Shown here one piece after another: positions 1 through 64,000 of a stretch of DNA of 64,000 bases (its first letter is position 1; every line of letters starts with the position of its first letter). This DNA is from Endozoicomonas sp. OPT23 (GTDB taxonomy: Bacteria; Pseudomonadota; Gammaproteobacteria; Pseudomonadales; Endozoicomonadaceae), in assembly GCF_009653635.1 (NCBI RefSeq), contig NZ_PPFD01000003.1, positions 824,955 through 888,954 on the forward strand, given 5' to 3'. Under the pieces are notes generated by a model that was given only the letters and a program-made list of their open reading frames with translations, was not told the DNA's origin and made no database searches. Made by a program: the position numbers and the translations under genes.

Positions 1-16
1 TATGTCTACACACTTA
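1..16 (-). repeat. Partial MITE/REP-like element (copy F)
   Basis: The first 16 bases are the reverse complement of the conserved end (TAAGTGTGTAGACATA) of the dispersed element seen at 17951, 18866, 22461, 48914 and 54008. The rest of the copy, if present, lies outside the window. The rubredoxin ribosome binding site follows directly. Confidence 0.55.
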
Positions 17-27
17 CGGAGATAACT

Positions 28-195
28 ATGAAGAAGTGGCATTGTGTAGTCTGCGGTTTTATTTACGATGAAGCTTTAGGCTGGCCTGAAGAAGGTATTG
101 AGCCGGGAACACGCTGGGAAGACGTTCCTGAAGAGTGGTTATGCCCGGATTGCGGCGTTACTAAAGAAGACTTTGAGATGGTTGAAATCGACTAA
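28..195 (+). CDS. rubA: Rubredoxin
   Basis: A 55-residue rubredoxin, a small cytoplasmic one-iron electron carrier. Two CxxCG knuckles (CVVCG near residue 6 and CPDCG near residue 39) supply the four cysteine ligands of the Fe(SCys)4 centre. The aromatic residues and the GIxPGTxWEDVPxxWxCPDCG region are typical of the AlkG/RubA type, which feeds electrons from rubredoxin reductase to oxygenases or oxidative-stress enzymes. A GGAG at 18-21 lies 6 nt before the ATG, which supports this start. No reductase or hydroxylase gene is nearby, so the partner is unknown. Confidence 0.95.
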
Positions 196-237
196 ACCAA
201 CCGCTAAAAAGCAAAAAACCTACGGCCTGCAAGGTTT

Positions 238-261
238 TCAGGGCAATTTCTATTGCCCTGA
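238..261 (+). terminator. Hairpin after rubredoxin
   Basis: A perfect 10-bp stem (TCAGGGCAAT / ATTGCCCTGA) with a TTCT loop lies 42 nt after the rubredoxin stop. There is no immediate U-tract, so it is either a weak terminator or a 3' stabilising hairpin. Confidence 0.4.
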
Positions 262-353
262 CTGCTCCAGTGTTTTAGTCTGTTGAAGGTTGCCTACCCA
301 ACGACCTATCCAAACTACGGAAGATAAAAAAAATAAAAGGAGTGCATGACATC

Positions 354-629
354 ATGCGTAAGCCAGACCTAGTAAACGCTATTGCCGACCAGGCTGACCT
401 GACCAAAGATCAGGCCAATCAAGCTCTGAACGCATTACTCGAAACCATTACCGCTGCCTTAAAAGAAGAAGACACTGTCAGCCTGGTAGGTTTCGGAACG
501 TTCCTGCAAAGAAGCCGTGCTGCCCGCACCGGCAAAAACCCACAAACCGGTGAACCCATTCAAATTGCTGCAAGCAATACTGTTGCCTTTAAACCAGGCA
601 AAGCTCTGAAAGATGCTGTAAACGGTTAA
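354..629 (+). CDS. hupB: HU-family DNA-binding protein
   Basis: A 91-residue HU/IHF-family nucleoid protein that bends and compacts DNA as a dimer. It has the N-terminal helices (MRKPDLVNAIADQADL), the VSLVGFGTF signature and the GKNPQTGEPIQI beta-arm, and ends at KALKDAVNG; family members are usually about 90 residues. A GTG at 342 would add four residues, but it overlaps the AAAAGGAG Shine-Dalgarno (335-342), so ATG 354 is preferred. It is single, with a strong terminator downstream. HU-alpha and HU-beta cannot be told apart with certainty from the sequence alone. Confidence 0.9.
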   Translation: MRKPDLVNAIADQADLTKDQANQALNALLETITAALKEEDTVSLVGFGTFLQRSRAARTGKNPQTGEPIQIAASNTVAFKPGKALKDAVNG

Positions 630-704
630 TTATTTTTCAAACCTACAATCAGATTTGCGGTAGAAGTAACTGTTTGTCCAACAACCTGTTATGCAACCCG
701 TCTT

Positions 705-732
705 GAGGCTATTCAATGAGTAGCCTCTTTTT
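705..732 (+). terminator. Rho-independent terminator of the HU gene
   Basis: GAGGCTA and TAGCCTC form a 7-bp stem around a 9-nt loop, followed by TTTTT. Confidence 0.8.
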
Positions 733-825
733 GGTTCTGCCTTCCATTTAGCTACAAATTCCCCTGTATCTCTTCTGAATAGCCCTTATTCGTAGAAGCC
801 GAAATCATAATTTCAATCCAAAGTG

Positions 826-854
826 TTGACAGTTTCGCCTGATATCCATAATAT
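826..854 (+). promoter_or_regulatory. Sigma70 promoter of the tRNA-Leu pair
   Basis: A consensus TTGACA (826-831), a 17-nt spacer and TAATAT (849-854). A GC-rich discriminator follows (tcgccgc), the usual mark of stringently controlled stable-RNA promoters. Confidence 0.85.
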
Positions 855-893
855 TCGCCGCACTTGCTGAGCAGCACTTTGCAGCTTAACAGG

Positions 894-980
894 GCCCAGG
901 TGGCGGAATTGGTAGACGCGCTAGCTTCAGGTGCTAGTGTCCGAAAGGGCGTGGAAGTTCGAGTCTTCTCCTGGGCACCA
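894..980 (+). tRNA. tRNA-Leu (anticodon CAG)
   Basis: An 87-nt class II tRNA including an encoded CCA. The acceptor stem is GCCCAGG/CCTGGGC, the anticodon loop TTCAGGT gives CAG (928-930), and the long variable arm is typical of leucine tRNAs. It decodes CUG. It is the first of two tandem copies and follows a strong promoter. Confidence 0.97.
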
Positions 981-1043
981 ATCATTTAGCTTTCATATGG
1001 CGATGACTGGTCGGGTTTTTAACCCATAAAATATATATGATTT

Positions 1044-1130
1044 GCCCAGGTGGCGGAATTGGTAGACGCGCTAGCTTCAGGTGCTAGTGTCCGTTAGGGC
1101 GTGGAAGTTCGAGTCTTCTTCTGGGCACCA
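1044..1130 (+). tRNA. tRNA-Leu (anticodon CAG), second copy
   Basis: An 87-nt tandem copy 63 nt after the first, probably on the same transcript since no promoter separates them. It differs at two variable-arm positions (AA to TT) and at one acceptor-stem base that turns the last pair into G-U. The CCA is encoded and the anticodon is again CAG. Confidence 0.97.
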
Positions 1131-1143
1131 AATCATATAGTTA

Positions 1144-1170
1144 AAAGCTGATCTTTTGATCGGCTTTTTT
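1144..1170 (+). terminator. Terminator of the tRNA-Leu operon
   Basis: AAAGCTGATC, a TTTT loop and GATCGGCTTTTTT form a 10-bp stem (one G-T pair) ending in six T residues. Confidence 0.85.
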
Positions 1171-1276
1171 CGTTTTTATTCCCCAAAAATAATTTCTCAC
1201 TCAGTAACATCTTTGCATTCCCCTTTCTCCAAGCTATTCTCCTGCTCATCACAACTATAAATATTGCTTTTACATC

Positions 1277-1882
1277 ATGGAATTCAATACTTGGCTGGCT
1301 TTTCTGGCTGCAACCGCATTAATCAGTATCACTCCTGGTGCTGGTGCAGTGAACACTATGTCGACCGCCATTAAATTTGGCTTTGTGAAAACCCTGCCAT
1401 CAATCATGGGCTTGCAGGTTGGGTTGATTATTTATCTGCTTATTGTGGCTGCAGGGCTAGGGGCTATTCTTGCCGCATCAGAACAACTGTTTAATGTCAT
1501 CAAATGGTTTGGTGTCGGATATCTGGTTTATCTGGGAATAATGAAATGGAAAGAGTCTGAGTTGTCCAAAGGCTCGTGCCGTAATCAGAGTAAAAGAAAA
1601 TCATTTGCCAGTGCTGTTGTTGTAAACCTGACTAACCCTAAAGCTATCGTTTTTCTCGCTGCATTTCTGCCTCAGTTTGTACAACCTGATCTACCTTTAT
1701 GGCCACAGTATCTGATTATGGGCGTAACAATGATCGTCATAGATATTCTGGTAATGCTGGGTTATTCATCTTTGGCGTTAAGAATTACACCTGCTTTATC
1801 AAGGCATGAAAAATTGCAGAGCAGAGTTTTTGGTTCAATGTTTATCGCCTGCGGAGGGCTGCTGGCAGCCAGCCAGAAATAG
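1277..1882 (+). CDS. LysE/RhtB-family amino acid exporter
   Basis: A 201-residue inner-membrane protein of the LysE/RhtB superfamily, which exports amino acids or related metabolites with the proton gradient. The N-terminal SITPGAGAVNT matches the family's conserved TPG segment, and about six hydrophobic segments span the length; family members are usually 200-210 residues. A basic loop (residues about 92-108) precedes TNPKAIVFLAAFLPQF, a typical family stretch. No clear Shine-Dalgarno is seen before the ATG. The 3' end overlaps the convergent kinase gene by 41 nt. The substrate cannot be read from sequence. Confidence 0.85.
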   Translation: MEFNTWLAFLAATALISITPGAGAVNTMSTAIKFGFVKTLPSIMGLQVGLIIYLLIVAAGLGAILAASEQLFNVIKWFGVGYLVYLGIMKWKESELSKGSCRNQSKRKSFASAVVVNLTNPKAIVFLAAFLPQFVQPDLPLWPQYLIMGVTMIVIDILVMLGYSSLALRITPALSRHEKLQSRVFGSMFIACGGLLAASQK

Positions 1883-3017
1883 TTCTGAGCCCACTTACCC
1901 TGGGAGGATTCTTTGGAAATCTTGAAAGAGCTTCACTACTTGAAATTCGCTGGTTAGGATCACCTTTCAGCATATCGTGTAAAATTTCAGTGATTTTTGG
2001 ATCCAGGCCTCCTGCATATCTCTTCAGATACTTATCAACCCACACCTGTGTACCATCCTCTGTTATTTCACCTTCAAACACTTGCTCCCTATGGGAAGCA
2101 ATAGGCACACCGGTTAATAATTCAGCCAGAACCATTCCCATTGAGTGAACGTCCTGTTGATATGGGTCCGCTGACTCATACACCTTTGTATCACTCATCT
2201 GATAAGACAACCCCAGCATTTCAGGTGCCATATACCTTCGAGTCATACCTTCAGGGCTCTTGTAGGTAAGACTATAGGAGTGCTCTGTAGGAACTTTGAT
2301 GGCGGAACCAAAATCACTTATCTTGACCTCTCCCTCCACAAGCAGAATATTATCCGGTTTCAGATCCAGATGACTCAGCTTCTGTTTATGAAGGTATGCG
2401 ATCGCACTCAGAAGATTATATGCATGCTTATGCCTCTCGGAAGCATTCATCCCTCCTCGCCACTTTTTCTCTATTGAGCTGGTTAAACTGGAGCTGCCTT
2501 TCTCCATCACCAAACCTGTTGGTTCTTCATTAACATCCAGAATGTTGACGTATTCCGCTTCATCCGATGAACCGGTTTTCTCCAATGAGTCATTTAAGTC
2601 TTCACTTCTTACGACTACGACCTCACTTTCTTCTACACCAAAGCGGGATTTAATAATATGCGGGTGATTAAGCGTACTCAGTATCTTCTGCTCTTTTATC
2701 AACTCCTCAGTCTCATATGAGCTTATAGGTTTTTTGCGAGCCAGGCGTGTCCCCTCAAACTCTACTTCGCTGACAGACCCAAAACTTCCTGCCCCCAACG
2801 GGATATCCATCGCCCTTATGACTGGCTTGATAGTTTTGATCAGCCCGACCCTCTTACCAACCCACCTTAGTGGACTTACACACCAACGGCCAAAGCGCAC
2901 TAGTGCTTTCGCGGCCTTTTTTGCATAGGACAAATTTTCTGGCAGCGGAGAGGGGGTCGAGATTCTAGGCATTTTTTGATCCAACCAAGTGGTGATTCTA
3001 TATATGTCGGCCACCAT
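1842..3017 (-). CDS. Eukaryote-like serine/threonine protein kinase
   Basis: A 391-residue Hanks-type kinase. The glycine loop is LGAGSFGSV (about 74-82), the candidate ATP lysine is in RKKP (about 95-96), the catalytic loop is HLDLKPDN (216-223, Asp218), DFG is at 235-237 and APE at 264-266, so the catalytic set is intact. The arginine of HRD is replaced by leucine (HLD), as in kinases not needing activation-loop phosphorylation. No signal peptide, transmembrane segment, PASTA or other sensor domain is seen; about 70 basic residues precede the kinase fold. An AGGAGG lies about 21 nt before the ATG, too far to be ideal, so Met16 remains possible. No cognate phosphatase is nearby, and the substrate is unknown. 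Confidence 0.88.
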   Translation of the reverse strand: MVADIYRITTWLDQKMPRISTPSPLPENLSYAKKAAKALVRFGRWCVSPLRWVGKRVGLIKTIKPVIRAMDIPLGAGSFGSVSEVEFEGTRLARKKPISSYETEELIKEQKILSTLNHPHIIKSRFGVEESEVVVVRSEDLNDSLEKTGSSDEAEYVNILDVNEEPTGLVMEKGSSSLTSSIEKKWRGGMNASERHKHAYNLLSAIAYLHKQKLSHLDLKPDNILLVEGEVKISDFGSAIKVPTEHSYSLTYKSPEGMTRRYMAPEMLGLSYQMSDTKVYESADPYQQDVHSMGMVLAELLTGVPIASHREQVFEGEITEDGTQVWVDKYLKRYAGGLDPKITEILHDMLKGDPNQRISSSEALSRFPKNPPRVSGLRTISGWLPAALRRR

Positions 3018-3033
3018 GAAATAACGGAAAGAG

Positions 3034-3061
3034 AATGACCTCCTAAGCGATTGCGGTCATT
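3034..3061. promoter_or_regulatory. Inverted repeat between the kinase and sRNA genes
   Basis: AATGACC (3034-3040) and GGTCATT (3055-3061) are a perfect 7-bp inverted repeat with a 14-nt spacer. It sits just before a TACTAT hexamer (3061-3066) that could be the -10 of the RNA gene downstream. This is a candidate operator; the regulator is unknown. Confidence 0.35.
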
Positions 3062-3072
3062 ACTATGGCAAA

Positions 3073-3330
3073 TGTCTCACAAGGCAAAAGGATAACTTCC
3101 TGTTTTTCCTGAAAGCGGAAAGTGGATAATAGATTTCGTCAGCGGGGGACAGGAAGTCTGAAGTTCAGGAAGAACTAAAAGCTGACAGGGATAAGGAACC
3201 AGGCAGGATGCCCGGGTGGTCATGAAGGCCAAATAGATGCAGGAAGCAGTTCGGAACATGGAGTTCCGAGAAGCAGGAAGCGCCCTATATCAAGGATGAA
3301 GCAAAAAGCAGACCAGATGGTCTGTTTTTT
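3073..3330 (+). ncRNA. Candidate CsrB/RsmZ-type CsrA-sequestering sRNA
   Basis: This stretch has no convincing ORF but carries 14 GGA triplets on the + strand between 3090 and 3296, against only three on the other strand. Many lie in 5-nt hairpin loops: GAC-AGGAA-GTC (3148-3158), AGTTC-AGGAA-GAACT (3162-3176), GGC-AGGAT-GCC (3202-3212), TGC-AGGAA-GCA (3238-3248) and CGGAAC-ATGGA-GTTCCG (3252-3268). GTCAGC (3138-3143) pairs with GCTGAC (3181-3186) and encloses two of them. A strong terminator ends the unit. RNAs of the CsrB/CsrC/RsmY/RsmZ class use this design to titrate CsrA/RsmA. The 5' end is inferred from a TACTAT hexamer and is uncertain. No clear GacA/UvrY box was found. Confidence 0.8.
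3303..3330 (+). terminator. Rho-independent terminator of the candidate sRNA
   Basis: CAGACC, an AGAT loop and GGTCTG followed by TTTTTT, preceded by an A-run. Confidence 0.88.
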
Positions 3331-3364
3331 GTATGCGGGATCAACAGAATTTGAACGAGACCTG

Positions 3365-3393
3365 TTGACAAAAACCCCGAGCATACATAATAT
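3365..3393 (+). promoter_or_regulatory. Sigma70 promoter of tRNA-Thr
   Basis: TTGACA (3365-3370), a 17-nt spacer and TAATAT (3388-3393): the same hexamers and spacing as the tRNA-Leu promoter at 826. Confidence 0.85.
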
Positions 3394-3407
3394 GCATCTC
3401 GTTCCTC

Positions 3408-3483
<76 letters not shown>

Positions 3484-3513
3484 TACAAAAGCCCTGTTAA
3501 TTCAGGCACTTAG

Positions 3514-3540
3514 AAGCCTCAACATTGTTGGGGCTTTTTT
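3514..3540 (+). terminator. Terminator of tRNA-Thr
   Basis: AAGCCTCAAC, an ATT loop and GTTGGGGCTT ending in TTTTTT. Confidence 0.85.
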
Positions 3541-3676
3541 GTATCTGCTTGTTTTTCCAATTTGGTCCCTGTAATGGTCTTGGCTATTTGCTGACTGGGT
3601 TTCAAGTCTGAAGCTCTAATTACGAGCAGTGTCGTTAAATAATCCAATCAACATAGCCTTACTTTTGATAGCCAGA

Positions 3677-3937
3677 TCACTCCGGCTTCACAAGGTTTGC
3701 GTATTTTGCAGGCGGGTTGTATGACTCCCCCTCAGGTATAGGCAACTCGCCAGACTGAATTCGTGTATGCAGGGCAATCATCATCTTATCCCTGTCATCT
3801 TCTGTTATGACAGCCTCTCGAAGAAATTCTTCAATCGCAAAATTACAGAGATCAGATACAGATAGCTCACTGCCACGGCACAACTTCTGAAGCTTTTCAA
3901 AGGTTCCCTGTTCAAGAGACAGTTCCAGTTTTTTCAT
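3677..3937 (-). CDS. Small protein, possible ribbon-helix-helix fold
   Basis: An 86-residue protein. The N-terminal half (KKLELSLEQGTFEKLQKLC, then SVSDLCNFAIEEFLRE) has the strand-helix-helix spacing seen in CopG/Arc-type ribbon-helix-helix DNA-binding proteins; the C-terminal half is acidic and proline-rich. An AAGGAAA sits about 7 nt before the ATG. No toxin-like partner gene adjoins it, so an antitoxin role is not supported. The fold call is inference from pattern only. Confidence 0.6.
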   Translation of the reverse strand: MKKLELSLEQGTFEKLQKLCRGSELSVSDLCNFAIEEFLREAVITEDDRDKMMIALHTRIQSGELPIPEGESYNPPAKYANLVKPE

Positions 3938-3988
3938 TTCTGTTTCCTTTTACACTTGGTATTTCCAGCCTACGGCAGTGAAGATACT

Positions 3989-4591
3989 TCAAAACGAATA
4001 ATCAAACCCCGCCAGTAAAACATCCCCATTAGACTCAAAGTTCTTCCCATCAGACATTTTGTAATCTTCAATCATCATATGTCTGTACTCAACCCTGAAC
4101 CCCATCTGGGTATGATTGGTAAAACGAATGCCTAATCCTGCGTGAGTGCTATCCAGTTTCTCATCTCTTTCTACAGGGGAAGCTAATGTGCCTGAAGTGG
4201 TTTTTACTTTAAGCTTTCCATAGCCTGCCCGAGCATAGAGTTCTATATCCGGTGCAGCCATCATTCCCATAAGAATGCTGCCAGAATAGGAATGATCAAA
4301 TTTATTGCCTACACCAATATCCAGAGCGTTTATTTTTCCTTCAAGCTCACCGCTGTATTTGAGGTAGTCCAACTCAAATGAAAACTTAAGCCGTCCATTA
4401 GTGGCACTGTAACCAAGGTAACCGCCCGCGACTTTTCCGCTGTCACCCAGATCAAGAGTTAAAGCGTCGTAGTCTGGCTTGCCATTAAATTTGCCCGCTC
4501 CACCCGTTACTCCCAGATAGAAAGACCCTATTTGCTCAGCCTGAACAGCCATAGGCACAAGCAGAACAGCACACGCTATCGCTTGCTTCAT
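3989..4591 (-). CDS. Outer-membrane beta-barrel protein
   Basis: A 200-residue protein with a clear Sec signal peptide (MKQAIACAVLLVPMAVQA, cleavage before EQIG). The mature part starts GSFYLGVTGGAGKF and alternates polar and aromatic residues in strand-length blocks, ending in YSF, the C-terminal aromatic signature recognised by the BAM complex. Size and pattern fit the small 8-stranded OmpA/OmpW/OmpX-like barrels. The Shine-Dalgarno AAGGAA is well placed. The function (adhesion, small-solute passage or structural) cannot be told from sequence. Confidence 0.8.
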   Translation of the reverse strand: MKQAIACAVLLVPMAVQAEQIGSFYLGVTGGAGKFNGKPDYDALTLDLGDSGKVAGGYLGYSATNGRLKFSFELDYLKYSGELEGKINALDIGVGNKFDHSYSGSILMGMMAAPDIELYARAGYGKLKVKTTSGTLASPVERDEKLDSTHAGLGIRFTNHTQMGFRVEYRHMMIEDYKMSDGKNFESNGDVLLAGFDYSF

Positions 4592-4742
4592 TTACACGTT
4601 CCTTGTGTTCTGTTGTTTTTTTCAAGACAGCTTCTTTCAAGATATAGAAAGCAGCTGGTAAATCAAACATCTAAAATCCGTAGTATCTTCTTTTCTCTTG
4701 TCTCAGTTATCCTAGCCGTGACCAGCCTTAGAGTATTAGCGA

Positions 4743-5633
4743 ATGGAAGCACTCAGCCTGTTGCTTGAAAGGATTTTTCTGACCGTTTTTCCACTGGTGG
4801 CCATTGTCTCCACAGGGTTCTTTTATGCCCGTCGTCATAACCCTGATATGACTGTAGCCAACCAGGTCAATATTGATGTTTTTGTCCCGGCTCTGATCTT
4901 CGCTGCGCTTTCTGCAGAATCATTTGATCTTGTGAAATATCAGTCTCTGGCCATTGGGGCAGCCATTGTTGTGCTTGGCTCAGGTGTTTTGCTGCTGCCT
5001 TTCTGCAAACTGCTCAAGGTGCATCCGAAAACGTTTATTCCACCCATGATGTTCAGCAACAGCGGCAATCTGGGCATTCCACTTATTGTGCTGGCGTTTG
5101 GTGAACACGCACTGCAGGCGGCGGTCATTCTCTTCCTTGTAGAAAATGTTCTTCACTTCACCGTTGGCATTTATATTCTTGATCACAAGACTCGTCTTCT
5201 TAATCTACTAAGAATGCCTATGATTCTGGCAACGATTCTTGGATTGATCTGGAGCGGTTTTGACCTGCCTATCTATAAGGCTATTCATACGTTTATCGAA
5301 ATGCTGGGACAGATCGCCATCCCATTAATGCTGTTTGCTTTAGGTGTACGAATGACCAGTGTTGATTTCAGCAACTGGAAGATTGGAGTGAGTAGTGCTG
5401 TGCTTTGTCCTATCAGTGGCGTTGTGATTGCACTGATTTGTCAGCAGTTTCTTCAGCTGGATGCGACTCAGTTTGCCTATCTGGTTGTGTTTGGTGCTCT
5501 GCCACCCGCAGTACTGAACTACATGATCGCAGAGCGTTATAACCAGGAGCCTCACCAGGTTGCTTCCATCGTATTACTTGGAAACATAGGTAGTCTGTTG
5601 TTTATTCCACTAGTGCTGGGCTTTGTTCTCTAA
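4743..5633 (+). CDS. AEC-family transporter
   Basis: A 296-residue inner-membrane protein of the auxin efflux carrier (AEC) superfamily, in the bile/arsenite/riboflavin transporter fold. About ten hydrophobic segments fall in two halves. The N-half has MFSNSGNLGIPL, the family's conserved crossover-like motif, and the C-half has LLGNIGSLLFIPLV. Bacterial members include malate and other organic-acid carriers. No strong Shine-Dalgarno is visible. It converges on the ABC permease gene 15 nt downstream. The substrate is unknown. Confidence 0.85.
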   Translation: MEALSLLLERIFLTVFPLVAIVSTGFFYARRHNPDMTVANQVNIDVFVPALIFAALSAESFDLVKYQSLAIGAAIVVLGSGVLLLPFCKLLKVHPKTFIPPMMFSNSGNLGIPLIVLAFGEHALQAAVILFLVENVLHFTVGIYILDHKTRLLNLLRMPMILATILGLIWSGFDLPIYKAIHTFIEMLGQIAIPLMLFALGVRMTSVDFSNWKIGVSSAVLCPISGVVIALICQQFLQLDATQFAYLVVFGALPPAVLNYMIAERYNQEPHQVASIVLLGNIGSLLFIPLVLGFVL

Positions 5634-5648
5634 GGTTCAGGAACATAT

Positions 5649-6392
5649 TTATTTCACTGGTTTCTCAAGCTTTCTGGCCAACCAGGAAAATATCAGAACA
5701 ATGACAAGATATTCCACTACCAGCACGGAATAGATTTCCATGGCTCGGTATTCGCTGATCTGTAATTCATTCGCTCGTCTGGTCAGCTCCTGAACACCAA
5801 CCACCGAAGCCAGAGACGACATTTTCAGCATATAAACAAACTGATTGGCCAGTGGCGGAATCATTCGTCGAATCGCCTGAGGCAAGATTACAAAGCGCAT
5901 CTTCTGCAGATACTTCAAACCAAGTGCTTCTGCCGCCTCAAATTGGCCTCTATCAATCGCGTTAACGCCGCCACGGAATATTTCCGCGTGAAAAGCACTT
6001 TCACAAATGGCTAAAGCGATAACGGCAGCAGCAAACGCTGAAAGCTCTATTCCTGCAACAAGCGGCAATCCGTAATAAATCCAGAGAATCATGACCAACA
6101 CCGGAATAGATCGGAACACTTCCACGTAGGTTCGGTTCAGATATTGCAGTGGCTTGTAACTGGACAAGCCGGGCAGGGCGATTAGCAGACCAGCAACCAT
6201 GGCTATTGAGAAAGCCAGCAGGCTTATCCCAAGCGTATAAACGGCCCCCATGGCCAGAAACTTAAGGTTTATCAGGCCTGACTCTGTAAAAGGTGAAACA
6301 ACATACCAGCCCCACTGATAATCAGAAGAGCAGCCAGTAAGAAGCAAAGATGCTCCAAGAAGCAAAACTATACGTAATAGAGAAGAAGGCAT
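5649..6392 (-). CDS. Amino acid ABC transporter permease (HisM/GlnP type)
   Basis: A 247-residue polar amino-acid ABC permease. The cytoplasmic EAA loop that docks on the ATPase is clear (QFEAAEALGLKYLQKMRFV, then PQAI). The extreme N-terminus is odd: MPSSLLRIVLLLGASLLLTGC reads as a lipoprotein signal with a lipobox (LTGC, Cys21), ahead of the usual permease start. It is divergent from the binding-protein gene at 6503. No ATP-binding subunit lies beside the pair, so the ATPase must come from elsewhere. Substrate inferred only as polar or aromatic amino acids. Confidence 0.85.
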   Translation of the reverse strand: MPSSLLRIVLLLGASLLLTGCSSDYQWGWYVVSPFTESGLINLKFLAMGAVYTLGISLLAFSIAMVAGLLIALPGLSSYKPLQYLNRTYVEVFRSIPVLVMILWIYYGLPLVAGIELSAFAAAVIALAICESAFHAEIFRGGVNAIDRGQFEAAEALGLKYLQKMRFVILPQAIRRMIPPLANQFVYMLKMSSLASVVGVQELTRRANELQISEYRAMEIYSVLVVEYLVIVLIFSWLARKLEKPVK

Positions 6393-6502
6393 GAGAACAA
6401 CGTTTTTCTTGGTGTCCTGACATCATACCCCCTTGTGGCTGTAAGCAGAAATTCTGGTATGGTTGCCTTAGTCCTTTTAAATCAGCCAGCCCACTTAAAA
6501 AA

Positions 6503-7285
6503 ATGAAAATGATAAAAAACCTGTCTCGCATTGTTATTGGCTCACTATTAAGCCTTCTTACTATTTCCTCGTCGTACGCAGAAACATCCAGGCTTCAGAG
6601 CATTCTGGAATCGGGCGTATTAAGAGTTGGAACAACCGGTGACTGGGACCCAATGACCCTTCGTAACCCTGCAACGAACGAATATCAGGGCTTCGATATC
6701 GATCTGGCTAAAGCACTGGCTAAGGATATGGGCGTTGAGCTTGAATTGGTTCCTGCAGATTGGAAGACACTGGTTAATGGTGTAGTGGCCAATAAATACG
6801 ACATGTCCACCAGCGCCTCCATTAATATGGGGCGAGCCAAAGTGGCGGGTTACTCTCAATCTTATTTTGCCGTTGGCACAGTGCCACTAGTTCGAAAGAG
6901 TGATTTGAGCAAGTTCAAAAGCTGGGAAGACATTAACAAGGCTGATGTGAAAGTGGCTGTCACTCTGGGCACTGTTTTTGAACAGGAAGCCAAAGATTAC
7001 TTACCAAAGGCAAAACTGAAAGCGGTAGAAGCGCCAGCCCGTGACTTCCAGGAGCTGCTTTCGAGACGAGCCAGTGTAGCTCTGACTTCAAACCTTGAAG
7101 CGTCAAAACTGATCAAGAAATACCCGCAACTGGCTGTACTGTCCGTTCCACCTCGTAAAGCCAAGCCTTTGGCGATCCTGTTACCACAAGATGATCAGGT
7201 GTGGATTAACTACATCAATCACTGGATTACTTTCCGTAAGGCTCAAGGTTTCTTCGGTGAGCTGGAACAGCGCTGGATGCCTTGA
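6503..7285 (+). CDS. Amino acid ABC transporter substrate-binding protein (SBP family 3)
   Basis: A 260-residue periplasmic protein with a signal peptide (cleavage near SSYAETS). The SBP_bac_3 fold is evident: RLQSILESGVLRVGTTGDWDP, GFDIDLAKALA, then a lobe with VAVTLGTVFE. The opening motif and length also resemble cyclohexadienyl dehydratase PheC, a periplasmic enzyme built on the same fold, so a catalytic role cannot be excluded. The divergent permease gene favours a transport role. ATG 6509 is an alternative start. No good Shine-Dalgarno is seen. Confidence 0.82.
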   Translation: MKMIKNLSRIVIGSLLSLLTISSSYAETSRLQSILESGVLRVGTTGDWDPMTLRNPATNEYQGFDIDLAKALAKDMGVELELVPADWKTLVNGVVANKYDMSTSASINMGRAKVAGYSQSYFAVGTVPLVRKSDLSKFKSWEDINKADVKVAVTLGTVFEQEAKDYLPKAKLKAVEAPARDFQELLSRRASVALTSNLEASKLIKKYPQLAVLSVPPRKAKPLAILLPQDDQVWINYINHWITFRKAQGFFGELEQRWMP

Positions 7286-7348
7286 AGCTTTAGAATTATT
7301 TATATAGCGACCAAGAAACAACCTATGAAACAGAACTGAAATAAAAAC

Positions 7349-7427
7349 AACATCCAGTTGTCATCAAATGGCCGCAAGATAGGATCATTTGATGACAAGG
7401 TAGTTATCGATGGGGCAACTGGATGTT
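7349..7427 (+). promoter_or_regulatory. Nested inverted repeats around the ugpC start codon
   Basis: Outer arms AACATCCAGTTG (7349-7360) and CAACTGGATGTT (7416-7427) are perfect 12-bp complements. Inner arms TGTCATCAAATG (7359-7370) and CATTTGATGACA (7386-7397) are another perfect 12-bp pair with a 15-nt spacer. The AAGG and the ATG (7410) lie in the bulge between the two right-hand arms, so the transcript could fold with its start region trapped. The inner palindrome could also be a protein operator. Confidence 0.6.
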
Positions 7428-8462
7428 ACGCACCTGACAAAAAGCTGGGCAGACAGCACAGCTGTTGACGGTATTAATTTCTCTGTTAATTCCGGAGAAT
7501 TTGTCGCGCTCCTCGGCCCCTCAGGGTGCGGTAAATCAACCACACTGCGAATGATTGCCGGACTGGAAACACCCAGTGATGGTCGTGTATTCCTGAATGG
7601 CAGTGATATTACCCAAACATCGCCCGGCCAACGTGGGCTGACCATGGTGTTTCAGTCCTACGCCCTGTTTCCTCACCTTTCCGTTAAAGACAATATTCTG
7701 TTTGGCCTGCAGGTCAGAAAGGTTTCTCCTGAAGAGAGAAAGCGCCGACTGAGTTTTGCAGTCGAACTGGTTGACCTTGGCCCGCATCTGGATAAAAAAC
7801 CGTCACAACTCTCCGGAGGCCAGTGCCAACGGGTGGCACTTGCACGCTCTATTGTTTCTGAGGCACCACTCTGCCTGATGGATGAGCCGCTCTCAAACCT
7901 TGATGCAAAGCTTCGTGGCCAGATGAGAACCGAGCTGCGAGCCCTACAGCAAAAACTTGGAATGACGGTTCTGTACGTCACTCACGACCAGACCGAAGCC
8001 ATGAGCATGGCTGACAGAATTATTCTGATGAATGCAGGCCGCATTGAACAGACGGGTCGCCCGGAAGAACTGTATAACGCTCCAGCCAGTACTTTTGTGG
8101 CAGGGTTTGTTGGCAGTCCGCCCATGAATCTGATCGGTCAGGATGAGCATATTCTGGGCATCAGGCCAGAGCATGTTTCTCTGGCACCCGCAGAATTATC
8201 GAATAGCCTACAATCCGCCATTGTCGTCAGTTGTGATTATCTCGGAGCTGACACTCTGGTCAATGCCAGCTTCAATGATGCCAAGCTTCAGATCAGACTC
8301 TCCGGCCACCAGCCTATCTCTGCGGGAACGGTTCTGGGTATAAGCTGGCAGCAACAACACGAACACTATTTCTGTAAAACCCGCCAGCAACGCATTGAAC
8401 GCCAAAATAACTCTGCTGTGAATAACAACCATAAAGCAAAGGAATCTGAATATGCTGCATAA
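7410..8462 (+). CDS. ugpC: Glycerol-3-phosphate-type ABC transporter ATPase UgpC
   Basis: A 350-residue ATPase of the CUT1 sugar/glycerol-3-phosphate class. Walker A is GPSGCGKST, the Q-loop is FQSYALFPHL, the signature is LSGGQCQRVALARS, Walker B is CLMDEPLSNLD and the switch is VTHDQTEAMSMADR. The C-terminal regulatory OB (TOBE) domain follows, with the LGIRPEHV motif. It is first in a C-B-A-E order, unlike the E. coli B-A-E-C-Q order. Its last 11 nt overlap the binding-protein gene. Substrate assignment rests on the UgpB-like partner. Confidence 0.85.
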   Translation: MGQLDVTHLTKSWADSTAVDGINFSVNSGEFVALLGPSGCGKSTTLRMIAGLETPSDGRVFLNGSDITQTSPGQRGLTMVFQSYALFPHLSVKDNILFGLQVRKVSPEERKRRLSFAVELVDLGPHLDKKPSQLSGGQCQRVALARSIVSEAPLCLMDEPLSNLDAKLRGQMRTELRALQQKLGMTVLYVTHDQTEAMSMADRIILMNAGRIEQTGRPEELYNAPASTFVAGFVGSPPMNLIGQDEHILGIRPEHVSLAPAELSNSLQSAIVVSCDYLGADTLVNASFNDAKLQIRLSGHQPISAGTVLGISWQQQHEHYFCKTRQQRIERQNNSAVNNNHKAKESEYAA

Positions 8463-9744
8463 ACTACCTAAGGTCGGGCAGGCTATAGCTCTATCTATTG
8501 CCGCTTTTGGTCTCTCTGCCTCAGTACAGGCAAAAACCGAACTGACCATGTACTACCCGGTCGCTGTGGGTGGCTCCCTGACCAAGGTTGTGGACAACAT
8601 GATTGAGGGATTTGAAAAGCAAAACCCGGATATCGATGTCAATGCCATTTATGCCGGCAACTATAACGATGCAAGAGTGAAAGCACTGGCGGCTCTGAAC
8701 AGTGGCAAACCTGCTCAGCTCTCCGTGATGTTCTCCATTGACGTTCATGAGCTGATGGACCAGGACGCTATTGTTCCTTTTGATGAACTGACAAAAACCG
8801 CTGAAGAACGTCAATGGTTGAACAGTTTCTACCCAACTCTGATGCAGAATGGTAAAGCAAAAGGCAAAACCTGGGGTATTCCTTTCCAGCGTTCAACCAT
8901 TGTCATGTATTACAACAAGGACGCATTTCGTGCCGCAGGTTTGAACCCGGAAAAGCCGCCAAAAAGCTGGGATGAACTGGTTGCGGCAGGCAAAAAACTG
9001 ACTCTGCGTAACGGTGATGGCAAGGTTCAGCAGTGGGGAACAATGATTCCATCAACTGGTTACCCTTACTGGATGTTTGGCGCACTGACCAAACAAAACG
9101 GTGAAGTACTGATGAATCAGGACGGCACTGAAACCTACTTCAACAAGCCTGCAGTCGTCGAAGCATTGGGCTTCTGGAAAGACCTTGGCAGCAAGCACCA
9201 GATCATGCCACAAGGCACCATTGAGTGGGGCACACTGCGTCAAAACTTCCTTGAAGGTAAGACAGCCATGATGTGGCACTCCACGGGTAACCTGACCACC
9301 GTTAAAAAGAATGCAAAATTTGATTTCGGAGTTGCCATGCTCCCGGCTCAGAAAGAGTTCGGTTCCCCCACCGGTGGCGGTAATTTCTACATTTTCAAGA
9401 AATCCTCTGCAGAAGAAAAAGCGGCTGCTCTAAAGCTTGTTCGCTATATGACAGCACCGCAGCAGGCGGCTGCATGGAGCAAAGCGACAGGTTATATGGC
9501 AGTCAGCGAAGAGGCTTATCAGACCGACGAGCTGAATCGCTATGTTAAAAGCTTCCCCGCTGCAGCTGTAGCACGAGATCAGTTACAGCACGCCACCGCC
9601 GAGCTTTCTACTCATCAGGCAGGCAGGGTTCGCAAGCTGCTGGACGATGCCATTCAATCAGTCCTGACTGGCGAAAAAGAAGCTGACCAGGCGCTCTCAA
9701 AAGCCCAGCAACAAGCTGATCGAATCCTCAGACGCTATCGCTGA
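8452..9744 (+). CDS. ugpB: Extracellular solute-binding protein, UgpB-like
   Basis: A 430-residue periplasmic binding protein with a signal peptide (cleavage near SVQAKTE). It tracks UgpB: VDNMIEGFEKQNPDI, YAGNYND, PFQRSTIVMYYNKDAFRAAGL near the middle, then WSKATGYMAVS and a C-terminal ADRILRRY helix. UgpB captures sn-glycerol-3-phosphate and glycerophosphodiesters. Related family-1 proteins bind oligosaccharides, so the ligand is likely rather than proven. A well-placed AAGGAA precedes the ATG inside the end of ugpC, suggesting translational coupling. Confidence 0.82.
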   Translation: MLHKLPKVGQAIALSIAAFGLSASVQAKTELTMYYPVAVGGSLTKVVDNMIEGFEKQNPDIDVNAIYAGNYNDARVKALAALNSGKPAQLSVMFSIDVHELMDQDAIVPFDELTKTAEERQWLNSFYPTLMQNGKAKGKTWGIPFQRSTIVMYYNKDAFRAAGLNPEKPPKSWDELVAAGKKLTLRNGDGKVQQWGTMIPSTGYPYWMFGALTKQNGEVLMNQDGTETYFNKPAVVEALGFWKDLGSKHQIMPQGTIEWGTLRQNFLEGKTAMMWHSTGNLTTVKKNAKFDFGVAMLPAQKEFGSPTGGGNFYIFKKSSAEEKAAALKLVRYMTAPQQAAAWSKATGYMAVSEEAYQTDELNRYVKSFPAAAVARDQLQHATAELSTHQAGRVRKLLDDAIQSVLTGEKEADQALSKAQQQADRILRRYR

Positions 9745-9800
9745 CTTCTTATCTGCATGGCCTGAATCTCAGGTCATGCGATGTTCTGGATATCTGAATA

Positions 9801-10673
9801 ATGAGCCCAAATCGACACCTGCACGCCTGGCTTTTACTTCTGCCAGCGATGGCTATGCTGGCTGCATTTACCCATATACCTGCAATCTCAACGCTTCTGC
9901 ACAGTTTTTTTGAATCTCCGATAGCAGGAAAAACCGGCAGTTTCGTTGGTTTGGATAACTTTGAGTTTGCACTGGAAGATGACATTTTCTGGCAGGTACT
10001 CTGGAATAACTTCTGGTACGCCGTTGTGACTGTGCCCACCAGTATTGTTCTGGCGCTGGTCATGGCTATATGGGTTAACAGCCAAATGAGTGGACGTGCC
10101 ATTGTCCGACTGGCTTACTTTACGCCAACCGTTCTTCCGATGATTGCAGTGGCTAATATCTGGCTGTTCTTTTACACACCGGAAATAGGGCTGATCAATA
10201 ACCTGCTCGAAAAGCTGGGGTTCGAAGGACAAAACTGGCTGGGTGATCCCGACCTTGCCCTGCCAAGCCTGATGGTTATGACGATCTGGAAAGAAGCCGG
10301 TTTCTTTATGATTTTCTATCTGGCTGCACTTCAAAGTCTGGACCAGTCACTTTATGAAGCCGCTGCCGTAGAAAATAGCAGTCGCTGGCAGACCTTTCGC
10401 CGAATTACCTGGCCTCTGTTGATGCCAACCACCCTGTTTATTTTAATCAACGCTCTGATCAATGCCTTCAAGCTGGTTGACCACCTGTTTATTCTCACTA
10501 AAGGTGGCCCGAATAACGCCAGCAATCTGTTGCTCTATTACATTTACGAAAATGCCTTCAGCTTCTTTGATACGGCCTACGCAGCAACACTCACCACAAT
10601 TCTACTGATCATTCTGGCACTGCTGGCCTGGGTACAGTTTGGTGTTCTTGATAAGAAGGTACATTATCGATGA
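9801..10673 (+). CDS. ugpA: Glycerol-3-phosphate-type ABC permease UgpA
   Basis: A 290-residue inner-membrane permease of the MalF/UgpA type with about six transmembrane helices. The EAA loop is YEAAAVENSSRWQTFRRITWP, adapted to dock on UgpC. The start of the protein (LHAWLLLLPAMAMLAAFTHIPA) is the usual first membrane span. It lies 56 nt after ugpB and overlaps ugpE by four bases (ATGA), so the two permeases are probably translated together. Confidence 0.85.
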   Translation: MSPNRHLHAWLLLLPAMAMLAAFTHIPAISTLLHSFFESPIAGKTGSFVGLDNFEFALEDDIFWQVLWNNFWYAVVTVPTSIVLALVMAIWVNSQMSGRAIVRLAYFTPTVLPMIAVANIWLFFYTPEIGLINNLLEKLGFEGQNWLGDPDLALPSLMVMTIWKEAGFFMIFYLAALQSLDQSLYEAAAVENSSRWQTFRRITWPLLMPTTLFILINALINAFKLVDHLFILTKGGPNNASNLLLYYIYENAFSFFDTAYAATLTTILLIILALLAWVQFGVLDKKVHYR

Positions 10674-11509
10674 TGGCTCGCTCACTGCTTCGCACAGACG
10701 ACTTCAGGCAGATATCAATGGCTGAAAAGGTTGCAGCCTGGATTCTGGGTTTTCTCTGGATCATGCCGCTGCTTTTTGCTTTCTGGGCGGCTTTCCATTC
10801 CAGTGAATACACGACCAGCTTTGATCTTCTGGCGCCACTGACCTTCGAGCATTTTATTACCGCGTGGGATCAGGCTCCCTTCGCCCGCTATATGCTGAAT
10901 ACCTTTGCGATTACCGGAATCATTCTGGCCAGCCAACTGGTGCTGTGTACTCTTGCCGGGTTTGCTCTTGCCCGAATGCCATTCAGAGGTAAAGGGGTGG
11001 TGATGGCTCTGGTGATGATGCAGTTAATGGTGATGCCGGAAGTACTGATCGTGGAGAATTACCAAACACTGGCCGGACTGGAGCTTATCGATAGTTGGAC
11101 AGGTGTCGGGCTTCCCTACATGGCCAGCGCCTTTGGTATTTTTCTGCTTCGGCAAACCTTTGCCACCGTACCACAGGCTCTGGATGATGCTGCCAGAATA
11201 GAAGGCTGTAATCTTCTGCAGGTGCTCTGGAAGGTTTATGTGCCTCAGGCCAAGCCTGTCTACCTTGCCTATGCACTGGTTTCCATCAGCTATCACTGGA
11301 ACAACTTCCTCTGGCCGCTGGTTGTCACCAATACCGAGGCAAGCCGACCTCTGACAGTGGGTATGGCCATTTTTGGAGCGCCAGAGTCGGGGGTTGAGTG
11401 GCCAATTATCTGTGCCGGTACTATAATAGCCATTTCGCCTTTGCTGGCCGCTTTCCTGATTTTCCAGAAGCAGTTTGTGCAATCGTTTATGAGAGCTGGT
11501 ATCAAATAA
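10670..11509 (+). CDS. ugpE: Glycerol-3-phosphate-type ABC permease UgpE
   Basis: A 279-residue permease of the MalG/UgpE type, the second half of the channel with UgpA. The EAA loop is LDDAARIEGCNLLQVLWKVYVP and about six membrane spans are visible. Start ATG 10670 overlaps the ugpA stop (ATGATG; the second ATG is also possible). It ends the operon; no glycerophosphodiesterase (ugpQ) follows. Confidence 0.85.
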   Translation: MMARSLLRTDDFRQISMAEKVAAWILGFLWIMPLLFAFWAAFHSSEYTTSFDLLAPLTFEHFITAWDQAPFARYMLNTFAITGIILASQLVLCTLAGFALARMPFRGKGVVMALVMMQLMVMPEVLIVENYQTLAGLELIDSWTGVGLPYMASAFGIFLLRQTFATVPQALDDAARIEGCNLLQVLWKVYVPQAKPVYLAYALVSISYHWNNFLWPLVVTNTEASRPLTVGMAIFGAPESGVEWPIICAGTIIAISPLLAAFLIFQKQFVQSFMRAGIK

Positions 11510-11586
11510 ACTGATCTCCCAATGGTTTTGTCACTGCGCTCCTATACTGACTATTTAACAGTCAGCGTATGCAAAGGAGTGCAGAA

Positions 11587-13002
11587 GTGGACAATATCCG
11601 TCGCTCAAAATCCTCTACCCCAAAGCTTTTGCCCGCACTAGCTTTTATAACACTGCTTCCGGGAGTTTATTCTCAGGCTTCCCAATCCATTCACTCCATG
11701 GGAGTAACTTTCAAAACTATCTGGCGTGCTCTTCATAATGGCAACGATTACTTCGCCAGTAATCATTACGAAGAAGCCAGACAGTATCCACCTGTCGAGC
11801 AGCTTTACTACATCCCCTACCGGTTACGGTCACCTGTTAATGGTATTCGTCTATATCGCTTTTATGACAGCGATGGCGTTCAGCATACTGAATCCTCTCA
11901 AGGCCACCTGCCCGGAAGCAAAAAGGAAAGTATTCTGGGAGTGGCATGGCCTCAGGTATCTGCTCCCGGAGGTACTGAAGAAATGTATCAGCTCAGGGAC
12001 CTCAATCAGCTTTCGGCCATCGCAGTACCAAAAGCACCTGCGGCAGGATTTGAAGAAAAAGTACCTTTGACAGGTTTATACGCTTACCCCCGCTATGGCT
12101 ATCAGGAAAAGACCCTTGAGTGCATCAGTGGCAGCAGTATCAAGCTGTGTTCGGATAAAGCCGCAGGCGGTAGCATCGCCGAACTTGTTTGGAACAATTA
12201 CAATTTCATCAAGGACGATGGCTACAGCCATAATATCCAGTCTTCAATCCTTGGTGATCATGCAAAACCAACAGAAGGTGGCAGTACTTTCAATAAAGAC
12301 GAAAGTGAAAAAGTAGCATGGAATGGAGCGCCTCTGATCAGTCTTATCAGTAATAACAACAGACAATCGAGTTCTGCTATTCCTATCGATAGAACATCGC
12401 GCAGACCAAGGCTTGCTCGTGGTGTCACTGGTGTCATTTACCCCGATTTGAAAATTGGTAAAAACCTTCAGATTGATGCAGAAGAATTCAAGCAAAATGA
12501 AGCTCTCTCACTCTATGCTAGTCAGATCATTGTTTATGATGCTCAGGTAACCATGCCTACGGACTGGTCTGGAACAAAATTAGTAATACTGGAAGTACCG
12601 GGTGGCTCTATCCCGACTAAAAGCAAATGGCCATCTCACTTTTATACGGTAGACGCCTTATATTCTGACCCCACGAAATCAGTTAGAGAAATCTTCAACT
12701 CTGATTTTCAATACGAGGGAGAGTCAGACGATTATAAGTATCTCTTCCAGGCTGGAGGCGGCATAGCCATTGCAACTGGCAGAGAAGAACATGCAATAGC
12801 TGTCTACAGTCGTAGATCTCAGCAGGGGAAAGAAGGCGAGTTTTACGGTCACTTGCATAAAAAAGGAGTACACGGTCACTGGTCTCTAAGATATGCAGGC
12901 CCTCTCTATGCCGGACAGAACACTTTCCGTGCCTATATCATTCTGGGAGAGATAGAAGAGGTGCATAAAATCATGCACCTGCTCTACACAGAAGGGTATT
13001 GA
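11587..13002 (+). CDS. Secreted protein of unknown function
   Basis: A 471-residue protein that I do not recognise. GTG 11587 is chosen because AAAGGAG (11573-11579) lies 7 nt before it; the in-frame ATG at 11569 would put the ribosome site inside the gene. The N-terminus then reads as a signal peptide (basic, then LLPALAFITLLPGV, cleavage near SQA). A segment near residue 85 (GIRLYRFYDSDG) resembles short repeats in some secreted proteins of unknown function. Two cysteines about ten residues apart (CISGSSIKLC) may form a disulphide. No enzymatic motif is seen. Confidence 0.7.
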   Translation: MDNIRRSKSSTPKLLPALAFITLLPGVYSQASQSIHSMGVTFKTIWRALHNGNDYFASNHYEEARQYPPVEQLYYIPYRLRSPVNGIRLYRFYDSDGVQHTESSQGHLPGSKKESILGVAWPQVSAPGGTEEMYQLRDLNQLSAIAVPKAPAAGFEEKVPLTGLYAYPRYGYQEKTLECISGSSIKLCSDKAAGGSIAELVWNNYNFIKDDGYSHNIQSSILGDHAKPTEGGSTFNKDESEKVAWNGAPLISLISNNNRQSSSAIPIDRTSRRPRLARGVTGVIYPDLKIGKNLQIDAEEFKQNEALSLYASQIIVYDAQVTMPTDWSGTKLVILEVPGGSIPTKSKWPSHFYTVDALYSDPTKSVREIFNSDFQYEGESDDYKYLFQAGGGIAIATGREEHAIAVYSRRSQQGKEGEFYGHLHKKGVHGHWSLRYAGPLYAGQNTFRAYIILGEIEEVHKIMHLLYTEGY

Positions 13003-13069
13003 GAAAGCCTTGCTGAATCAGCCAAAGTTCGTAATATGAACAGACACAACAAGGCTAAAGAAAGCAGTA

Positions 13070-13738
13070 ATGACCGCATACGACCATATTCCGCTGGAAG
13101 GTTTTGAGAACCTTTCCAGCGATGAAATGCAGAACCACTCCAAAACTTTTCTGGAACACATCAAACGTCGAAGAACAGTCCGTGATTTCAGTGACGAAGC
13201 GATCCATGAAGATGTCATCAAAAACTGCATTCTGGCTGCAGGCAGTGCGCCCAGCGGTGCCAATATGCAGCCATGGCATTATGTGGCAGTGCAGAATCCA
13301 GCCGTAAAAAAACAGATTCGTGAAGGTGCGGAAGCTGAGGAAAGAGAGTTCTATCAGCGCCGTGCATCAGAAGAGTGGCTCGACGCTCTGGCTCCTCTTG
13401 GAACCGATGCAAATAAACCTTTTCTGGAAACAGCGCCATGGCTGATTGTGGTGTTTGCCAGCAAGCACACCATGACGCCAGAAGGCGAAAAGAAGAAGCA
13501 TTACTATGTGCCTGAATCAGTGGGCATTTCAACGGGTATGCTGATTACCGCTCTGCATAACTGTGGTCTGGCAACGCTCACACATACACCAAGCCCGATG
13601 AAATTTCTGAATGAAATTCTTGATCGCCCGGTACATGAGAAACCTTATATGATTATTGTGGCCGGTAAACCTGCAGAGGGTGTGACTGTGCCGAATATCA
13701 CGAAGAAGAGCTTCGATGAATTTGCAGAGGTCGTGTAA
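13070..13738 (+). CDS. Nitroreductase-family FMN oxidoreductase
   Basis: A 222-residue cytoplasmic flavoprotein of the nitroreductase superfamily. The FMN phosphate-binding RRRTVRDFSD is near residue 36, SAPSGANMQPWHYV near 63-76, and the later ISTGMLITALHNCGLATL segment is typical. The closest functional subgroup by feel is the NfnB/BluB-like branch, but the substrate (nitroaromatics, quinones, or dehalogenation as in iodotyrosine deiodinase relatives) cannot be settled here. An AAAGAAAG lies upstream of the ATG. It is monocistronic. Confidence 0.85.
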   Translation: MTAYDHIPLEGFENLSSDEMQNHSKTFLEHIKRRRTVRDFSDEAIHEDVIKNCILAAGSAPSGANMQPWHYVAVQNPAVKKQIREGAEAEEREFYQRRASEEWLDALAPLGTDANKPFLETAPWLIVVFASKHTMTPEGEKKKHYYVPESVGISTGMLITALHNCGLATLTHTPSPMKFLNEILDRPVHEKPYMIIVAGKPAEGVTVPNITKKSFDEFAEVV

Positions 13739-13752
13739 TAGGCTTATTGAAA

Positions 13753-13773
13753 AGGGGTGAAGAACTCACCCCT
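13753..13773. terminator. Bidirectional hairpin between convergent genes
   Basis: AGGGGTGA, an AGAAC loop and TCACCCCT form a perfect 8-bp stem. Read on the minus strand it is followed by TTTT, so it best serves the lipoprotein gene that ends at 13797. Confidence 0.65.
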
Positions 13774-13796
13774 GATATAAATTAATGAAAGCCTGA

Positions 13797-15920
13797 TCAC
13801 TTAATCTGATAAACCGTAGTAGACCCTGATACTTCATTACCCACAATCAGCAAAGCATTTCCGCTAGGGCTATCAGCAGCAGCAACAAACTTCATACCTT
13901 CAGGTGCCAGATCACCAGCACTTTGCAGATCGTTTTCCAGATCAACACTGAAGTCACGATTGATGGTGTACTCAACAAAATCTGGTTCAGTCGGGTCAGT
14001 GATGTCGTACATCATGATGCCTCCTGTACGCTCCAGGCCGATAAACGCATAAGTTTTGTCGTTTACCTGACCCACCGCCAATGCTTCCGGCTCCGGACCT
14101 TTATCATCAGAACGGCTGTCACCTGAACTGTTTTCATCATTATTACTGTTGAAGTTTTCACCTAGAGTCAGAGCAGTAATCTGTTCAAAGTCGTCACCAG
14201 AATCAAAAACCAGTTCACCACTTTGTCCATTAAAGATAGAGAAAGAACGGGCTCCGAATGAATAGAGTTGCTCAAATTCACCGTTATTATCCGTATCACC
14301 TTGAGTTGTTAAGACTTTTAAACGTCCAAGAGCTTCGTCCTGTTGCAACTCATCTGGGTTAGAAAAAACATTGGCATCAAGGGTGAGCTTCTCTACTCTT
14401 TCTTCATCGACATACTTGGCATCTCCACCCTCATATTCTCTTGAATCGCCCTCATTCGCCGTCAAAATATAATCCGTGCCATTAATACTCACAGCAGCAA
14501 TAGTGTCGGGCATATAAAGTCCAAAGACATTCGCGTGAGGAACAATATTGGTTACGTCGTCTTTATTACTGGCATCAAAACCATTTCCGTCCAGCCCGTG
14601 ATCCTTGGCTCCCAGTCCCCAGATGGCTTTTACATACTGTGTATCCAGATCAATACTGGCAATAGCATTATTTTCCTGCATGGAAACAAAAGCCGTTTTG
14701 CTGTCTTCAGAAACCGTTACATATTCAGGCTCAAGGTCCTGAGCTACAGAAGCTTCAGGGTGTGAAATACGAACATCTGAAGAAAGTTCATTGTTACGAC
14801 CTTCGCCTTTGTTAAACTCTGCAAAACTCACCTGAATACCAGAGTTTGCAGGAACTCCTTCTACTACAGGAATAATAGTTACACTGCCTTCCGGATCAAT
14901 GGTGTAATCCTTGGTAGGTTCACCTTCATTAGCTGCAATAGCGTACTTTCCATCAGGGCTGAACACTACGTTATCGGGCAACGCACCGGCTGCTACTTCT
15001 TTCAGGAAACTGGCTTCACCCGTTTCGCTCAGGGTATAGAAGGCGATGACTCCCGGATCTGTTTTCACATTATTCTCAACGGCTACTGCCATCAGGCCAC
15101 CGCTGACAGCAACACTATTAACCCCTCCAGCAGTGATAGTCTGAACATCAGCACCCACATTAAGCTGTGAACGTCGTAAAAGGTTGCTGCTGGATTTCGG
15201 GTTTATCAAAACTTCTTCTGTAAGGCCGGAAGCATTCAAAATATCCACAGTATTATCTTCAGCATTAATAACCAGAATACTTTTACTAGTCTTGTGGAAG
15301 TCTACGATTTCAGCTCTTGATACATCTTCTTCAAATGCCTGCCCCGCAGAATAACGCCCAACCAGTGTCATCGAGGCATGATTCTCCAAAGCCTGCATGG
15401 AAGCAGATAAATGTTCGAAAGCCTTTCCTCTGGATACCAGTTCTTTACCGATCAGATCAGAAACAGCGGTTTCATCCCCCCAGTTCTCAAACGTACTACC
15501 ACCACTTAACAAATCAGATTGGATAGTAATGCCATTGTCAGGGTTTTCGTCTTCATCAAGAGTTTGCAACAGTCTGGCCAGATTTTGAACTCTGCCATCG
15601 TGAAGGCTGGTTGTTTGCATAATATTCAATGGCGTAACCGTCTGGCCTGCTTTTACTTCAGGCAGATCAAGTTCTCCAATAGAAAAGACAACCGTTTCCT
15701 CATCCAGATAAGAAAAACGGCCCTCTGTATCTGTAGTACCAGACTGAGTCTCTGTTTTATAGCTCAAGCCCGCCACGGCAGAATCAATAAACTGCCCGGT
15801 TTTTATCTGGTTCTGAGGCTGAGATTGAACAGGAGTCGATGAGCTACTGCTACTTCCACAACCTGTCATCACAGTTGCAGTAATAAGAGAGACTGCCAGA
15901 GTAAGCTTTTTGATATGCAT
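13797..15920 (-). CDS. Choice-of-anchor I domain lipoprotein
   Basis: A 707-residue exported lipoprotein: the signal MHIKKLTLAVSLITATVMTGC has a lipobox with Cys21, followed by a serine-rich linker. The first 190 residues contain a dockerin-like or cell-surface segment (FIDSAVAGLSYKTETQSG) seen in other marine lipoproteins. From about 250 on it is the choice-of-anchor I beta-propeller type, with ITAGGVNSVAVSGGLMAVAVE, FSPDGKYAIAANEGEP, AFVSMQENNAIASID and ILTANEGDSREYEG. Proteins of this type are found on the cell surface or associated with alkaline-phosphatase-like functions; catalytic activity is not established. It is monocistronic. Confidence 0.82.
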   Translation of the reverse strand: MHIKKLTLAVSLITATVMTGCGSSSSSSTPVQSQPQNQIKTGQFIDSAVAGLSYKTETQSGTTDTEGRFSYLDEETVVFSIGELDLPEVKAGQTVTPLNIMQTTSLHDGRVQNLARLLQTLDEDENPDNGITIQSDLLSGGSTFENWGDETAVSDLIGKELVSRGKAFEHLSASMQALENHASMTLVGRYSAGQAFEEDVSRAEIVDFHKTSKSILVINAEDNTVDILNASGLTEEVLINPKSSSNLLRRSQLNVGADVQTITAGGVNSVAVSGGLMAVAVENNVKTDPGVIAFYTLSETGEASFLKEVAAGALPDNVVFSPDGKYAIAANEGEPTKDYTIDPEGSVTIIPVVEGVPANSGIQVSFAEFNKGEGRNNELSSDVRISHPEASVAQDLEPEYVTVSEDSKTAFVSMQENNAIASIDLDTQYVKAIWGLGAKDHGLDGNGFDASNKDDVTNIVPHANVFGLYMPDTIAAVSINGTDYILTANEGDSREYEGGDAKYVDEERVEKLTLDANVFSNPDELQQDEALGRLKVLTTQGDTDNNGEFEQLYSFGARSFSIFNGQSGELVFDSGDDFEQITALTLGENFNSNNDENSSGDSRSDDKGPEPEALAVGQVNDKTYAFIGLERTGGIMMYDITDPTEPDFVEYTINRDFSVDLENDLQSAGDLAPEGMKFVAAADSPSGNALLIVGNEVSGSTTVYQIK

Positions 15921-16101
15921 GGATAGACCCTAAACCGTTGTAATTTTTTATATCTCGGGCAGTTTATTGCAGGGACATATCAATTCGTTTTCAGAAAAGT
16001 GACAGTTTCATTAACGGGCTTATACCCCCATCTTTTGAATTGATCCGCATCAAGGTTATAGTTGAAGAATAAATCACGAAGTACCCTGGAATTCCTTCTC
16101 T

Positions 16102-17880
16102 ATGATGACCACCACAGAAAAGCTCACAGCTCTTCAGTCCGCCATGAAAAGTCAGGACATTCATGCCTGGATTATTCCAGGCTCAGACCCTCATGAAAGC
16201 GAGTACACAGCTGAACACTGGTCTGGCCGCGGCTGGTTATCAGGCTTCAGCGGCTCTGCGGGCACCGTTGTTATCCTTCAGGAACAGGCTGCACTCTGGA
16301 CCGATGGCCGTTACTTCCTTCAGGCAGAGCAGGAACTGGCTGGCACCGGCATTGAACTGATGAAAGACGGTGAATCCGGCGTTCCCTCTATCAGCAAATG
16401 GCTGGTTGAGTCTCTGGAAGAAGGCCAGACAGTAGGTTTTGACGGTAAGGTGATGACGCTGGCAAAAACCCGCGACCTATCCAACAAGCTTTCTGCCAAG
16501 AAGCTGCAGCTGAAAACGGATCAGGACCTGTTGAATGCAGCCTGGACTGACAGACCAGCCATGCCTGCTGCGCCGGTATTCCTTCACACCGACGAAATGG
16601 CCGGTAAAACCCGTGAAGAGAAGCTGGCAGAAGTTCGTGAGAAGATGACCGAAACAGGTGCAGCACACACACTGGTCACTGCCCTGGACTCCATTGCCTG
16701 GTTGTTCAACCTGCGCGGTGCAGACATTGAGTGTAATCCGGTATTTCTGGCTTACGGCCTGGTTTCAGCCAACAAGGTTCAACTGTTTGTAGACAGTAGT
16801 CGTATTGAAGCACCCGCACTGGCTGCATTAAATTCATCCAACATTGAACTGATGCCGTACGATGCTATTGCAGATCATCTGAAAACTCTGGACCAGACGT
16901 CACTGCTGATTGATCCACAAACTACCAACAATTGGCTGATTGAAGCGATTCCTGCCAGCGTTAATACTATTGAAAAAGCCTGCCCAACCAAACACCTGAA
17001 AGCGGTTAAAAACAGTGTTGAGATCAGCCGCATGGCAGACTGTCATCGTCGTGATGGTGCCGCTATTGTTCGCTTTATGCGTTGGCTGGAAGAGAACATT
17101 GGAATCGGCAAGGTGGATGAAGTAAACCTTGACCTGAAACTTGAAGCGTTCAGAGCCGAGTCTCCAGAGTTTAAAGGCCCAAGCTTTCCAACCATTGCTG
17201 GCTACGCTGCTCACGGTGCGATTATTCATTATCGTGCCAGTGAAGAATCTGCTTTTACGGTTAAACAGAAAGGTCTACTGCTGGTTGATTCCGGTGCCCA
17301 GTACCCTGATGGTACCACTGACATCACTCGTACGTTTGCCTGCGGCGAGATGACCGACGAGGAAATGAAGGACTACACACTGGTTCTGAAATGCCATATC
17401 AACATGGCTCGCGCACGCTTTCTCAAAGGTACCCGTGGTCTTCAGCTGGATATGCTGGCTCGCCAGCCTGCATGGCAGGAAGCGCAAAATTACAACCACG
17501 GCACAGGCCATGGTGTTGGTTACTTCCTGAATGTTCACGAAGGCCCACAGAGTGTCAGCCCACGCTGGACCGACGAGCCTTTGAAACCAGGTATGCTGAT
17601 CACCAACGAGCCGGGCATGTACCGTAATGGCAAGCATGGCATCCGTATCGAAAATATCATGCTGGTTGAAGAGGACATTACTTCAGACTTTGGTGAATTC
17701 TACCGTCTTCGCGACCTGACTCTGGCACCTGTCGATACCCGCCCGCTGGTTATGGGTATGCTGAATGCTGAAGAAGTTCAGTGGCTGAATGACTATCACG
17801 CCAAGGTTCTGAAAGAGCTGTCTGGAGAACTTAAAGGTGATGATCTTGAGTGGCTGAAGAAAGCGACTGTGGCTATCTAA
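16102..17880 (+). CDS. pepP: Aminopeptidase P family protein (Xaa-Pro aminopeptidase)
   Basis: A 592-residue three-domain M24B metallopeptidase, the long form related to eukaryotic APP1, which removes N-terminal residues preceding proline. Two creatinase-like domains (about 5-135 and 155-310) precede the pita-bread catalytic domain and a short C-terminal domain. All five metal ligands are present: Asp396 (VDSGAQ), Asp407 (GTTDITR), His470 (GTGHGVG), Glu503 (NEPGMY) and Glu517 (RIENI), so it should be active with two Mn or Zn ions. No signal peptide; cytoplasmic. ATG 16105 is an alternative start. Confidence 0.9.
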   Translation: MMTTTEKLTALQSAMKSQDIHAWIIPGSDPHESEYTAEHWSGRGWLSGFSGSAGTVVILQEQAALWTDGRYFLQAEQELAGTGIELMKDGESGVPSISKWLVESLEEGQTVGFDGKVMTLAKTRDLSNKLSAKKLQLKTDQDLLNAAWTDRPAMPAAPVFLHTDEMAGKTREEKLAEVREKMTETGAAHTLVTALDSIAWLFNLRGADIECNPVFLAYGLVSANKVQLFVDSSRIEAPALAALNSSNIELMPYDAIADHLKTLDQTSLLIDPQTTNNWLIEAIPASVNTIEKACPTKHLKAVKNSVEISRMADCHRRDGAAIVRFMRWLEENIGIGKVDEVNLDLKLEAFRAESPEFKGPSFPTIAGYAAHGAIIHYRASEESAFTVKQKGLLLVDSGAQYPDGTTDITRTFACGEMTDEEMKDYTLVLKCHINMARARFLKGTRGLQLDMLARQPAWQEAQNYNHGTGHGVGYFLNVHEGPQSVSPRWTDEPLKPGMLITNEPGMYRNGKHGIRIENIMLVEEDITSDFGEFYRLRDLTLAPVDTRPLVMGMLNAEEVQWLNDYHAKVLKELSGELKGDDLEWLKKATVAI

Positions 17881-17908
17881 GCAACAATTTCCGAAGGATC
17901 GAGTTAAG

Positions 17909-17938
17909 TCCAGAGCACATGAAAAAATGCGCTCTGGA
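17909..17938. terminator. Hairpin after aminopeptidase P
   Basis: TCCAGAGC and GCTCTGGA form an 8-bp stem that extends with CAT/ATG around a GAAAAA loop. It has no U-tract, so termination strength is uncertain. Confidence 0.45.
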
Positions 17939-17950
17939 TTCAAGACTGCT

Positions 17951-18020
17951 TTAGTGTGTAGACATACTAAGTCGAACATTAAGTTGCGATTTGTCCTCGC
18001 GTTCGTATGACTGGGACTTA
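17951..18020 (+). repeat. MITE/REP-like element, internally deleted (copy E)
   Basis: It begins TTAGTGTGTAGACATAC and ends CTGGGACTTA, matching both ends of the 48914 copy, but lacks the central GC palindrome. Its last three bases (18018-18020) are the stop codon of the convergent gene at 18018-18773. Confidence 0.7.
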
Positions 18021-18773
18021 TAAAGCTGCCCCTTTCGGATAAGGTATAGGCTTTTCAACAGATTGTTCTTTCAGGAAAGATATCAAATGATCCAGAGCAT
18101 CTTTAAAGTCTTTGCGTAGCTCAACTTCCAATACTAAACGATCTACACTTGCCAGATATGCATCACAACGATCCTTTGATTCTCGGTCAGAGTATTCAGA
18201 GCAGCTTTTTTCAGAATTTCTTTCTCTGGTTACTCTCCCATGAAAGAGTTTCAACAGATCCTGAAACCTCAGACTTCCTACGGACTCAACAGCACTATAA
18301 AGTTCCAAAGCCTCGACTAGCTTTTTGGCAAGCTGTACCACTTCATTATCATCAACACGCACCGCTTTAAAAAAATCGGCAGTATTTACTGTAACTCTTC
18401 TATCCTGCCATGTGTGCTTCAGCGTGTAATAGTGATTTGAAAGAGCCCCAACCTCATTCATCAGTACAGGCATATATCGGCTCAAGTCAGGCAATATGTT
18501 TTCTACAACTCTCAGTAAAAGCCCACTTTGAAGATCCGCACAAGCACGCTCCACATCCCAGTAAGCCTTATGAAACAGATCACATTCTCCTTGTCTAATA
18601 ATACTGGCTCGGTCATCATCGCACAGAGCATCAGATTCAATTTCTTCACCTTTGCTGAAAGTAATGTCATCACAACTGACATGATTGAATATCGAATCGA
18701 TACCCAGTTGATTTGCAAAGGCAGAAATTGAAAAAATGTAAGACAACAACAGTAGTGGGATAAGACGTTTCAT
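18018..18773 (-). CDS. Exported protein of unknown function, cysteine-containing
   Basis: A 251-residue protein not recognised. The first 20 residues (MKRLIPLLLLSYIFSISAFA) are a signal peptide cleaved before NQLG, so it is periplasmic or secreted. At least six cysteines (near residues 34, 51, 64, 78, 190 and 202) suggest disulphides. The rest appears largely helical and charged. The stop codon lies inside a dispersed repeat (copy E), so the C-terminal residues (PYPKGAAL) may have been reshaped by its insertion. No partner gene. Confidence 0.65.
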   Translation of the reverse strand: MKRLIPLLLLSYIFSISAFANQLGIDSIFNHVSCDDITFSKGEEIESDALCDDDRASIIRQGECDLFHKAYWDVERACADLQSGLLLRVVENILPDLSRYMPVLMNEVGALSNHYYTLKHTWQDRRVTVNTADFFKAVRVDDNEVVQLAKKLVEALELYSAVESVGSLRFQDLLKLFHGRVTRERNSEKSCSEYSDRESKDRCDAYLASVDRLVLEVELRKDFKDALDHLISFLKEQSVEKPIPYPKGAAL

Positions 18774-18865
18774 TGTGATTATCTCTTAAGTAATTGCCCT
18801 TAAAATAGAACAAATTAAATAAGATGGTATTCACATTTGATTATGATCAGATGTCATCACAGTAC

Positions 18866-18958
18866 CAAGCATGTTGATATACTCAGTCAAATTTTAAATT
18901 ACTTTTTGCCCGCCTCAGGCGGGCAAAAATTTTATGGTTTCGTATATCTGGATACTTA
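18866..18958 (+). repeat. MITE/REP-like element with perfect GC palindrome (copy C)
   Basis: A full-length copy (about 93 bp) between gmk and the unknown exported gene. The ends match the 48914 copy loosely (CAAGCATGTTGATATAC ... GGATACTTA). The core TTTTTGCCCGCC-TCA-GGCGGGCAAAAA (18903-18929) is a perfect 12-bp stem flanked by T and A runs, so it would terminate transcription in either direction. Confidence 0.75.
18903..18929. terminator. Bidirectional terminator in repeat copy C, likely for gmk
   Basis: A 12-bp perfect stem (GC-rich with A/T ends), a 3-nt loop and a five-T tail on both strands. It lies 74 nt past the gmk stop codon. Confidence 0.8.
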
Positions 18959-19002
18959 TAGCTCTGTGCTGACGCTTGTTTCAGGAAAGCAATCTCAAAA
19001 AA

Positions 19003-19635
<633 letters not shown>

Positions 19636-19703
19636 TCAGTGGAAAAATGGGCGCTACTTTACACACATAATAACCTGATACCAATCGAGGCAAGTAGCTA
19701 AGT

Positions 19704-19735
19704 CTTCAGACCCGATTAATTTACCCGGTCTGAAG
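19704..19735. other. Hairpin between the autotransporter and gmk genes
   Basis: CTTCAGACC and GGTCTGAAG form a 9-bp stem with a 14-nt loop. It lacks a U-tract in either direction and may serve the autotransporter gene as a 3' hairpin. Confidence 0.35.
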
Positions 19736-19747
19736 AACATCACTGCA

Positions 19748-22447
19748 TCAGAATCGAATACCAAAATTCAGGATAGCCGCGGTATCGTTTGCACCACGAA
19801 TATTGCCTGAGTTATGGATTCTGAGAAGGTTGAGCTTACCGAAAGCATTGTGTTGCCTGAACTCTCTTCTGATCACCAGCTCAAAATCTGTCTGCCTGCT
19901 CGCTGGAGAAAGGTCGAGATCTACTGTTTCATAACTGAGTTGATTACCCTGATAACCTGTTGGCAAGTTCAGGCTCAAGCTTCCCTGTCTGATGGCCATC
20001 GGCTGAGTAACGAACGCCGCAAAACTAGTATCAATGTCCAAACTGGTTTTCATACCAAAACTGAGTGAATCACTGATCAGACCACCTTGCTGATGAGTGA
20101 ATGAACTATCAGAAAGACCTCTAGCTTCAGTGTTTCCCTGGTTATAACCTGCCAGAAGGTAGGTGCTGCCCTGCAGCTGATAGCTCAGGTTGATGCCATA
20201 AAATTGAGTGCTACTGCCACGTTCAAAGTTCCATAAGCCAGCGCCTCTGGCTTCGAGCAAAGATTTGCTCTCTTTCAAATAACCAGCCATTACTGACAGC
20301 TCAAGGTTCTTGCTCAACGAACCGGTGAACTCAACACTCATGCTGCCCGAACGACCGTTACTTTTTTCTCTGACAGATTGAAACGCACCTGTCTTTAATT
20401 GCCAGTCATCGTTCAATTTCATTGCGTGACTGACACCCGTCGCAGCACTGTTGAAGCTCTGGAAAGGGTTGGCAAAAGCCTCTGTAGACGTCAAAGACTG
20501 AATAGATAGGCTGTCATCAGCCAGCAAGCCAAACTGGTTCGCAGCATTCAATCCACGACTGAAGGTAACTGATTGCTCATCGCTAAAGGAATAGCTGAAT
20601 ACTGTAGCAGGAGAGCTTGTATCATCCACTGAAGCAGACTGACTGAACGAATAGGTTAGTTGGTCTGTCAGCTCAACTTTCGTCAGTTTCTGTTGCCTTG
20701 AAGCTACAAGATAGTCTTCTGTTTTGTTACTCCTTACTGATTGAGCATCCAGCAAGGCAGTACCTGAATAAACGAAACCCGCCTTATCGTAGGAGTCAGT
20801 GGCAATAAACTGCACGTCAGCTAACTGGTCATTCAGAGAATCTCCCATAGCTTTGGATGCTGTCAGCGCAGAGTTACCAAGGTTCACCTGCTGTCCATTG
20901 GACGACCGAAGCTGTGCAATCCCAATTACCTCAGTTGCGGCTTCCAGATCGAGAAGACCCTGACCATAAACAGAGTCTGTTCCCGATTCACCCAAATCCT
21001 CTGCGGTCACAAAAATTCTGTTCACCACCGCCTTGCTGTGACACTGGGCATTATTGGCTCTGGCATCACTGCTGTCACAGAGGTATGAAGAGGAATGGCT
21101 TGATGGCAATTGCAGGGTAGGAAATGCGGCAGCTACTAACGCAACGGCACCACTGACCTGTGGAGCAGCCATTGATGTGCCGGATTTATAGCCATGTCCG
21201 TCATTGGGTATTGTTGAGTAGATGCCCGTTCCTGGCGCTGCCAAACAGAATAGAGCTGCTTCGCCACAACCATGGGATCTGCTACTGAGTTGTTTGTTAG
21301 AAGTTACATTAACAACAGCAATCCATTGCAGGTTCAAATCTTCGGCAATAGATGTTCCGGAATAATCCAGAGGAGCGGCTGCCAAAACACCAACGTTGGC
21401 TGTTTTTGTTGGATATGAGCCACCCACATTGTGGTTACCTGCCGCTACGACACCAACTAGTCCTCTTTCGAGTGCGCTTTGCACACCCTGATACCTACTG
21501 CTGCCAGGCTCACCAAAGCTGACATTACGGACAGCACTCTGACTCCAGTCTGACCTTACGACTACTCGCTTCTGATTACTGCCGTACGAGTAGGTGTAGG
21601 CGTAACTCATATTGGCGACTCTGGCATTCTGATCCGCTGACCACTTCAGTAGAGACGCTGTCGAAGCCGTTCCACAGCCACCACTGATATTGGCACAACC
21701 GGAAAGAATATCTGCGTTATAGGCGACACCGTGCATCCCTGTGCTGTCTCTGTCTGCAGCAGCTATACCGGCTACATGGGTTCCGTGGCTGCCGGAGTCT
21801 TCCTCGCCATAGTTGTTGTCACAGGTTTGTGTGCCGCAATTAGGCAGATCAATACTTTCGTTGAGGTTGATATGGTCGGTGTCGACACCGGTATCCAGTA
21901 TCGCAATAGTGACTCCATCACCTGCCTGCCGTGCACCAACAGGCAAGCTTGAAATATTCGCGTAAGCCTCTTTGGCGTTGATCATGTTCAAATCGTAGCG
22001 AGTGCGGTATTCAGTCGTGTTGAAGTACTGTGGATCTTGTGGGGAAAGAGGTGTTGGGTTTGGATTGCCCAACAAATTATTAGTTCCATTATCAGAAGAG
22101 CCGTTACTTCCTCCGCCACCGCCCCCGGCAGCAGCTGCGCCAGCGACACCGAGCAACACATACCATTTGCTGTTACCTGCGATGATAGAACTGGCTGTAC
22201 CTGTTGACACACCTGTTGAAGGAGCCTCCGCTTGCGGAGATTCTGGTTCTTTGGGTCCTTCTACCTCTCCCTCAGGTACTGTTTCCTTAGATAGGCCGCC
22301 TGGCTGAATCACCACATCTGACGCTTGCTTGGAAAAGACCTGAGCTGAGAATGACGCAGAACCAATAAACACCGAAGCTGCAAGGCAGGCAGTACCGCTT
22401 TTAAGCCGACCTACTAACTCCTCACTCCTTGAAGAGAACGACCACAT
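19748..22447 (-). CDS. S8 (subtilisin) serine protease autotransporter
   Basis: An 899-residue type Va autotransporter. After a signal peptide and a low-complexity stretch comes a hydrophobic, glycine-rich segment (near 94-115, ending in six glycines). The S8 protease domain (about 145-505) has the triad Asp185 (ILDTG), His221 (GSHGTHVAG) and Ser425 (GTSMAAP), with Asn338 (AAGNHN) for the oxyanion hole. Several cysteine pairs occur in the protease. The C-terminal 270 or so residues are a beta-barrel ending in GIRF. A passenger helix-type linker is not obvious. It may be released or stay on the surface. The gene interrupts the gmk-yicC pair. Confidence 0.88.
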   Translation of the reverse strand: MWSFSSRSEELVGRLKSGTACLAASVFIGSASFSAQVFSKQASDVVIQPGGLSKETVPEGEVEGPKEPESPQAEAPSTGVSTGTASSIIAGNSKWYVLLGVAGAAAAGGGGGGSNGSSDNGTNNLLGNPNPTPLSPQDPQYFNTTEYRTRYDLNMINAKEAYANISSLPVGARQAGDGVTIAILDTGVDTDHINLNESIDLPNCGTQTCDNNYGEEDSGSHGTHVAGIAAADRDSTGMHGVAYNADILSGCANISGGCGTASTASLLKWSADQNARVANMSYAYTYSYGSNQKRVVVRSDWSQSAVRNVSFGEPGSSRYQGVQSALERGLVGVVAAGNHNVGGSYPTKTANVGVLAAAPLDYSGTSIAEDLNLQWIAVVNVTSNKQLSSRSHGCGEAALFCLAAPGTGIYSTIPNDGHGYKSGTSMAAPQVSGAVALVAAAFPTLQLPSSHSSSYLCDSSDARANNAQCHSKAVVNRIFVTAEDLGESGTDSVYGQGLLDLEAATEVIGIAQLRSSNGQQVNLGNSALTASKAMGDSLNDQLADVQFIATDSYDKAGFVYSGTALLDAQSVRSNKTEDYLVASRQQKLTKVELTDQLTYSFSQSASVDDTSSPATVFSYSFSDEQSVTFSRGLNAANQFGLLADDSLSIQSLTSTEAFANPFQSFNSAATGVSHAMKLNDDWQLKTGAFQSVREKSNGRSGSMSVEFTGSLSKNLELSVMAGYLKESKSLLEARGAGLWNFERGSSTQFYGINLSYQLQGSTYLLAGYNQGNTEARGLSDSSFTHQQGGLISDSLSFGMKTSLDIDTSFAAFVTQPMAIRQGSLSLNLPTGYQGNQLSYETVDLDLSPASRQTDFELVIRREFRQHNAFGKLNLLRIHNSGNIRGANDTAAILNFGIRF

Positions 22448-22460
22448 AAATCCATCCGTA

Positions 22461-22549
22461 TTAGTGTCTGGATATAGTCGAATGTTGAATCGGTTATTGA
22501 CCCGCTTACGCAGGCAAATAACCCCAAAATTCGTATACCCAGGTACATA
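22461..22549 (+). repeat. MITE/REP-like element, diverged (copy D)
   Basis: It begins TTAGTGTCTGGATATAGTCG and ends CCAGGTACATA, matching the family ends, with a decayed central palindrome (CCCGC...GCAGG). It is immediately upstream of the autotransporter start codon and could influence its expression. Confidence 0.6.
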
Positions 22550-22605
22550 GAGTTATCCGCTGAGTTTTAAAGCGGCTATCGGATGGAATTGAAGAGACGG
22601 TTGAT

Positions 22606-22621
22606 CTGCCGGAACCGGCAG
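22606..22621. repeat. Short perfect palindrome
   Basis: CTGCCGG, AA and CCGGCAG form a 7-bp stem with a 2-nt centre, 10 nt from the larger palindrome that follows. Confidence 0.6.
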
Positions 22622-22630
22622 CTGGTCGAC

Positions 22631-22669
22631 TTCGACGGATTAACCTTTAGATAAGGTTAATCCGTCGAA
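22631..22669. repeat. 17-bp perfect inverted repeat downstream of yicC
   Basis: TTCGACGGATTAACCTT (22631-22647) and its exact complement (22653-22669) flank a 5-nt loop. It lies 17 nt past the yicC stop on that gene's downstream side. Neither strand has a U-tract next to it, so a plain terminator is not a full explanation. Confidence 0.75.
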
Positions 22670-22685
22670 ATAAAAGAAGTGTTTC

Positions 22686-23549
22686 TTATTCGATATTCTG
22701 GATTTGCTCGCGCATCTGCTCAATAAGAACTTTCAGGTTCACGGCCGTTTGAGTCAGCCCCGCATTGTTCGATTTGGAAGACAAGGTATTGGCTTCACGA
22801 TTCAGTTCCTGCATCAGGAAGTCCAGTCTACGACCCACTGCACCTTTCTTGGCGAGCGTTCTTTTGACTTCAGCAACATGAGTTACCAAACGGTCCAGCT
22901 CTTCATCCACATCCATCTTCTGAGCCAGCATTACCATTTCCTGCTCCAGACGGTCCGGATCCAACTCGGCTTTTGCTTCCTCCAGTCGATCGAGCAACTT
23001 CTGACGTTGGTGGGCCAGCAGCTCTGGCAGAACCTCACGCACCTTTTCCGCTTCTTCACTGATGCCGTCCAGACGCTGCTGAATAAACTTATCCAACTCC
23101 AGACCTTCACCACGACGCATTTCAGCCAGTTGTTCCAGCGCTTTTTCAAAGCCCTTTTTAGCGGCTTCGTGGATAGGCACAAGACTGGTTTCTTCATTGA
23201 CCATCACACCAGGCCAGCGCAGTACTTCCAGAGGGTTGACCCGGGAAGCGTTGATAAACCAGCTTTCCACTTTATTGACAGCTGACTGCAACTCTTCAAG
23301 GGTTTCTTCATTAACTCCAAAACCCTGCTGGCCTTCTGCCAACTGCAGCTTCAAAGAGCACTCGACCTTGCCACGTTGCAGAAACTTTTTCAGGGAATCA
23401 CGCAAGGCAGGCTCTATTTCCCGCATCTGTTCCGGCAGCCTGAAGTGTGGCTCCAGATACCGATGGTTGACTGAACGGATCTCCCACACCAGATTGCCCC
23501 AGTCTTCCTGGACCTGAACTCTGGCAAATGCAGTCATGCTGGCAGTCAT
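22686..23549 (-). CDS. yicC: YicC-family endoribonuclease-like protein
   Basis: A 287-residue YicC protein, a family with reported endoribonuclease activity linked to small-RNA turnover (for example RyhB in E. coli). The opening MTASMTAFAR and WEIRSVNHRYLEPHFRLPEQM match the family, as does the C-terminal LDFLMQELNREANTLSSKSN (the MDRLVTHV and EQMREQIQNIE parts frame it). A Shine-Dalgarno-like AAGAGA precedes the ATG. It is divergent from rph, the usual neighbour. Confidence 0.95.
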   Translation of the reverse strand: MTASMTAFARVQVQEDWGNLVWEIRSVNHRYLEPHFRLPEQMREIEPALRDSLKKFLQRGKVECSLKLQLAEGQQGFGVNEETLEELQSAVNKVESWFINASRVNPLEVLRWPGVMVNEETSLVPIHEAAKKGFEKALEQLAEMRRGEGLELDKFIQQRLDGISEEAEKVREVLPELLAHQRQKLLDRLEEAKAELDPDRLEQEMVMLAQKMDVDEELDRLVTHVAEVKRTLAKKGAVGRRLDFLMQELNREANTLSSKSNNAGLTQTAVNLKVLIEQMREQIQNIE

Positions 23550-23779
23550 AATGATCTCTTTTGTATGCTCGTGAAAACAGCCTTGAGCAGAAAGCGGCCG
23601 TCCTCATGATCTGCTTCAATAGCTGTTTTACAGCAACATCAGCAAGCCATCAGGAGTGAATTCTGTAATTATCCGGCAGTTTGGCTGCAAATAAAATTGC
23701 TATCCGTCGATTAACGCTGCATTCGTAAGTCTGCCTTGGTTATAATTCCGCTTTTTATTGCCGTCAAAAAGGTAAGCCA

Positions 23780-24508
23780 ATGCGCCGTCCAAGCGGAAGA
23801 ACTGCAGATCAGTTACGCGAAGTTAAAATCACTCGTGAATACACCATGCACGCCGAAGGCTCTGTACTGGTCGAGTTTGGCAACACCAAGGTTATCTGCA
23901 CGGCTTCTGTTGAGCGTTCAGTACCAAGGTTCCTGAAAGGTAAGGGACAGGGCTGGGTGACAGCAGAATACGGCATGCTGCCTCGTTCCACGACAGATCG
24001 TATGGGCCGTGAAGCATCCCGTGGTAAGCAGGGCGGACGTACTCTGGAAATCCAGCGTCTGATCGGCCGCTCCCTGCGTGCGGCTGTTGATCTTAAGCAG
24101 CTTGGTGAACATTCTATCACCATCGACTGTGACGTTATTCAGGCTGATGGCGGCACTCGTACTGCGTCCATCACCGGTGCCTGTGTTGCTCTGGTAGATG
24201 CTATTCGCTACATGCAGCGCAAGAAGATGATCAAGACCGACCCTCTGAACCAGATGATCGCTTCTGTTTCCGTGGGTATTTATCAGGGCATTCCAGTGCT
24301 TGATCTGGACTACCCGGAAGATTCCAAGGCCGATACCGACATGAATGTGGTAATGAACGAAGAAGGCGGCTTTATCGAAGTTCAGGGCACCGCTGAAGCA
24401 GCTCCGTTCAGCCACAATGAAATGACGGCCATGCTGGCACTGGCCAAGTCAGGTATTGATGAACTGGTAGAGCTGCAGAAGAAAGCGCTGGGCAGCGTAG
24501 ACGAGTAA
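23780..24508 (+). CDS. rph: Ribonuclease PH
   Basis: A 242-residue phosphorolytic 3'-5' exoribonuclease that trims tRNA 3' ends. Conserved features include [19 protein letters not shown] at the start, [21 protein letters not shown] with the phosphate/RNA-binding Arg cluster, and [19 protein letters not shown]. Length is close to the usual 238-240. It is divergent from yicC and convergent with the crc-like gene across a strong bidirectional terminator, unlike E. coli, where rph and pyrE form an operon. Confidence 0.97.
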
Positions 24509-24540
24509 GAACTCTCTCATAAAAAAGCTGCATACAAAAA

Positions 24541-24561
24541 AGGCTGCAAATATTGCAGCCT
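24541..24561. terminator. Bidirectional terminator between rph and crc
   Basis: AGGCTGCAA, an ATA loop and TTGCAGCCT form a perfect 9-bp stem, with an A-run before and TTTTTC after, so it can stop both convergent genes. Confidence 0.88.
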
Positions 24562-24597
24562 TTTTCTTTTGATCTGGAAAGCTTTAACTGAAAAGCA

Positions 24598-25374
24598 TCA
24601 GATACCCAGTTCCCAGTCATAGTCGATAATAACCGGAGCATGGTTGGAGAACGGCTGGTTACTGTAGATACCGCCATTCAGAACACGACTACGCATACCG
24701 GCTGTAATCACCTGATAGTCGATTCTCATGCCCAGATTGTCGTGACGCAGATGCTCATCTGCCCACCAGCTGTACTTGCCGGACTCACGATCCACTTCAC
24801 GGTATGCATCGACAAAGCCCATATCACCCAGCAGACCTTCCATCCATGCACGTTCAGCAGGTTTAAAGCCGGACAGTTCTTCAGACTCACGCCAGCTGTT
24901 TACATCGACCTTGCGGTGAGCAATGTTCCAGGTACCTGCCATGATGAACTCACGACGCTTACGACGCTGCTTGTTCAGATGGTATGAGTAGTTGTCCAGG
25001 AAACGGTATTTGAAATCCTGACTCTCTTCATCATGTCCTTCCGGAACATACATGCTGGCAATGCTGATCTTGTCAAAATCAGCCTGTAGATAACGACCCG
25101 TTTCATCCGCTTCAGGGAAGCCAAGACCACTGATGATTGCTTTAGGCGCCTGACGTGTATAAATCGCCACACCGCCTTTTTCTTCTCTGTTATAGCCGCC
25201 ATAGGAATAGCAGAAATAGCCGTCTAACTGGAAGCGGTCACGCTCCATGGCCATTTCATCTTCGCGGATATCCTGAAGGCAAATAACGTCTGCATCCTGC
25301 TCGGCCAGCCAGTCAAACAGACCTTTTTCTTGTGCGTTTTTGATGCCTTCGCAATTAAAACTGATAACTCTCAT
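24598..25374 (-). CDS. crc: Crc-like protein (ExoIII-family, catalytic residues degenerate)
   Basis: A 258-residue protein of the exonuclease III fold, by remembered alignment much closer to Pseudomonas Crc (259 residues) than to XthA: shared blocks include PKAIISGLGF, GRYLQADFDK, KQRRKRREF, ERAWM and HAPVIIDYDWEL. The catalytic Glu of ExoIII is Asp35 (LQDIRED), the GDxN aspartate is Thr148 (GTWN) and the SDH aspartate is Asn244 (SNHAP); Asn7, Asn150 and His245 remain. In Pseudomonas, Crc works with Hfq to repress translation at A-rich sites. The rph-crc-pyrE neighbourhood is also the Pseudomonas order. Weak residual nuclease activity cannot be excluded. Confidence 0.82.
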   Translation of the reverse strand: MRVISFNCEGIKNAQEKGLFDWLAEQDADVICLQDIREDEMAMERDRFQLDGYFCYSYGGYNREEKGGVAIYTRQAPKAIISGLGFPEADETGRYLQADFDKISIASMYVPEGHDEESQDFKYRFLDNYSYHLNKQRRKRREFIMAGTWNIAHRKVDVNSWRESEELSGFKPAERAWMEGLLGDMGFVDAYREVDRESGKYSWWADEHLRHDNLGMRIDYQVITAGMRSRVLNGGIYSNQPFSNHAPVIIDYDWELGI

Positions 25375-25946
25375 TATTGACTACACCTTGCCACAACCTG
25401 ATCAGCTGGGCATTAAGCAAAATACCTGCCAGACGTTCTCCTGTGAATATAGGTCAGAAGTCGCTTTCATCAGGTATAACCGGCCACTGCCGAATATTAA
25501 AGCTGAAAAATACAGCCATACTCAGTCAAATTCGACTGAAACAAACAACCACAAACCAGTCTGCTGGCTTATGGCACACCATAAAAGAACGCCTGCCTGA
25601 CATTGGCATTTTTATGGCAAATAACGGCAGAGCTCAGTAAAGGGGGAATTGTAACAAGAAATGATACAGGGTCACCGCCACGATGTTTATCCGTGTAAAT
25701 GCTGTCACAACATACAGTGTCCCGTTCTTTTTTTACTCAAGCCTTCAGGCTACCCATACTCAGGAAGTGCAGATCATTATCTTAATCGGACAGTGCGCAC
25801 AACCAGGAAGCTTTCTCGATCCGCCCTTAACTGTAGACGGGTTCCATGATGAGCAAGGAGTTTGTGCATTTTTTTCGTCTTTGAAAAGCAAATAATTTTT
25901 TTCACGTTAGAATAGCTGCAAAACCACAAGAACAGGCACCCGTTCA
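25375..25946. other. Long intergenic region between crc and pyrE
   Basis: 572 nt without a convincing gene. Short ORFs here (up to 87 codons) lack good start sites and protein-like composition. A-rich strings occur on the + strand (for example AACAAGAA near 25650 and a CAAACAACCACAAACC run near 25542), but there is no terminator-bounded RNA unit I can define. The last 60 bases, ending at the pyrE ATG, are AT-rich and presumably hold the pyrE promoter. Confidence 0.5.
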
Positions 25947-26591
25947 ATGCTCAACTACCAGAAAGAGTTTCTTGATTTTGCCCTCAGCCAGAATGTTATC
26001 CGTTTTGGCGAATTCACCCTGAAATCCGGGCGCAAATCTCCTTACTTCTTTAACGCCGGCCTTTTCAACACCGGCGAAGCCATGGACAAGCTGGGACGCT
26101 TTTATGCTCAGGCTCTGGTTAACTCAGGCGTAGATTTCGACATTCTATTTGGACCCGCCTACAAAGGTATTCCTCTCGCTACTGCCACTGCCATGGCTCT
26201 TTCCCAACATCACCAGCTGAACACCCCCTGGTGCTTTAACCGCAAGGAAGCTAAAGACCATGGCGAAGGTGGTAATATCGTTGGCGCACCTCTGGCAGGA
26301 AAAGCGGTCATTGTCGACGATGTGATTACTGCTGGAACCGCAATTCGCGAAGTCATGCAGATCATGGATGGCACAGAAGCCAAACCAGCTGCCGTTATGA
26401 TCGCTCTGGACCGTCAGGAGCGAGGTAAGGGAGAACTGTCTGCTATTCAGGAAGTTGAAAAAGAGTTCGGCATACCTGTGATCAGTATTGTCAGCCTGAA
26501 TGACCTGTTGAAATACGCAGAAGAAAATGAAGCTATAAAAGAGTATGCTCCAGATATCAGGAAATACAGGGAAGAATACGGGATCTCATGA
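25947..26591 (+). CDS. pyrE: Orotate phosphoribosyltransferase
   Basis: A 214-residue enzyme that joins orotate and PRPP to make OMP in pyrimidine synthesis. The PRPP-binding motif [12 protein letters not shown] is at about residues 120-131, and [13 protein letters not shown] is the catalytic flexible loop. The opening [22 protein letters not shown] is typical. The stop overlaps the next gene by four bases (ATGA), so the two are probably co-translated. No attenuator is evident upstream. Confidence 0.97.
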
Positions 26592-27562
26592 AGCTTGCTA
26601 TTATTTTCACACTCTTTTCTTTAGCGCTTTCTGTGCCTGTTCAGGCACAGAAAGCCTCTGGGGCTAAAAAAACACAGAACCTCTACCGTTATACCAATAG
26701 CGAAGGTGTAACGGTAATTGCGACGAACTTGCCTCCAGGCAGTGTAGATAGTGGCTATGAAATAATAGACAGGCACGGACGCATATTAGAGGTTTTTTCT
26801 CCCAAACTTTCCGATGAAGGGAAAGCCTCTTTAAGAAAAGAAGAGGCCAAACTTAAGCAGATTGAAGCTCGACGGACACGTGATTTCGAACTCCTTCAGC
26901 AATATTCATCCACAGATGAAGCTCGCAATGAAATGGAGCGTCGAATTGATGAGATCAAGGTTCAGATAGAGCTGCTTGATGGTGCCGCGCTCAGAGCTCA
27001 AAAGAGCCTTGATAAGAAAAATGAGCACGCTGATCGAATCAAAGCCGCTGGCCGGGAAGTTAATGACCAATTAGCGGGTGAAATTTCTGCATCCGAACAA
27101 GGTATCGCTAAAATACTGCGGGAAAAAAACAAACTCGATAAAGATATAGAGCATACTCGTTACTCTGTAGAGAAAGACATCAAACGTCTTGCTGTGCTCC
27201 TGAAACATAAGAAAATCACAACTGATACAAAGCACATATCTGACTTGTCCGATACCCTCTTGCAAGGCGAATGGCGCAATAGAGACAATTTCTGGCTCGA
27301 CTGGGACCTGGAAGAAAATGGCAGAGCTCTGATCAGAAGTCAGGTTCTTGGAACTTCTGAACGCACTGAAAGCTTCGGCACCTGGAAACTAAAAGGCAGT
27401 CAGATTGTTTTCCTGATAAACCAGCGTAAAGTCACTACCTCACGAGGCTCAACCGACGAATATCGGGTTTCAGAGGAAAAACTGGCTACAGTACTGGAAG
27501 CAGACAAAAGAAAATTGCAGGTCGTCTTTAATGGCAATCTGATGACACTTACACGTCCTTAA
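26588..27562 (+). CDS. Periplasmic DUF4124-like coiled-coil protein
   Basis: A 324-residue exported protein: signal peptide [21 protein letters not shown], then a DUF4124-like module ([20 protein letters not shown], near 32-51), in which YxYxxxxGxxxxxxxxP is the usual pattern. Residues about 80-210 are strongly heptad-like and charged, a long coiled coil. A C-terminal beta-rich part follows ([35 protein letters not shown]). The role is unknown. Coupling to pyrE looks accidental in function. Confidence 0.75.
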
Positions 27563-27586
27563 GCAGTATCTGTTTCAGCGTTAAAC

Positions 27587-27625
27587 AAAAAGGCCGGAAG
27601 TTTTCTAGAAACTCCGGCCTTTTTT
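27587..27625. terminator. Bidirectional terminator between the DUF4124 gene and slmA
   Basis: AAAAGGCCGG and CCGGCCTTTTT flank an imperfectly paired centre (AAGTTTTC...GAAACT). The A-run before and T-run after let it work on both strands. Confidence 0.85.
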
Positions 27626-27648
27626 ACTTGTGGCTATTGTGGCAATGG

Positions 27649-28239
27649 TTATCTGAATACGACTTCCGACAGACACTCCCACTGAAGCTGCCAGTTTTCC
27701 GTTGGCTTTCTCTTGAATTCACTGCGCACGTACTGGCAAATTCGACCTTCTGCTGTCGACAGCAGAAGGTTTGCTGTTGTGTTCAGTGTAGAGCGTGTAC
27801 GCAAACCTTCATTCAGCTCCGCTTCTCTCAGAATCTGTTTGATCTGGGTTTCCAGACGCTCAAAGAGTTTGGCCACCCGCTGCCTCAGGCGGTTCGGTTC
27901 ACCCGCCAGAGCATCACCAGTAAGAATACGAGTCAAACCCGGGTTCTTCTCACAAAAGCCCACCAGCAGCGTCAAAATCTTTTCACAACGAGCCAGAGCC
28001 GTTGATTCACTTTCCAGAATCATACCGATTCGGGAAAATAGCGCTTCTTCGATAAACTCAATCAAGCCCTCAAACATCTTGGCTTTGCTGGGGAAGTGCC
28101 TGTACAGAGCAGCTTCTGATACCCCAACTTCCTTCGCCAAAGAAGACGTTGTTATCCTTTCTCCAGGCGCATTCTCCAGCATATGGGCCAGTGCCTGCAG
28201 AATCTGATCCTTGCGGGAAATTTTCCTGGGTTTATCCAT
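27649..28239 (-). CDS. slmA: Nucleoid occlusion factor SlmA
   Basis: A 196-residue TetR-family protein that binds scattered chromosomal sites and blocks FtsZ assembly over the nucleoid. The N-terminal helix-turn-helix (ITTSSLAKEVGVSEAALYRHFPSKAKMFEGL) and FIEEALFSRIG match SlmA closely, and the length matches the E. coli protein (198). The position beside argB, dut and coaBC is the conserved one. It follows argB by 16 nt on the same strand, so it is probably co-transcribed. Confidence 0.95.
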   Translation of the reverse strand: MDKPRKISRKDQILQALAHMLENAPGERITTSSLAKEVGVSEAALYRHFPSKAKMFEGLIEFIEEALFSRIGMILESESTALARCEKILTLLVGFCEKNPGLTRILTGDALAGEPNRLRQRVAKLFERLETQIKQILREAELNEGLRTRSTLNTTANLLLSTAEGRICQYVRSEFKRKPTENWQLQWECLSEVVFR

Positions 28240-28255
28240 TACTTCTCAATACCAT

Positions 28256-29212
<957 letters not shown>

Positions 29213-29398
29213 CTACTCTCTCATCGAATTTTCATTTCGATAAAAAGCAGTTCATATCTTTTTGGCTGAAAATTGCGCTCTTATTGTTGGTGGTGGCTGT
29301 GCGAAAGTGCAGGTTAGCAGATCAGGTAAAGCGAGTGAATGTCCTTCAAACGGATTACAAAAGACATTCACTGGTATCAAACAGCCTGAAAACGACTG

Positions 29399-29854
29399 TT
29401 ATTTAGTTCCAGAGTGGCCGAAACCACCGGCACCGCGGTCAGTCTCTTCAAAGCTCTCAACGATTTCCAGCTTACCTTGAATCACGGGAACCAGAACCAG
29501 CTGCGCAATACGCTCGCCAGGCTCAACGGTGAAAGTAGTATTACCACGATTCCAGCAGGAGACCATTAACTGCCCCTGATAATCGGAGTCGATCAGTCCT
29601 ACCAGATTACCCAGAACAATACCGTGCTTGTGGCCAAGACCTGAACGGGGAAGAATCATGGCTGCCAGAGACGGATCCGCAATATGAATGGCCATACCTG
29701 TTGGCAGCAGTTGTGTCTGGCTAGGTTCGAGGGTTAACGGCTCATCCAGCATAGCTCTCAGGTCAATACCTGCTGAACCTTCAGTAGCGTACGCTGGCAA
29801 AGGAAATTCACCGCCCAGGCGACTATCGAGGATTTTGGTTTTAATGGCTTTCAT
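29399..29854 (-). CDS. dut: dUTP diphosphatase (dUTPase)
   Basis: A 151-residue trimeric dUTPase that turns dUTP into dUMP, limiting uracil in DNA and feeding dTMP synthesis. The five family motifs are present, including [43 protein letters not shown] and the C-terminal [12 protein letters not shown]. It lies 9 nt after coaBC, so the two share a transcript, the usual order. Confidence 0.97.
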
Positions 29855-29863
29855 AGAGTTTCC

Positions 29864-31093
29864 TTATTCTTTCCCTGTTCCGTTCTCGGACTCGAAACGT
29901 TGAGCCACAACTTTGACAATCTTCCGAGCCAGAACCGTTTTGGATGCCCGCGACATAGGCTCTTCAAAATCGTCACCCAGCACAGTGATTTCGTTATTGT
30001 CGCTGCTGAAACCAATTTCGTCATCAGAGACATCGTTGGCAACAATCAAATCGAGTTTTTTACGACGAAGTTTGTCTGCGGCGTAACCCAGTACATTCTG
30101 AGTTTCAGCGGCAAAACCTACGACAAAAGGTCGTTCCTTTAAGTCTGCAACAGAAGAGACAATATCAGGGTTCTTTACCAGTTTAATTTCCAGAGTCTCT
30201 GAAGGATCATCCGGATTCTTCTTGATCTTGTCTTTCATGATCTCAGCCGGACGATAGTCGCACACTGCCGCACAACCAATAAAGATATCCGTACCTTTCA
30301 TGTTGTCGTGTACTGCCTGATGCATCTCACGGGCGCTCAGTATGTCCACACGATTAATTCTGTCAGGTGTTGGCAGGTTTACCGGCCCACTCACCAGCGT
30401 CACGCTGGCACCCGCTTCTACAGCTGCTGTAGCGAGAGCAAAGGCCATCTTGCCGGAACTGTGGTTAGAGATATAACGAACCGGGTCAATGGCTTCCTGA
30501 GTCGGTCCACCCGTAATAAGAACCTTACGACCGGTAAGCAGTTCACGGCTGAAAACATCAGCAACGTGTTCAGCCAGTTGTTCCGGCTCCAGCATTCTGC
30601 CCGGGCCAACATCACCGCAGGCCTGCGTACCGTCGGCAGGACCAAAAACACGAACGTCTTTTTCTCTCAGCAGTTCAATGTTTGTCTGGGTCGCTTCATC
30701 CAGATACATGCCCTGATTCATCGCAGGCGCGATACAGGTTGGCGCGCTGGTTGCCAGACAGAGAGTAGTCAGCAGGTCTCCTGCCTGACCATTGGCCATC
30801 TGGGCAATAATATTGGCCGTTGCCGGTGCGACAAGAATGACATCCGCCCAGCGGGCCAGCTCAATATGCCCCATGCCTGCTTCGGCTTTTGCATCCAGCA
30901 GGTCAAGGTGAACCGGATTACCGGATAGTGCCTGTAATGTCAGTGGAGTAATAAATTCACAGGCGCCTTTGGTCATAACGACACGAACGTCCGCACCCTG
31001 CTTGCTGAGCAAACGGATCAGCTCTGCGCTTTTATAGGCAGCTATGCCACCGGATACGCCGAGCAGGACGCGCTTATTGTTCAAACGTTGCAT
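29864..31093 (-). CDS. coaBC: Bifunctional coenzyme A biosynthesis protein CoaBC
   Basis: A 409-residue fusion of phosphopantothenoylcysteine decarboxylase (CoaC, about 1-190, FMN) and phosphopantothenate-cysteine ligase (CoaB, about 191-409, CTP). The CoaC part has GVSGGIAAYKSAELIRLL, the catalytic His in HIELARWAD and PAMNQGMY. The CoaB part has GGPTQEAIDPVRYISNHSSGKMA and KIKKNPDDPSE. Located between divergent radC and dut. The start region shares an inverted repeat with radC upstream. Confidence 0.96.
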   Translation of the reverse strand: MQRLNNKRVLLGVSGGIAAYKSAELIRLLSKQGADVRVVMTKGACEFITPLTLQALSGNPVHLDLLDAKAEAGMGHIELARWADVILVAPATANIIAQMANGQAGDLLTTLCLATSAPTCIAPAMNQGMYLDEATQTNIELLREKDVRVFGPADGTQACGDVGPGRMLEPEQLAEHVADVFSRELLTGRKVLITGGPTQEAIDPVRYISNHSSGKMAFALATAAVEAGASVTLVSGPVNLPTPDRINRVDILSAREMHQAVHDNMKGTDIFIGCAAVCDYRPAEIMKDKIKKNPDDPSETLEIKLVKNPDIVSSVADLKERPFVVGFAAETQNVLGYAADKLRRKKLDLIVANDVSDDEIGFSSDNNEITVLGDDFEEPMSRASKTVLARKIVKVVAQRFESENGTGKE

Positions 31094-31122
31094 GGATTGT
31101 CCTGAACATCATTGGGAATTTT

Positions 31123-31150
31123 ATGGCATTTATTGTGTCTGAAATGCCAT
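31123..31150. promoter_or_regulatory. Inverted repeat between coaBC and radC
   Basis: ATGGCATTT and AAATGCCAT, perfect 9-bp arms with a 10-nt spacer, lie in the 83-nt divergent gap. Could be an operator; no regulator identified. Confidence 0.35.
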
Positions 31151-31176
31151 CAGGATAACAGCCGGGCGAATAAAGC

Positions 31177-31902
31177 ATGAGCAACGACGCTCAATACCAG
31201 ACTGCCAGTTCTCATTTAGATACGCCAAACTCCCTACATGAGATTCCAAAAAATGAACGCCCAAGAGAAAAGTTGCTGGGGCAGGGGGCGCAAGTACTGT
31301 CCGATGCAGAGCTGTTAGCTATTCTGCTAAGGACAGGGTATCGAGGTACACACGTACTGACCCTATCCAGACAGCTACTTCACCACTTTGATTCTCTGGA
31401 CGGTTTGCTCTCCGCCAGTCAGCAGCAACTCTCCAGGATAAAAGGGTTAGGGCAAGCCAAGGTTGCTGAACTTAGCGCTATTCTGGAAATCTGTCAGCGG
31501 GTGCTTTCTCAACGCATGGCAGAAAAGAATGTCATTAACAGTCCAACGGCAACACGACAGTACCTGCAACTGCACTTCCGAGGATTACAGAGAGAAGAGT
31601 TTGCCTGCCTGTTTCTGGACGCTCGTCATAGAGTGCTGGCACTGGAGACCCTGTTTCAAGGAACACTCGACAGTGCTGTCATCTATCCGAGGGAAGTAGT
31701 GAAGCGAGCTCTGGAGCTCAATGCAGCGGCGGTGATCATCAGTCACAACCACCCTTCAGGTGATCCCGAGCCCAGTGAAGCTGACGTTCGCATCACTCAT
31801 GAAATCCGTGATGCGTTAAAATTGCTCGACATACGTCTTCTCGACCATATGGTTATCGGTAAAGGCGAGGTTGTATCTTTGGCAGAACTTGGTTTAATTT
31901 AG
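31177..31902 (+). CDS. radC: RadC family JAB-domain protein
   Basis: A 241-residue RadC-type protein. A helix-hairpin-helix region (about 60-95) precedes a JAMM/MPN+ metalloprotease-like domain with the metal motif SHNHPSGDPEPSEAD and an upstream Glu in REEFACLFLDA. Its cellular role is unsettled: the old assignment to DNA repair has been withdrawn in E. coli. Divergent from coaBC, as in most gammaproteobacteria. Confidence 0.93.
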   Translation: MSNDAQYQTASSHLDTPNSLHEIPKNERPREKLLGQGAQVLSDAELLAILLRTGYRGTHVLTLSRQLLHHFDSLDGLLSASQQQLSRIKGLGQAKVAELSAILEICQRVLSQRMAEKNVINSPTATRQYLQLHFRGLQREEFACLFLDARHRVLALETLFQGTLDSAVIYPREVVKRALELNAAAVIISHNHPSGDPEPSEADVRITHEIRDALKLLDIRLLDHMVIGKGEVVSLAELGLI

Positions 31903-31912
31903 AGCGTTTTAT

Positions 31913-31931
31913 TCAGGAGTCCTGCTCCTGA
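31913..31931 (+). terminator. Hairpin after radC
   Basis: TCAGGAG, a TCCTG loop and CTCCTGA form a perfect 7-bp stem 10 nt after the radC stop, without a clear U-tract. Confidence 0.4.
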
Positions 31932-32023
31932 TCCGCGATTTCGGAAGATCCGCACTATTTACTGAAGGCTTTGATGCATAAGGCTTTGCGCTTAACTACG
32001 GAGTTTTGCCCGTGGGGGGAAAC

Positions 32024-32052
32024 TTGCGCCTTCGCCTTGACTTTGGTATAAA
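32024..32052 (+). promoter_or_regulatory. Promoter of rpmB-rpmG
   Basis: TTGCGC (32024-32029), a 17-nt spacer and TATAAA (32047-32052), then a GCGCGG discriminator typical of ribosomal and stable RNA promoters. A start near 32059 would give a leader of about 120 nt. Confidence 0.65.
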
Positions 32053-32142
32053 GCGCGGTCTTTGTATATGGGTAGCTGCTGAGAGTTTTTGCTCTGTAAC
32101 CAATGGGGCAGCCCTGCCCGATAACGAACAACGGAATCCTCC

Positions 32143-32175
32143 GGCCTCATGGCTGGATTTTTGGTTTGAGAGGCC
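32143..32175 (+). promoter_or_regulatory. rpmB leader hairpin covering the ribosome binding site
   Basis: GGCCTC (32143-32148) is complementary to GAGGCC (32170-32175), which overlaps the GAGAGG ribosome site eight bases before the rpmB ATG. A second hairpin GGGCAG/CTGCCC lies upstream near 32105. The arrangement would let the leader hide the ribosome site, as in autogenously controlled ribosomal protein genes. Confidence 0.4.
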
Positions 32176-32181
32176 ACCACT

Positions 32182-32418
32182 ATGTCCAAAGTTTGTCAGG
32201 TTACCGGCAAGCGCCCGGTTTCCGGGAACAACGTTTCCCACGCGCACAACAAGACCAAGCGTCGTTTCGTGCCAAACCTGCACCACAAGCGTTTCTGGGT
32301 AGAGAGCGAAAAGCGTTTCGTTCGTCTGCGTGTATCCGCTAAAGGCATGCGTATCATCGACAAGAAAGGCATCGACGCCATTCTGGTTGATCTGCGTGCT
32401 AACGGTCAAAAAGTCTAA
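32182..32418 (+). CDS. rpmB: 50S ribosomal protein L28
   Basis: A 78-residue L28: [29 protein letters not shown] is the family signature, and the C-terminus [18 protein letters not shown] is standard. It belongs to the large subunit. rpmG follows after 19 nt and shares the transcript. Confidence 0.98.
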
Positions 32419-32437
32419 ATAGCGGGAGCATACGAAA

Positions 32438-32605
32438 ATGGCTAAAGGTATTCGCGAAAAGATCAAGCTGGTTTCCAGCGCTGGTACTGGTCACTTCTAC
32501 ACCACTACCAAGAACAAGCGTAACACTCCAGACAAGATGGTATTCAAGAAATACGATCCAGTTGTACGCAAGCACGTTGAGTACAAGGAATACAAGATCA
32601 AGTAA
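32438..32605 (+). CDS. rpmG: 50S ribosomal protein L33
   Basis: A 55-residue L33 ([21 protein letters not shown] through [11 protein letters not shown]). It has no CxxC pair, so it is the zinc-independent form. A GGGAG lies upstream of the ATG at a good distance. It closes the two-gene rpmB-rpmG operon. Confidence 0.97.
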
Positions 32606-32623
32606 GATCTTGTGTTCTACTCA

Positions 32624-32650
32624 GGCCCGATGTTCTATCGGGCCAGCTTT
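32624..32650 (+). terminator. Terminator of rpmB-rpmG
   Basis: GGCCCGAT, a GTTCT loop and ATCGGGCC form a perfect 8-bp stem, followed by AGCTTTTCC. Confidence 0.75.
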
Positions 32651-32676
32651 TCCTTTCTTCCCTTCCAGACAATTTG

Positions 32677-33945
32677 TCAGTCTTCCAGATTTTCCCAGTC
32701 ATCCGCAGTGCCTTCATTTCCTGTTTTTGTTAACTGAACAGGCTTAGTGGCAAATACCGGTGGTGGTGTCGGATAGGCTTTTCCTAATATCACATCATTC
32801 AGCCGGGCACTGACCAAAGCATCCTTGCCGCTAAATCTCATCTCATACTCTTTCACGTAAGAAGTGATGTAGTCTTTGCTGATCTTTTTCAGCTTGTTGA
32901 TATGCTGTGTTCCTTTAGCAAAGTCAGCCTCGGACTTAAGGGTGTTATCTGCATCTAACAGTTTAAGAAACCGATAGGGGTGCGCCACAAAACCTGAGTT
33001 AAGAGTGATTGCTGCCAGCACAGGGCAGGGGATTACGGCCTTCTGAAACCATCTGGAAAAAGCTTCATGATTGTAAATCATTGAACGGGAGGACTCTCGA
33101 ATCTTCCAGTCTTCTTCTGCCTCTTTCAGAGTTTTCTTCACCAGATACTTCTGAACAGCACCTTCAATAAAATTAATAACAGCAGTCAGAACCGTTTTAA
33201 GTACACTGACAATAGTTCCTGCCATGCCAGCCAGATCGCCGGTAATGGTCAGAGCCGTTGTAGTCGTTTCTATAGCTGCATTTTTTGCTCCACAGGCCGC
33301 ACTGGCCAGTGAATGACGAGCCATAGCATTAGCAATAATGGAAGGATGACCACCTAACAGCTCTACATCATAACCACTCCAGACTTGCGAGAAGAACGTA
33401 TAAACACTGGATACCGCCTGCCGGGCTCCCTGATAAATAGCGGAGGCAGATTTCACATAGCTCCAGCCAGGTATCAGGCCAATAATTTTTCCTGCTATAG
33501 CTCCCAGAATGGAAGGAGAAAGCGAACGCAGTTTTTCCCGAATGGTTTCACTGTAGCGCCCAAAGACAGAGGCCAGCTTGTTAAGCACATTCATAAACAA
33601 GGTTGAAATCTGCTCATCAATCTTGTGCGCAAACTCTCCCAGAGCACCTCCAGCACTTGCAAGCCCCTGAGCAAAACCACTGCCGAGTTCGCCTGCTTTG
33701 GCTGTCAATTTAGAAGACAGAGTTGATATATCTTCCAGAAACACGGTACTGCCAAACATCCCAGTCAAAACAGAGGACGTTACAGAGAATGGTTTTGGGT
33801 AAGGCACGAACTCGGTATTACCCAGAAAATAAAGAGCGCCTTGTCGTGCATCAGCCATTTCAGCGAGCTGTACACCCACAGCATTGGACTGAGTGTGTCC
33901 AAAAAGCGCATCTCGAATACTGCCAAAAATACCTGTCTCTGGCAT
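32677..33945 (-). CDS. Hydrophobic protein of unknown function
   Basis: A 422-residue protein not recognised. ATG 33945 is chosen because AGGTG lies five bases upstream; an earlier in-frame ATG at 34014 is less well placed. There is no signal peptide. Two long weakly amphipathic, glycine- and alanine-rich hydrophobic stretches (about 155-200, and about 220-290 with TLTITGDLAGMAGTIV) alternate with charged helices (VKKTLKEAEEDWKIRE). The C-terminus is acidic (DDWENLED). The pattern recalls secreted translocator or pore-type proteins, but this is only an impression; no secretion genes are nearby. Confidence 0.6.
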   Translation of the reverse strand: MPETGIFGSIRDALFGHTQSNAVGVQLAEMADARQGALYFLGNTEFVPYPKPFSVTSSVLTGMFGSTVFLEDISTLSSKLTAKAGELGSGFAQGLASAGGALGEFAHKIDEQISTLFMNVLNKLASVFGRYSETIREKLRSLSPSILGAIAGKIIGLIPGWSYVKSASAIYQGARQAVSSVYTFFSQVWSGYDVELLGGHPSIIANAMARHSLASAACGAKNAAIETTTTALTITGDLAGMAGTIVSVLKTVLTAVINFIEGAVQKYLVKKTLKEAEEDWKIRESSRSMIYNHEAFSRWFQKAVIPCPVLAAITLNSGFVAHPYRFLKLLDADNTLKSEADFAKGTQHINKLKKISKDYITSYVKEYEMRFSGKDALVSARLNDVILGKAYPTPPPVFATKPVQLTKTGNEGTADDWENLED

Positions 33946-34144
33946 TACTTCACCTACCATCAGAATAATTCGGATTCGACAGTGCTTCAGGAAAGCACAC
34001 TCTGGCCCAACCATAAGACTGAATTAACACTTCAAGAATGCCGTACACTCTGATTTCTGTATAATTGCAACGCTGACAGAGCTATCGTGCAGACCAAATT
34101 CAATATGATCGACATCTGCTTATTCTCCCTTTCCCAGTCGCTGT

Positions 34145-34150
34145 TATAAT
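34145..34150 (+). promoter_or_regulatory. Likely -10 element of the trhP promoter
   Basis: A consensus TATAAT 38 nt before the trhP ATG, followed by a GCGCGC discriminator. No good -35 is seen at the usual distance (ATTCTC at 34122-34127). It argues against the upstream in-frame ATG at 34149, which lies within this element. Confidence 0.55.
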
Positions 34151-34187
34151 GCGCGCCTTGCATTACAACAGAGCATCAGCTGACACC

Positions 34188-35525
34188 ATGAAACCGGAAC
34201 TACTCTCTCCTGCCGGAACCATAAAAAACATGCGCTACGCCTTTGCGTACGGTGCAGACGCGGTGTATGCCGGCCAGCCTCGTTACAGCCTGAGAGTGCG
34301 TAACAACGACTTTAAAGACGAGAACCTGCAGAAGGGCATTAATGAAGCCCATGCGCTGGGTAAGAAGTTCTATCTCGCCAGCAACATCGCACCTCATAAC
34401 ACCAAGGTAAAAACCTACCTCCGTGACATGGAATCCGTGATTGCCATGAAGCCAGACGCTTTGATCATGTCCGATCCGGGCCTGATCATGCTGGTTCGTG
34501 AAAAATTCCCCGATATGCCGGTACACCTGTCCGTTCAGGCTAACGTAGTCAACTTTGCTACCGCCAAGTTCTGGGCCAAGCAAGGTGTGGAACGCATCAT
34601 CCTGTCCCGAGAACTGTCTTTGGAAGAGATTCAGGAAATCCATGAGCTGGCTCCGGAAGTGGAGCTGGAAGTATTCGTTCATGGTTCACTGTGCATCGCT
34701 TACTCAGGTCGATGCCTGCTGTCCGGTTATATCAACAAGCGTGACCCGAATCAGGGTTCTTGCACTAACGCCTGCCGTTGGAACTATCAGGCTCATGAAG
34801 CCAAGGAAACTGACAGTGGTGATGTAGTCCCTGTGAATGCACAGCCGCAGATCATCACACCGGAATCCGTGAAGCCAACTCTGGGCGAAGGCAAACCTTC
34901 CGACCAGATCGTTCTGCTTCAGGAAGAGGGTCGCCCTGACCAGTACATGCCTGCCTTTGAAGATGAGCATGGCACTTACATCATGAACTCCAAAGACCTG
35001 CGTGCAGTGCAACATGTGCACCGCCTGACCAACATGGGTATTCATTCCCTGAAGATCGAGGGTCGGACCAAGTCTTTCTACTATGTTGCCCGTACCGCAC
35101 AGGTTTACCGCAAAACCATTGATGATGCAGCAGCTGGTCGTCCATTCGATATGAGCGCCATGGATACTCTGGAAAATCTGGCTAATCGTGGATACACCGA
35201 AGGCTTTTACCGTCGCCATGTTCATGATGAGTACCAGAATTACGAAAACGGGAATTCCCGAGGCACTAAACAGCAGTTTGTTGGCGATATTCTCGACAAT
35301 GATGGTAAGCAAATTACCATTGATGTGAAGAACCGTTTTGAAACCGGTGATGTAATGGAACTGATGACGCCCAAGGGCAACATCGCTTTCACGCTGGATA
35401 ATATTGAGAACAAGCACGGCGAGTCTGTATCAGCTGCTCCCGGTTCAGGTCACGTTGTGAAGATTCCTGTTCCTGAAGGTATTGAGCCAGACGAAATGTC
35501 TCTGCTGGTTCGCAACCTTCCTTAA
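34188..35525 (+). CDS. trhP: tRNA 5-hydroxyuridine modification protein TrhP (U32 family)
   Basis: A 445-residue peptidase-U32 family protein (formerly YegQ). TrhP acts in the prephenate-dependent hydroxylation of U34 that starts mo5U/cmo5U formation in tRNA anticodons. The start KPELLSPAGTIKNMRYAFAYGADAVYAG, the HGSLCIAYSGRCLLSGY block and the cysteine cluster (CLLSGY, GSCTNACRW) are the family marks; no protease function is expected. E. coli YegQ is about 450 residues. Start ATG 34188 preferred over 34149, which lies in the -10 element. Confidence 0.92.
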   Translation: MKPELLSPAGTIKNMRYAFAYGADAVYAGQPRYSLRVRNNDFKDENLQKGINEAHALGKKFYLASNIAPHNTKVKTYLRDMESVIAMKPDALIMSDPGLIMLVREKFPDMPVHLSVQANVVNFATAKFWAKQGVERIILSRELSLEEIQEIHELAPEVELEVFVHGSLCIAYSGRCLLSGYINKRDPNQGSCTNACRWNYQAHEAKETDSGDVVPVNAQPQIITPESVKPTLGEGKPSDQIVLLQEEGRPDQYMPAFEDEHGTYIMNSKDLRAVQHVHRLTNMGIHSLKIEGRTKSFYYVARTAQVYRKTIDDAAAGRPFDMSAMDTLENLANRGYTEGFYRRHVHDEYQNYENGNSRGTKQQFVGDILDNDGKQITIDVKNRFETGDVMELMTPKGNIAFTLDNIENKHGESVSAAPGSGHVVKIPVPEGIEPDEMSLLVRNLP

Positions 35526-35625
35526 AGCATTTTCTGCCTCTTCAATACTCACTCCTGCTAATGCAGTGAGCGGGTATTGCTGTCTGGCTCTTCTGGACTG
35601 AGCAGCACCGCCGATACAGATCTTT

Positions 35626-36288
35626 ATGGATCTTGAAGCGTTCACCAGCCTGTTCTCAGGCTCACCCTACAAACTTTTACAACAGCACCGTGCCTGTGCG
35701 CTGGACGCTCTTCTTGCAGTGAACAGACAGGTGCTCTGTCTGAGTGCTGAAACGCCTGCATCCCACCCTTCGCCCTCATGGATCAAAGAACGCCCAAGAC
35801 AACTCAAAAAGCTCGAACAGGCCGTTATTAGTCGGTTGAATAAGCCTTCACTCACTTCGCTGCCTAAAACTTCCATTCTTGATGTGTTGCAAAACCAGAG
35901 TCATTTAGCCCTTCAGATTTTCAGGCTGTCTGAAAGACTGGCTGTAAGACCGTTGAAGCTGCCCGTTGAAATGATCGTGCCGATTAACCTGCTCACCAGC
36001 CGGTTTGGCAAAACCATCTGCCAGTTTCGAGAAACAATCATCAAACAGGATGAGTTAAACTCAGGTGTGTTTAAAAAGCATCAAAGTCACTCCCTGCAGA
36101 CACAAAACAAAGGTCTTACACAAAGTGTCGAGCGCTTAAGAATGATATGTCAGGATCTCAGAGATGATGTGTGTCAGTTTCAGAGGGATATTGAGCCTGT
36201 CGATGTCGCCCTGTTATGCCTTATTCTGGACGACATCATTGACCTTTCTTTCTGGATGAAAAGCCTGCTTGAGCATCAGAAAATCTGA
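35626..36288 (+). CDS. Divergent DUF47 (PhoU-like) protein
   Basis: A 220-residue helical protein. The opening FTSLFSGSPYKLLQQHRACALDALLAV, the ISRLNKPSLTSLPKTSILDVLQNQSHLALQIFRLSERLAV middle and RPLKLPVEM resemble the DUF47/TIGR00153 family, whose members often accompany phosphate carriers and have a PhoU-like helical bundle. The central Asp/Glu metal-binding residues of PhoU proteins are poorly conserved, so function may differ. No partner phosphate transporter is directly next door, but a Na/Pi cotransporter follows at 37480. Confidence 0.6.
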   Translation: MDLEAFTSLFSGSPYKLLQQHRACALDALLAVNRQVLCLSAETPASHPSPSWIKERPRQLKKLEQAVISRLNKPSLTSLPKTSILDVLQNQSHLALQIFRLSERLAVRPLKLPVEMIVPINLLTSRFGKTICQFRETIIKQDELNSGVFKKHQSHSLQTQNKGLTQSVERLRMICQDLRDDVCQFQRDIEPVDVALLCLILDDIIDLSFWMKSLLEHQKI

Positions 36289-36315
36289 CTCTTACTTCTA
36301 TCGAGCCGTTTTCAA

Positions 36316-36738
36316 TCAGTCATCAGCGATACAATCAATCCGCTTTTTGCCGGTCTTATTCAAGTAATCCTGAAAATCTTTTGGCAAACGACCTGTTGTA
36401 GAACCATACCAACGCACGGTATCACCAGAGGCTGTCTGGTATTCAAAGTTGTGCTTGGAGACATTTCTCTTCCGCTTCCCTTCGATGCCTTTGTCCTGCA
36501 ATCCAAGGTCAGCCAGTGACAGTCCCTTGGACTCAATAACTTTCTTTATTTCGTCTATGTTTTGCTGTTTCTCTTTTCTTTTTTCTTCTGCGGCCTGCTT
36601 TTCCTGTTGTTTTTCTTCGCAGACTTCATTCATTCTCTTAACGATACGCTCCATCTCATCGATGCCGACATCCTTAAGCAACGAGCGGATTCTGGTCTTA
36701 CTTCCAAGTCTGTGTATAAGTTCTTCAAATACATTCAT
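36316..36738 (-). CDS. H-NS family histone-like protein
   Basis: A 140-residue nucleoid protein of the H-NS/StpA/BpH3 superfamily. The N-terminal two-thirds is a charged coiled coil for oligomerisation (MERIVKRMNEVCEEKQQEKQ..., LSLADLGL). The C-terminal DNA-binding loop has DTVRWYGSTTGRLPKDFQDYL, matching the W-x-G-x-G-R-x-P core of H-NS. Such proteins silence AT-rich foreign genes. An AGAGG precedes the ATG. Convergent with the DUF47-like gene, 28 nt apart. Confidence 0.88.
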   Translation of the reverse strand: MNVFEELIHRLGSKTRIRSLLKDVGIDEMERIVKRMNEVCEEKQQEKQAAEEKRKEKQQNIDEIKKVIESKGLSLADLGLQDKGIEGKRKRNVSKHNFEYQTASGDTVRWYGSTTGRLPKDFQDYLNKTGKKRIDCIADD

Positions 36739-37081
36739 ATTAAAACCTCTGAAATATACAGTTCGGTCATTCTCCAGAAAGTGTTAGAGATGCATTTCTG
36801 TTAAGAAACTGCTCACAATCTTAGCGCTCTCGCCTTTGTGTGATGATCATGAACAGCTTCTAAGAGAGCAAAAAGCCTTTGATAAAACACTAGTAAATTT
36901 TCACGAGTCATGGAAGCTCAAAAAATCAAAGACCAGAAAGACATTATCGTCTAACACTAATTACTGGATTCGAGGGTTCAGTTAAATAGTAAAGGTGCCA
37001 TTTGAGAAATGATATTTTCTTATATCTGGTTATTAATTCAGAGCTGAATGCTTTAGATGAACTGACTGTAATGTAGCTTCG
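36739..37081. other. AT-rich intergenic region upstream of the H-NS-like gene
   Basis: 343 nt, AT-rich, without a convincing gene, RNA motif or strong palindrome. It may hold the promoter and self-silencing site of the H-NS-like gene. Confidence 0.5.
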
Positions 37082-37342
37082 TTATTTCGTCGCTCTGCGA
37101 TTATACGAAACAGCCGTCTGTGCGGATTCCAGAGTTCCCACCAGATCACGAGCCAAATACTCCCTGACTTCGCCACTTTCCATCAGAACTTTTACCCTGC
37201 CATTTTTCAGACACTGAAATAGTCGCCCTCTCTCTCTGGTCGCTCGATCCTTGACGATTAAATTACCGGCCATCGCCGCGCTCTCCTGTAAATCACCAAT
37301 AAAAGTAGAAAAATAAACATGTGCCTGCTGACAGGAATCCAT
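37082..37342 (-). CDS. Small hypothetical protein
   Basis: An 86-residue possible gene: DLQESAAMAGNLIVKDRATRERGRLFQCLKNGRVKVLMESGEVREYLARDLVGTLESA. It is charged, helical, with no signal peptide or known motif. The upstream region lacks a strong Shine-Dalgarno. Composition looks protein-like rather than random. It is separated from the divergent Na/Pi gene by 137 nt. Reality is moderate. Confidence 0.45.
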   Translation of the reverse strand: MDSCQQAHVYFSTFIGDLQESAAMAGNLIVKDRATRERGRLFQCLKNGRVKVLMESGEVREYLARDLVGTLESAQTAVSYNRRATK

Positions 37343-37479
37343 ATTATCGGGTGGGGTTGCTGACTCTTTAATGACAGTTTCACTTCAATTTAATTAATTC
37401 CAAACTCCTCTAAGGAGTGACTGAAGAACCCTATGCAGCGCCGATAACTCCGTTATTGTTGCCTTAACAGGGTGTTGCC

Positions 37480-39306
37480 ATGGGCTTCCAATCAGGCATG
37501 CTGGGCCGTCTTTTTCTGCCCTCAATCATTCTTTTATTAGGGTATGGCTTCTGGGTCAGTCCCGAATTTCGGTTCATTGCTGCCGGTGTTGCCATATTTC
37601 TTTTCGGTATGGTTTATCTGGAGCAAGGCTTTAAGGTTTTTACCGGCGGCCTGCTCGAGTCACTGTTGAAAAAGACCACTGACAGAGTCTGGAAAAGCCT
37701 CTCTTTTGGTTTGATAACAACCGCTTTTTTGCAATCCAGCTCTCTGGTTTCTGTCATTGTTATTTCATTTCTGAGTGCAGGTTTGATTGGTCTTACTGCT
37801 GGTGTCGGCATTATTTTTGGCGCCAACCTGGGCAGTACTGCAGGTGCCTGGCTGGTTGCTTTGTACGGCCTGAAGATAAAACTTTCAGCCTACGCCATGC
37901 CCATGCTGGTGATAGGTTTAATCCTTAAGACCCAGAGTCAAAAAAACCTGAATGGTCTGGGATTTATTTTGCTCGGTGTCGGCTTTCTGCTGCTGGGCAT
38001 CCACTATATGAAAGATGGCTTTGATGCTTTCCAGAGCTCCATCAATCTCACTGAATACGCTGTTGAAGGTTTTCTCGGGCTTCTTATCTATACCGCTGCC
38101 GGCATGCTGGCAACAGTGATTATGCAGTCCACAAACGCTGTTCTTGTTCTGACATTTTCTGCTTTGGCCATCGGACAATTGAGCTATGAAAACGCTCTGG
38201 CTCTGGCCATCGGCTCAAACATAGGAACAACTGTTACCGCTATTCTTGGCGCCCTTAGTGCAAACGCTGAGGGCAAGCGACTGGCAGCGGCACACCTTGC
38301 CTTCAACATAGTCACAGCCACGATTGCCATTTTATTGCTGGACCCATTGATAACTCTGGTTGAACAGATTGCAGGATTTTTCAATGTTGCCCAGAGCGAT
38401 TACACCATTAAGCTGGCCATATTCCACAGTCTCTTCAATGTTATTGGTATTCTTGCCCTGCTGCCTTTCTTAAAATTGCTGGTGAAATGGTTGGATGGTC
38501 TGTTTACCAAATCTGTGACTCATCAGCCCTTTAACTTATCCGGTGATAAATCACTGCCTGTAGAGCGAGCGGTTCACCTGAATCCGGTCACTCTCAGTTA
38601 TCCGGATACAGCGCTTAGAGCCATAACAAAAGAGTGTGCCCATCTCTACAGAAACACTCTGGAACTGATCTGTTACGGCATTTATTTACCCGGTGAGAAA
38701 CTCAGAAAGACAGACAACATCGAAGAATTGGTCAACACCTGTCGCAGTGAAGACCAGCCATGGTCTATCAAAGAACTCTACATTCGGCACATCAAAGGCA
38801 TTTACGCCGACATTATTCACTACTGTGGATCACTCGAAGGGCGGCTGCCAAAGCAACAGGCACAGGAAATGTTTGCCTTGAAAGTAGCCTGTCGCGACTT
38901 TGTTCAAGCCATCAAACACATCAAACACCTTTATAAAAACATGGGTCAGTACACGGTGTCTGAAAATGACAAAATTCGGGAACAGTACAACCAGCTGCGT
39001 CTTTGTCTGGCATCAGTACTGAAATTGATTGACGTACTGGGCGTAAAACGAAATTACAGTCATATTCGCGAGCACACGGATCAGTTGAAACAGGAGCTCA
39101 GTGAGTGGAACCGACAAACCAATGAAACGTTGAACGAGTTGATTCGCTCGGGACAGGTGGATGCGTATATGGCCAGCTCACTGTTGAATGACAGTGCCCA
39201 TGTCCATGATGCCTGCACCAGTTTGATCGATGGTGCAGTCATCATGCTGACTCGGGACAGGCAGGAGTATAACGAGTTTGACCGTTCTACCAGGGAAAAC
39301 GCCTAA
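37480..39306 (+). CDS. Na/Pi cotransporter family protein
   Basis: A 608-residue membrane protein of the NptA/type II Na-phosphate cotransporter family. Two inverted-topology repeats each carry the QSS/QST signature: FLQSSSLVSVIVIS near 85-100 and IMQSTNAVLVLTFSALAIG near 212-230, each followed by GANLGST or GSNIGTT. The last 230 or so residues are a soluble, helical PhoU-like domain (CAHLYRNTLELICYG). Such proteins import phosphate with sodium; some move phosphonate or act in stress. The ppx gene converges on it three bases downstream. Confidence 0.9.
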   Translation: MGFQSGMLGRLFLPSIILLLGYGFWVSPEFRFIAAGVAIFLFGMVYLEQGFKVFTGGLLESLLKKTTDRVWKSLSFGLITTAFLQSSSLVSVIVISFLSAGLIGLTAGVGIIFGANLGSTAGAWLVALYGLKIKLSAYAMPMLVIGLILKTQSQKNLNGLGFILLGVGFLLLGIHYMKDGFDAFQSSINLTEYAVEGFLGLLIYTAAGMLATVIMQSTNAVLVLTFSALAIGQLSYENALALAIGSNIGTTVTAILGALSANAEGKRLAAAHLAFNIVTATIAILLLDPLITLVEQIAGFFNVAQSDYTIKLAIFHSLFNVIGILALLPFLKLLVKWLDGLFTKSVTHQPFNLSGDKSLPVERAVHLNPVTLSYPDTALRAITKECAHLYRNTLELICYGIYLPGEKLRKTDNIEELVNTCRSEDQPWSIKELYIRHIKGIYADIIHYCGSLEGRLPKQQAQEMFALKVACRDFVQAIKHIKHLYKNMGQYTVSENDKIREQYNQLRLCLASVLKLIDVLGVKRNYSHIREHTDQLKQELSEWNRQTNETLNELIRSGQVDAYMASSLLNDSAHVHDACTSLIDGAVIMLTRDRQEYNEFDRSTRENA

Positions 39307-39309
39307 TCG

Positions 39310-40836
39310 TTAGCTAACCAACAACTTAAAACCGGCTTTATTGAGATACATACGTTCTCGCTCAAAGTCTGCAGCCGTCAGCGCATGTTCAGATAACCAG
39401 CCTTCCGGAAAGGACACACAAAACTCACCATCAGAAACTTCCAGCTGGTAAGCCGTACTCTGATCATTGATGTGGTTCAAGACAATGGCCGCTCTTAACA
39501 GAATCACCAATCGCAGTAACTTCCAATGGCTGTCCACTTCCAGCAACACTTTTGGAAAACCACGACGATGCCCCTGAACCAGAAGTGACAGCTGTCGTTG
39601 CTGTTCTTTACTGAAACCCAGAAGGTCCGAATGCTGTATCAGATAGGCGCCATGCTTGTTGTAGTGAGTATGGGAAATATCCAGTCCTATCTCACACACC
39701 TGTGCTGCCCAGTTGAGCAGTTCACGGTCAGCAGAATTCAATCCCCAGGACTCATGAACCTGATCAAAGCAGGCCAGAGCATGTCGGGTAATACCATCCG
39801 CATTTTTCTTATCGACATGATTTCTCTGCATCAATGCGGAAATTGTTCTGCCACGAACGTCCTCATGACGATCACGACCTAATAAATCGTACAGAACACC
39901 TTCTCTAAGAGCACCGTCTGAATAACGCATCTGTTTGATACCAAAAGCATCAAAACAGGCCATAAGAATGGCCAGCCCTGCAGGGAATATACTCTGTCGA
40001 TCCGGCTTCAAACCCGGGAAGCGAATTCGGTTGGTACTCTTATGCTCCAGTACTTTAGCCTTCAGCATTTGCATGCGTTCCAGAGTAATGACTTCGTCAT
40101 AGCCCATAGCCTGAAGAATACTGCTTACGGCACGAATAGAGCCGGATGAGCCAACTGAATCCACCCACCCCAGTTCTTTGTAACCCTGCTCAATATTGAG
40201 CAGTTCAAGGCGTGCCGCATAATAAGCTGACTGAAAACGTTCAGGGCTGAGTTCACCGGAAGGGAAGAACTTGTCGGTATAGGTCACGCAGCCCATATGG
40301 AGGCTCTCGAGCAATTTCGGCTCGAACTTTTCACCGACAATCAGTTCTGTGCTGCCACCGCCAATATCAACCACGAGACGGCTTTCCTGATCATCAGACT
40401 GAGTTTGCGCAACCCCGAGATAGATCAGACGTGCTTCTTCCCTGCCAGCAATGATTTCTATGGGATGTTTGAGGATTTCCTCTGCTTTTTCTACAAATTC
40501 GTGGCTATTTTTCGCCTTTCTAAGGGCATTGGTGCCAACAACTCTGATCGCCTGAAAATCACGACCTGAGATGTATTGAGCAAACTGTGCCAGACACTTC
40601 AAACCCCGGCCCATGGCTTGAGCTGAAAGCAGCCCATTTTTGCTGAGACCAGCAGCCAGCTGAACTTTTTCACCCAAACGTTCAACAGGGCGAATCTCTC
40701 CCTGTTCAACCCGGGCAACAATCATGTGAAAACTGTTGGAGCCCAAATCAATAGCTGCCACCAGCGGCTGTCCTGCAGCCTCTTTACGACCTTGAACTGT
40801 CATGATGTTGTTCTGCAACCTTTCAGTCACCAGCAT
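39310..40836 (-). CDS. ppx: Exopolyphosphatase
   Basis: A 508-residue Ppx/GppA-family enzyme that releases phosphate from polyphosphate chain ends. VAAIDLGSNSFHMIVARVEQG is the actin-like phosphate-1 motif, VVDIGGGSTELIVGE the phosphate-2 motif and VGSSGSIRAV is also typical; the C-terminal part has the HD-like domain (GLDISHTHYNKHGAYLIQHSDLLG). The length is closer to Ppx than to GppA. An ATG at 40803 is another possible start; neither has a clear Shine-Dalgarno. It is convergent with the Na/Pi cotransporter. Confidence 0.93.
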   Translation of the reverse strand: MLVTERLQNNIMTVQGRKEAAGQPLVAAIDLGSNSFHMIVARVEQGEIRPVERLGEKVQLAAGLSKNGLLSAQAMGRGLKCLAQFAQYISGRDFQAIRVVGTNALRKAKNSHEFVEKAEEILKHPIEIIAGREEARLIYLGVAQTQSDDQESRLVVDIGGGSTELIVGEKFEPKLLESLHMGCVTYTDKFFPSGELSPERFQSAYYAARLELLNIEQGYKELGWVDSVGSSGSIRAVSSILQAMGYDEVITLERMQMLKAKVLEHKSTNRIRFPGLKPDRQSIFPAGLAILMACFDAFGIKQMRYSDGALREGVLYDLLGRDRHEDVRGRTISALMQRNHVDKKNADGITRHALACFDQVHESWGLNSADRELLNWAAQVCEIGLDISHTHYNKHGAYLIQHSDLLGFSKEQQRQLSLLVQGHRRGFPKVLLEVDSHWKLLRLVILLRAAIVLNHINDQSTAYQLEVSDGEFCVSFPEGWLSEHALTAADFERERMYLNKAGFKLLVS

Positions 40837-41186
40837 TTAAAAGAAAGAAAAACATACCTACTGGCTTTACGATTTTAATACAGCACTATCGCCTTTAAAC
40901 CTGTTCATAATTTTCATGCAAAAGGTAAGAACAGGCTCTTACTGTTCAGCTATCGGCTGCACCGAAACTGTTAATAAATATATGGAACAACAGCCGCCGG
41001 AGAAGCGCAATATAACAGCTCGCTTTCTTCATAGGAATTAACCGCATTGATCATTCGGATGTATACAAACGGGTATAACAGGGTAAACTACAGGATTTAC
41101 TGAACTGTTTAGGGCAGGGTAGCTGAAACTTTACACGCTATGACTTCTGCTCTGACACTAGACAAAATGGTCAGGAGATCCATTCC
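40837..41186. other. Intergenic region between ppx and trxA
   Basis: 350 nt of divergent promoter space. CCTGTTC (40900-40906) and GAACAGG (40929-40935) are a 7-bp inverted repeat. No gene or RNA motif is recognised, and no promoter with good spacing was found for trxA (TTGATC and TATAAC are 21 nt apart). Confidence 0.45.
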
Positions 41187-41510
<324 letters not shown>

Positions 41511-41565
41511 TTACTGCTATACCATTGTTCTGATAGAACGATTATTGAGTTCTAACAGGACTGTT

Positions 41566-41602
41566 ACTGGCGCAAAAGGACAAATGATTGTCTGGCGCCA
41601 GT
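41566..41602 (+). terminator. Hairpin after trxA
   Basis: ACTGGCGC pairs with GCGCCAGT, with an inner GACAA/TTGTC pair. It is followed by TAACTCTTTT, a partial U-tract, so it may attenuate transcription into rho. Confidence 0.6.
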
Positions 41603-42053
41603 TAACTCTTTTAATGTTTATCACACTCACTTTTACCAGCCCTTTCCGGGACGCTATTCATCCAGCGTTTTTGATAAATTACTTGTAATAAAGTTGACGT
41701 ACTCCCAGTTATTGATTACTTTCCAGAAAAGGATATAGACTGTGGAATCGGGCTGTAAAATCGAGAGTTGTCAGGTTTGTGAGTGATTCTGAACGGGTTT
41801 AACCTGTTGGAATAACCAAGGGACTTAATCTTGAATGACAAGCCACAGACCCTGATAAGCAGTTACAAAATACTCCGGCCACGTTTGTCTCAAGCTCGCC
41901 TCTCGCAATATCTGGCTCCAGCTTGAAAGCGATCTTAATGAGCTTTAGCAGGCATCAATATTTAACGATGCTGAAAAAAATAATCTCAATAATATCTGAT
42001 CTTCCTGCAACTACGACGGCCATTACCTTTCAATTTAACGTTCGCAAACTGTT
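41603..42053 (+). other. Long leader of rho
   Basis: About 450 nt between the trxA hairpin and the rho ATG, with no ORF of note. It holds C- and pyrimidine-rich, G-poor stretches (for example 41870-41920), the kind that Rho binds when limiting its own transcription. Gene-length homologues of the E. coli rhoL leader peptide are not seen. Confidence 0.45.
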
Positions 42054-43313
42054 ATGCATCTTACCGAACTGAAAAAAAAGTCTGTTCCTGAACTTCTAGC
42101 GATCGCTAATGAAATGGGCCTGGATAACCTGGCCCGTTCCAGGAAGCAGGACGTAATCTTCTCCATCCTGAAGCGTCATGCTCGCAGCGGTGAAGACATC
42201 TATGGCGATGGTGTGCTGGAAATCCTGCAGGACGGCTTTGGCTTCCTGCGTTCAGCAGACAGCTCCTACCTGGCCGGCCCTGATGATATTTACGTATCAC
42301 CCAGCCAGATTCGCCGCTTTAACCTGAGAACTGGCGACAGCATCTCCGGCAAGATTCGCCCACCAAAAGAAGGTGAGCGTTACTTCGCCCTGCTGAAAGT
42401 TAATGAAATTAACTTCGACCAGCCTGAAAACGCCCGTAACAAGATTCTCTTTGAAAACCTGACGCCACTGTTTCCTCAAGATCGCATGATCATGGAGATA
42501 GGTAATGGCTCTACCGAGGATCTGACCGGCCGTATCATCGACCTGGTTGCTCCTATCGGTAAAGGCCAGCGAGGTCTGATCGTATCGCCTCCGAAGGCGG
42601 GTAAGACCCTGATGCTGCAGAACATCGCAGCTAACATCGCCCGTAACAACCCTGAATGCCACCTGATCGTTCTGCTGATCGATGAGCGTCCGGAAGAAGT
42701 GACAGAGATGTCCCGTTCCGTTCGTGGTGAAGTGGTTGCTTCTACCTTTGACGAACCACCATCACGCCACGTTCAGGTTGCGGAAATGGTTCTTGAAAAG
42801 GCCAAACGTCTGGTTGAGCACAAAAAAGACGTGGTAATCCTGCTGGATTCCATCACCCGTCTGGCTCGTGCCTACAACACGGTTATTCCTTCCTCCGGTA
42901 AGGTACTGACCGGTGGTGTTGATGCTCACGCTCTGGAACGTCCTAAGCGTTTCTTCGGTGCAGCTCGTAACATCGAACACGGCGGTTCTCTGACTATTCT
43001 GGCTACCGCTCTGGTAGACACTGGTTCCAAAATGGACGAGGTTATCTTTGAGGAATTCAAGGGTACCGGAAACATGGAACTGAATCTGGATCGTCGCATT
43101 GCCGAAAAGCGTGTATTCCCTGCTATCAACTTCAACAAGTCAGGTACCCGTCGTGAAGAGTACCTGACCACTGAAGAAGAATTGCAGCGTATGTGGATTC
43201 TCCGCAAGATTCTGAATCCAATGGATGAAATCGGCGCTATTGAGTTCCTGCTGGATCGCATGAAGCACAGCAAGACCAACGAAGAGTTCTTCCAGGCTAT
43301 GAAGCGCAAGTAA
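42054..43313 (+). CDS. rho: Transcription termination factor Rho
   Basis: A 419-residue RNA-dependent hexameric helicase. The N-terminal RNA-binding region has [22 protein letters not shown] and an OB fold with [29 protein letters not shown] (primary site). The ATPase has Walker [11 protein letters not shown], Walker [21 protein letters not shown], and the Q-loop/R-loop region [15 protein letters not shown]. Length matches E. coli Rho (419). The start lacks a strong Shine-Dalgarno; the 540-nt leader suggests control. Confidence 0.98.
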
Positions 43314-43436
43314 AACTGCCTGCTGAATGCCTGTCGCAGGAGTGAAACCCTCACTCCTGCACTCCCCACCTCAAAGAACAACAACAGCCATGAGCTGGAA
43401 ATGCACAACACTGCATTTTTATAGAAATCACTGCCC

Positions 43437-44915
43437 ATGAAATACAGGGATCTCCGAGACTTTATCAAACTGCTGGAAAAGCAGGGCGAGCTGGTGCGCA
43501 TCACAAAAGAAGTTGATCCGTATCTGGAAATGACAGAAATCAGTGACCGTACCTTGCGCAAGAAAGGCCCGGCACTTCTGTTCGAAAACCCCAAAGGCTA
43601 CGACGTGCCGGTTCTGACCAACCTGTTTGGTACAGAAAAGCGTGTGGCATTAGGTATGGGGCAGGAAAACGTAACAGCTCTGAAAGAAGTCGGGCAACTG
43701 CTGGCTTACCTGAAAGAGCCTGATCCACCGAAGGGTTTCAAAGACGCACTCTCCAAACTGCCTATCTTCAAACAGGTTCTGAACATGGGGCCCAAGGTTG
43801 TCAAATCAGCTGCCTGTCAGGAAGTAGTTCTGAAAGGCGACGATGTCGACCTGAATAAGATCCCTATTCAACACTGCTGGCCCGGCGATGCCGCACCTCT
43901 GGTGACATGGCCACTGGTGATCACTAAAGGGCCTGAGAAAGATCGCCAGAACCTGGGCATCTATCGTCAGCAGTTGATTGGCAAAAACAAGCTGATCATG
44001 CGCTGGTTGTCTCACCGTGGTGGTGCGCTGGACTTCCGTGACTGGCAGCTGAAACATCCGGGCGAACCTTTCCCTGTGTCGGTTGCTCTGGGTGCTGACC
44101 CCGCGACGATTCTGGGGGCTGTTACTCCAATTCCTGATGGTATTTCCGAGTATGCTTTTGCTGGCCTGCTGAGAGGCGGTAAAACCGAGCTGGTGAAGAG
44201 TAAGGTTAACGATCTTCAGGTTCCTGCCAGTGCCGAGATTGTTCTGGAAGGCTTTATCTATCCCGATGAAATGGCAGTAGAAGGTCCGTTTGGTGACCAC
44301 ACGGGCTATTACAACGAGACAGAAAAGTTTCCTGTCTTCACCGTAGAGTGCATTACTCATCGTCGTGATCCGATTTATCACAGCACTTACACAGGTCGTC
44401 CACCGGATGAACCTGCCATTCTTGGTGTGGCACTGAACGAAGTCTTTGTGCCACTTATCAAGAAACAGTTCCCGGAAATCGTGGATTTCTATCTGCCACC
44501 GGAAGGCTGTTCTTACCGTATGGCCGTAGTGACCATTCGAAAGGAATATCCGGGGCATGCTAAACGTGTGATGCTGGGTGTCTGGTCGTTCCTGCGACAG
44601 TTTATGTACACCAAGTTCGTGATTGTCTGCGATGATGACGTCAACGCACGGGACTGGAACGATGTAATCTGGGCTATGACCACTCGCATGGACCCAAAGC
44701 GAGATTCCGTGTTTATCGAAAACACGCCCATTGATTATCTCGATTTTGCCTCACCTGTTGCAGGCCTCGGCTCCAAGGTTGGTTTTGATGCTACGAATAA
44801 GTGGCCTGGAGAAACCGACCGAGAGTGGGGTGAAACCATCACCATGACCGACGAAGTTAAAAACAAAGTAGACGACATCTGGGATGAACTCGGAATCGAA
44901 GAAGCAATCGACTAA
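43437..44915 (+). CDS. ubiD: 3-octaprenyl-4-hydroxybenzoate decarboxylase UbiD
   Basis: A 492-residue prenylated-FMN-dependent decarboxylase of ubiquinone synthesis. The start [22 protein letters not shown] and the conserved blocks [50 protein letters not shown] and [17 protein letters not shown] are typical. It requires UbiX-made prenyl-FMN and K/Mn ions. Typical length is about 497. It follows rho by 123 nt, as in Pseudomonas. The next gene overlaps its end. Confidence 0.97.
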
Positions 44916-45780
44916 GAACTTGGCTGAACAGGAATTGCATCAACGCCTTGAGAACTGTCTGCAGGACTGGCAACAGTGGCAGCTGTGTTCACAGCAGCCG
45001 TCTGTAAAGGACTGCATTCAGATCTCTGCCGGTAATACCAATACCAGCTTTATTCTGACGACTGATGCTTCAAGGCTTCTTATACGTCTTGAAGCATCTA
45101 ACTCTGAGATTCTCGGGCTGGACAGGGAAACTGAATTCAGGGTTCATGAGATTGCCAATAAAGCAGACCTCACACCCAGAGTTCTTTTTCGCAGTCTGGA
45201 TAAGGGATATTGGGTTCGAGAGTTTATTGAAGGACAGCCACTGCCTGAAAAAGGCCTTTCCCGCCACCAGCTTGAGCAAGTAGCTGGCGTTCTTCGAGAA
45301 CTTCACAGCCTGCCTGTTCCTGCTGATATACCCAGACTCATTCCGGGGGAAAAAGCAGAGCATTACTGGCAACAGCTGGCGAATCACCCTGAAAACAAAC
45401 CTTTGTTATCCATGCAACAGGCTCTCCAAACACTGCTTGGAGACGGGCTGGATGGAGCATTGAGTCTGTGCCATATGGATACGGTGCCTGCCAACTGGTT
45501 GGAAGCTGAAAAGATGTATCTGATGGATTGGGAATATGCGGCGGCGGGTCATCCCTGTTGGGATATAGCCTCTTTTCTCCAACAACTTGAAATTAATTCT
45601 GACGATAAGGCTTTCTTTCTTGAGAAGTACTTTCGAGGATCAGAACTTGAAGAAGCACTGCCTAAAGCTACACAGCAGTTAGATTATTTATCTGCTTTGT
45701 GGTTCAGACTTCAGGGACTGGTTAGTGTTGAAAAAACAGAACGTATTTTTCAGGATTTATTAAAAACTACCAGCAGCTGA
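44884..45780 (+). CDS. Phosphotransferase (aminoglycoside/choline kinase type)
   Basis: A 298-residue kinase-fold protein of the APH/ChoK superfamily. The Brenner-type catalytic motif [11 protein letters not shown] (HxDxxxxN) is present, followed by [20 protein letters not shown], which supplies the second metal aspartate. [15 protein letters not shown] is the nucleotide loop. This resembles thiamine kinase (ThiK), choline kinase or related bacterial genes; the substrate is unknown. ATG 44884 overlaps the end of ubiD by 32 nt without a Shine-Dalgarno, and a later TTG start near 44923 is possible. Confidence 0.8.
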
Positions 45781-45810
45781 TTACTACTGGTAGTTTTCAT
45801 TCAATAGAAC

Positions 45811-48063
45811 TTAATCAGACTTCTGCACTTCAAGGCTATCCACTTTCTGGAAGCCTCTAGGCAGCTTGTTACCACGACGGCCACGCTCACCATGGTAATG
45901 CTCAAGATCCGCCGGTTTAAGCGTCACATGACGCTTGCCAGCGTTGAGAGTCAGGGAGTCATCAGCACCCAGCACCGCCAGATGAATCATGGTTTCCGCA
46001 CGATCCGCAGCCCGGGCAGCAGGGATATTGATGATCTTGTTGCCCTTGCCTCGTGCCAGCTTTGGCAGCTCAGACAGCGGGAACACAAGCATCCGGCCTT
46101 CATTAGTCACAGCAGCCAGCACCTGGTTCTCACCTTCGATGGTGATAGGAGACATCACCTGTGAGTTCTTCGGCAACGTCAGCAGCGCCTTACCGGCCTT
46201 ATTCTTGCTGACCATGTCCGAGTGCTGAACCACAAAACCGTAACCTGCATCACTGGCTAACAGATAGCAGTCCTTCTCTTCACCCACACACAAACCTTCG
46301 AACGTTGCACCGGACGGTGGGTTAACCCGGCCTGTTAAAGGTTCACCCTGACCACGGGCAGAAGGAAGCGTATGCGTCTGAATGGAATAAGCGCGACCTG
46401 TTGAGTCGATAAAGGCGGACGACTGGTTACTCTTGCCTTTGGCAGACAGTCGATACTTGTCACCGGCTTTATAGTTCAGTGTCGTTGGATCAACGTCATG
46501 GCCTTTAGCGCAACGCACCCAGCCTTTCTCTGAAAGAACGATGGTCACAGGGTCAGACGTCATCAAATCAGTTTCAGACAGCGCCTGAGCTTCCTGACGT
46601 ACCTCTATAGGTGAACGGCGATCATCACCGTACTCGTCAGCATCAGCTTTGATTTCTTTCTTTACCAACGACTTCAAGCGTCGCTCAGAGCTAAGAAGCA
46701 GCTCCAGTTTTTTACGCTCGTTTTCCAGTTCTTCCTGCTCAGCACGAATCTTGATCTCTTCAAGTTTCGCCAGCTGCCGCAGTTTGATTTCCAGAATGGC
46801 ATCAGCCTGAATATCAGACAGGCCAAAGCGCTCCATCATGACCGCTTTAGGCTTGTCTTCAGTCCGAATGATCTCAATCACTTCATCAATATTGAGGAAA
46901 GCCACCAGCAGGCCTTCAAGAATATGCAAGCGAGCCAGAACCTTATCCAGACGATGCTGCAGACGACGACGCACTGTTTCAGTACGCCATTCCAGCCATT
47001 CACTGATCATACCGTTCAGCGACTTAACCTGAGGTTTGCCATCAACACCGATCATGTTCATGTTGACCCGGTAGGTCTTTTCAAGATCAGTGGTAGCAAA
47101 CAGATGGTTCATCAAACCATCAACGTCTATGCGGTTCGACTTGGGAACAATCACCAGACGGGTCGGATTTTCGTGGTCTGATTCATCACGCAGATCAGCA
47201 ACCATCGGCAGTTTCTTGGCCTGCATCTGGGCAGCAATCTGCTCCAGAATCTTGGCACCAGATGCCTGATGAGGCAGGGCAGTGATGATGATCTCACCCT
47301 GTTCCTTGCTGTAGATCGCCCGCATTCTCAGAGAGCCACGACCCTGTTCGTACATTTTCTGAATGTCGGAACGAGGCGTAATAATCTCGGCATCGGTCGG
47401 GAAGTCAGGTCCCTGAACGTGCTCCATTAGCTCTGCCGCAGTCGCCTTAGGGTTCTCCAGCATATGGATGCAGGCATTGGCCACTTCACGCAGGTTATGG
47501 GGTGGAATATCCGTTGCCATACCAACAGCAATACCTGTGGTGCCATTCAGCAACAGGTTAGGGAGGCGAGCAGGAAGGATAGAAGGTTCGTCCAGCGTAC
47601 CGTCAAAGTTTGGTGTCCAGTCCACCGTTCCCTGACCCAGCTCACCCAACAGTACGTCAGAGTACTTAGTCAGACGGGATTCGGTGTAACGCATGGCTGC
47701 AAAGGACTTGGGGTCGTCTGGCGAGCCCCAGTTACCCTGACCGTCGACTAATGGATAGCGATAGGAGAACGGCTGCGCCATCAGCACCATGGCTTCATAG
47801 CAGGCTGAGTCGCCATGAGGGTGGAACTTACCCAGTACATCACCCACCGTACGAGCGGACTTTTTGAACTTGGCGGTATTTTTCAGGCCAAGCTCACTCA
47901 TCGCATAAACAATACGGCGTTGAACGGGTTTAAGGCCATCGCCTAAATGAGGAAGGGCACGGTCGAGAATGACATACATGGAATAATTCAGGTATGCACT
48001 CTCTGTGTAAGCCCTCAAAGACTGGCGCTCAATTCCATCGTCGCCGATGAAGGTCTGTTCCAT
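45811..48063 (-). CDS. parC: DNA topoisomerase IV subunit A
   Basis: A 750-residue type II topoisomerase subunit for decatenating daughter chromosomes. The start [50 protein letters not shown] matches ParC well; an in-frame ATG at 48105 would add 14 residues not typical of the family. The active Tyr is at 126 (AAMRYTE). The quinolone region reads [12 protein letters not shown] with Ser86 and Glu90, the susceptible type. C-terminal blades follow ([11 protein letters not shown]). The partner parE is not in this window. Confidence 0.95.
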
Positions 48064-48201
48064 ATTTTGTATGAACCTGATTCCAGAGAAGGGTTTATCA
48101 TTCAAACGACACAGCCAATCAAACTGTGGCGAGCGACATAGCCGCTAATAATGATCGAGTCGAACTATGATAAACCGGGAACGCAGGTTGCGTAAAAATA
48201 T

Positions 48202-48897
48202 TCAGCCTTTATCTTTACCGTTTATGTAAGGGTTACTCCAGCCCTGAACTCTGGAAATGCGTCGATCACGCTCTTTTTCCCAGTCAGATACAGGGTCCAT
48301 GCGATCCCAGGCTTCATAAATTCTGCGCTGTTGTTTGCTCAAACGAAGACCATACTGATCAGCCATATAGAAATAGATACGAGCGATATTGCCCAGTTTA
48401 TCTCTGGGAGGCTCAGCCTTACGCTGCTTGAAGTTAACCTTGAAGTCACACTGCCCATACATATCGGGTGTGCTGTTCAGCATGGCAAAGCGGAAATTGG
48501 AACGGTCTCCGTTTACTTCGCCAATGGCGGGAACAAGGTTATGAAGGTCTGACTCCATACGTTTAAACTTGCTGTTCTTCTTACAGTTTTTACGGCCACC
48601 ATTCTGCCAGCACTGCATTTGATGACCAAACTCCCAGGCTGGAACAACGTGTTCCCACTCAATGCGTGAAGCTCGCTTAAGCTGCTTACGGACTTTGTAT
48701 CCACAGGAAGACAGGTCAGGAATTAGCTTCTTGCCTTTGCGCTCAATGTCACAACCACAATAGAAGCTCTCGCGATGAGTCTGATAAATTTTGCTAGCTT
48801 CACGCTTGGCCTGACTGAAGCTCTGAGGAGCGGCCTGAACAGAAATAGAGAGCAGAACAATACTGCAGCCAAGAATGGCTCTTGGAAATAAAGACAA
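48202..48897 (-). CDS. endA: Endonuclease I
   Basis: A 231-residue secreted nuclease: signal peptide ending SVQA before APQSF. The catalytic core has [16 protein letters not shown] with the His/Glu metal and base residues, [22 protein letters not shown] and CGCD plus [10 protein letters not shown] cysteines for the disulphides seen in periplasmic Vvn/EndA-type enzymes. It degrades double-stranded DNA nonspecifically in the periplasm or medium. A dispersed repeat lies just upstream of the start. Confidence 0.95.
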
Positions 48898-48913
48898 TGT
48901 TCATCCCTGAAAA

Positions 48914-49009
48914 GTAAGTGTGTAGACACACGTAATCGAATCTTAAGTTGCTATTTTCCCGCCGCAGGTGGGCAAATAAGCCCACGAATTCATACATCTG
49001 GGTACTTAC
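48914..49009 (+). repeat. MITE/REP-like element, reference copy (copy A)
   Basis: A 96-bp copy with both ends: GTAAGTGTGTAGACACAC at the left and CATCTGGGTACTTAC at the right, whose outermost bases are inverted repeats (GTAAGT/ACTTAC). A central palindrome CCCGCC-GCA-GGTGGG allows one G-T pair. It lies between the endA start and the small membrane protein gene at 49029. Confidence 0.8.
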
Positions 49010-49028
49010 GACGATAGAAGATTTTATT

Positions 49029-49250
49029 TTACTGATCTTCCGCCGGAACCAGAATTTCAGATACGTGGGAACTAAGCATCCCAATAACAAAAATCACCAA
49101 TGCAAAACCCGCTCCAGACTGTACCGCGGTCCATAGAGAGGCTTTCAGCCCCAGATAATAATATCCGGTGCCGACAAAGAGCCAGAGCCACCAGAATCCC
49201 AGCGACACAATTGCAGTAACTTTCAGCAATGCTGACAGGGCAAAACGCAT
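49029..49250 (-). CDS. Small two-helix membrane protein
   Basis: A 73-residue protein with two membrane spans: residues 8-32 (LLKVTAIVSLGFWWLWLFVGTGYYY) and 42-60 (QSGAGFALVIFVIGMLS). A good AGGAGA lies 8 nt before the ATG. No family recognised; it is upstream of endA on the same strand but separated by a dispersed repeat. Confidence 0.65.
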   Translation of the reverse strand: MRFALSALLKVTAIVSLGFWWLWLFVGTGYYYLGLKASLWTAVQSGAGFALVIFVIGMLSSHVSEILVPAEDQ

Positions 49251-49595
49251 AGGACTGTCTCCTGATTTACTGTAAAACTTTCCTCTCTAGCCTATATGCC
49301 AAAAGGCCTTGCAGTGAATCAGGAATTGACGCAAAAGAATGCCGCGTTCGCCGAGGAGTTTTGTATTTACGCCTAACAGAGACAGCCCTTCTATAAAGAG
49401 TGTTCAGCATCACAAAAGCCGCAGTATTTTCGGTAATCCGTCACGTTCTACCTGTTTGTTCATGGTCATGACGGTGTAATTCGTGCAATTTCCAAACAGT
49501 AATAATTCCACATATTAATAACAAAACATAAATGACAGAAGTCGTGCAAAAACGCTGTCATCAGATCTCATGGTATTGACGGGAAGTTGAATCAA
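49251..49595. other. Intergenic region upstream of the HExxH lipoprotein
   Basis: 345 nt. TGACAG and CTGTCA (about 49533-49560) form a 6-bp inverted repeat; the region just before the ATG is AT-rich and probably holds the promoter. No gene recognised. Confidence 0.45.
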
Positions 49596-52500
49596 ATGGA
49601 CTATTTAAAGATTGCCGGAGCCTGCCTTCTGGCTCTATCGATTGCAGGCTGTAAAGGTGGAGGCAGTGGAGGCTCTGACTCTCCATCCACTCCTCAATCT
49701 GAACAGGGCAACAACCCAAATTCTTCGGCCCCTGATTCAACACCCAATACACCGGACCCTGGCCCTACTGATTCAGGGGCAGACAATAGTTCCGGCTCAG
49801 GACCGGCCCAGCCGGTAGTTCGTTCACTCACTGTGAACCTTAACGGCCTGACACCTGAAGATACTACAGTTACAGCAAGCGGCAATGGCGAGCTTCACAC
49901 AGCAACACTTCAGGGCGATGCTTACGGTTTCAGTAACCTGACACCCAATATTGAATACTCCCTGAAAGTACAGGCTCCAGGCTATAAGCAGCTCAGCAGT
50001 GTACAAAGTAAACCTGGCGGTGTTGCATCCCTGAATGTTGAAGAACAACCTTCACCTGATGTTGATGGCAAGTTCACTTACACATGGAAAGATGATGGTC
50101 AGACTGTCAGCGGCCTGGAGTATGCATCCAAGGTTAACAAGCCTGTAACTGTCGACATCGAAGGTGTAGAACGTAAAATCCCAAACATTGCGGCAGCCCA
50201 GATGCTTTACAGGGATTACCGGGTGGTGCTGAACAACACCGGTAGCCTTCAATGGACTCAGGCTCATGCGTATCGTCTACTGGAAACTCTACGACAGATA
50301 CCACAAAAGCACTGCTCTCTGGACCAGTCTGTACTCGGTCTGTCTTGTAAGCCGGATAGAAACAATATTAAAAAAACTGTCTGGAAACTGAGCAGTTCCC
50401 CCGTCACTAATGATATTGAAACCAGCAATGGCACTGTAACTCTGGATGCTAAGGCGTTCACTTACGCTGAACCAAAAATTGCTACGGTTGATGGTCGCCG
50501 TGGTCGTTACTTCTCCAAACGCCTTCATCATGCGCTGATTCGCCAGATGACGGATGGTGGTCAGAACCTTGCCAAGGCTAACTACATTCTTGAAAAGCGC
50601 TTTGGTGTCACAATTGATACCCGCAAGAACACCGGTCACTCAAACCTGAATTCTGTTTACAACAATATTGCTGTAACCAGTGAAGATCGTGATGCCTCTG
50701 CATGGCAATCATTTACGCCAGAAGAAATTCTGCTGATCATCAACCAGTTTGAAGAGCTGCCCTCTGGCATGCATATCATTCGTGGTGGAGCCAACAACAA
50801 GCAAGGCCTGAAATATCTGTTCCGCCGCGCTAATGGTCATGATCACCCACTTTATCCGGATGCTCCTGCTGTTGCCTGGCCTGGCGCTGGCTATATCGAG
50901 TTTATGGAAAAAGCCTTCAAGGGCAGCAACCTTGAACATATGCAAAGGCTGGTACTCCATGAGAAAACTCACTTCCTGTGGCACTACAATGTCAGCAAGC
51001 AGCAAAAACTAAAGTGGCTGGCTTTCTCTGAATGGTATCGAGTGGATGGCGCAGAAGATGGTCATCTGAATGATTTGCCGTACAGCACCGAAAATAGTGG
51101 CGCTTCACATACACACGGTTCCAGCTATAACCCTGACAATCAAAACATTAATGTTGAAGCTTCTGATGGCTGGTCAGCACGCAAAACCACTAACTTTGTC
51201 TCCGGTTATGCACAGCTGAAAAATCCTAATGAAGATCTGGCAGAAAGTGTTTCCTACTTCCTGATGAATCCGGACAAACTTCGTTCACGGGCTCCAGCGA
51301 AGTATGAGTTTATTCGCGACAGCTTGATGGCTGGCGTGATGTACCTTCAGGAAATCCGTGACGACCTGACTTTTGAAGTTCTGAATTTGCATCCTGACTA
51401 CATTTATCCGGGCAAGATCAAGGAAGTTAATATCGATGTTGTGGGGGAAGCTCAGGACAACAAACGTGTAACCATCGACCTGAAACTTCATACCACCAAG
51501 AGCTCCTGCAAAAAAGACTCCTGTCTTGAAGGCGCCTCTTTGGCCTTTACCCGAATCTTCAGTGAGATTGATACCTTCAAAGATATCTATTTCTACCCGG
51601 TATCAGGCCGAGGCAGTCAATCAGACCATCTGAGAGCTACCTTTACACTGCCTGATACGGCAAAGAACGGTTGGTGGGCACCGGCCCAGATTACTATCAC
51701 TGACCCGCTGGGTAATGAACGCTATCAGCGCAGTACTGATTATGGCTGGCAGATGTTTATCAATAATCCCGATGAAGATATTACTCCACCTGAATATATC
51801 AATGATTCCCTGACTCTCAGCCTGAGTGATTCAAAAGCAATTACTGTGGCTAATGGTCGAAAGACCGCTGACCTCAATACCGATAACTGCAGCGGCCAGG
51901 GTTCAAGCTGTCGTGTAATTCGCACTATCACTGCTCGCTGGGATGTTGATGAAGATGTGGCAATGAAAGACAGCAACGCCTGTTTCTCTCGTTTTGCCCA
52001 TCAATCCTACTCAAACTACTCCATGGATGAATATGGGGAGTTTCAGAAAAATGTTCAGGGCATCATTGATGGCCAGTGTCAGACACAAGTAACCGCGACT
52101 GAGTATTACCAGTCCGGTGAATATCGTGTTGCTCATGTATCCATGCAGGATAGAGCCCTGAACCGTAAGAGCTCTCAGTTCTCTGATAATCACCCGGACC
52201 GGGAAGCCTCACCAAAGGTAAGCCTTGATAACTCTGGTGGTAACCCTGACAACCAGCCACCAGAAATGAACATTCAACCCTGTGCAGATGGTGTTGATCG
52301 TTGTATTTCCATTAAAGGAACGCCAACCAACCCATCCAAACCGGATGGGGAAACTAATGTTGTTCTGAGTTACTGGGTTCGTGATGATAAGTCAGGTCTT
52401 GGAACTGTGTCGTACAACCTGCGAGACCCTCAGGGTGTAAACCACTTCTACTATGCCAGTCATGATAATACTCATACGCTGTTCTTTAACGGCGAGCCAA

Positions 52501-52649
52501 CAGCCTGGAAGAAGTACACAGCGACAGAAACCCTGCCAAAAGGCTCTGCACCGGGCACCTGGGGACTGACAGAGATGACTCTGTACGATAAGGCTGGCAA
52601 CAAGAAGTCTTATGATTTTACCGAAACGGTTATTTTTGAAGCTTTGTAA
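49596..52649 (+). CDS. Large lipoprotein with gluzincin-like zinc protease motif
   Basis: A 1017-residue lipoprotein. ATG 49596 is chosen because GGGAAG (49581-49586) sits nine bases upstream and the signal MDYLKIAGACLLALSIAGCKGG has the lipobox IAGC. Residues about 24-72 are a Ser/Pro/Gly/Asp-rich linker. After a beta-sandwich-like stretch (about 72-150) comes a long domain with HEKTH (about 455-459, at 50958-50972) and, about 100 residues on, NEDLAESVSYF, which supplies a candidate third zinc ligand (Glu). The C-terminal 300 or so residues contain several Ig-like repeats with paired cysteines (CSGQGSSC, CADGVDRC). Probably on the surface; substrate unknown. Confidence 0.75.
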   Translation: MDYLKIAGACLLALSIAGCKGGGSGGSDSPSTPQSEQGNNPNSSAPDSTPNTPDPGPTDSGADNSSGSGPAQPVVRSLTVNLNGLTPEDTTVTASGNGELHTATLQGDAYGFSNLTPNIEYSLKVQAPGYKQLSSVQSKPGGVASLNVEEQPSPDVDGKFTYTWKDDGQTVSGLEYASKVNKPVTVDIEGVERKIPNIAAAQMLYRDYRVVLNNTGSLQWTQAHAYRLLETLRQIPQKHCSLDQSVLGLSCKPDRNNIKKTVWKLSSSPVTNDIETSNGTVTLDAKAFTYAEPKIATVDGRRGRYFSKRLHHALIRQMTDGGQNLAKANYILEKRFGVTIDTRKNTGHSNLNSVYNNIAVTSEDRDASAWQSFTPEEILLIINQFEELPSGMHIIRGGANNKQGLKYLFRRANGHDHPLYPDAPAVAWPGAGYIEFMEKAFKGSNLEHMQRLVLHEKTHFLWHYNVSKQQKLKWLAFSEWYRVDGAEDGHLNDLPYSTENSGASHTHGSSYNPDNQNINVEASDGWSARKTTNFVSGYAQLKNPNEDLAESVSYFLMNPDKLRSRAPAKYEFIRDSLMAGVMYLQEIRDDLTFEVLNLHPDYIYPGKIKEVNIDVVGEAQDNKRVTIDLKLHTTKSSCKKDSCLEGASLAFTRIFSEIDTFKDIYFYPVSGRGSQSDHLRATFTLPDTAKNGWWAPAQITITDPLGNERYQRSTDYGWQMFINNPDEDITPPEYINDSLTLSLSDSKAITVANGRKTADLNTDNCSGQGSSCRVIRTITARWDVDEDVAMKDSNACFSRFAHQSYSNYSMDEYGEFQKNVQGIIDGQCQTQVTATEYYQSGEYRVAHVSMQDRALNRKSSQFSDNHPDREASPKVSLDNSGGNPDNQPPEMNIQPCADGVDRCISIKGTPTNPSKPDGETNVVLSYWVRDDKSGLGTVSYNLRDPQGVNHFYYASHDNTHTLFFNGEPTAWKKYTATETLPKGSAPGTWGLTEMTLYDKAGNKKSYDFTETVIFEAL

Positions 52650-52677
52650 GACTTAGAAGTAAACCGGGGAACACTAT

Positions 52678-52708
52678 AAAGCGGTCAACTTTTGTTGGCC
52701 GCTTTTTT
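52678..52708. terminator. Bidirectional terminator between the protease and ubiF
   Basis: AAAGCGGTCAAC, a TTTT loop and GTTGGCCGCTTTTTT; stem with one G-T pair, T-run on the + strand and A-rich on the other side. Confidence 0.8.
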
Positions 52709-52721
52709 AATGGTGCGTTGT

Positions 52722-53993
52722 TTATTTTTTCCGAGCAAGAGATGGTAAGTCGCCTGAAATACCCATAGCGTATTTCATTACTTCCTTAACGGCTGGCTTG
52801 GTTGCACCCGCCAGTCCCAATGCCAGATTTCGAACCATCTTCAGGGGCTTAATATCATTGCTGAATGCATGATAAAAAGCGTCCATAGTGCTCATCATCA
52901 GTTGGTTACCCTGTCTACGAGCTTTCTCGTATCGCCCAAGCACTTCTGAATCGCCAAGACTTTCACCGGCTTTGTGGGCTTCAATCAGTATTTCTGCAAG
53001 GCAGGCAGCATCCTGAAAGCCAAGGTTTACTCCCTGTCCAGCCAGGGGGTTTATGGTGTGAGCTGAATCACCTGCCAGAACTGCACCATTCTTGTGGTAT
53101 TCCAGAGCATGGCGTCGAGCCAGAGGAAAGAAGCCTCGCTCATGCAGTTTCACAATACCGGGAAGCTCTATTGGAAAAGTGCGAGTCAGCTCGTCGATAA
53201 ATTCCTGATCGGACAACTTCATCAATCGACTGATGTTCTCAGGCAGGTTATACCAGACGACAGACGCATAACTTTTACCGTCTATATCCGGAAGTGGCAG
53301 GAAAGACTCTGGGCCTGTTTCCGTAAATGCCTGCCAGGTTATATCCTGTACACCGCCTTCTATTTCAACGGTTGCAACCATACACTGCTGTTCGTAATCA
53401 CGGTAATCCAGCCTTATGCCCGCCTGCTGACGAACTTGCGAGTTTGCACCATCAGCACCAATCACAAGATTACCTGTGAATGTTCTGCCATCAGAAAGAG
53501 TAATACTTGAGTTCTGTTCGGAAAAACTCATGCTTTCAATAGTGGCTGGGCAATACAGGCCAACGGTTTCCAGTTGCTGCAGGGATTTAATAAGACCTAA
53601 TTGAGTGACTCTGTTTTCAACAATGAACCCCAGCTGTTCATGGTCTATTTCACAAGCATCAAACAGGGTTTGATTAGGCCGTTTATCCAGCTCTTTACCT
53701 CCTGGAAGGTGCAGCTTTTCCCAGACTGCCATTCGACGGTAGGGGCAAGTTCGCATCTGTTCGATATGCTGCCAGGCATTCAGGTTTCGTAAGAACTGTT
53801 CAGATGCGTAACTAAGGGCAGAAACTCGCAAGTCAGGAAGCTGGGATTTATCAAATACTTCTGGCTGCAAACGATCAAATACTGCAACTCTGATTTTCTG
53901 TTGGCCAAGGGCACAGGCAATGGCAGACCCCACCATACCACCACCAATTATCAGCACTTCGTAATGCTCTGCACCGTTGACTTCAGTCATCAT
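52722..53993 (-). CDS. ubiF: Ubiquinone biosynthesis FAD hydroxylase UbiF
   Basis: A 423-residue FAD monooxygenase of the UbiH/UbiF/UbiI group, which hydroxylates the ubiquinone ring. By remembered comparison it follows E. coli UbiF (C6-hydroxylation) closely: PYRRMAVWE, LGFIVENRV, LVIGADGANSQVRQQAGI, ARRHALEY, AGDSAHTINPLAGQGVNLGFQD and MDAFYHAFSNDIKPLKMVRNLAL. FAD motifs GGGMVGSAIAC and GDSAH are intact. UbiI or UbiH cannot be fully ruled out. A partial repeat lies right upstream, which may affect its promoter. Confidence 0.85.
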   Translation of the reverse strand: MMTEVNGAEHYEVLIIGGGMVGSAIACALGQQKIRVAVFDRLQPEVFDKSQLPDLRVSALSYASEQFLRNLNAWQHIEQMRTCPYRRMAVWEKLHLPGGKELDKRPNQTLFDACEIDHEQLGFIVENRVTQLGLIKSLQQLETVGLYCPATIESMSFSEQNSSITLSDGRTFTGNLVIGADGANSQVRQQAGIRLDYRDYEQQCMVATVEIEGGVQDITWQAFTETGPESFLPLPDIDGKSYASVVWYNLPENISRLMKLSDQEFIDELTRTFPIELPGIVKLHERGFFPLARRHALEYHKNGAVLAGDSAHTINPLAGQGVNLGFQDAACLAEILIEAHKAGESLGDSEVLGRYEKARRQGNQLMMSTMDAFYHAFSNDIKPLKMVRNLALGLAGATKPAVKEVMKYAMGISGDLPSLARKK

Positions 53994-54007
53994 CCTGCCT
54001 GTATGCT

Positions 54008-54043
54008 TAAGTGTGTAGACACACGCAATCGAATATTAAATAG
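54008..54043 (+). repeat. MITE/REP-like element, left half only (copy B)
   Basis: TAAGTGTGTAGACACACGCAATCGAAT, then TTAAAT: the left part of the 48914 copy with two substitutions, then the match stops. It is 15 nt upstream of the ubiF start. Confidence 0.7.
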
Positions 54044-54161
54044 AACTATGCGAGCCATTATCTACGCATCAAAGTCGTCATTAAAGGTTGTTCTAACTGA
54101 ATTGTTTATAAGAGACAAACAAAGAGGGCCAGCACTCAGATCTGTTAACAAATTGTCCGAC

Positions 54162-55943
54162 TCATTGAGACCTTTTTGAAAAATCTTTAAAAAACATCAA
54201 ACTGCCTAGAGGACCTCCAAACGAGTCACCATACTGAATCTTTTCCATACCCGTAGTATATCTGGCTATCGCATCAGCATAGTTACCAACCGCCTCACCA
54301 ACCAGTACTCGGAACAGAAGTCGTTCCATTTGCCAACGGGCAGGATCAAATGGCTTTTCTCCCATAATAACTTCTGAATATCGCCAAATTCTTTCACTAT
54401 CCAATGTAGCCAACAGATCCTCATCTACATCCTGAATATCAGCTCTTTTCATTACCATCCGTGGGCTTTCTGTTTTTTGGGAGGCAAAAGTATCTACGTA
54501 CAACACCATTTCTCCTGAATCTACCGCAGCCAGATAATTGCCTGACTGCTTAACAACAGCTGGTGAGACATCTTCAGCGGCCAGTGTATTGAGTTCACCC
54601 GTGTTGTGATAATGCTCAAGCGCGGCAGTGATATTATTCAGCATCTCAGCACTGAGCGGATTTAGAATTGGAAGGCTGTTTCTCTCATCACCCCAGACAT
54701 AGTCATAAAAAATAGACTTTGATCTGACTTCCACTAATGAGCGACGAGCCAAACGCTCCGTAAGCCATTCATATTCCGTACTGTCTCTCCAGTCACCTTC
54801 AATGGTTAACCACTTGATATCAATTTTGTCACCAACTCTATCAAGGTCTAAAAGACCGAGCACAAAGGTCAGTCTTGCCGTTTGTGGATCCACCTCAGGA
54901 AATAAATAAAGCGAGTGATGTTCAGGTATCACATCAGTAAGATTGTTCAGAGCCTTAATAAAAGAATTTCCGTAATCATGTGACTCTTCACTCACTTCTT
55001 TTACAACCGGGTTAATTTCAATATGTGGTTGATAAAGGCTTCGCCTTTCAAAGCTCTCAGGGATAAAAGAAGATTCTTTCCCTGATTCGTCTGAGTGACT
55101 GGCAAAAGGAAAAAGGCTTGGTTTACTGCCTGATGGTATAACAAAATAAATATCTGCAATTTCTTCCGTGCTACCGTCATCATCAAGCAACTGAATTCTG
55201 TCACCTGTAAAGCCAAGCGCATACATTTGCTCCTGAGTTCTTGTATAGATTGCTTTACCGGTTGTGATCGCATGACCCAACAAACCTAATTTAGGAAGAT
55301 ATCTTTTCATCAGACTACCGTAGCCTTCTACCTGGTTTGCCGAGTCTTCAATCAGATTGATACTCTTTTCAGGCGAAAGAGCAGTAAGAATGCTATCAGT
55401 AATAGATGGGGGAACTGGTTCACTGTCGGTGTTATGAAACTGAAAACCTTTGTCTCTAAGCACAGCAAAACTTTGAATACTGCTTTCAACAATAGATGCT
55501 TCAAGTGTTGTTTCAACAGGCATTTTAGCAGAGCCAAAATAAGCCCCGACCAAGCCTACAGCTGCCTGAATATAAGCGGCATACGTTTCATTACTGAACA
55601 GGTATTTGCCATAGACAAGACCAGACTTTTTAATGGTGGCCAGAATTGAAGCTATCGCTGTATCCACAAAGGGCTGCATCAGAAAATCTATTACACTGTC
55701 GCTACCTCGTGCTTCTTTAAGCAGAAATGAAGGGTAGCTGTACAATATAGGCGAGAGGGTAACGACAGGTTCAATTGTGCGATTTGGAACAATAAGTTCC
55801 GTACCAGGGGAGCCGGCAGGGCTAACAATACTGCCCTGAACAAATGGTTGTGGCTCTGCCATCAACTTTCCACTGCCAAGCATCAGGCACAAAGTGACAG
55901 TACTACAGATTATCAAACTGCACTTGCTACTTTTCCCGTCCAT
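54162..55943 (-). CDS. Exported protein of unknown function
   Basis: A 593-residue protein not recognised. ATG 55943 is chosen because GGAAGG lies seven bases upstream and the resulting start (MDGKSSKCSLIICSTVTLCLMLGSGKLMA) is a signal peptide; the in-frame ATG at 55994 would hide it. No enzyme motif is seen; the sequence is rich in long helical and charged segments with one hydrophobic glycine stretch (AAVGLVGAYFGSA). Tyrosine and acidic residues are frequent in the last third. Possibly surface or secreted. Confidence 0.65.
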   Translation of the reverse strand: MDGKSSKCSLIICSTVTLCLMLGSGKLMAEPQPFVQGSIVSPAGSPGTELIVPNRTIEPVVTLSPILYSYPSFLLKEARGSDSVIDFLMQPFVDTAIASILATIKKSGLVYGKYLFSNETYAAYIQAAVGLVGAYFGSAKMPVETTLEASIVESSIQSFAVLRDKGFQFHNTDSEPVPPSITDSILTALSPEKSINLIEDSANQVEGYGSLMKRYLPKLGLLGHAITTGKAIYTRTQEQMYALGFTGDRIQLLDDDGSTEEIADIYFVIPSGSKPSLFPFASHSDESGKESSFIPESFERRSLYQPHIEINPVVKEVSEESHDYGNSFIKALNNLTDVIPEHHSLYLFPEVDPQTARLTFVLGLLDLDRVGDKIDIKWLTIEGDWRDSTEYEWLTERLARRSLVEVRSKSIFYDYVWGDERNSLPILNPLSAEMLNNITAALEHYHNTGELNTLAAEDVSPAVVKQSGNYLAAVDSGEMVLYVDTFASQKTESPRMVMKRADIQDVDEDLLATLDSERIWRYSEVIMGEKPFDPARWQMERLLFRVLVGEAVGNYADAIARYTTGMEKIQYGDSFGGPLGSLMFFKDFSKRSQ

Positions 55944-56062
55944 TCCTTTGCCTTCCTTTATTTCTGAACAAGTTGGTCCTTTATTTGTAGACAAAAAATG
56001 GCAGGGTTAGTTCATCGAGATATATAGAAAGGTCTTATAAGCAGTTTTTTATATTTTCTTAT

Positions 56063-56317
56063 TTACTCTTCATTGCTGCGCTCTTGCCGAGCTTTTCGTT
56101 CAGCAATTTTTCTTCTTCTCTTACTTTTTTCCTTACGGCGGGATGCCTTACGAGACTTAAGGTCTCTGACTGTTTCTGAAGTATTAGAACCGTGGGGAAC
56201 CATAGGCTTACAGTCAGCCTTCTGATGCTGTGAACCCTTTCTCTGCTCACCAGACTGCTGGTCACTCTCTTCACTGTAATCAGGCATTCCTGCCGCGACT
56301 GGAGGTTCTATCTTCAT
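56063..56317 (-). CDS. Small basic hypothetical protein
   Basis: An 84-residue possible gene: charged and very basic in its C-terminal half (a KSRKASRRKEKSKRRRK stretch). There is no strong Shine-Dalgarno. An overlapping frame at 56059-56274 also encodes a basic peptide; the low complexity makes either doubtful. Kept because it lies in a 434-nt gap with no other candidate. Confidence 0.35.
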   Translation of the reverse strand: MKIEPPVAAGMPDYSEESDQQSGEQRKGSQHQKADCKPMVPHGSNTSETVRDLKSRKASRRKEKSKRRRKIAERKARQERSNEE

Positions 56318-56377
56318 AGGTTAAGCGTCCCTGCTGTACCTTGTGTGTTCTTTAACCCAGCGCTCTATATTCTGATT

Positions 56378-57286
56378 CTAGACAGAGATATAACGCAGCT
56401 CTACGCCGTAGTCTTTCAACTGAGACTCAGCCAGTTCTTTCTGGGTAACCTTGGCAGGCTGCTCAACCATAACAGCTTCAACCACATCATCCTGCACTGA
56501 GTTAAGCAGTGAGAGGCGCCAGTTCACCATGGCTGATTCCATAGCCGTAGCTCCCGGATTAAAAGCTGCATTAGAAGCATATCGGCCAGCAACAATTTTT
56601 CCGCTCTTCAGTCTGAAAGCGACACCAGCAGGACTTTTGCACACAGGAGCATGGCAGTTTACGGCTGCCTCAAACGCTGCCTTAACCAAATCATCGTTTG
56701 CATGCTCTTCCGGCAGGGTCAGATCAAACTGCTCGGGAGACATCAGCGCATCGGTCAGGCCAAGGTCTGCAGGACCAAAAGATTTAGGCAGCAGATCTTC
56801 CATGGAATACTGTCTTACCACACCTTCAGAAGCGTGTTGAACAATGACTTCGATAGAATCAGCCGAGTTCAGTTCATTAAGAAACTGACGACAGTGGCCG
56901 CATGGAGCTTCATTCACTACCAAACGAACCAGCCTCTTCTCGCCTTTATGCCAGGCATTCAGAACTGCACATTGCTCGGCATGCAGGGTCACTTTCAATG
57001 GCTGATGAAGAAATTCGATATTAGCGCCAAAATAAAGGTTTCCGGAAACACCTTCAGTGACAACGCCTACGTAAAATTCGGACACCGGAGCTACGCTGAT
57101 CGCAGCAGCAACGGGCAACAGTTTGACCATCAGGTCAGCTGTCGTGGAGAAATCGAGAATGGATTTAAGTTGCGAGACCTGCTCAGCCGTCAGCATACCT
57201 TCCTGACGAGTGATGTCTGCCAGAATGGCAGTGGCTTCAGCGGGAAATGCGGAAATTCTTTCCTGAAAGACGGCTTGTGTCTGCAT
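56378..57286 (-). CDS. cdd: Cytidine deaminase
   Basis: A 302-residue two-domain cytidine deaminase of the E. coli Cdd type, converting cytidine and deoxycytidine to uridines for pyrimidine salvage. The catalytic domain has the zinc ligands and acid in HAEQCAV and PCGHCRQF; the second half is a degenerate domain copy. Divergent from murI. The length matches E. coli Cdd (294) closely. Confidence 0.93.
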   Translation of the reverse strand: MQTQAVFQERISAFPAEATAILADITRQEGMLTAEQVSQLKSILDFSTTADLMVKLLPVAAAISVAPVSEFYVGVVTEGVSGNLYFGANIEFLHQPLKVTLHAEQCAVLNAWHKGEKRLVRLVVNEAPCGHCRQFLNELNSADSIEVIVQHASEGVVRQYSMEDLLPKSFGPADLGLTDALMSPEQFDLTLPEEHANDDLVKAAFEAAVNCHAPVCKSPAGVAFRLKSGKIVAGRYASNAAFNPGATAMESAMVNWRLSLLNSVQDDVVEAVMVEQPAKVTQKELAESQLKDYGVELRYISV

Positions 57287-57530
57287 GGCGAATAACCATT
57301 ACAATAATGTACGGAAAATAACCATACTTTAATCTGTAGCGGTGTCCAGTAAGCAGTTCCGCTTATCAAACATTCGCAAAACGAGACGTACTTAATAAAT
57401 AAACTATCAAACAGGTAAATCGGGCTCTATGTTGCAGCAGTGATTTGCAAAGCCTTGAGAATTGCCTAATCTATGCTATTTGCTGGAATGAAAGTTCCAG
57501 CCTTAACAAAGAGACTTAATAAGAGAGCCA

Positions 57531-58316
57531 ATGCAAAAGCCCATCGTTATTTTTGATTCCGGCATAGGCGGACTGAGTATCTATCAGGAAGTTAAAAAGA
57601 AGCTTCCCGGTCTGCCTATTGTTTACTGTTCGGATAACGAAGGCTTCCCCTATGGTCCACGCCCTGAAGACGAAGTCGTTGACCGTACTCTTCACTGTCT
57701 GGAAAAACTGGCTAATCAATATCAACCTTCGCTGGCTATCATTGCCTGTAACACCGCCAGTACGATTTCATTGCCTAGAGCCAGAAACCTTCTGGATATT
57801 CCGGTTGTTGGTGTTGTTCCTGCCATTAAACCTGCAGGAGTTGCTTCTAAAAATGGTTGCATCGGCCTTTTAGCAACACCGGGGACCGTGAAAAGAAAGT
57901 ACACCGACCAACTGGTTCGAGATTTTGCCAATCATTGTGAAGTAGTCCGAGTCGGCAGTAGCGAACTGGTTCAGCTGTCAGAAGATCACCTTCGAGGAAA
58001 AGCGGTATCACTCAAAGCTATCAAGGATATTATCTCTCCCTTCTTTTCTGGCAAGCAGCAACCAGATTGCATAGTTCTGGGCTGCACTCATTTTCCGCTG
58101 GTGAAAGAATTGCTTGAAGAAGCATCACCCTTACCTGTGAGATGGGTTGATTCAGGGGAGGCTATTGCTCGCAGAGTCGACAGCTTGCTTGAAAGAAAAG
58201 ACATTGAAGATAGAGGGAAATCCGACATTTTCGTGTACAGCGGTGACCAGAATACGGTTGAAGGTCTGGAACCTGCACTAAAAAAACTGGGTTTTAAGGA
58301 AGTGAGGGAACTGTAG
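57531..58316 (+). CDS. murI: Glutamate racemase
   Basis: A 261-residue enzyme that makes D-glutamate for peptidoglycan. The two catalytic cysteines lie in IACNTAST and LGCTHFPL, with IFDSGIGGLSIY at the start and DSGEAIARRV later. Length is near the family norm (about 265-285). Divergent from cdd. Convergent with the TRAP binding-protein gene, with a hairpin between. Confidence 0.96.
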   Translation: MQKPIVIFDSGIGGLSIYQEVKKKLPGLPIVYCSDNEGFPYGPRPEDEVVDRTLHCLEKLANQYQPSLAIIACNTASTISLPRARNLLDIPVVGVVPAIKPAGVASKNGCIGLLATPGTVKRKYTDQLVRDFANHCEVVRVGSSELVQLSEDHLRGKAVSLKAIKDIISPFFSGKQQPDCIVLGCTHFPLVKELLEEASPLPVRWVDSGEAIARRVDSLLERKDIEDRGKSDIFVYSGDQNTVEGLEPALKKLGFKEVREL

Positions 58317-58342
58317 GTTAAATCTTGCAATTCAACCTACAG
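58311..58342. terminator. Hairpin between murI and the TRAP gene
   Basis: CTGTAGGTT and AACCTACAG form a perfect 9-bp stem with a 14-nt loop; neither side has a U-tract. The left arm overlaps the murI stop codon. Confidence 0.5.
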
Positions 58343-58354
58343 CTTGAAGGCTAC

Positions 58355-59467
58355 TTAAAGGTCACGAGCCTTGTAGTAAGCAACTTCTGAAATGTTGTGG
58401 TACTCATTAGACTGCTGACGAAAAGCGTCGTAGGAGTCATAAATACGCTTGGCAACATCACTGTCATTCTGAACTTCAGCAACCACTTCTGCAGAAATCT
58501 CTTTCAGTTGCTTCAGAACATCATCGGGAAGACGCTTCAACTGAACACCGTGTTCATTAACCAGCTGCTTAAGCGCTGAGTTATTGCGAGCGGTGTATTC
58601 ATCAATCATGTCCTGATTCACTGCACGTGCCGCTGTAGAAACAATGGCCTTCAGGTCAGCAGGCAGCTCGTTCCATTTATCCAGATTCATGGTGAATTCC
58701 AGCATAGTGCCTGGCTCGTGCCAACCCGGATAGTAGTAGTACTTGGCCGCTTTATGGAGACCAAAGGCCAAGTCGTTATATGGGCCTACCCACTCTGTAG
58801 CATCAATAGTTCCGGTCTGCAGAGCTGTGAACAGTTCACCGCCAGGAAGATTCACAGGAACGCCGCCAAGACGTTTGAATACCTCACCACCCATACCAGG
58901 AATACGCATCTTCAGACCTTTCAGGTCATCCAGAGAGTTGATTTCCTTGTTGAACCAGCCTGCCATTTGCACACCACTGTTACCACCAGCGAAAGGCTTC
59001 AAGTTGAATGGCTGATAGAGCTCGTCCCAGAGTGCCTGACCGCCGCCGTAATGAATCCAGCTGCTGACTTCCTGAGCATTAAGGCCAAAAGGAACGGTTG
59101 CGAAGAACTGGGAAGGTGCTGTTTTACCTTTCCAGTAATAGGCACCGGAATGGCCCATTTCAGCGGTACCATTAGACACTGCATCAAAGACTTCCAGAGG
59201 TGGCACCAGCTCACCACCGCCGTATACTTTGATCTTCATTCGGCCATTGCTCATTTCATCCACGAGAGACGAAAAGCGTTCAGGCCCCATACCCAGACCA
59301 GGGAAGTTCTTCGGCCATGAGGTGACTAGCTTCCACTCATAGGTTTGCTGCTGTGGTGCAGGAGCAGCTTCAGCGGCAGCTGTTTGCTTTTCAGATTGAT
59401 TACATCCGGACAGAACGACAGCGGCAGCTGCGAGTCCCATCGATGCGAGAAGATTACGGCGTTTCAT
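58355..59467 (-). CDS. TRAP transporter substrate-binding protein (TakP-like)
   Basis: A 370-residue DctP-family binding protein for a tripartite ATP-independent periplasmic transporter. The start MKRRNLLASMGLAAAAVVLSGC has twin arginines and a lipobox (Cys22), so it is likely a Tat-exported lipoprotein. Conserved blocks include WKLVTSWPKNFPGLGMGPERF, MKIKVYGGGELVPPLEVFDAV, and FTALQTGTIDATEWVGPYNDLAFGLHK. TakP-type proteins bind 2-oxo acids. No TRAP membrane genes (dctQ/dctM) are beside it. Confidence 0.88.
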   Translation of the reverse strand: MKRRNLLASMGLAAAAVVLSGCNQSEKQTAAAEAAPAPQQQTYEWKLVTSWPKNFPGLGMGPERFSSLVDEMSNGRMKIKVYGGGELVPPLEVFDAVSNGTAEMGHSGAYYWKGKTAPSQFFATVPFGLNAQEVSSWIHYGGGQALWDELYQPFNLKPFAGGNSGVQMAGWFNKEINSLDDLKGLKMRIPGMGGEVFKRLGGVPVNLPGGELFTALQTGTIDATEWVGPYNDLAFGLHKAAKYYYYPGWHEPGTMLEFTMNLDKWNELPADLKAIVSTAARAVNQDMIDEYTARNNSALKQLVNEHGVQLKRLPDDVLKQLKEISAEVVAEVQNDSDVAKRIYDSYDAFRQQSNEYHNISEVAYYKARDL

Positions 59468-59629
59468 GTCAGCCTGCTCTCTGTTGTTTTATTATTTTTT
59501 GTTGGTACTTCAGACTCTTCGCATGTTAGGTGGTTATACGTACAGGCACAAGACGTCTGGATAGATAATGATGTTGTACCACGGAAATAGTGGGCATAAT
59601 CCCGAAAAAACCAACAGGAAGTTAACGGC

Positions 59630-60793
59630 ATGCCTGCCAACGTATGGACACTCTTTTTTGCACAGGCGCTTGCCATGTGCGCAGCACCTCTCATGGTTTT
59701 TTCAGGCGCTCTGGCCAGTCGGGAAATTGTCGAGTCATCCATTTGGGCCACACTGCCTGTAGCAGCCCTGGTTATTGGTACAGCCTGCTCTGTTTACCCT
59801 GCGTCGTATTTTTCAAAAATTCTGGGCAGAAAAACAGTGTTCATGACAGGCATGTTGATTGGTTGTTGTGCATCACTCCTGGCTATGTTGTCGTTGCAGG
59901 AACAATCATTTTTCGGCTTCGTTCTTTCCAGCACCCTGATGGGTGTCGTCGTTGCTGTTGGCCAGCAGTTTAGGTTTGCTGCCATGGAGTCAGTGTCTCC
60001 AGACATAATGCCAAAAGCGGCAGCAAGGCTGATGGTCGCCGGGCTTATCTCAGCCTGGGTAGGGCCTGAACTGGTCCCAATAGGTCAATCACTGCTGAAC
60101 GACACATTTAGTGGTGCTTTTCTATTGCTAGCCGGGCTTTTTATTCTGTCGTTTATCATCATAGCCAGTGGTTTTCAAAACCCGGCCGAGATAAAAATAT
60201 CAGCCGAACTGATGCCTCTTCACACAAGTAAGCTGCTTCAACGTCAGGGATTCTGGATCGCATCTGCCAGTGCAGCAGTCGGGTTTGGTGTTATGAGCTT
60301 TATCATGACGGCAACGCCCATCAGTATGCACGACATGGATCACTTTTCTCTCACAGACACCAAGTGGGTAATCCAGAGCCATATAACCGCTATGTTCCTG
60401 CCATCACTGTTTTCAGGGTATCTAATCCAAAGACTGGGTCATGCCACGATGATTGTCACAGGCTTGATGATGCTCGGAATCTGCATCATTGTTGGACTGA
60501 TAGATCGGAGCTTTATGCATTACTGGTGGGCTTTACTGATTTTGGGAGTTGCCTGGAACTTTCTCTTTATTGCTGGCACCTCTTTGCTACCCAGTACTTA
60601 TAACCCGGACGAGAAACATCAGGCACAAGGATTGAACGATGTACTGGTGTTCACCACTCAGGCCAGTGGTGCATTATTATCAGGAGTAGTCTTACACTGG
60701 TTAGGCTGGAACGGTTTACTGCTGGTAACCATTCCCGTCATTCTGGCCTTGCTGGCATCTGTGGTTTACTGGAGAAAACAGCAAAGCACGTGA
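59630..60793 (+). CDS. MFS transporter
   Basis: A 387-residue membrane protein with about 12 hydrophobic spans in two halves, typical of the major facilitator superfamily. The loop between helices 2 and 3 has the SKILGRKTVFMTG segment, a variant of the G-x-x-D-R-x-G-R motif. The C-half has SLLPSTYNPDEKHQAQGLNDVLVF. The substrate cannot be read. The start MPANVWTLFFAQALAM follows a GGAAG-like Shine-Dalgarno. Confidence 0.85.
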   Translation: MPANVWTLFFAQALAMCAAPLMVFSGALASREIVESSIWATLPVAALVIGTACSVYPASYFSKILGRKTVFMTGMLIGCCASLLAMLSLQEQSFFGFVLSSTLMGVVVAVGQQFRFAAMESVSPDIMPKAAARLMVAGLISAWVGPELVPIGQSLLNDTFSGAFLLLAGLFILSFIIIASGFQNPAEIKISAELMPLHTSKLLQRQGFWIASASAAVGFGVMSFIMTATPISMHDMDHFSLTDTKWVIQSHITAMFLPSLFSGYLIQRLGHATMIVTGLMMLGICIIVGLIDRSFMHYWWALLILGVAWNFLFIAGTSLLPSTYNPDEKHQAQGLNDVLVFTTQASGALLSGVVLHWLGWNGLLLVTIPVILALLASVVYWRKQQST

Positions 60794-60862
60794 CTGCCGC
60801 TGGAATAAGTGGGAAAGTTTGCACGACAGGATTCGGATTCTTCTGTCGTGCATCGTAGATTT

Positions 60863-63025
60863 TTACAGTGCTGTCAGAGTGGCATAAGCCATCATCAGCC
60901 ACTTGGATCCTTCAGAGTCAAAGTTCACCTGCACACGGGCCTGAGAACCTTCTCCTTCATAATTGAGAACAATCCCTTCACCGAATACATCGTGATGAAC
61001 CCGCTGCCCCAGTGACAAACCATGGTCAGGCTGTCCCAAAGGTTTAGCCACAACCGGGCGAGTAATGCTGCCACCCAGCCGCACTTCCTGCAGAAGCTCT
61101 GAAGGAATTTCCCGAATAAAGCGGGAAGGGCGATTCATTGTGTCATTGCCGTAGAGTCTGCGATTCTCGGCATAGGTGATATAAAGCTTTTCCATGGCAC
61201 GGGTAATGCCTACATAACAAAGACGGCGCTCTTCTTCCAAATTACCTTCTTCCAACGCCATTTTATGAGGGAACAAACCTTCTTCCATACCGCAGAGGAA
61301 TACCAGTTTAAATTCCAGGCCTTTGGCAGAGTGCAGAGTCATCATCTGAACACTGTCGGTAAATTCATCGGCCTGATTATTACCCGCTTCCAGCGCTGCA
61401 TTGGCAAGGAAGGCATCCAGTGTCGACAAAGGAACACTGTTTTCATCCTGCTCAAAGTCGTCTATGTCGAACTCGCCACAGGCATTAACCAGTTCTTCAA
61501 GGTTTTCAACTCTTGCTCTGGCTTTCTCGCCTTTTTCTTTCTGGTGATGTTCGATCAAACCCGATACCGCAATAACATGGTCAGTCAGTTCACCCAGATC
61601 CAGTTCTTCGCCCGACTTGCCAAGAGATTCAATCATCTCGACAAACTCAGCCAGTGATCGTCCAGCCTTACCGCCAATAGCCTTGGCGGCAATCACACTT
61701 TTGATAGCCTGCCAGAGGCTCAACTCTTGAGAACGTGCTGTTTCACGCAGTTTTTCAACCGTCTTCTCACCAATACCACGAGCGGGAATATTGATAACAC
61801 GCTCAATAGAAGTGTCGTCTTCCGGCGAACTCACCAGTCTCAGGTAAGCCAGAGCATTCTTGATTTCTGCCCGTTCGAAGAACCGCTGACCACCATAGAT
61901 TCGATAAGGAATGGATGAGCGCAACATGGCTTCTTCGAGCACACGTGACTGAGCATTGGAGCGATAAAGAATGGCCATATCACTGCGAGCCATTCCCTGA
62001 CTGGCTGCATCACGGATTCGATCAGTAATGAAACGGGCTTCGTCCATCTCGTTAAAGCCAGCATAAACCTGTAGAGGCTCGCCTTCATTGCCTTCAGTCC
62101 AGAGTTCTTTACCCAGACGATCCGGGTTGTTGGCGATGACAGCGTTAGCCGCACGAAGGATATTACTAGTCGAACGGTAATTCTGCTCTAGTCGTATGGT
62201 TTCGGCTTTTGGGAAATCCCTTGAGAACTGTCGAATATTCTCGATACGGGCACCACGCCAGCCATAGATAGACTGGTCATCGTCACCGACTACCATCATC
62301 TTGTCTTCATCACCGGTCAGCATTCGCAACCAGGCGTATTGAATAGCGTTGGTATCTTGAAACTCATCCACCAGCACATAGCGGAAGCGTTCACGGTAGT
62401 GCTTGAGAATATCCGGTTTTTTCAGCCAGAGTTCGTGAGAACGCAGCAGCAATTCCCCAAAATCTACGACACCAACCTGATCACAGTACTGGTGATAAGC
62501 TCGGTAAACGTCCAGCATGGTTCGTTCAAAAGGGTCATAACCGGGATCAATGTAATCCGGACGTAAACCTTCGTCTTTCTTACCGTTGATATACCACTGA
62601 GCCTGACGGGGCGGCCATTTCTGATCGTCCAGATTCATAGCTTTCATCAGTCGTTTAATCACCCGCAACTGATCATCGCTGTCCAGTATCTGGAAGTTCT
62701 CTGGTAAACCAGCATCGGCATGGTGAGCCCGTAAAAGACGGTGAGACAAACCGTGGAAGGTGCCTACCCACATACCTCTGGGAGGAATACCCAACAGCTC
62801 TTCAATACGGGAACGCATCTCTGCTGCAGCTTTGTTGGTAAAGGTTACCGCCATGATAGAGTATGGCGACATAGCCTCTACCTGAACCAGCCAGGCAATT
62901 CGATGAACCAGTACTCTGGTTTTACCACTACCAGCTCCCGCCAGCACCAGCATGGAGCCCGGTGGGTTGGTTACTGCCTGACGCTGGGCATCGTTCAGGG
63001 AGTCGATAATGGGAGTTACGTCCAT
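60863..63025 (-). CDS. uvrD: DNA helicase II UvrD
   Basis: A 720-residue superfamily 1 helicase acting in nucleotide excision and mismatch repair. Start ATG 63025 gives MDVTPIIDSLNDAQRQAV, which matches UvrD starts and the 720-residue E. coli length; a GTG at 63046 would add seven residues. Motif I is LAGAGSGKTRVL, motif II LVDEFQDTN, motif III GDDDQSIYGWRGA, motif IV LEQNYRST, motif V TLHSAKGLEF and motif VI VGITRAMEKL. The C-terminal domain VHHDVFGEGIVL is the RNA-polymerase-binding Tudor-like part. Confidence 0.97.
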   Translation of the reverse strand: MDVTPIIDSLNDAQRQAVTNPPGSMLVLAGAGSGKTRVLVHRIAWLVQVEAMSPYSIMAVTFTNKAAAEMRSRIEELLGIPPRGMWVGTFHGLSHRLLRAHHADAGLPENFQILDSDDQLRVIKRLMKAMNLDDQKWPPRQAQWYINGKKDEGLRPDYIDPGYDPFERTMLDVYRAYHQYCDQVGVVDFGELLLRSHELWLKKPDILKHYRERFRYVLVDEFQDTNAIQYAWLRMLTGDEDKMMVVGDDDQSIYGWRGARIENIRQFSRDFPKAETIRLEQNYRSTSNILRAANAVIANNPDRLGKELWTEGNEGEPLQVYAGFNEMDEARFITDRIRDAASQGMARSDMAILYRSNAQSRVLEEAMLRSSIPYRIYGGQRFFERAEIKNALAYLRLVSSPEDDTSIERVINIPARGIGEKTVEKLRETARSQELSLWQAIKSVIAAKAIGGKAGRSLAEFVEMIESLGKSGEELDLGELTDHVIAVSGLIEHHQKEKGEKARARVENLEELVNACGEFDIDDFEQDENSVPLSTLDAFLANAALEAGNNQADEFTDSVQMMTLHSAKGLEFKLVFLCGMEEGLFPHKMALEEGNLEEERRLCYVGITRAMEKLYITYAENRRLYGNDTMNRPSRFIREIPSELLQEVRLGGSITRPVVAKPLGQPDHGLSLGQRVHHDVFGEGIVLNYEGEGSQARVQVNFDSEGSKWLMMAYATLTAL

Positions 63026-63315
63026 AGCCGGATATGAGGGTTCCACTGGTAGATGTTCGCCACAACGACTTGCATTATGGCTGTGAGTTGCAACATTCAG
63101 CCGTTAAATCACTGAATAAAATCACAGTTTACCTAATTGGTGAACATAGGAGTATTGAAACTGGTATGCAGTCAGTTGATACTGTGCGGCCTTGGGTGAA
63201 AGATGACTCATTCGCTGCAGGACGCAGCCAGTCGAGACACTTAACTTAACATTGCGCACCCAGACCCTGGAATGAATCCTGGTCCTAGCTGCCGAACGCT
63301 GAAGATATTGCATTA

Positions 63316-64000
63316 ATGGGAATCAAACAGCAGGACAAATTCTATACAGACACCCATCTGAATAACATAAGTCTTCCGTCATCTACTGGTAACAGGGGTG
63401 ACAATCACAGCGATGAAAAAAAATTCGCGCACGGCTATCGCCAACTATCACTATTCTCCTCTTCAGCTTTACTGGCACTAGCCATGTTGTTTTTAGGCAG
63501 CCTGAACCCTCTGATTCTTTTGGGTTGGGTTGCCGGCTTTACTCTTTTTGAATGGCTCTCTCCAAAACTGACACTGGAAATATCCAACAAACGACTTCTG
63601 CATAGTTGCGCTCTAGGCCTTTTCACGGGAGCGGCTCCGGTACTAACCCTCTCATTACTCGATGTGCAGCAGCTGTTTATTATTCCGTTAGTTATTACCG
63701 CTCTTTCTGCCTGTGCCAGTCTGCTTCTTGCACCCGATTTTCGTAGTATTGTTGGCTATACGGGTGCCCTCGCCAGCCCTTTTGCTCTGTTTATTGGTCT
63801 GCATTCAGAAGCAATCCCTCTAAGCTGGATTGCAGGCTGGCTGGTTGCTCTCAGTGCCATTGGCTTCGCCAGTAAACTGCGTTCACCTCAAGCCAAGGCA
63901 AACGACCAAAGTAAACAAAATCAACTGGAAGCCGACCTGAAAACAGCTCTGGATAACAACCAGCTGGAAGTGTATTACCAACCCAGATACAGCCTTAAGC
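63316..64000 (+). CDS. Membrane-anchored EAL-domain protein, 5' part
   Basis: A partial gene cut by the window edge, 228 codons seen. After a charged cytoplasmic N-terminus come about six hydrophobic segments (residues about 42-190). A helix follows, then DLKTALDNNQLEVYYQPRYSL, the start of an EAL domain, so the full protein is probably a c-di-GMP phosphodiesterase with a membrane sensor; the catalytic part and any GGDEF domain lie outside. ATG 63316 is the first in-frame start; no strong Shine-Dalgarno is seen. Confidence 0.75.
   Translation, partial: MGIKQQDKFYTDTHLNNISLPSSTGNRGDNHSDEKKFAHGYRQLSLFSSSALLALAMLFLGSLNPLILLGWVAGFTLFEWLSPKLTLEISNKRLLHSCALGLFTGAAPVLTLSLLDVQQLFIIPLVITALSACASLLLAPDFRSIVGYTGALASPFALFIGLHSEAIPLSWIAGWLVALSAIGFASKLRSPQAKANDQSKQNQLEADLKTALDNNQLEVYYQPRYSLK

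What the first reader, a model, noticed from the sequence alone, without database searches (positions are those of the whole stretch)
3073..3330. Likely CsrB/RsmZ-type regulatory RNA between a kinase gene and tRNA-Thr
Seen: 14 GGA triplets on the + strand within about 205 nt (first base at 3090, 3117, 3124, 3147, 3152, 3168, 3189, 3195, 3206, 3242, 3253, 3260, 3276, 3294), three on the other strand; five hairpins with AGGAA, AGGAT or ATGGA in a 5-nt loop; GTCAGC/GCTGAC closing two of them into one arm; an immediate strong terminator. Known: CsrB, CsrC, RsmY and RsmZ present GGA in loops to soak up CsrA/RsmA. Inference: this is the organism's CsrA-titrating RNA, or one of them. No protein gene explains this strand-biased pattern.
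Basis: partly seen in the sequence, partly recalled or inferred. Interest (0 to 1): 0.85.

Follow-up and report, generated by a model that had tools for sequence, protein, structure and literature searches.

The report
A CsrB-type RNA sponge in Endozoicomonas
The stretch is very probably the gene for a small RNA that soaks up the regulator CsrA; it is a known kind of control RNA, found here in a group of marine bacteria, and the number of its binding sites differs several-fold between close relatives.

Summary
The genome is Endozoicomonas-like. The RNA gene most likely runs from about 3138 to 3330 (193 nt, 11 GGA), not from 3073. Before it lie an activator box (3064-3081; 15 of 18 bases identical to published UvrY sites of csrC, 17 of 18 to Salmonella's in four relatives) and a conserved -10 element (3125-3130), 52 nt apart in 8 of 8 genomes.

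An orthologue precedes tRNA-Thr in 10 of 10 held genomes of the genus. Its first arm (two GGA hairpins inside GTCAGC/GCTGAC) pairs in 95% of cells, with 13 compensatory cells; slid versions pair in at most 42%. Rfam's CsrB model matches at 37.4 bits (E 7e-9), the best place found in the genome, but below its gathering score of 71. CsrA, GacA and a BarA-like kinase are present. The RNA varies from 116 to 447 nt and from 4 to 29 GGA within the genus. Transcription and CsrA binding are untested. Verdict: a new member of the CsrB/RsmZ class; modest interest.

The parts
3064..3081 (-). Putative UvrY/GacA activator box, TGTGAGACATTTGCCATA read on the - strand
   Evidence: 15 of 18 bases identical to the Salmonella and to the E. 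coli csrC UvrY site (sites from PMC4682653); only match within 3 mismatches to either in the window, expected 0.09 and 0.06; only place in the own genome within 1 mismatch of the pattern TGTGAGACATTNNCCATA; centre 52 nt before the -10 block in 8 of 8 genomes
3125..3130 (+). Inferred -10 element GATAAT
   Evidence: ATAATA invariant in the 8-genome promoter alignment; no promoter with a good -35 was reported here by the scan, as expected of an activator-dependent promoter (inference)
3138..3330 (+). CsrB-type small RNA gene (193 nt, 11 GGA); start inferred from the -10 and the conserved GTCAG
   Evidence: Rfam CsrB 37.4 bits, E 7e-9 over 3127-3334; orthologues and covariation
3138..3186 (+). First arm: GTCAGC (3138-3143) with GCTGAC (3181-3186) closing two AGGAA hairpins
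   Evidence: 95% of cells paired, 13 compensatory cells, slid structures at most 42%
3187..3303 (+). Variable array: GGA loops at 3206, 3242, 3260 and (weak) 3276, GGA in linkers, and one degenerate ATGAA loop (3222-3226) where G001 has AGGAA
   Evidence: folds and sequence comparison
3308..3330 (+). Intrinsic terminator GCAGACC-AGAT-GGTCTG-TTTTTT
   Evidence: fold; similar terminator before tRNA-Thr in the 10 genomes of the genus
3365..3393 (+). Likely separate promoter of tRNA-Thr, TTGACA-17-TAATAT
3408..3483 (+). tRNA-Thr(TGT), next gene downstream

Best explanation
The locus is a CsrA-sequestering small RNA gene of the CsrB/RsmZ type. Phosphorylated GacA/UvrY binds the box at 3064-3081 and activates a weak sigma-70 promoter (-10 at 3125-3130). 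Transcription starts near 3138 and ends at the terminator at 3330. The RNA presents GGA in short hairpin loops and linkers, several CsrA dimers bind them, and CsrA is drawn away from its mRNA targets, so that signals seen by a BarA/GacS-like kinase relieve CsrA control. Shown here by sequence: the elements, their conservation, the covariation, and the presence of the protein partners. Inferred: transcription, GacA control, CsrA binding and titration.
For: Rfam CsrB 37.4 bits, E 7e-9 in the stretch, E 1.8e-8 and best in the genome, next place 15.8 bits (103 of 225 candidates scored). Orthologues at the same place before tRNA-Thr in G000-G007 and in G008 and G009. A model of the first arm finds it in 10 of 10 held genomes of the genus and 9 of 12 of genus g7; 8 of these 19 genomes were not in its training set. 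First arm: 114 of 120 cells paired (95%), 13 cells with change on both sides, 0 of 500 shuffles reach either; slid versions at most 42%. AGGAN flanked by at least 3 Watson-Crick pairs: 52 of 82 in eight RNAs (4 of 7 in the window's) against 7 of 388 elsewhere in the window. UvrY-type box: 15 to 17 of 18 to the two csrC sites in the six long-RNA genomes, 12 to 16 in the four compact ones. CsrA, 66 aa, one gene found, near-identical over its first 56 residues to a solved CsrA homologue; GacA over the NCBIfam cut-off, beside uvrC; a kinase with the BarA sensor domain.
Against: No expression or binding data. The Rfam score is below the gathering score of 71 in 37 of 37 genomes searched. At the orthologous place CsrB is not matched at E up to 1 in G002, G005 and G007, nor at E up to 0.1 in G008 and G009 (L087, L088). 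A GGA-rich tandem array that is not a proven CsrB, that of G013, gets 44.4 bits, so the score alone proves little. With a loose definition of the loop (4-8 nt anywhere round GGA) the contrast is weaker: 6 of 11 in the window's RNA against 27% of 1566 elsewhere. Three of the 11 GGA are buried. 13 of 500 shuffles reach the number of pairs with a change on both sides and 431 of 500 the number of further pair types. The BarA-like protein was read only over 662 aa, cut by the locus end, and is below the full-length cut-off (474.8 of 890).
Confidence: 0.93

Rival explanations
1. A leader or processing element of tRNA-Thr: the hairpins and terminator act in cis on the tRNA transcript.
For: tRNA-Thr follows in 10 of 10 held genomes of the genus, 56 to 78 nt after the terminator's first five T in the eight measured.
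Against: A promoter-like site for the tRNA (TTGACA-17-TAATAT, 10 of 12) lies between terminator and tRNA. In genus g7, 7 of 9 loci with the RNA show no tRNA-Thr (about 1.5 kb held on each side, less where contigs end). Hairpin number varies widely.
Confidence: 0.03
2. A non-functional tandem hairpin repeat (satellite-like), rich in GGA by composition.
For: The GGA count alone is reached in 16 of 5000 shuffles; hairpin number changes quickly between species; a satellite-like GGA array in G013 also matches the CsrB model.
Against: The model of the first arm finds one locus in the genome; fixed place, fixed distance to a conserved box, compensatory changes.
Confidence: 0.02
3. A GacA-controlled hairpin RNA that acts on something other than CsrA, for example by base pairing with mRNAs.
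For: CsrA binding has not been tested.
Against: The repeated units are CAGGAAG and CAGGATG in loops, as described for CsrB, CAGGA(U/A/C)G (PMC7652899, passages), and stems vary while loops stay.
Confidence: 0.02

Closest known systems
CsrB/RsmB family (Rfam RF00018)
   Same: Repeated CAGGA(A/T)G in loops, UvrY-type box upstream, own terminator; significant model match
   Different: 37.4 bits against a gathering score of 71; 193 nt against a 356-position model; the first two hairpins are enclosed by a conserved GTCAGC/GCTGAC arm
Salmonella and E. coli csrC promoters (UvrY inverted repeat)
   Same: Activator box identical at 15 of 18 bases in the window, 17 of 18 to Salmonella's in four relatives
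   Different: Box centre 65 nt before the inferred start and read on the other strand; in E. coli the csrB box is centred at -183/-182 and the csrC crosslinking region lies between -223 and -143 (PMC4682653, passages)
RsmY and RsmZ/PrrB (Rfam RF00195, RF00166)
   Same: The compact clade (116-117 nt, 4-6 GGA) resembles them in size and site number (recalled)
   Different: No match at the locus in the own genome; only weak RsmY matches in two relatives (23.4 and 20.7 bits)
Shewanella CsrB1 and CsrB2
   Same: Predicted from AGGA/ARGGA motifs and a UvrY box, then shown to depend on BarA and UvrY (PMC3171408, passages)
   Different: Two genes of about 420 bp there; one locus found here

Membership tests
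CsrB/RsmZ class of CsrA-sequestering RNAs | Several GGA in loops of short hairpins | tested here: met
   8 of 11 GGA mostly unpaired; 52 of 82 AGGAN in eight RNAs with at least 3 flanking pairs against 7 of 388
CsrB/RsmZ class of CsrA-sequestering RNAs | Hairpins conserved by compensatory change | tested here: met
   8 genomes; 11 genomes; first arm only
CsrB/RsmZ class of CsrA-sequestering RNAs | UvrY/GacA box upstream | tested here: met
   by likeness to the csrC sites; the symmetric consensus TGTAAGN6CTTACA is met at only 7 of its 12 fixed bases in the window (13 of 18 counting N)
CsrB/RsmZ class of CsrA-sequestering RNAs | CsrA and GacA in the same genome | tested here: met
CsrB/RsmZ class of CsrA-sequestering RNAs | Binds and titrates CsrA | not testable with these tools
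   needs a gel shift or pull-down
CsrB/RsmZ class of CsrA-sequestering RNAs | Transcribed, and dependent on GacA | not testable with these tools
   needs RNA data
Rfam RF00018 CsrB | Score at or above the gathering score of 71 bits | tested here: not met
   37.4 bits in the window; best relative 55.3 bits
Rfam RF00195 RsmY and RF00166 PrrB_RsmZ | Model match at the locus in the own genome | tested here: not met
   no match listed at the locus at E up to 1

The most novel reading that the evidence does not exclude
In Endozoicomonas this one locus is the only Csr sponge, and its capacity is set by gain and loss of hairpins in place (4 to 29 GGA, 116 to 447 nt) under a conserved promoter, so that species tune CsrA activity by sites per molecule and not by gene copies.
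Probability: 0.35. Interest if true: 0.5.

Novelty: new member of a known kind. Interest (0 to 1): 0.36.

Why it matters
Endozoicomonas are common symbionts of corals and other marine animals, and the Gac/Csr switch governs lifestyle changes in many gammaproteobacteria (both recalled). Rfam at its own threshold does not call this RNA, so the likely antagonist of CsrA would be missed in these genomes by that route. A conserved promoter with a hairpin array that varies seven-fold in GGA number makes the relation between site number and CsrA control testable among close relatives.

Tried and rejected
A second CsrB-type RNA in the own genome was sought and none was accepted. CsrB's next place (15.8 bits) is the end of a reading frame plus a terminator, by eye. 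R1's second place lies inside the same RNA and the other six are at E 2.37 or more (150 of 3104 candidates scored). RsmZ's best place (21.6 bits, E 0.014; L101) has five AGGA, none flanked by more than one pair, and a terminator; I did not accept it but cannot exclude it. RsmY's best place (26.7 bits, E 3e-4; L134) has no AGGA on the matched strand. Of 193 places within 3 mismatches of a relaxed box (97 + 96; reversed control 92 + 119) I looked at the flanks of the 15 with 1 or 2 mismatches apart from the locus itself (L105-L119): at most two CAGGA in 320 nt; for L119 the position used was off, so it was not properly checked.

The GGA count as main evidence was rejected: it is only moderately above composition. 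A protein gene was rejected: the longest stop-free stretches on the + strand run from 29 to 99 aa in eight orthologues and RNA lengths vary.

The G013 match to CsrB (44.4 bits) was not counted as an orthologue: it is a 20-base tandem array and I saw no box. The weak R1 matches in G013 and G021 (E 0.019 and 0.063) were not counted either. In the g7 table G015 was not located by my script and was dropped; G026 and G020 had no terminator of the pattern used, so their lengths were not used.

Literature, in the held library only: Endozoicomonas with CsrB and with RsmZ gave 0 papers; with CsrA 2 and with GacA 1, of which I saw the listings only; their titles are on other subjects. Two wider searches gave general papers. 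I found no earlier report of this RNA in these searches; other papers were not searched.

Full report
What is there. GGA density is the highest on the + strand of the window, but composition explains part of it: the RNA is 65% purine and 16 of 5000 shuffles of 3073-3330 reach 14 GGA. The hairpins are the real signal. Among eight orthologous RNAs, 52 of 82 AGGAN motifs are flanked by at least three Watson-Crick pairs (33 of 82 by at least four), against 7 of 388 (1 of 388) in the rest of the window; in the window's own RNA it is 4 of 7. With any loop of 4-8 nt round the GGA the contrast is weaker: 71 of 107 GGA in the eight RNAs (6 of 11 in the window's) against 27% of 1566 elsewhere.

Where the gene begins. 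Eight promoters align. Two blocks are conserved: a box ending in CACA, and an ATAATA element followed by TCAG. The box centre is 52 nt before the -10 block in 8 of 8 genomes, and 64 or 65 nt before the inferred RNA start in 10 of 10 genomes of the genus. So 3064-3137 is read as promoter and the RNA as starting near 3138. Folded from 3073 the best structure lacks the full arm; folded from 3133 it shows it. The start site is an inference; no end mapping exists here.

The activator box. Read on the - strand the box is TGTGAGACATTTGCCATA in the window and TGTGAGACATTGACCATA in G002, G003, G004 and G006. A study of UvrY/SirA sites (PMC4682653, passages) gives TGTGAGACATTGACCATT for Salmonella csrC and TGTGAGACATTGCCGATA for E. 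coli csrC. Identity is 15 of 18 to both in the window, and 17 and 16 of 18 in the four relatives; in the four compact genomes it is 12 to 16. Within 3 mismatches the window has just this one match to either site, with 0.09 and 0.06 expected. Within one mismatch of TGTGAGACATTNNCCATA the own genome has only this place. The palindromic consensus TGTAAGN6CTTACA is met at 7 of 12 fixed bases in the window; four g7 genomes carry TGTAAGACATTTGCCACT 66 nt before the RNA, which has one half of it exactly.

Relatives. A covariance model of the first arm (R1, 11 training sequences) finds the arm at E 2.5e-9 or better in 19 of 37 genomes of the family: 10 of 10 in the genus, 9 of 12 in genus g7, and 0 of 15 in the other genera apart from two weak matches (E 0.019 and 0.063) that I did not count. 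Eight of the 19 genomes were not in the training set. The RNA precedes tRNA-Thr in 10 of 10 genomes of the genus, and a tRNA-Leu pair lies upstream in 9 of 10, at differing distance; in G004 the pair was not in the 9.5-kb stretch held. In g7 the pair was seen upstream in three of nine loci (L082, L089, L094) and tRNA-Thr downstream in two (L082, L083).

Structure under selection. On the 8-genome alignment the arm (15 pairs) has 95% of cells paired, 13 cells changed on both sides and a covariation score of 0.405, none reached in 500 shuffles; slid by 1 to 3 columns it pairs in at most 42% of cells. With three g7 sequences added it is 92.1%, 18 cells, and at most 38%. I wrote the structure after looking at these sequences, so it leans towards them; the compensatory cells (for example the U-A in place of C-G in the closing stem of G005 and G007) are the stronger part. 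Two measures are weaker: 13 of 500 shuffles reach the number of pairs changed on both sides, and 431 of 500 the number of further pair types.

Family models. Rfam CsrB matches 3127-3334 at 37.4 bits, E 7e-9, and is the best place in the genome at E 1.8e-8. Orthologues reach 52.3 (G001), 43.3 (G003), 42.4 (G004) and 55.3 bits (G006). All are below the gathering score of 71, so Rfam's own rule does not name them. At the orthologous place G002, G005 and G007 give no CsrB match at E up to 1, and G008 and G009 none at E up to 0.1. The five g7 loci given to the same search score 22.9 to 28.1 bits. The locus is therefore filed in the class by anatomy and context, not as an Rfam RF00018 member by the curated rule.

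The rest of the circuit. The genome has one CsrA gene by Pfam search, a 66-aa protein over the NCBIfam CsrA cut-off and near-identical over residues 1-56 to a solved CsrA homologue. A UvrY/SirA/GacA protein over cut-off lies just upstream of uvrC on the same strand. A protein with the BarA sensor domain PF09984 has BarA as its best NCBIfam match over the 662 aa held, below the full-length cut-off.

How it most likely works. GacA, once phosphorylated, binds the box and turns on the promoter; the RNA is made, folds into GGA hairpins, and takes CsrA off its targets. CsrB of E. coli carries 22 GGA and repeated CAGGA(U/A/C)G elements in loops or other single-stranded parts (PMC7652899, passages), the same unit as here. 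Similar predictions in Shewanella were borne out by Northern blots and by barA and uvrY mutants (PMC3171408, passages).

What is unusual. Under one kind of promoter and terminator, RNA length (inferred start to the fifth T) and GGA number run from 116-117 nt with 4 to 6 GGA (G005, G007, G008, G009), through 190-289 nt with 11 to 17 (G000-G004), to 447 nt with 29 (G006). No second sponge was accepted in the own genome with three Rfam models, R1 and the box. This does not exclude a divergent one, and the other genomes were not searched as fully.

Verdict. A conserved CsrB-type RNA gene that Rfam's threshold misses; a new member of a known kind. It is not surprising in a gammaproteobacterium with CsrA and GacA, but useful.

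Noticed in passing
L067 (G041, same order, other family), about 1660-2140: The box TGTAAGACATTTGCCATA is followed about 160 nt downstream by a 67-base unit repeated 4.2 times, with TCGAC-AGGAC-GTCGA hairpins and further AGGA, then a terminator-like end; no Rfam match at E up to 0.1. It looks like another, independently expanded CsrB-type RNA.
   Followed up: partly
L049 (G013, genus g5), - strand about 5760-4500: An array of a 20-base unit with 62 CAGGAA in 1260 nt and stops in all six frames; it matches CsrB at 44.4 bits, but a 200-nt piece folds as one long rod and I saw no box.
   Followed up: partly
window 1842-3017 (-): A Ser/Thr protein kinase gene sits between the LysE-type exporter gene and the RNA; in G002-G004 and G006 exporter-like sequence runs up to the promoter, so the kinase may be an insertion in this lineage.
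   Followed up: partly
L105 about 1400-1480 and L134 about 1540-1605: A similar hairpin stretch (ATTCATA..CTAT.CCCC...GGG.TAGC...TTAATATTC) stands at both places of the own genome, perhaps a small dispersed repeat.
   Followed up: no
L101 about 1500-1638 (own genome): Best RsmZ match of the genome (21.6 bits, E 0.014): purine-rich, five AGGA but not in paired loops, ending in a strong terminator.
   Followed up: partly
L098 (G032, genus g7), about 1500: A second, weaker R1 match (26.8 bits, E 0.003); the sequence is not GGA-rich and looks like coding DNA by eye, so probably chance.
   Followed up: partly
L048 6317-6402 (+) (G007): Match to Rfam sRNA-Xcc1 above its gathering score (67.7 against 53 bits).
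   Followed up: no
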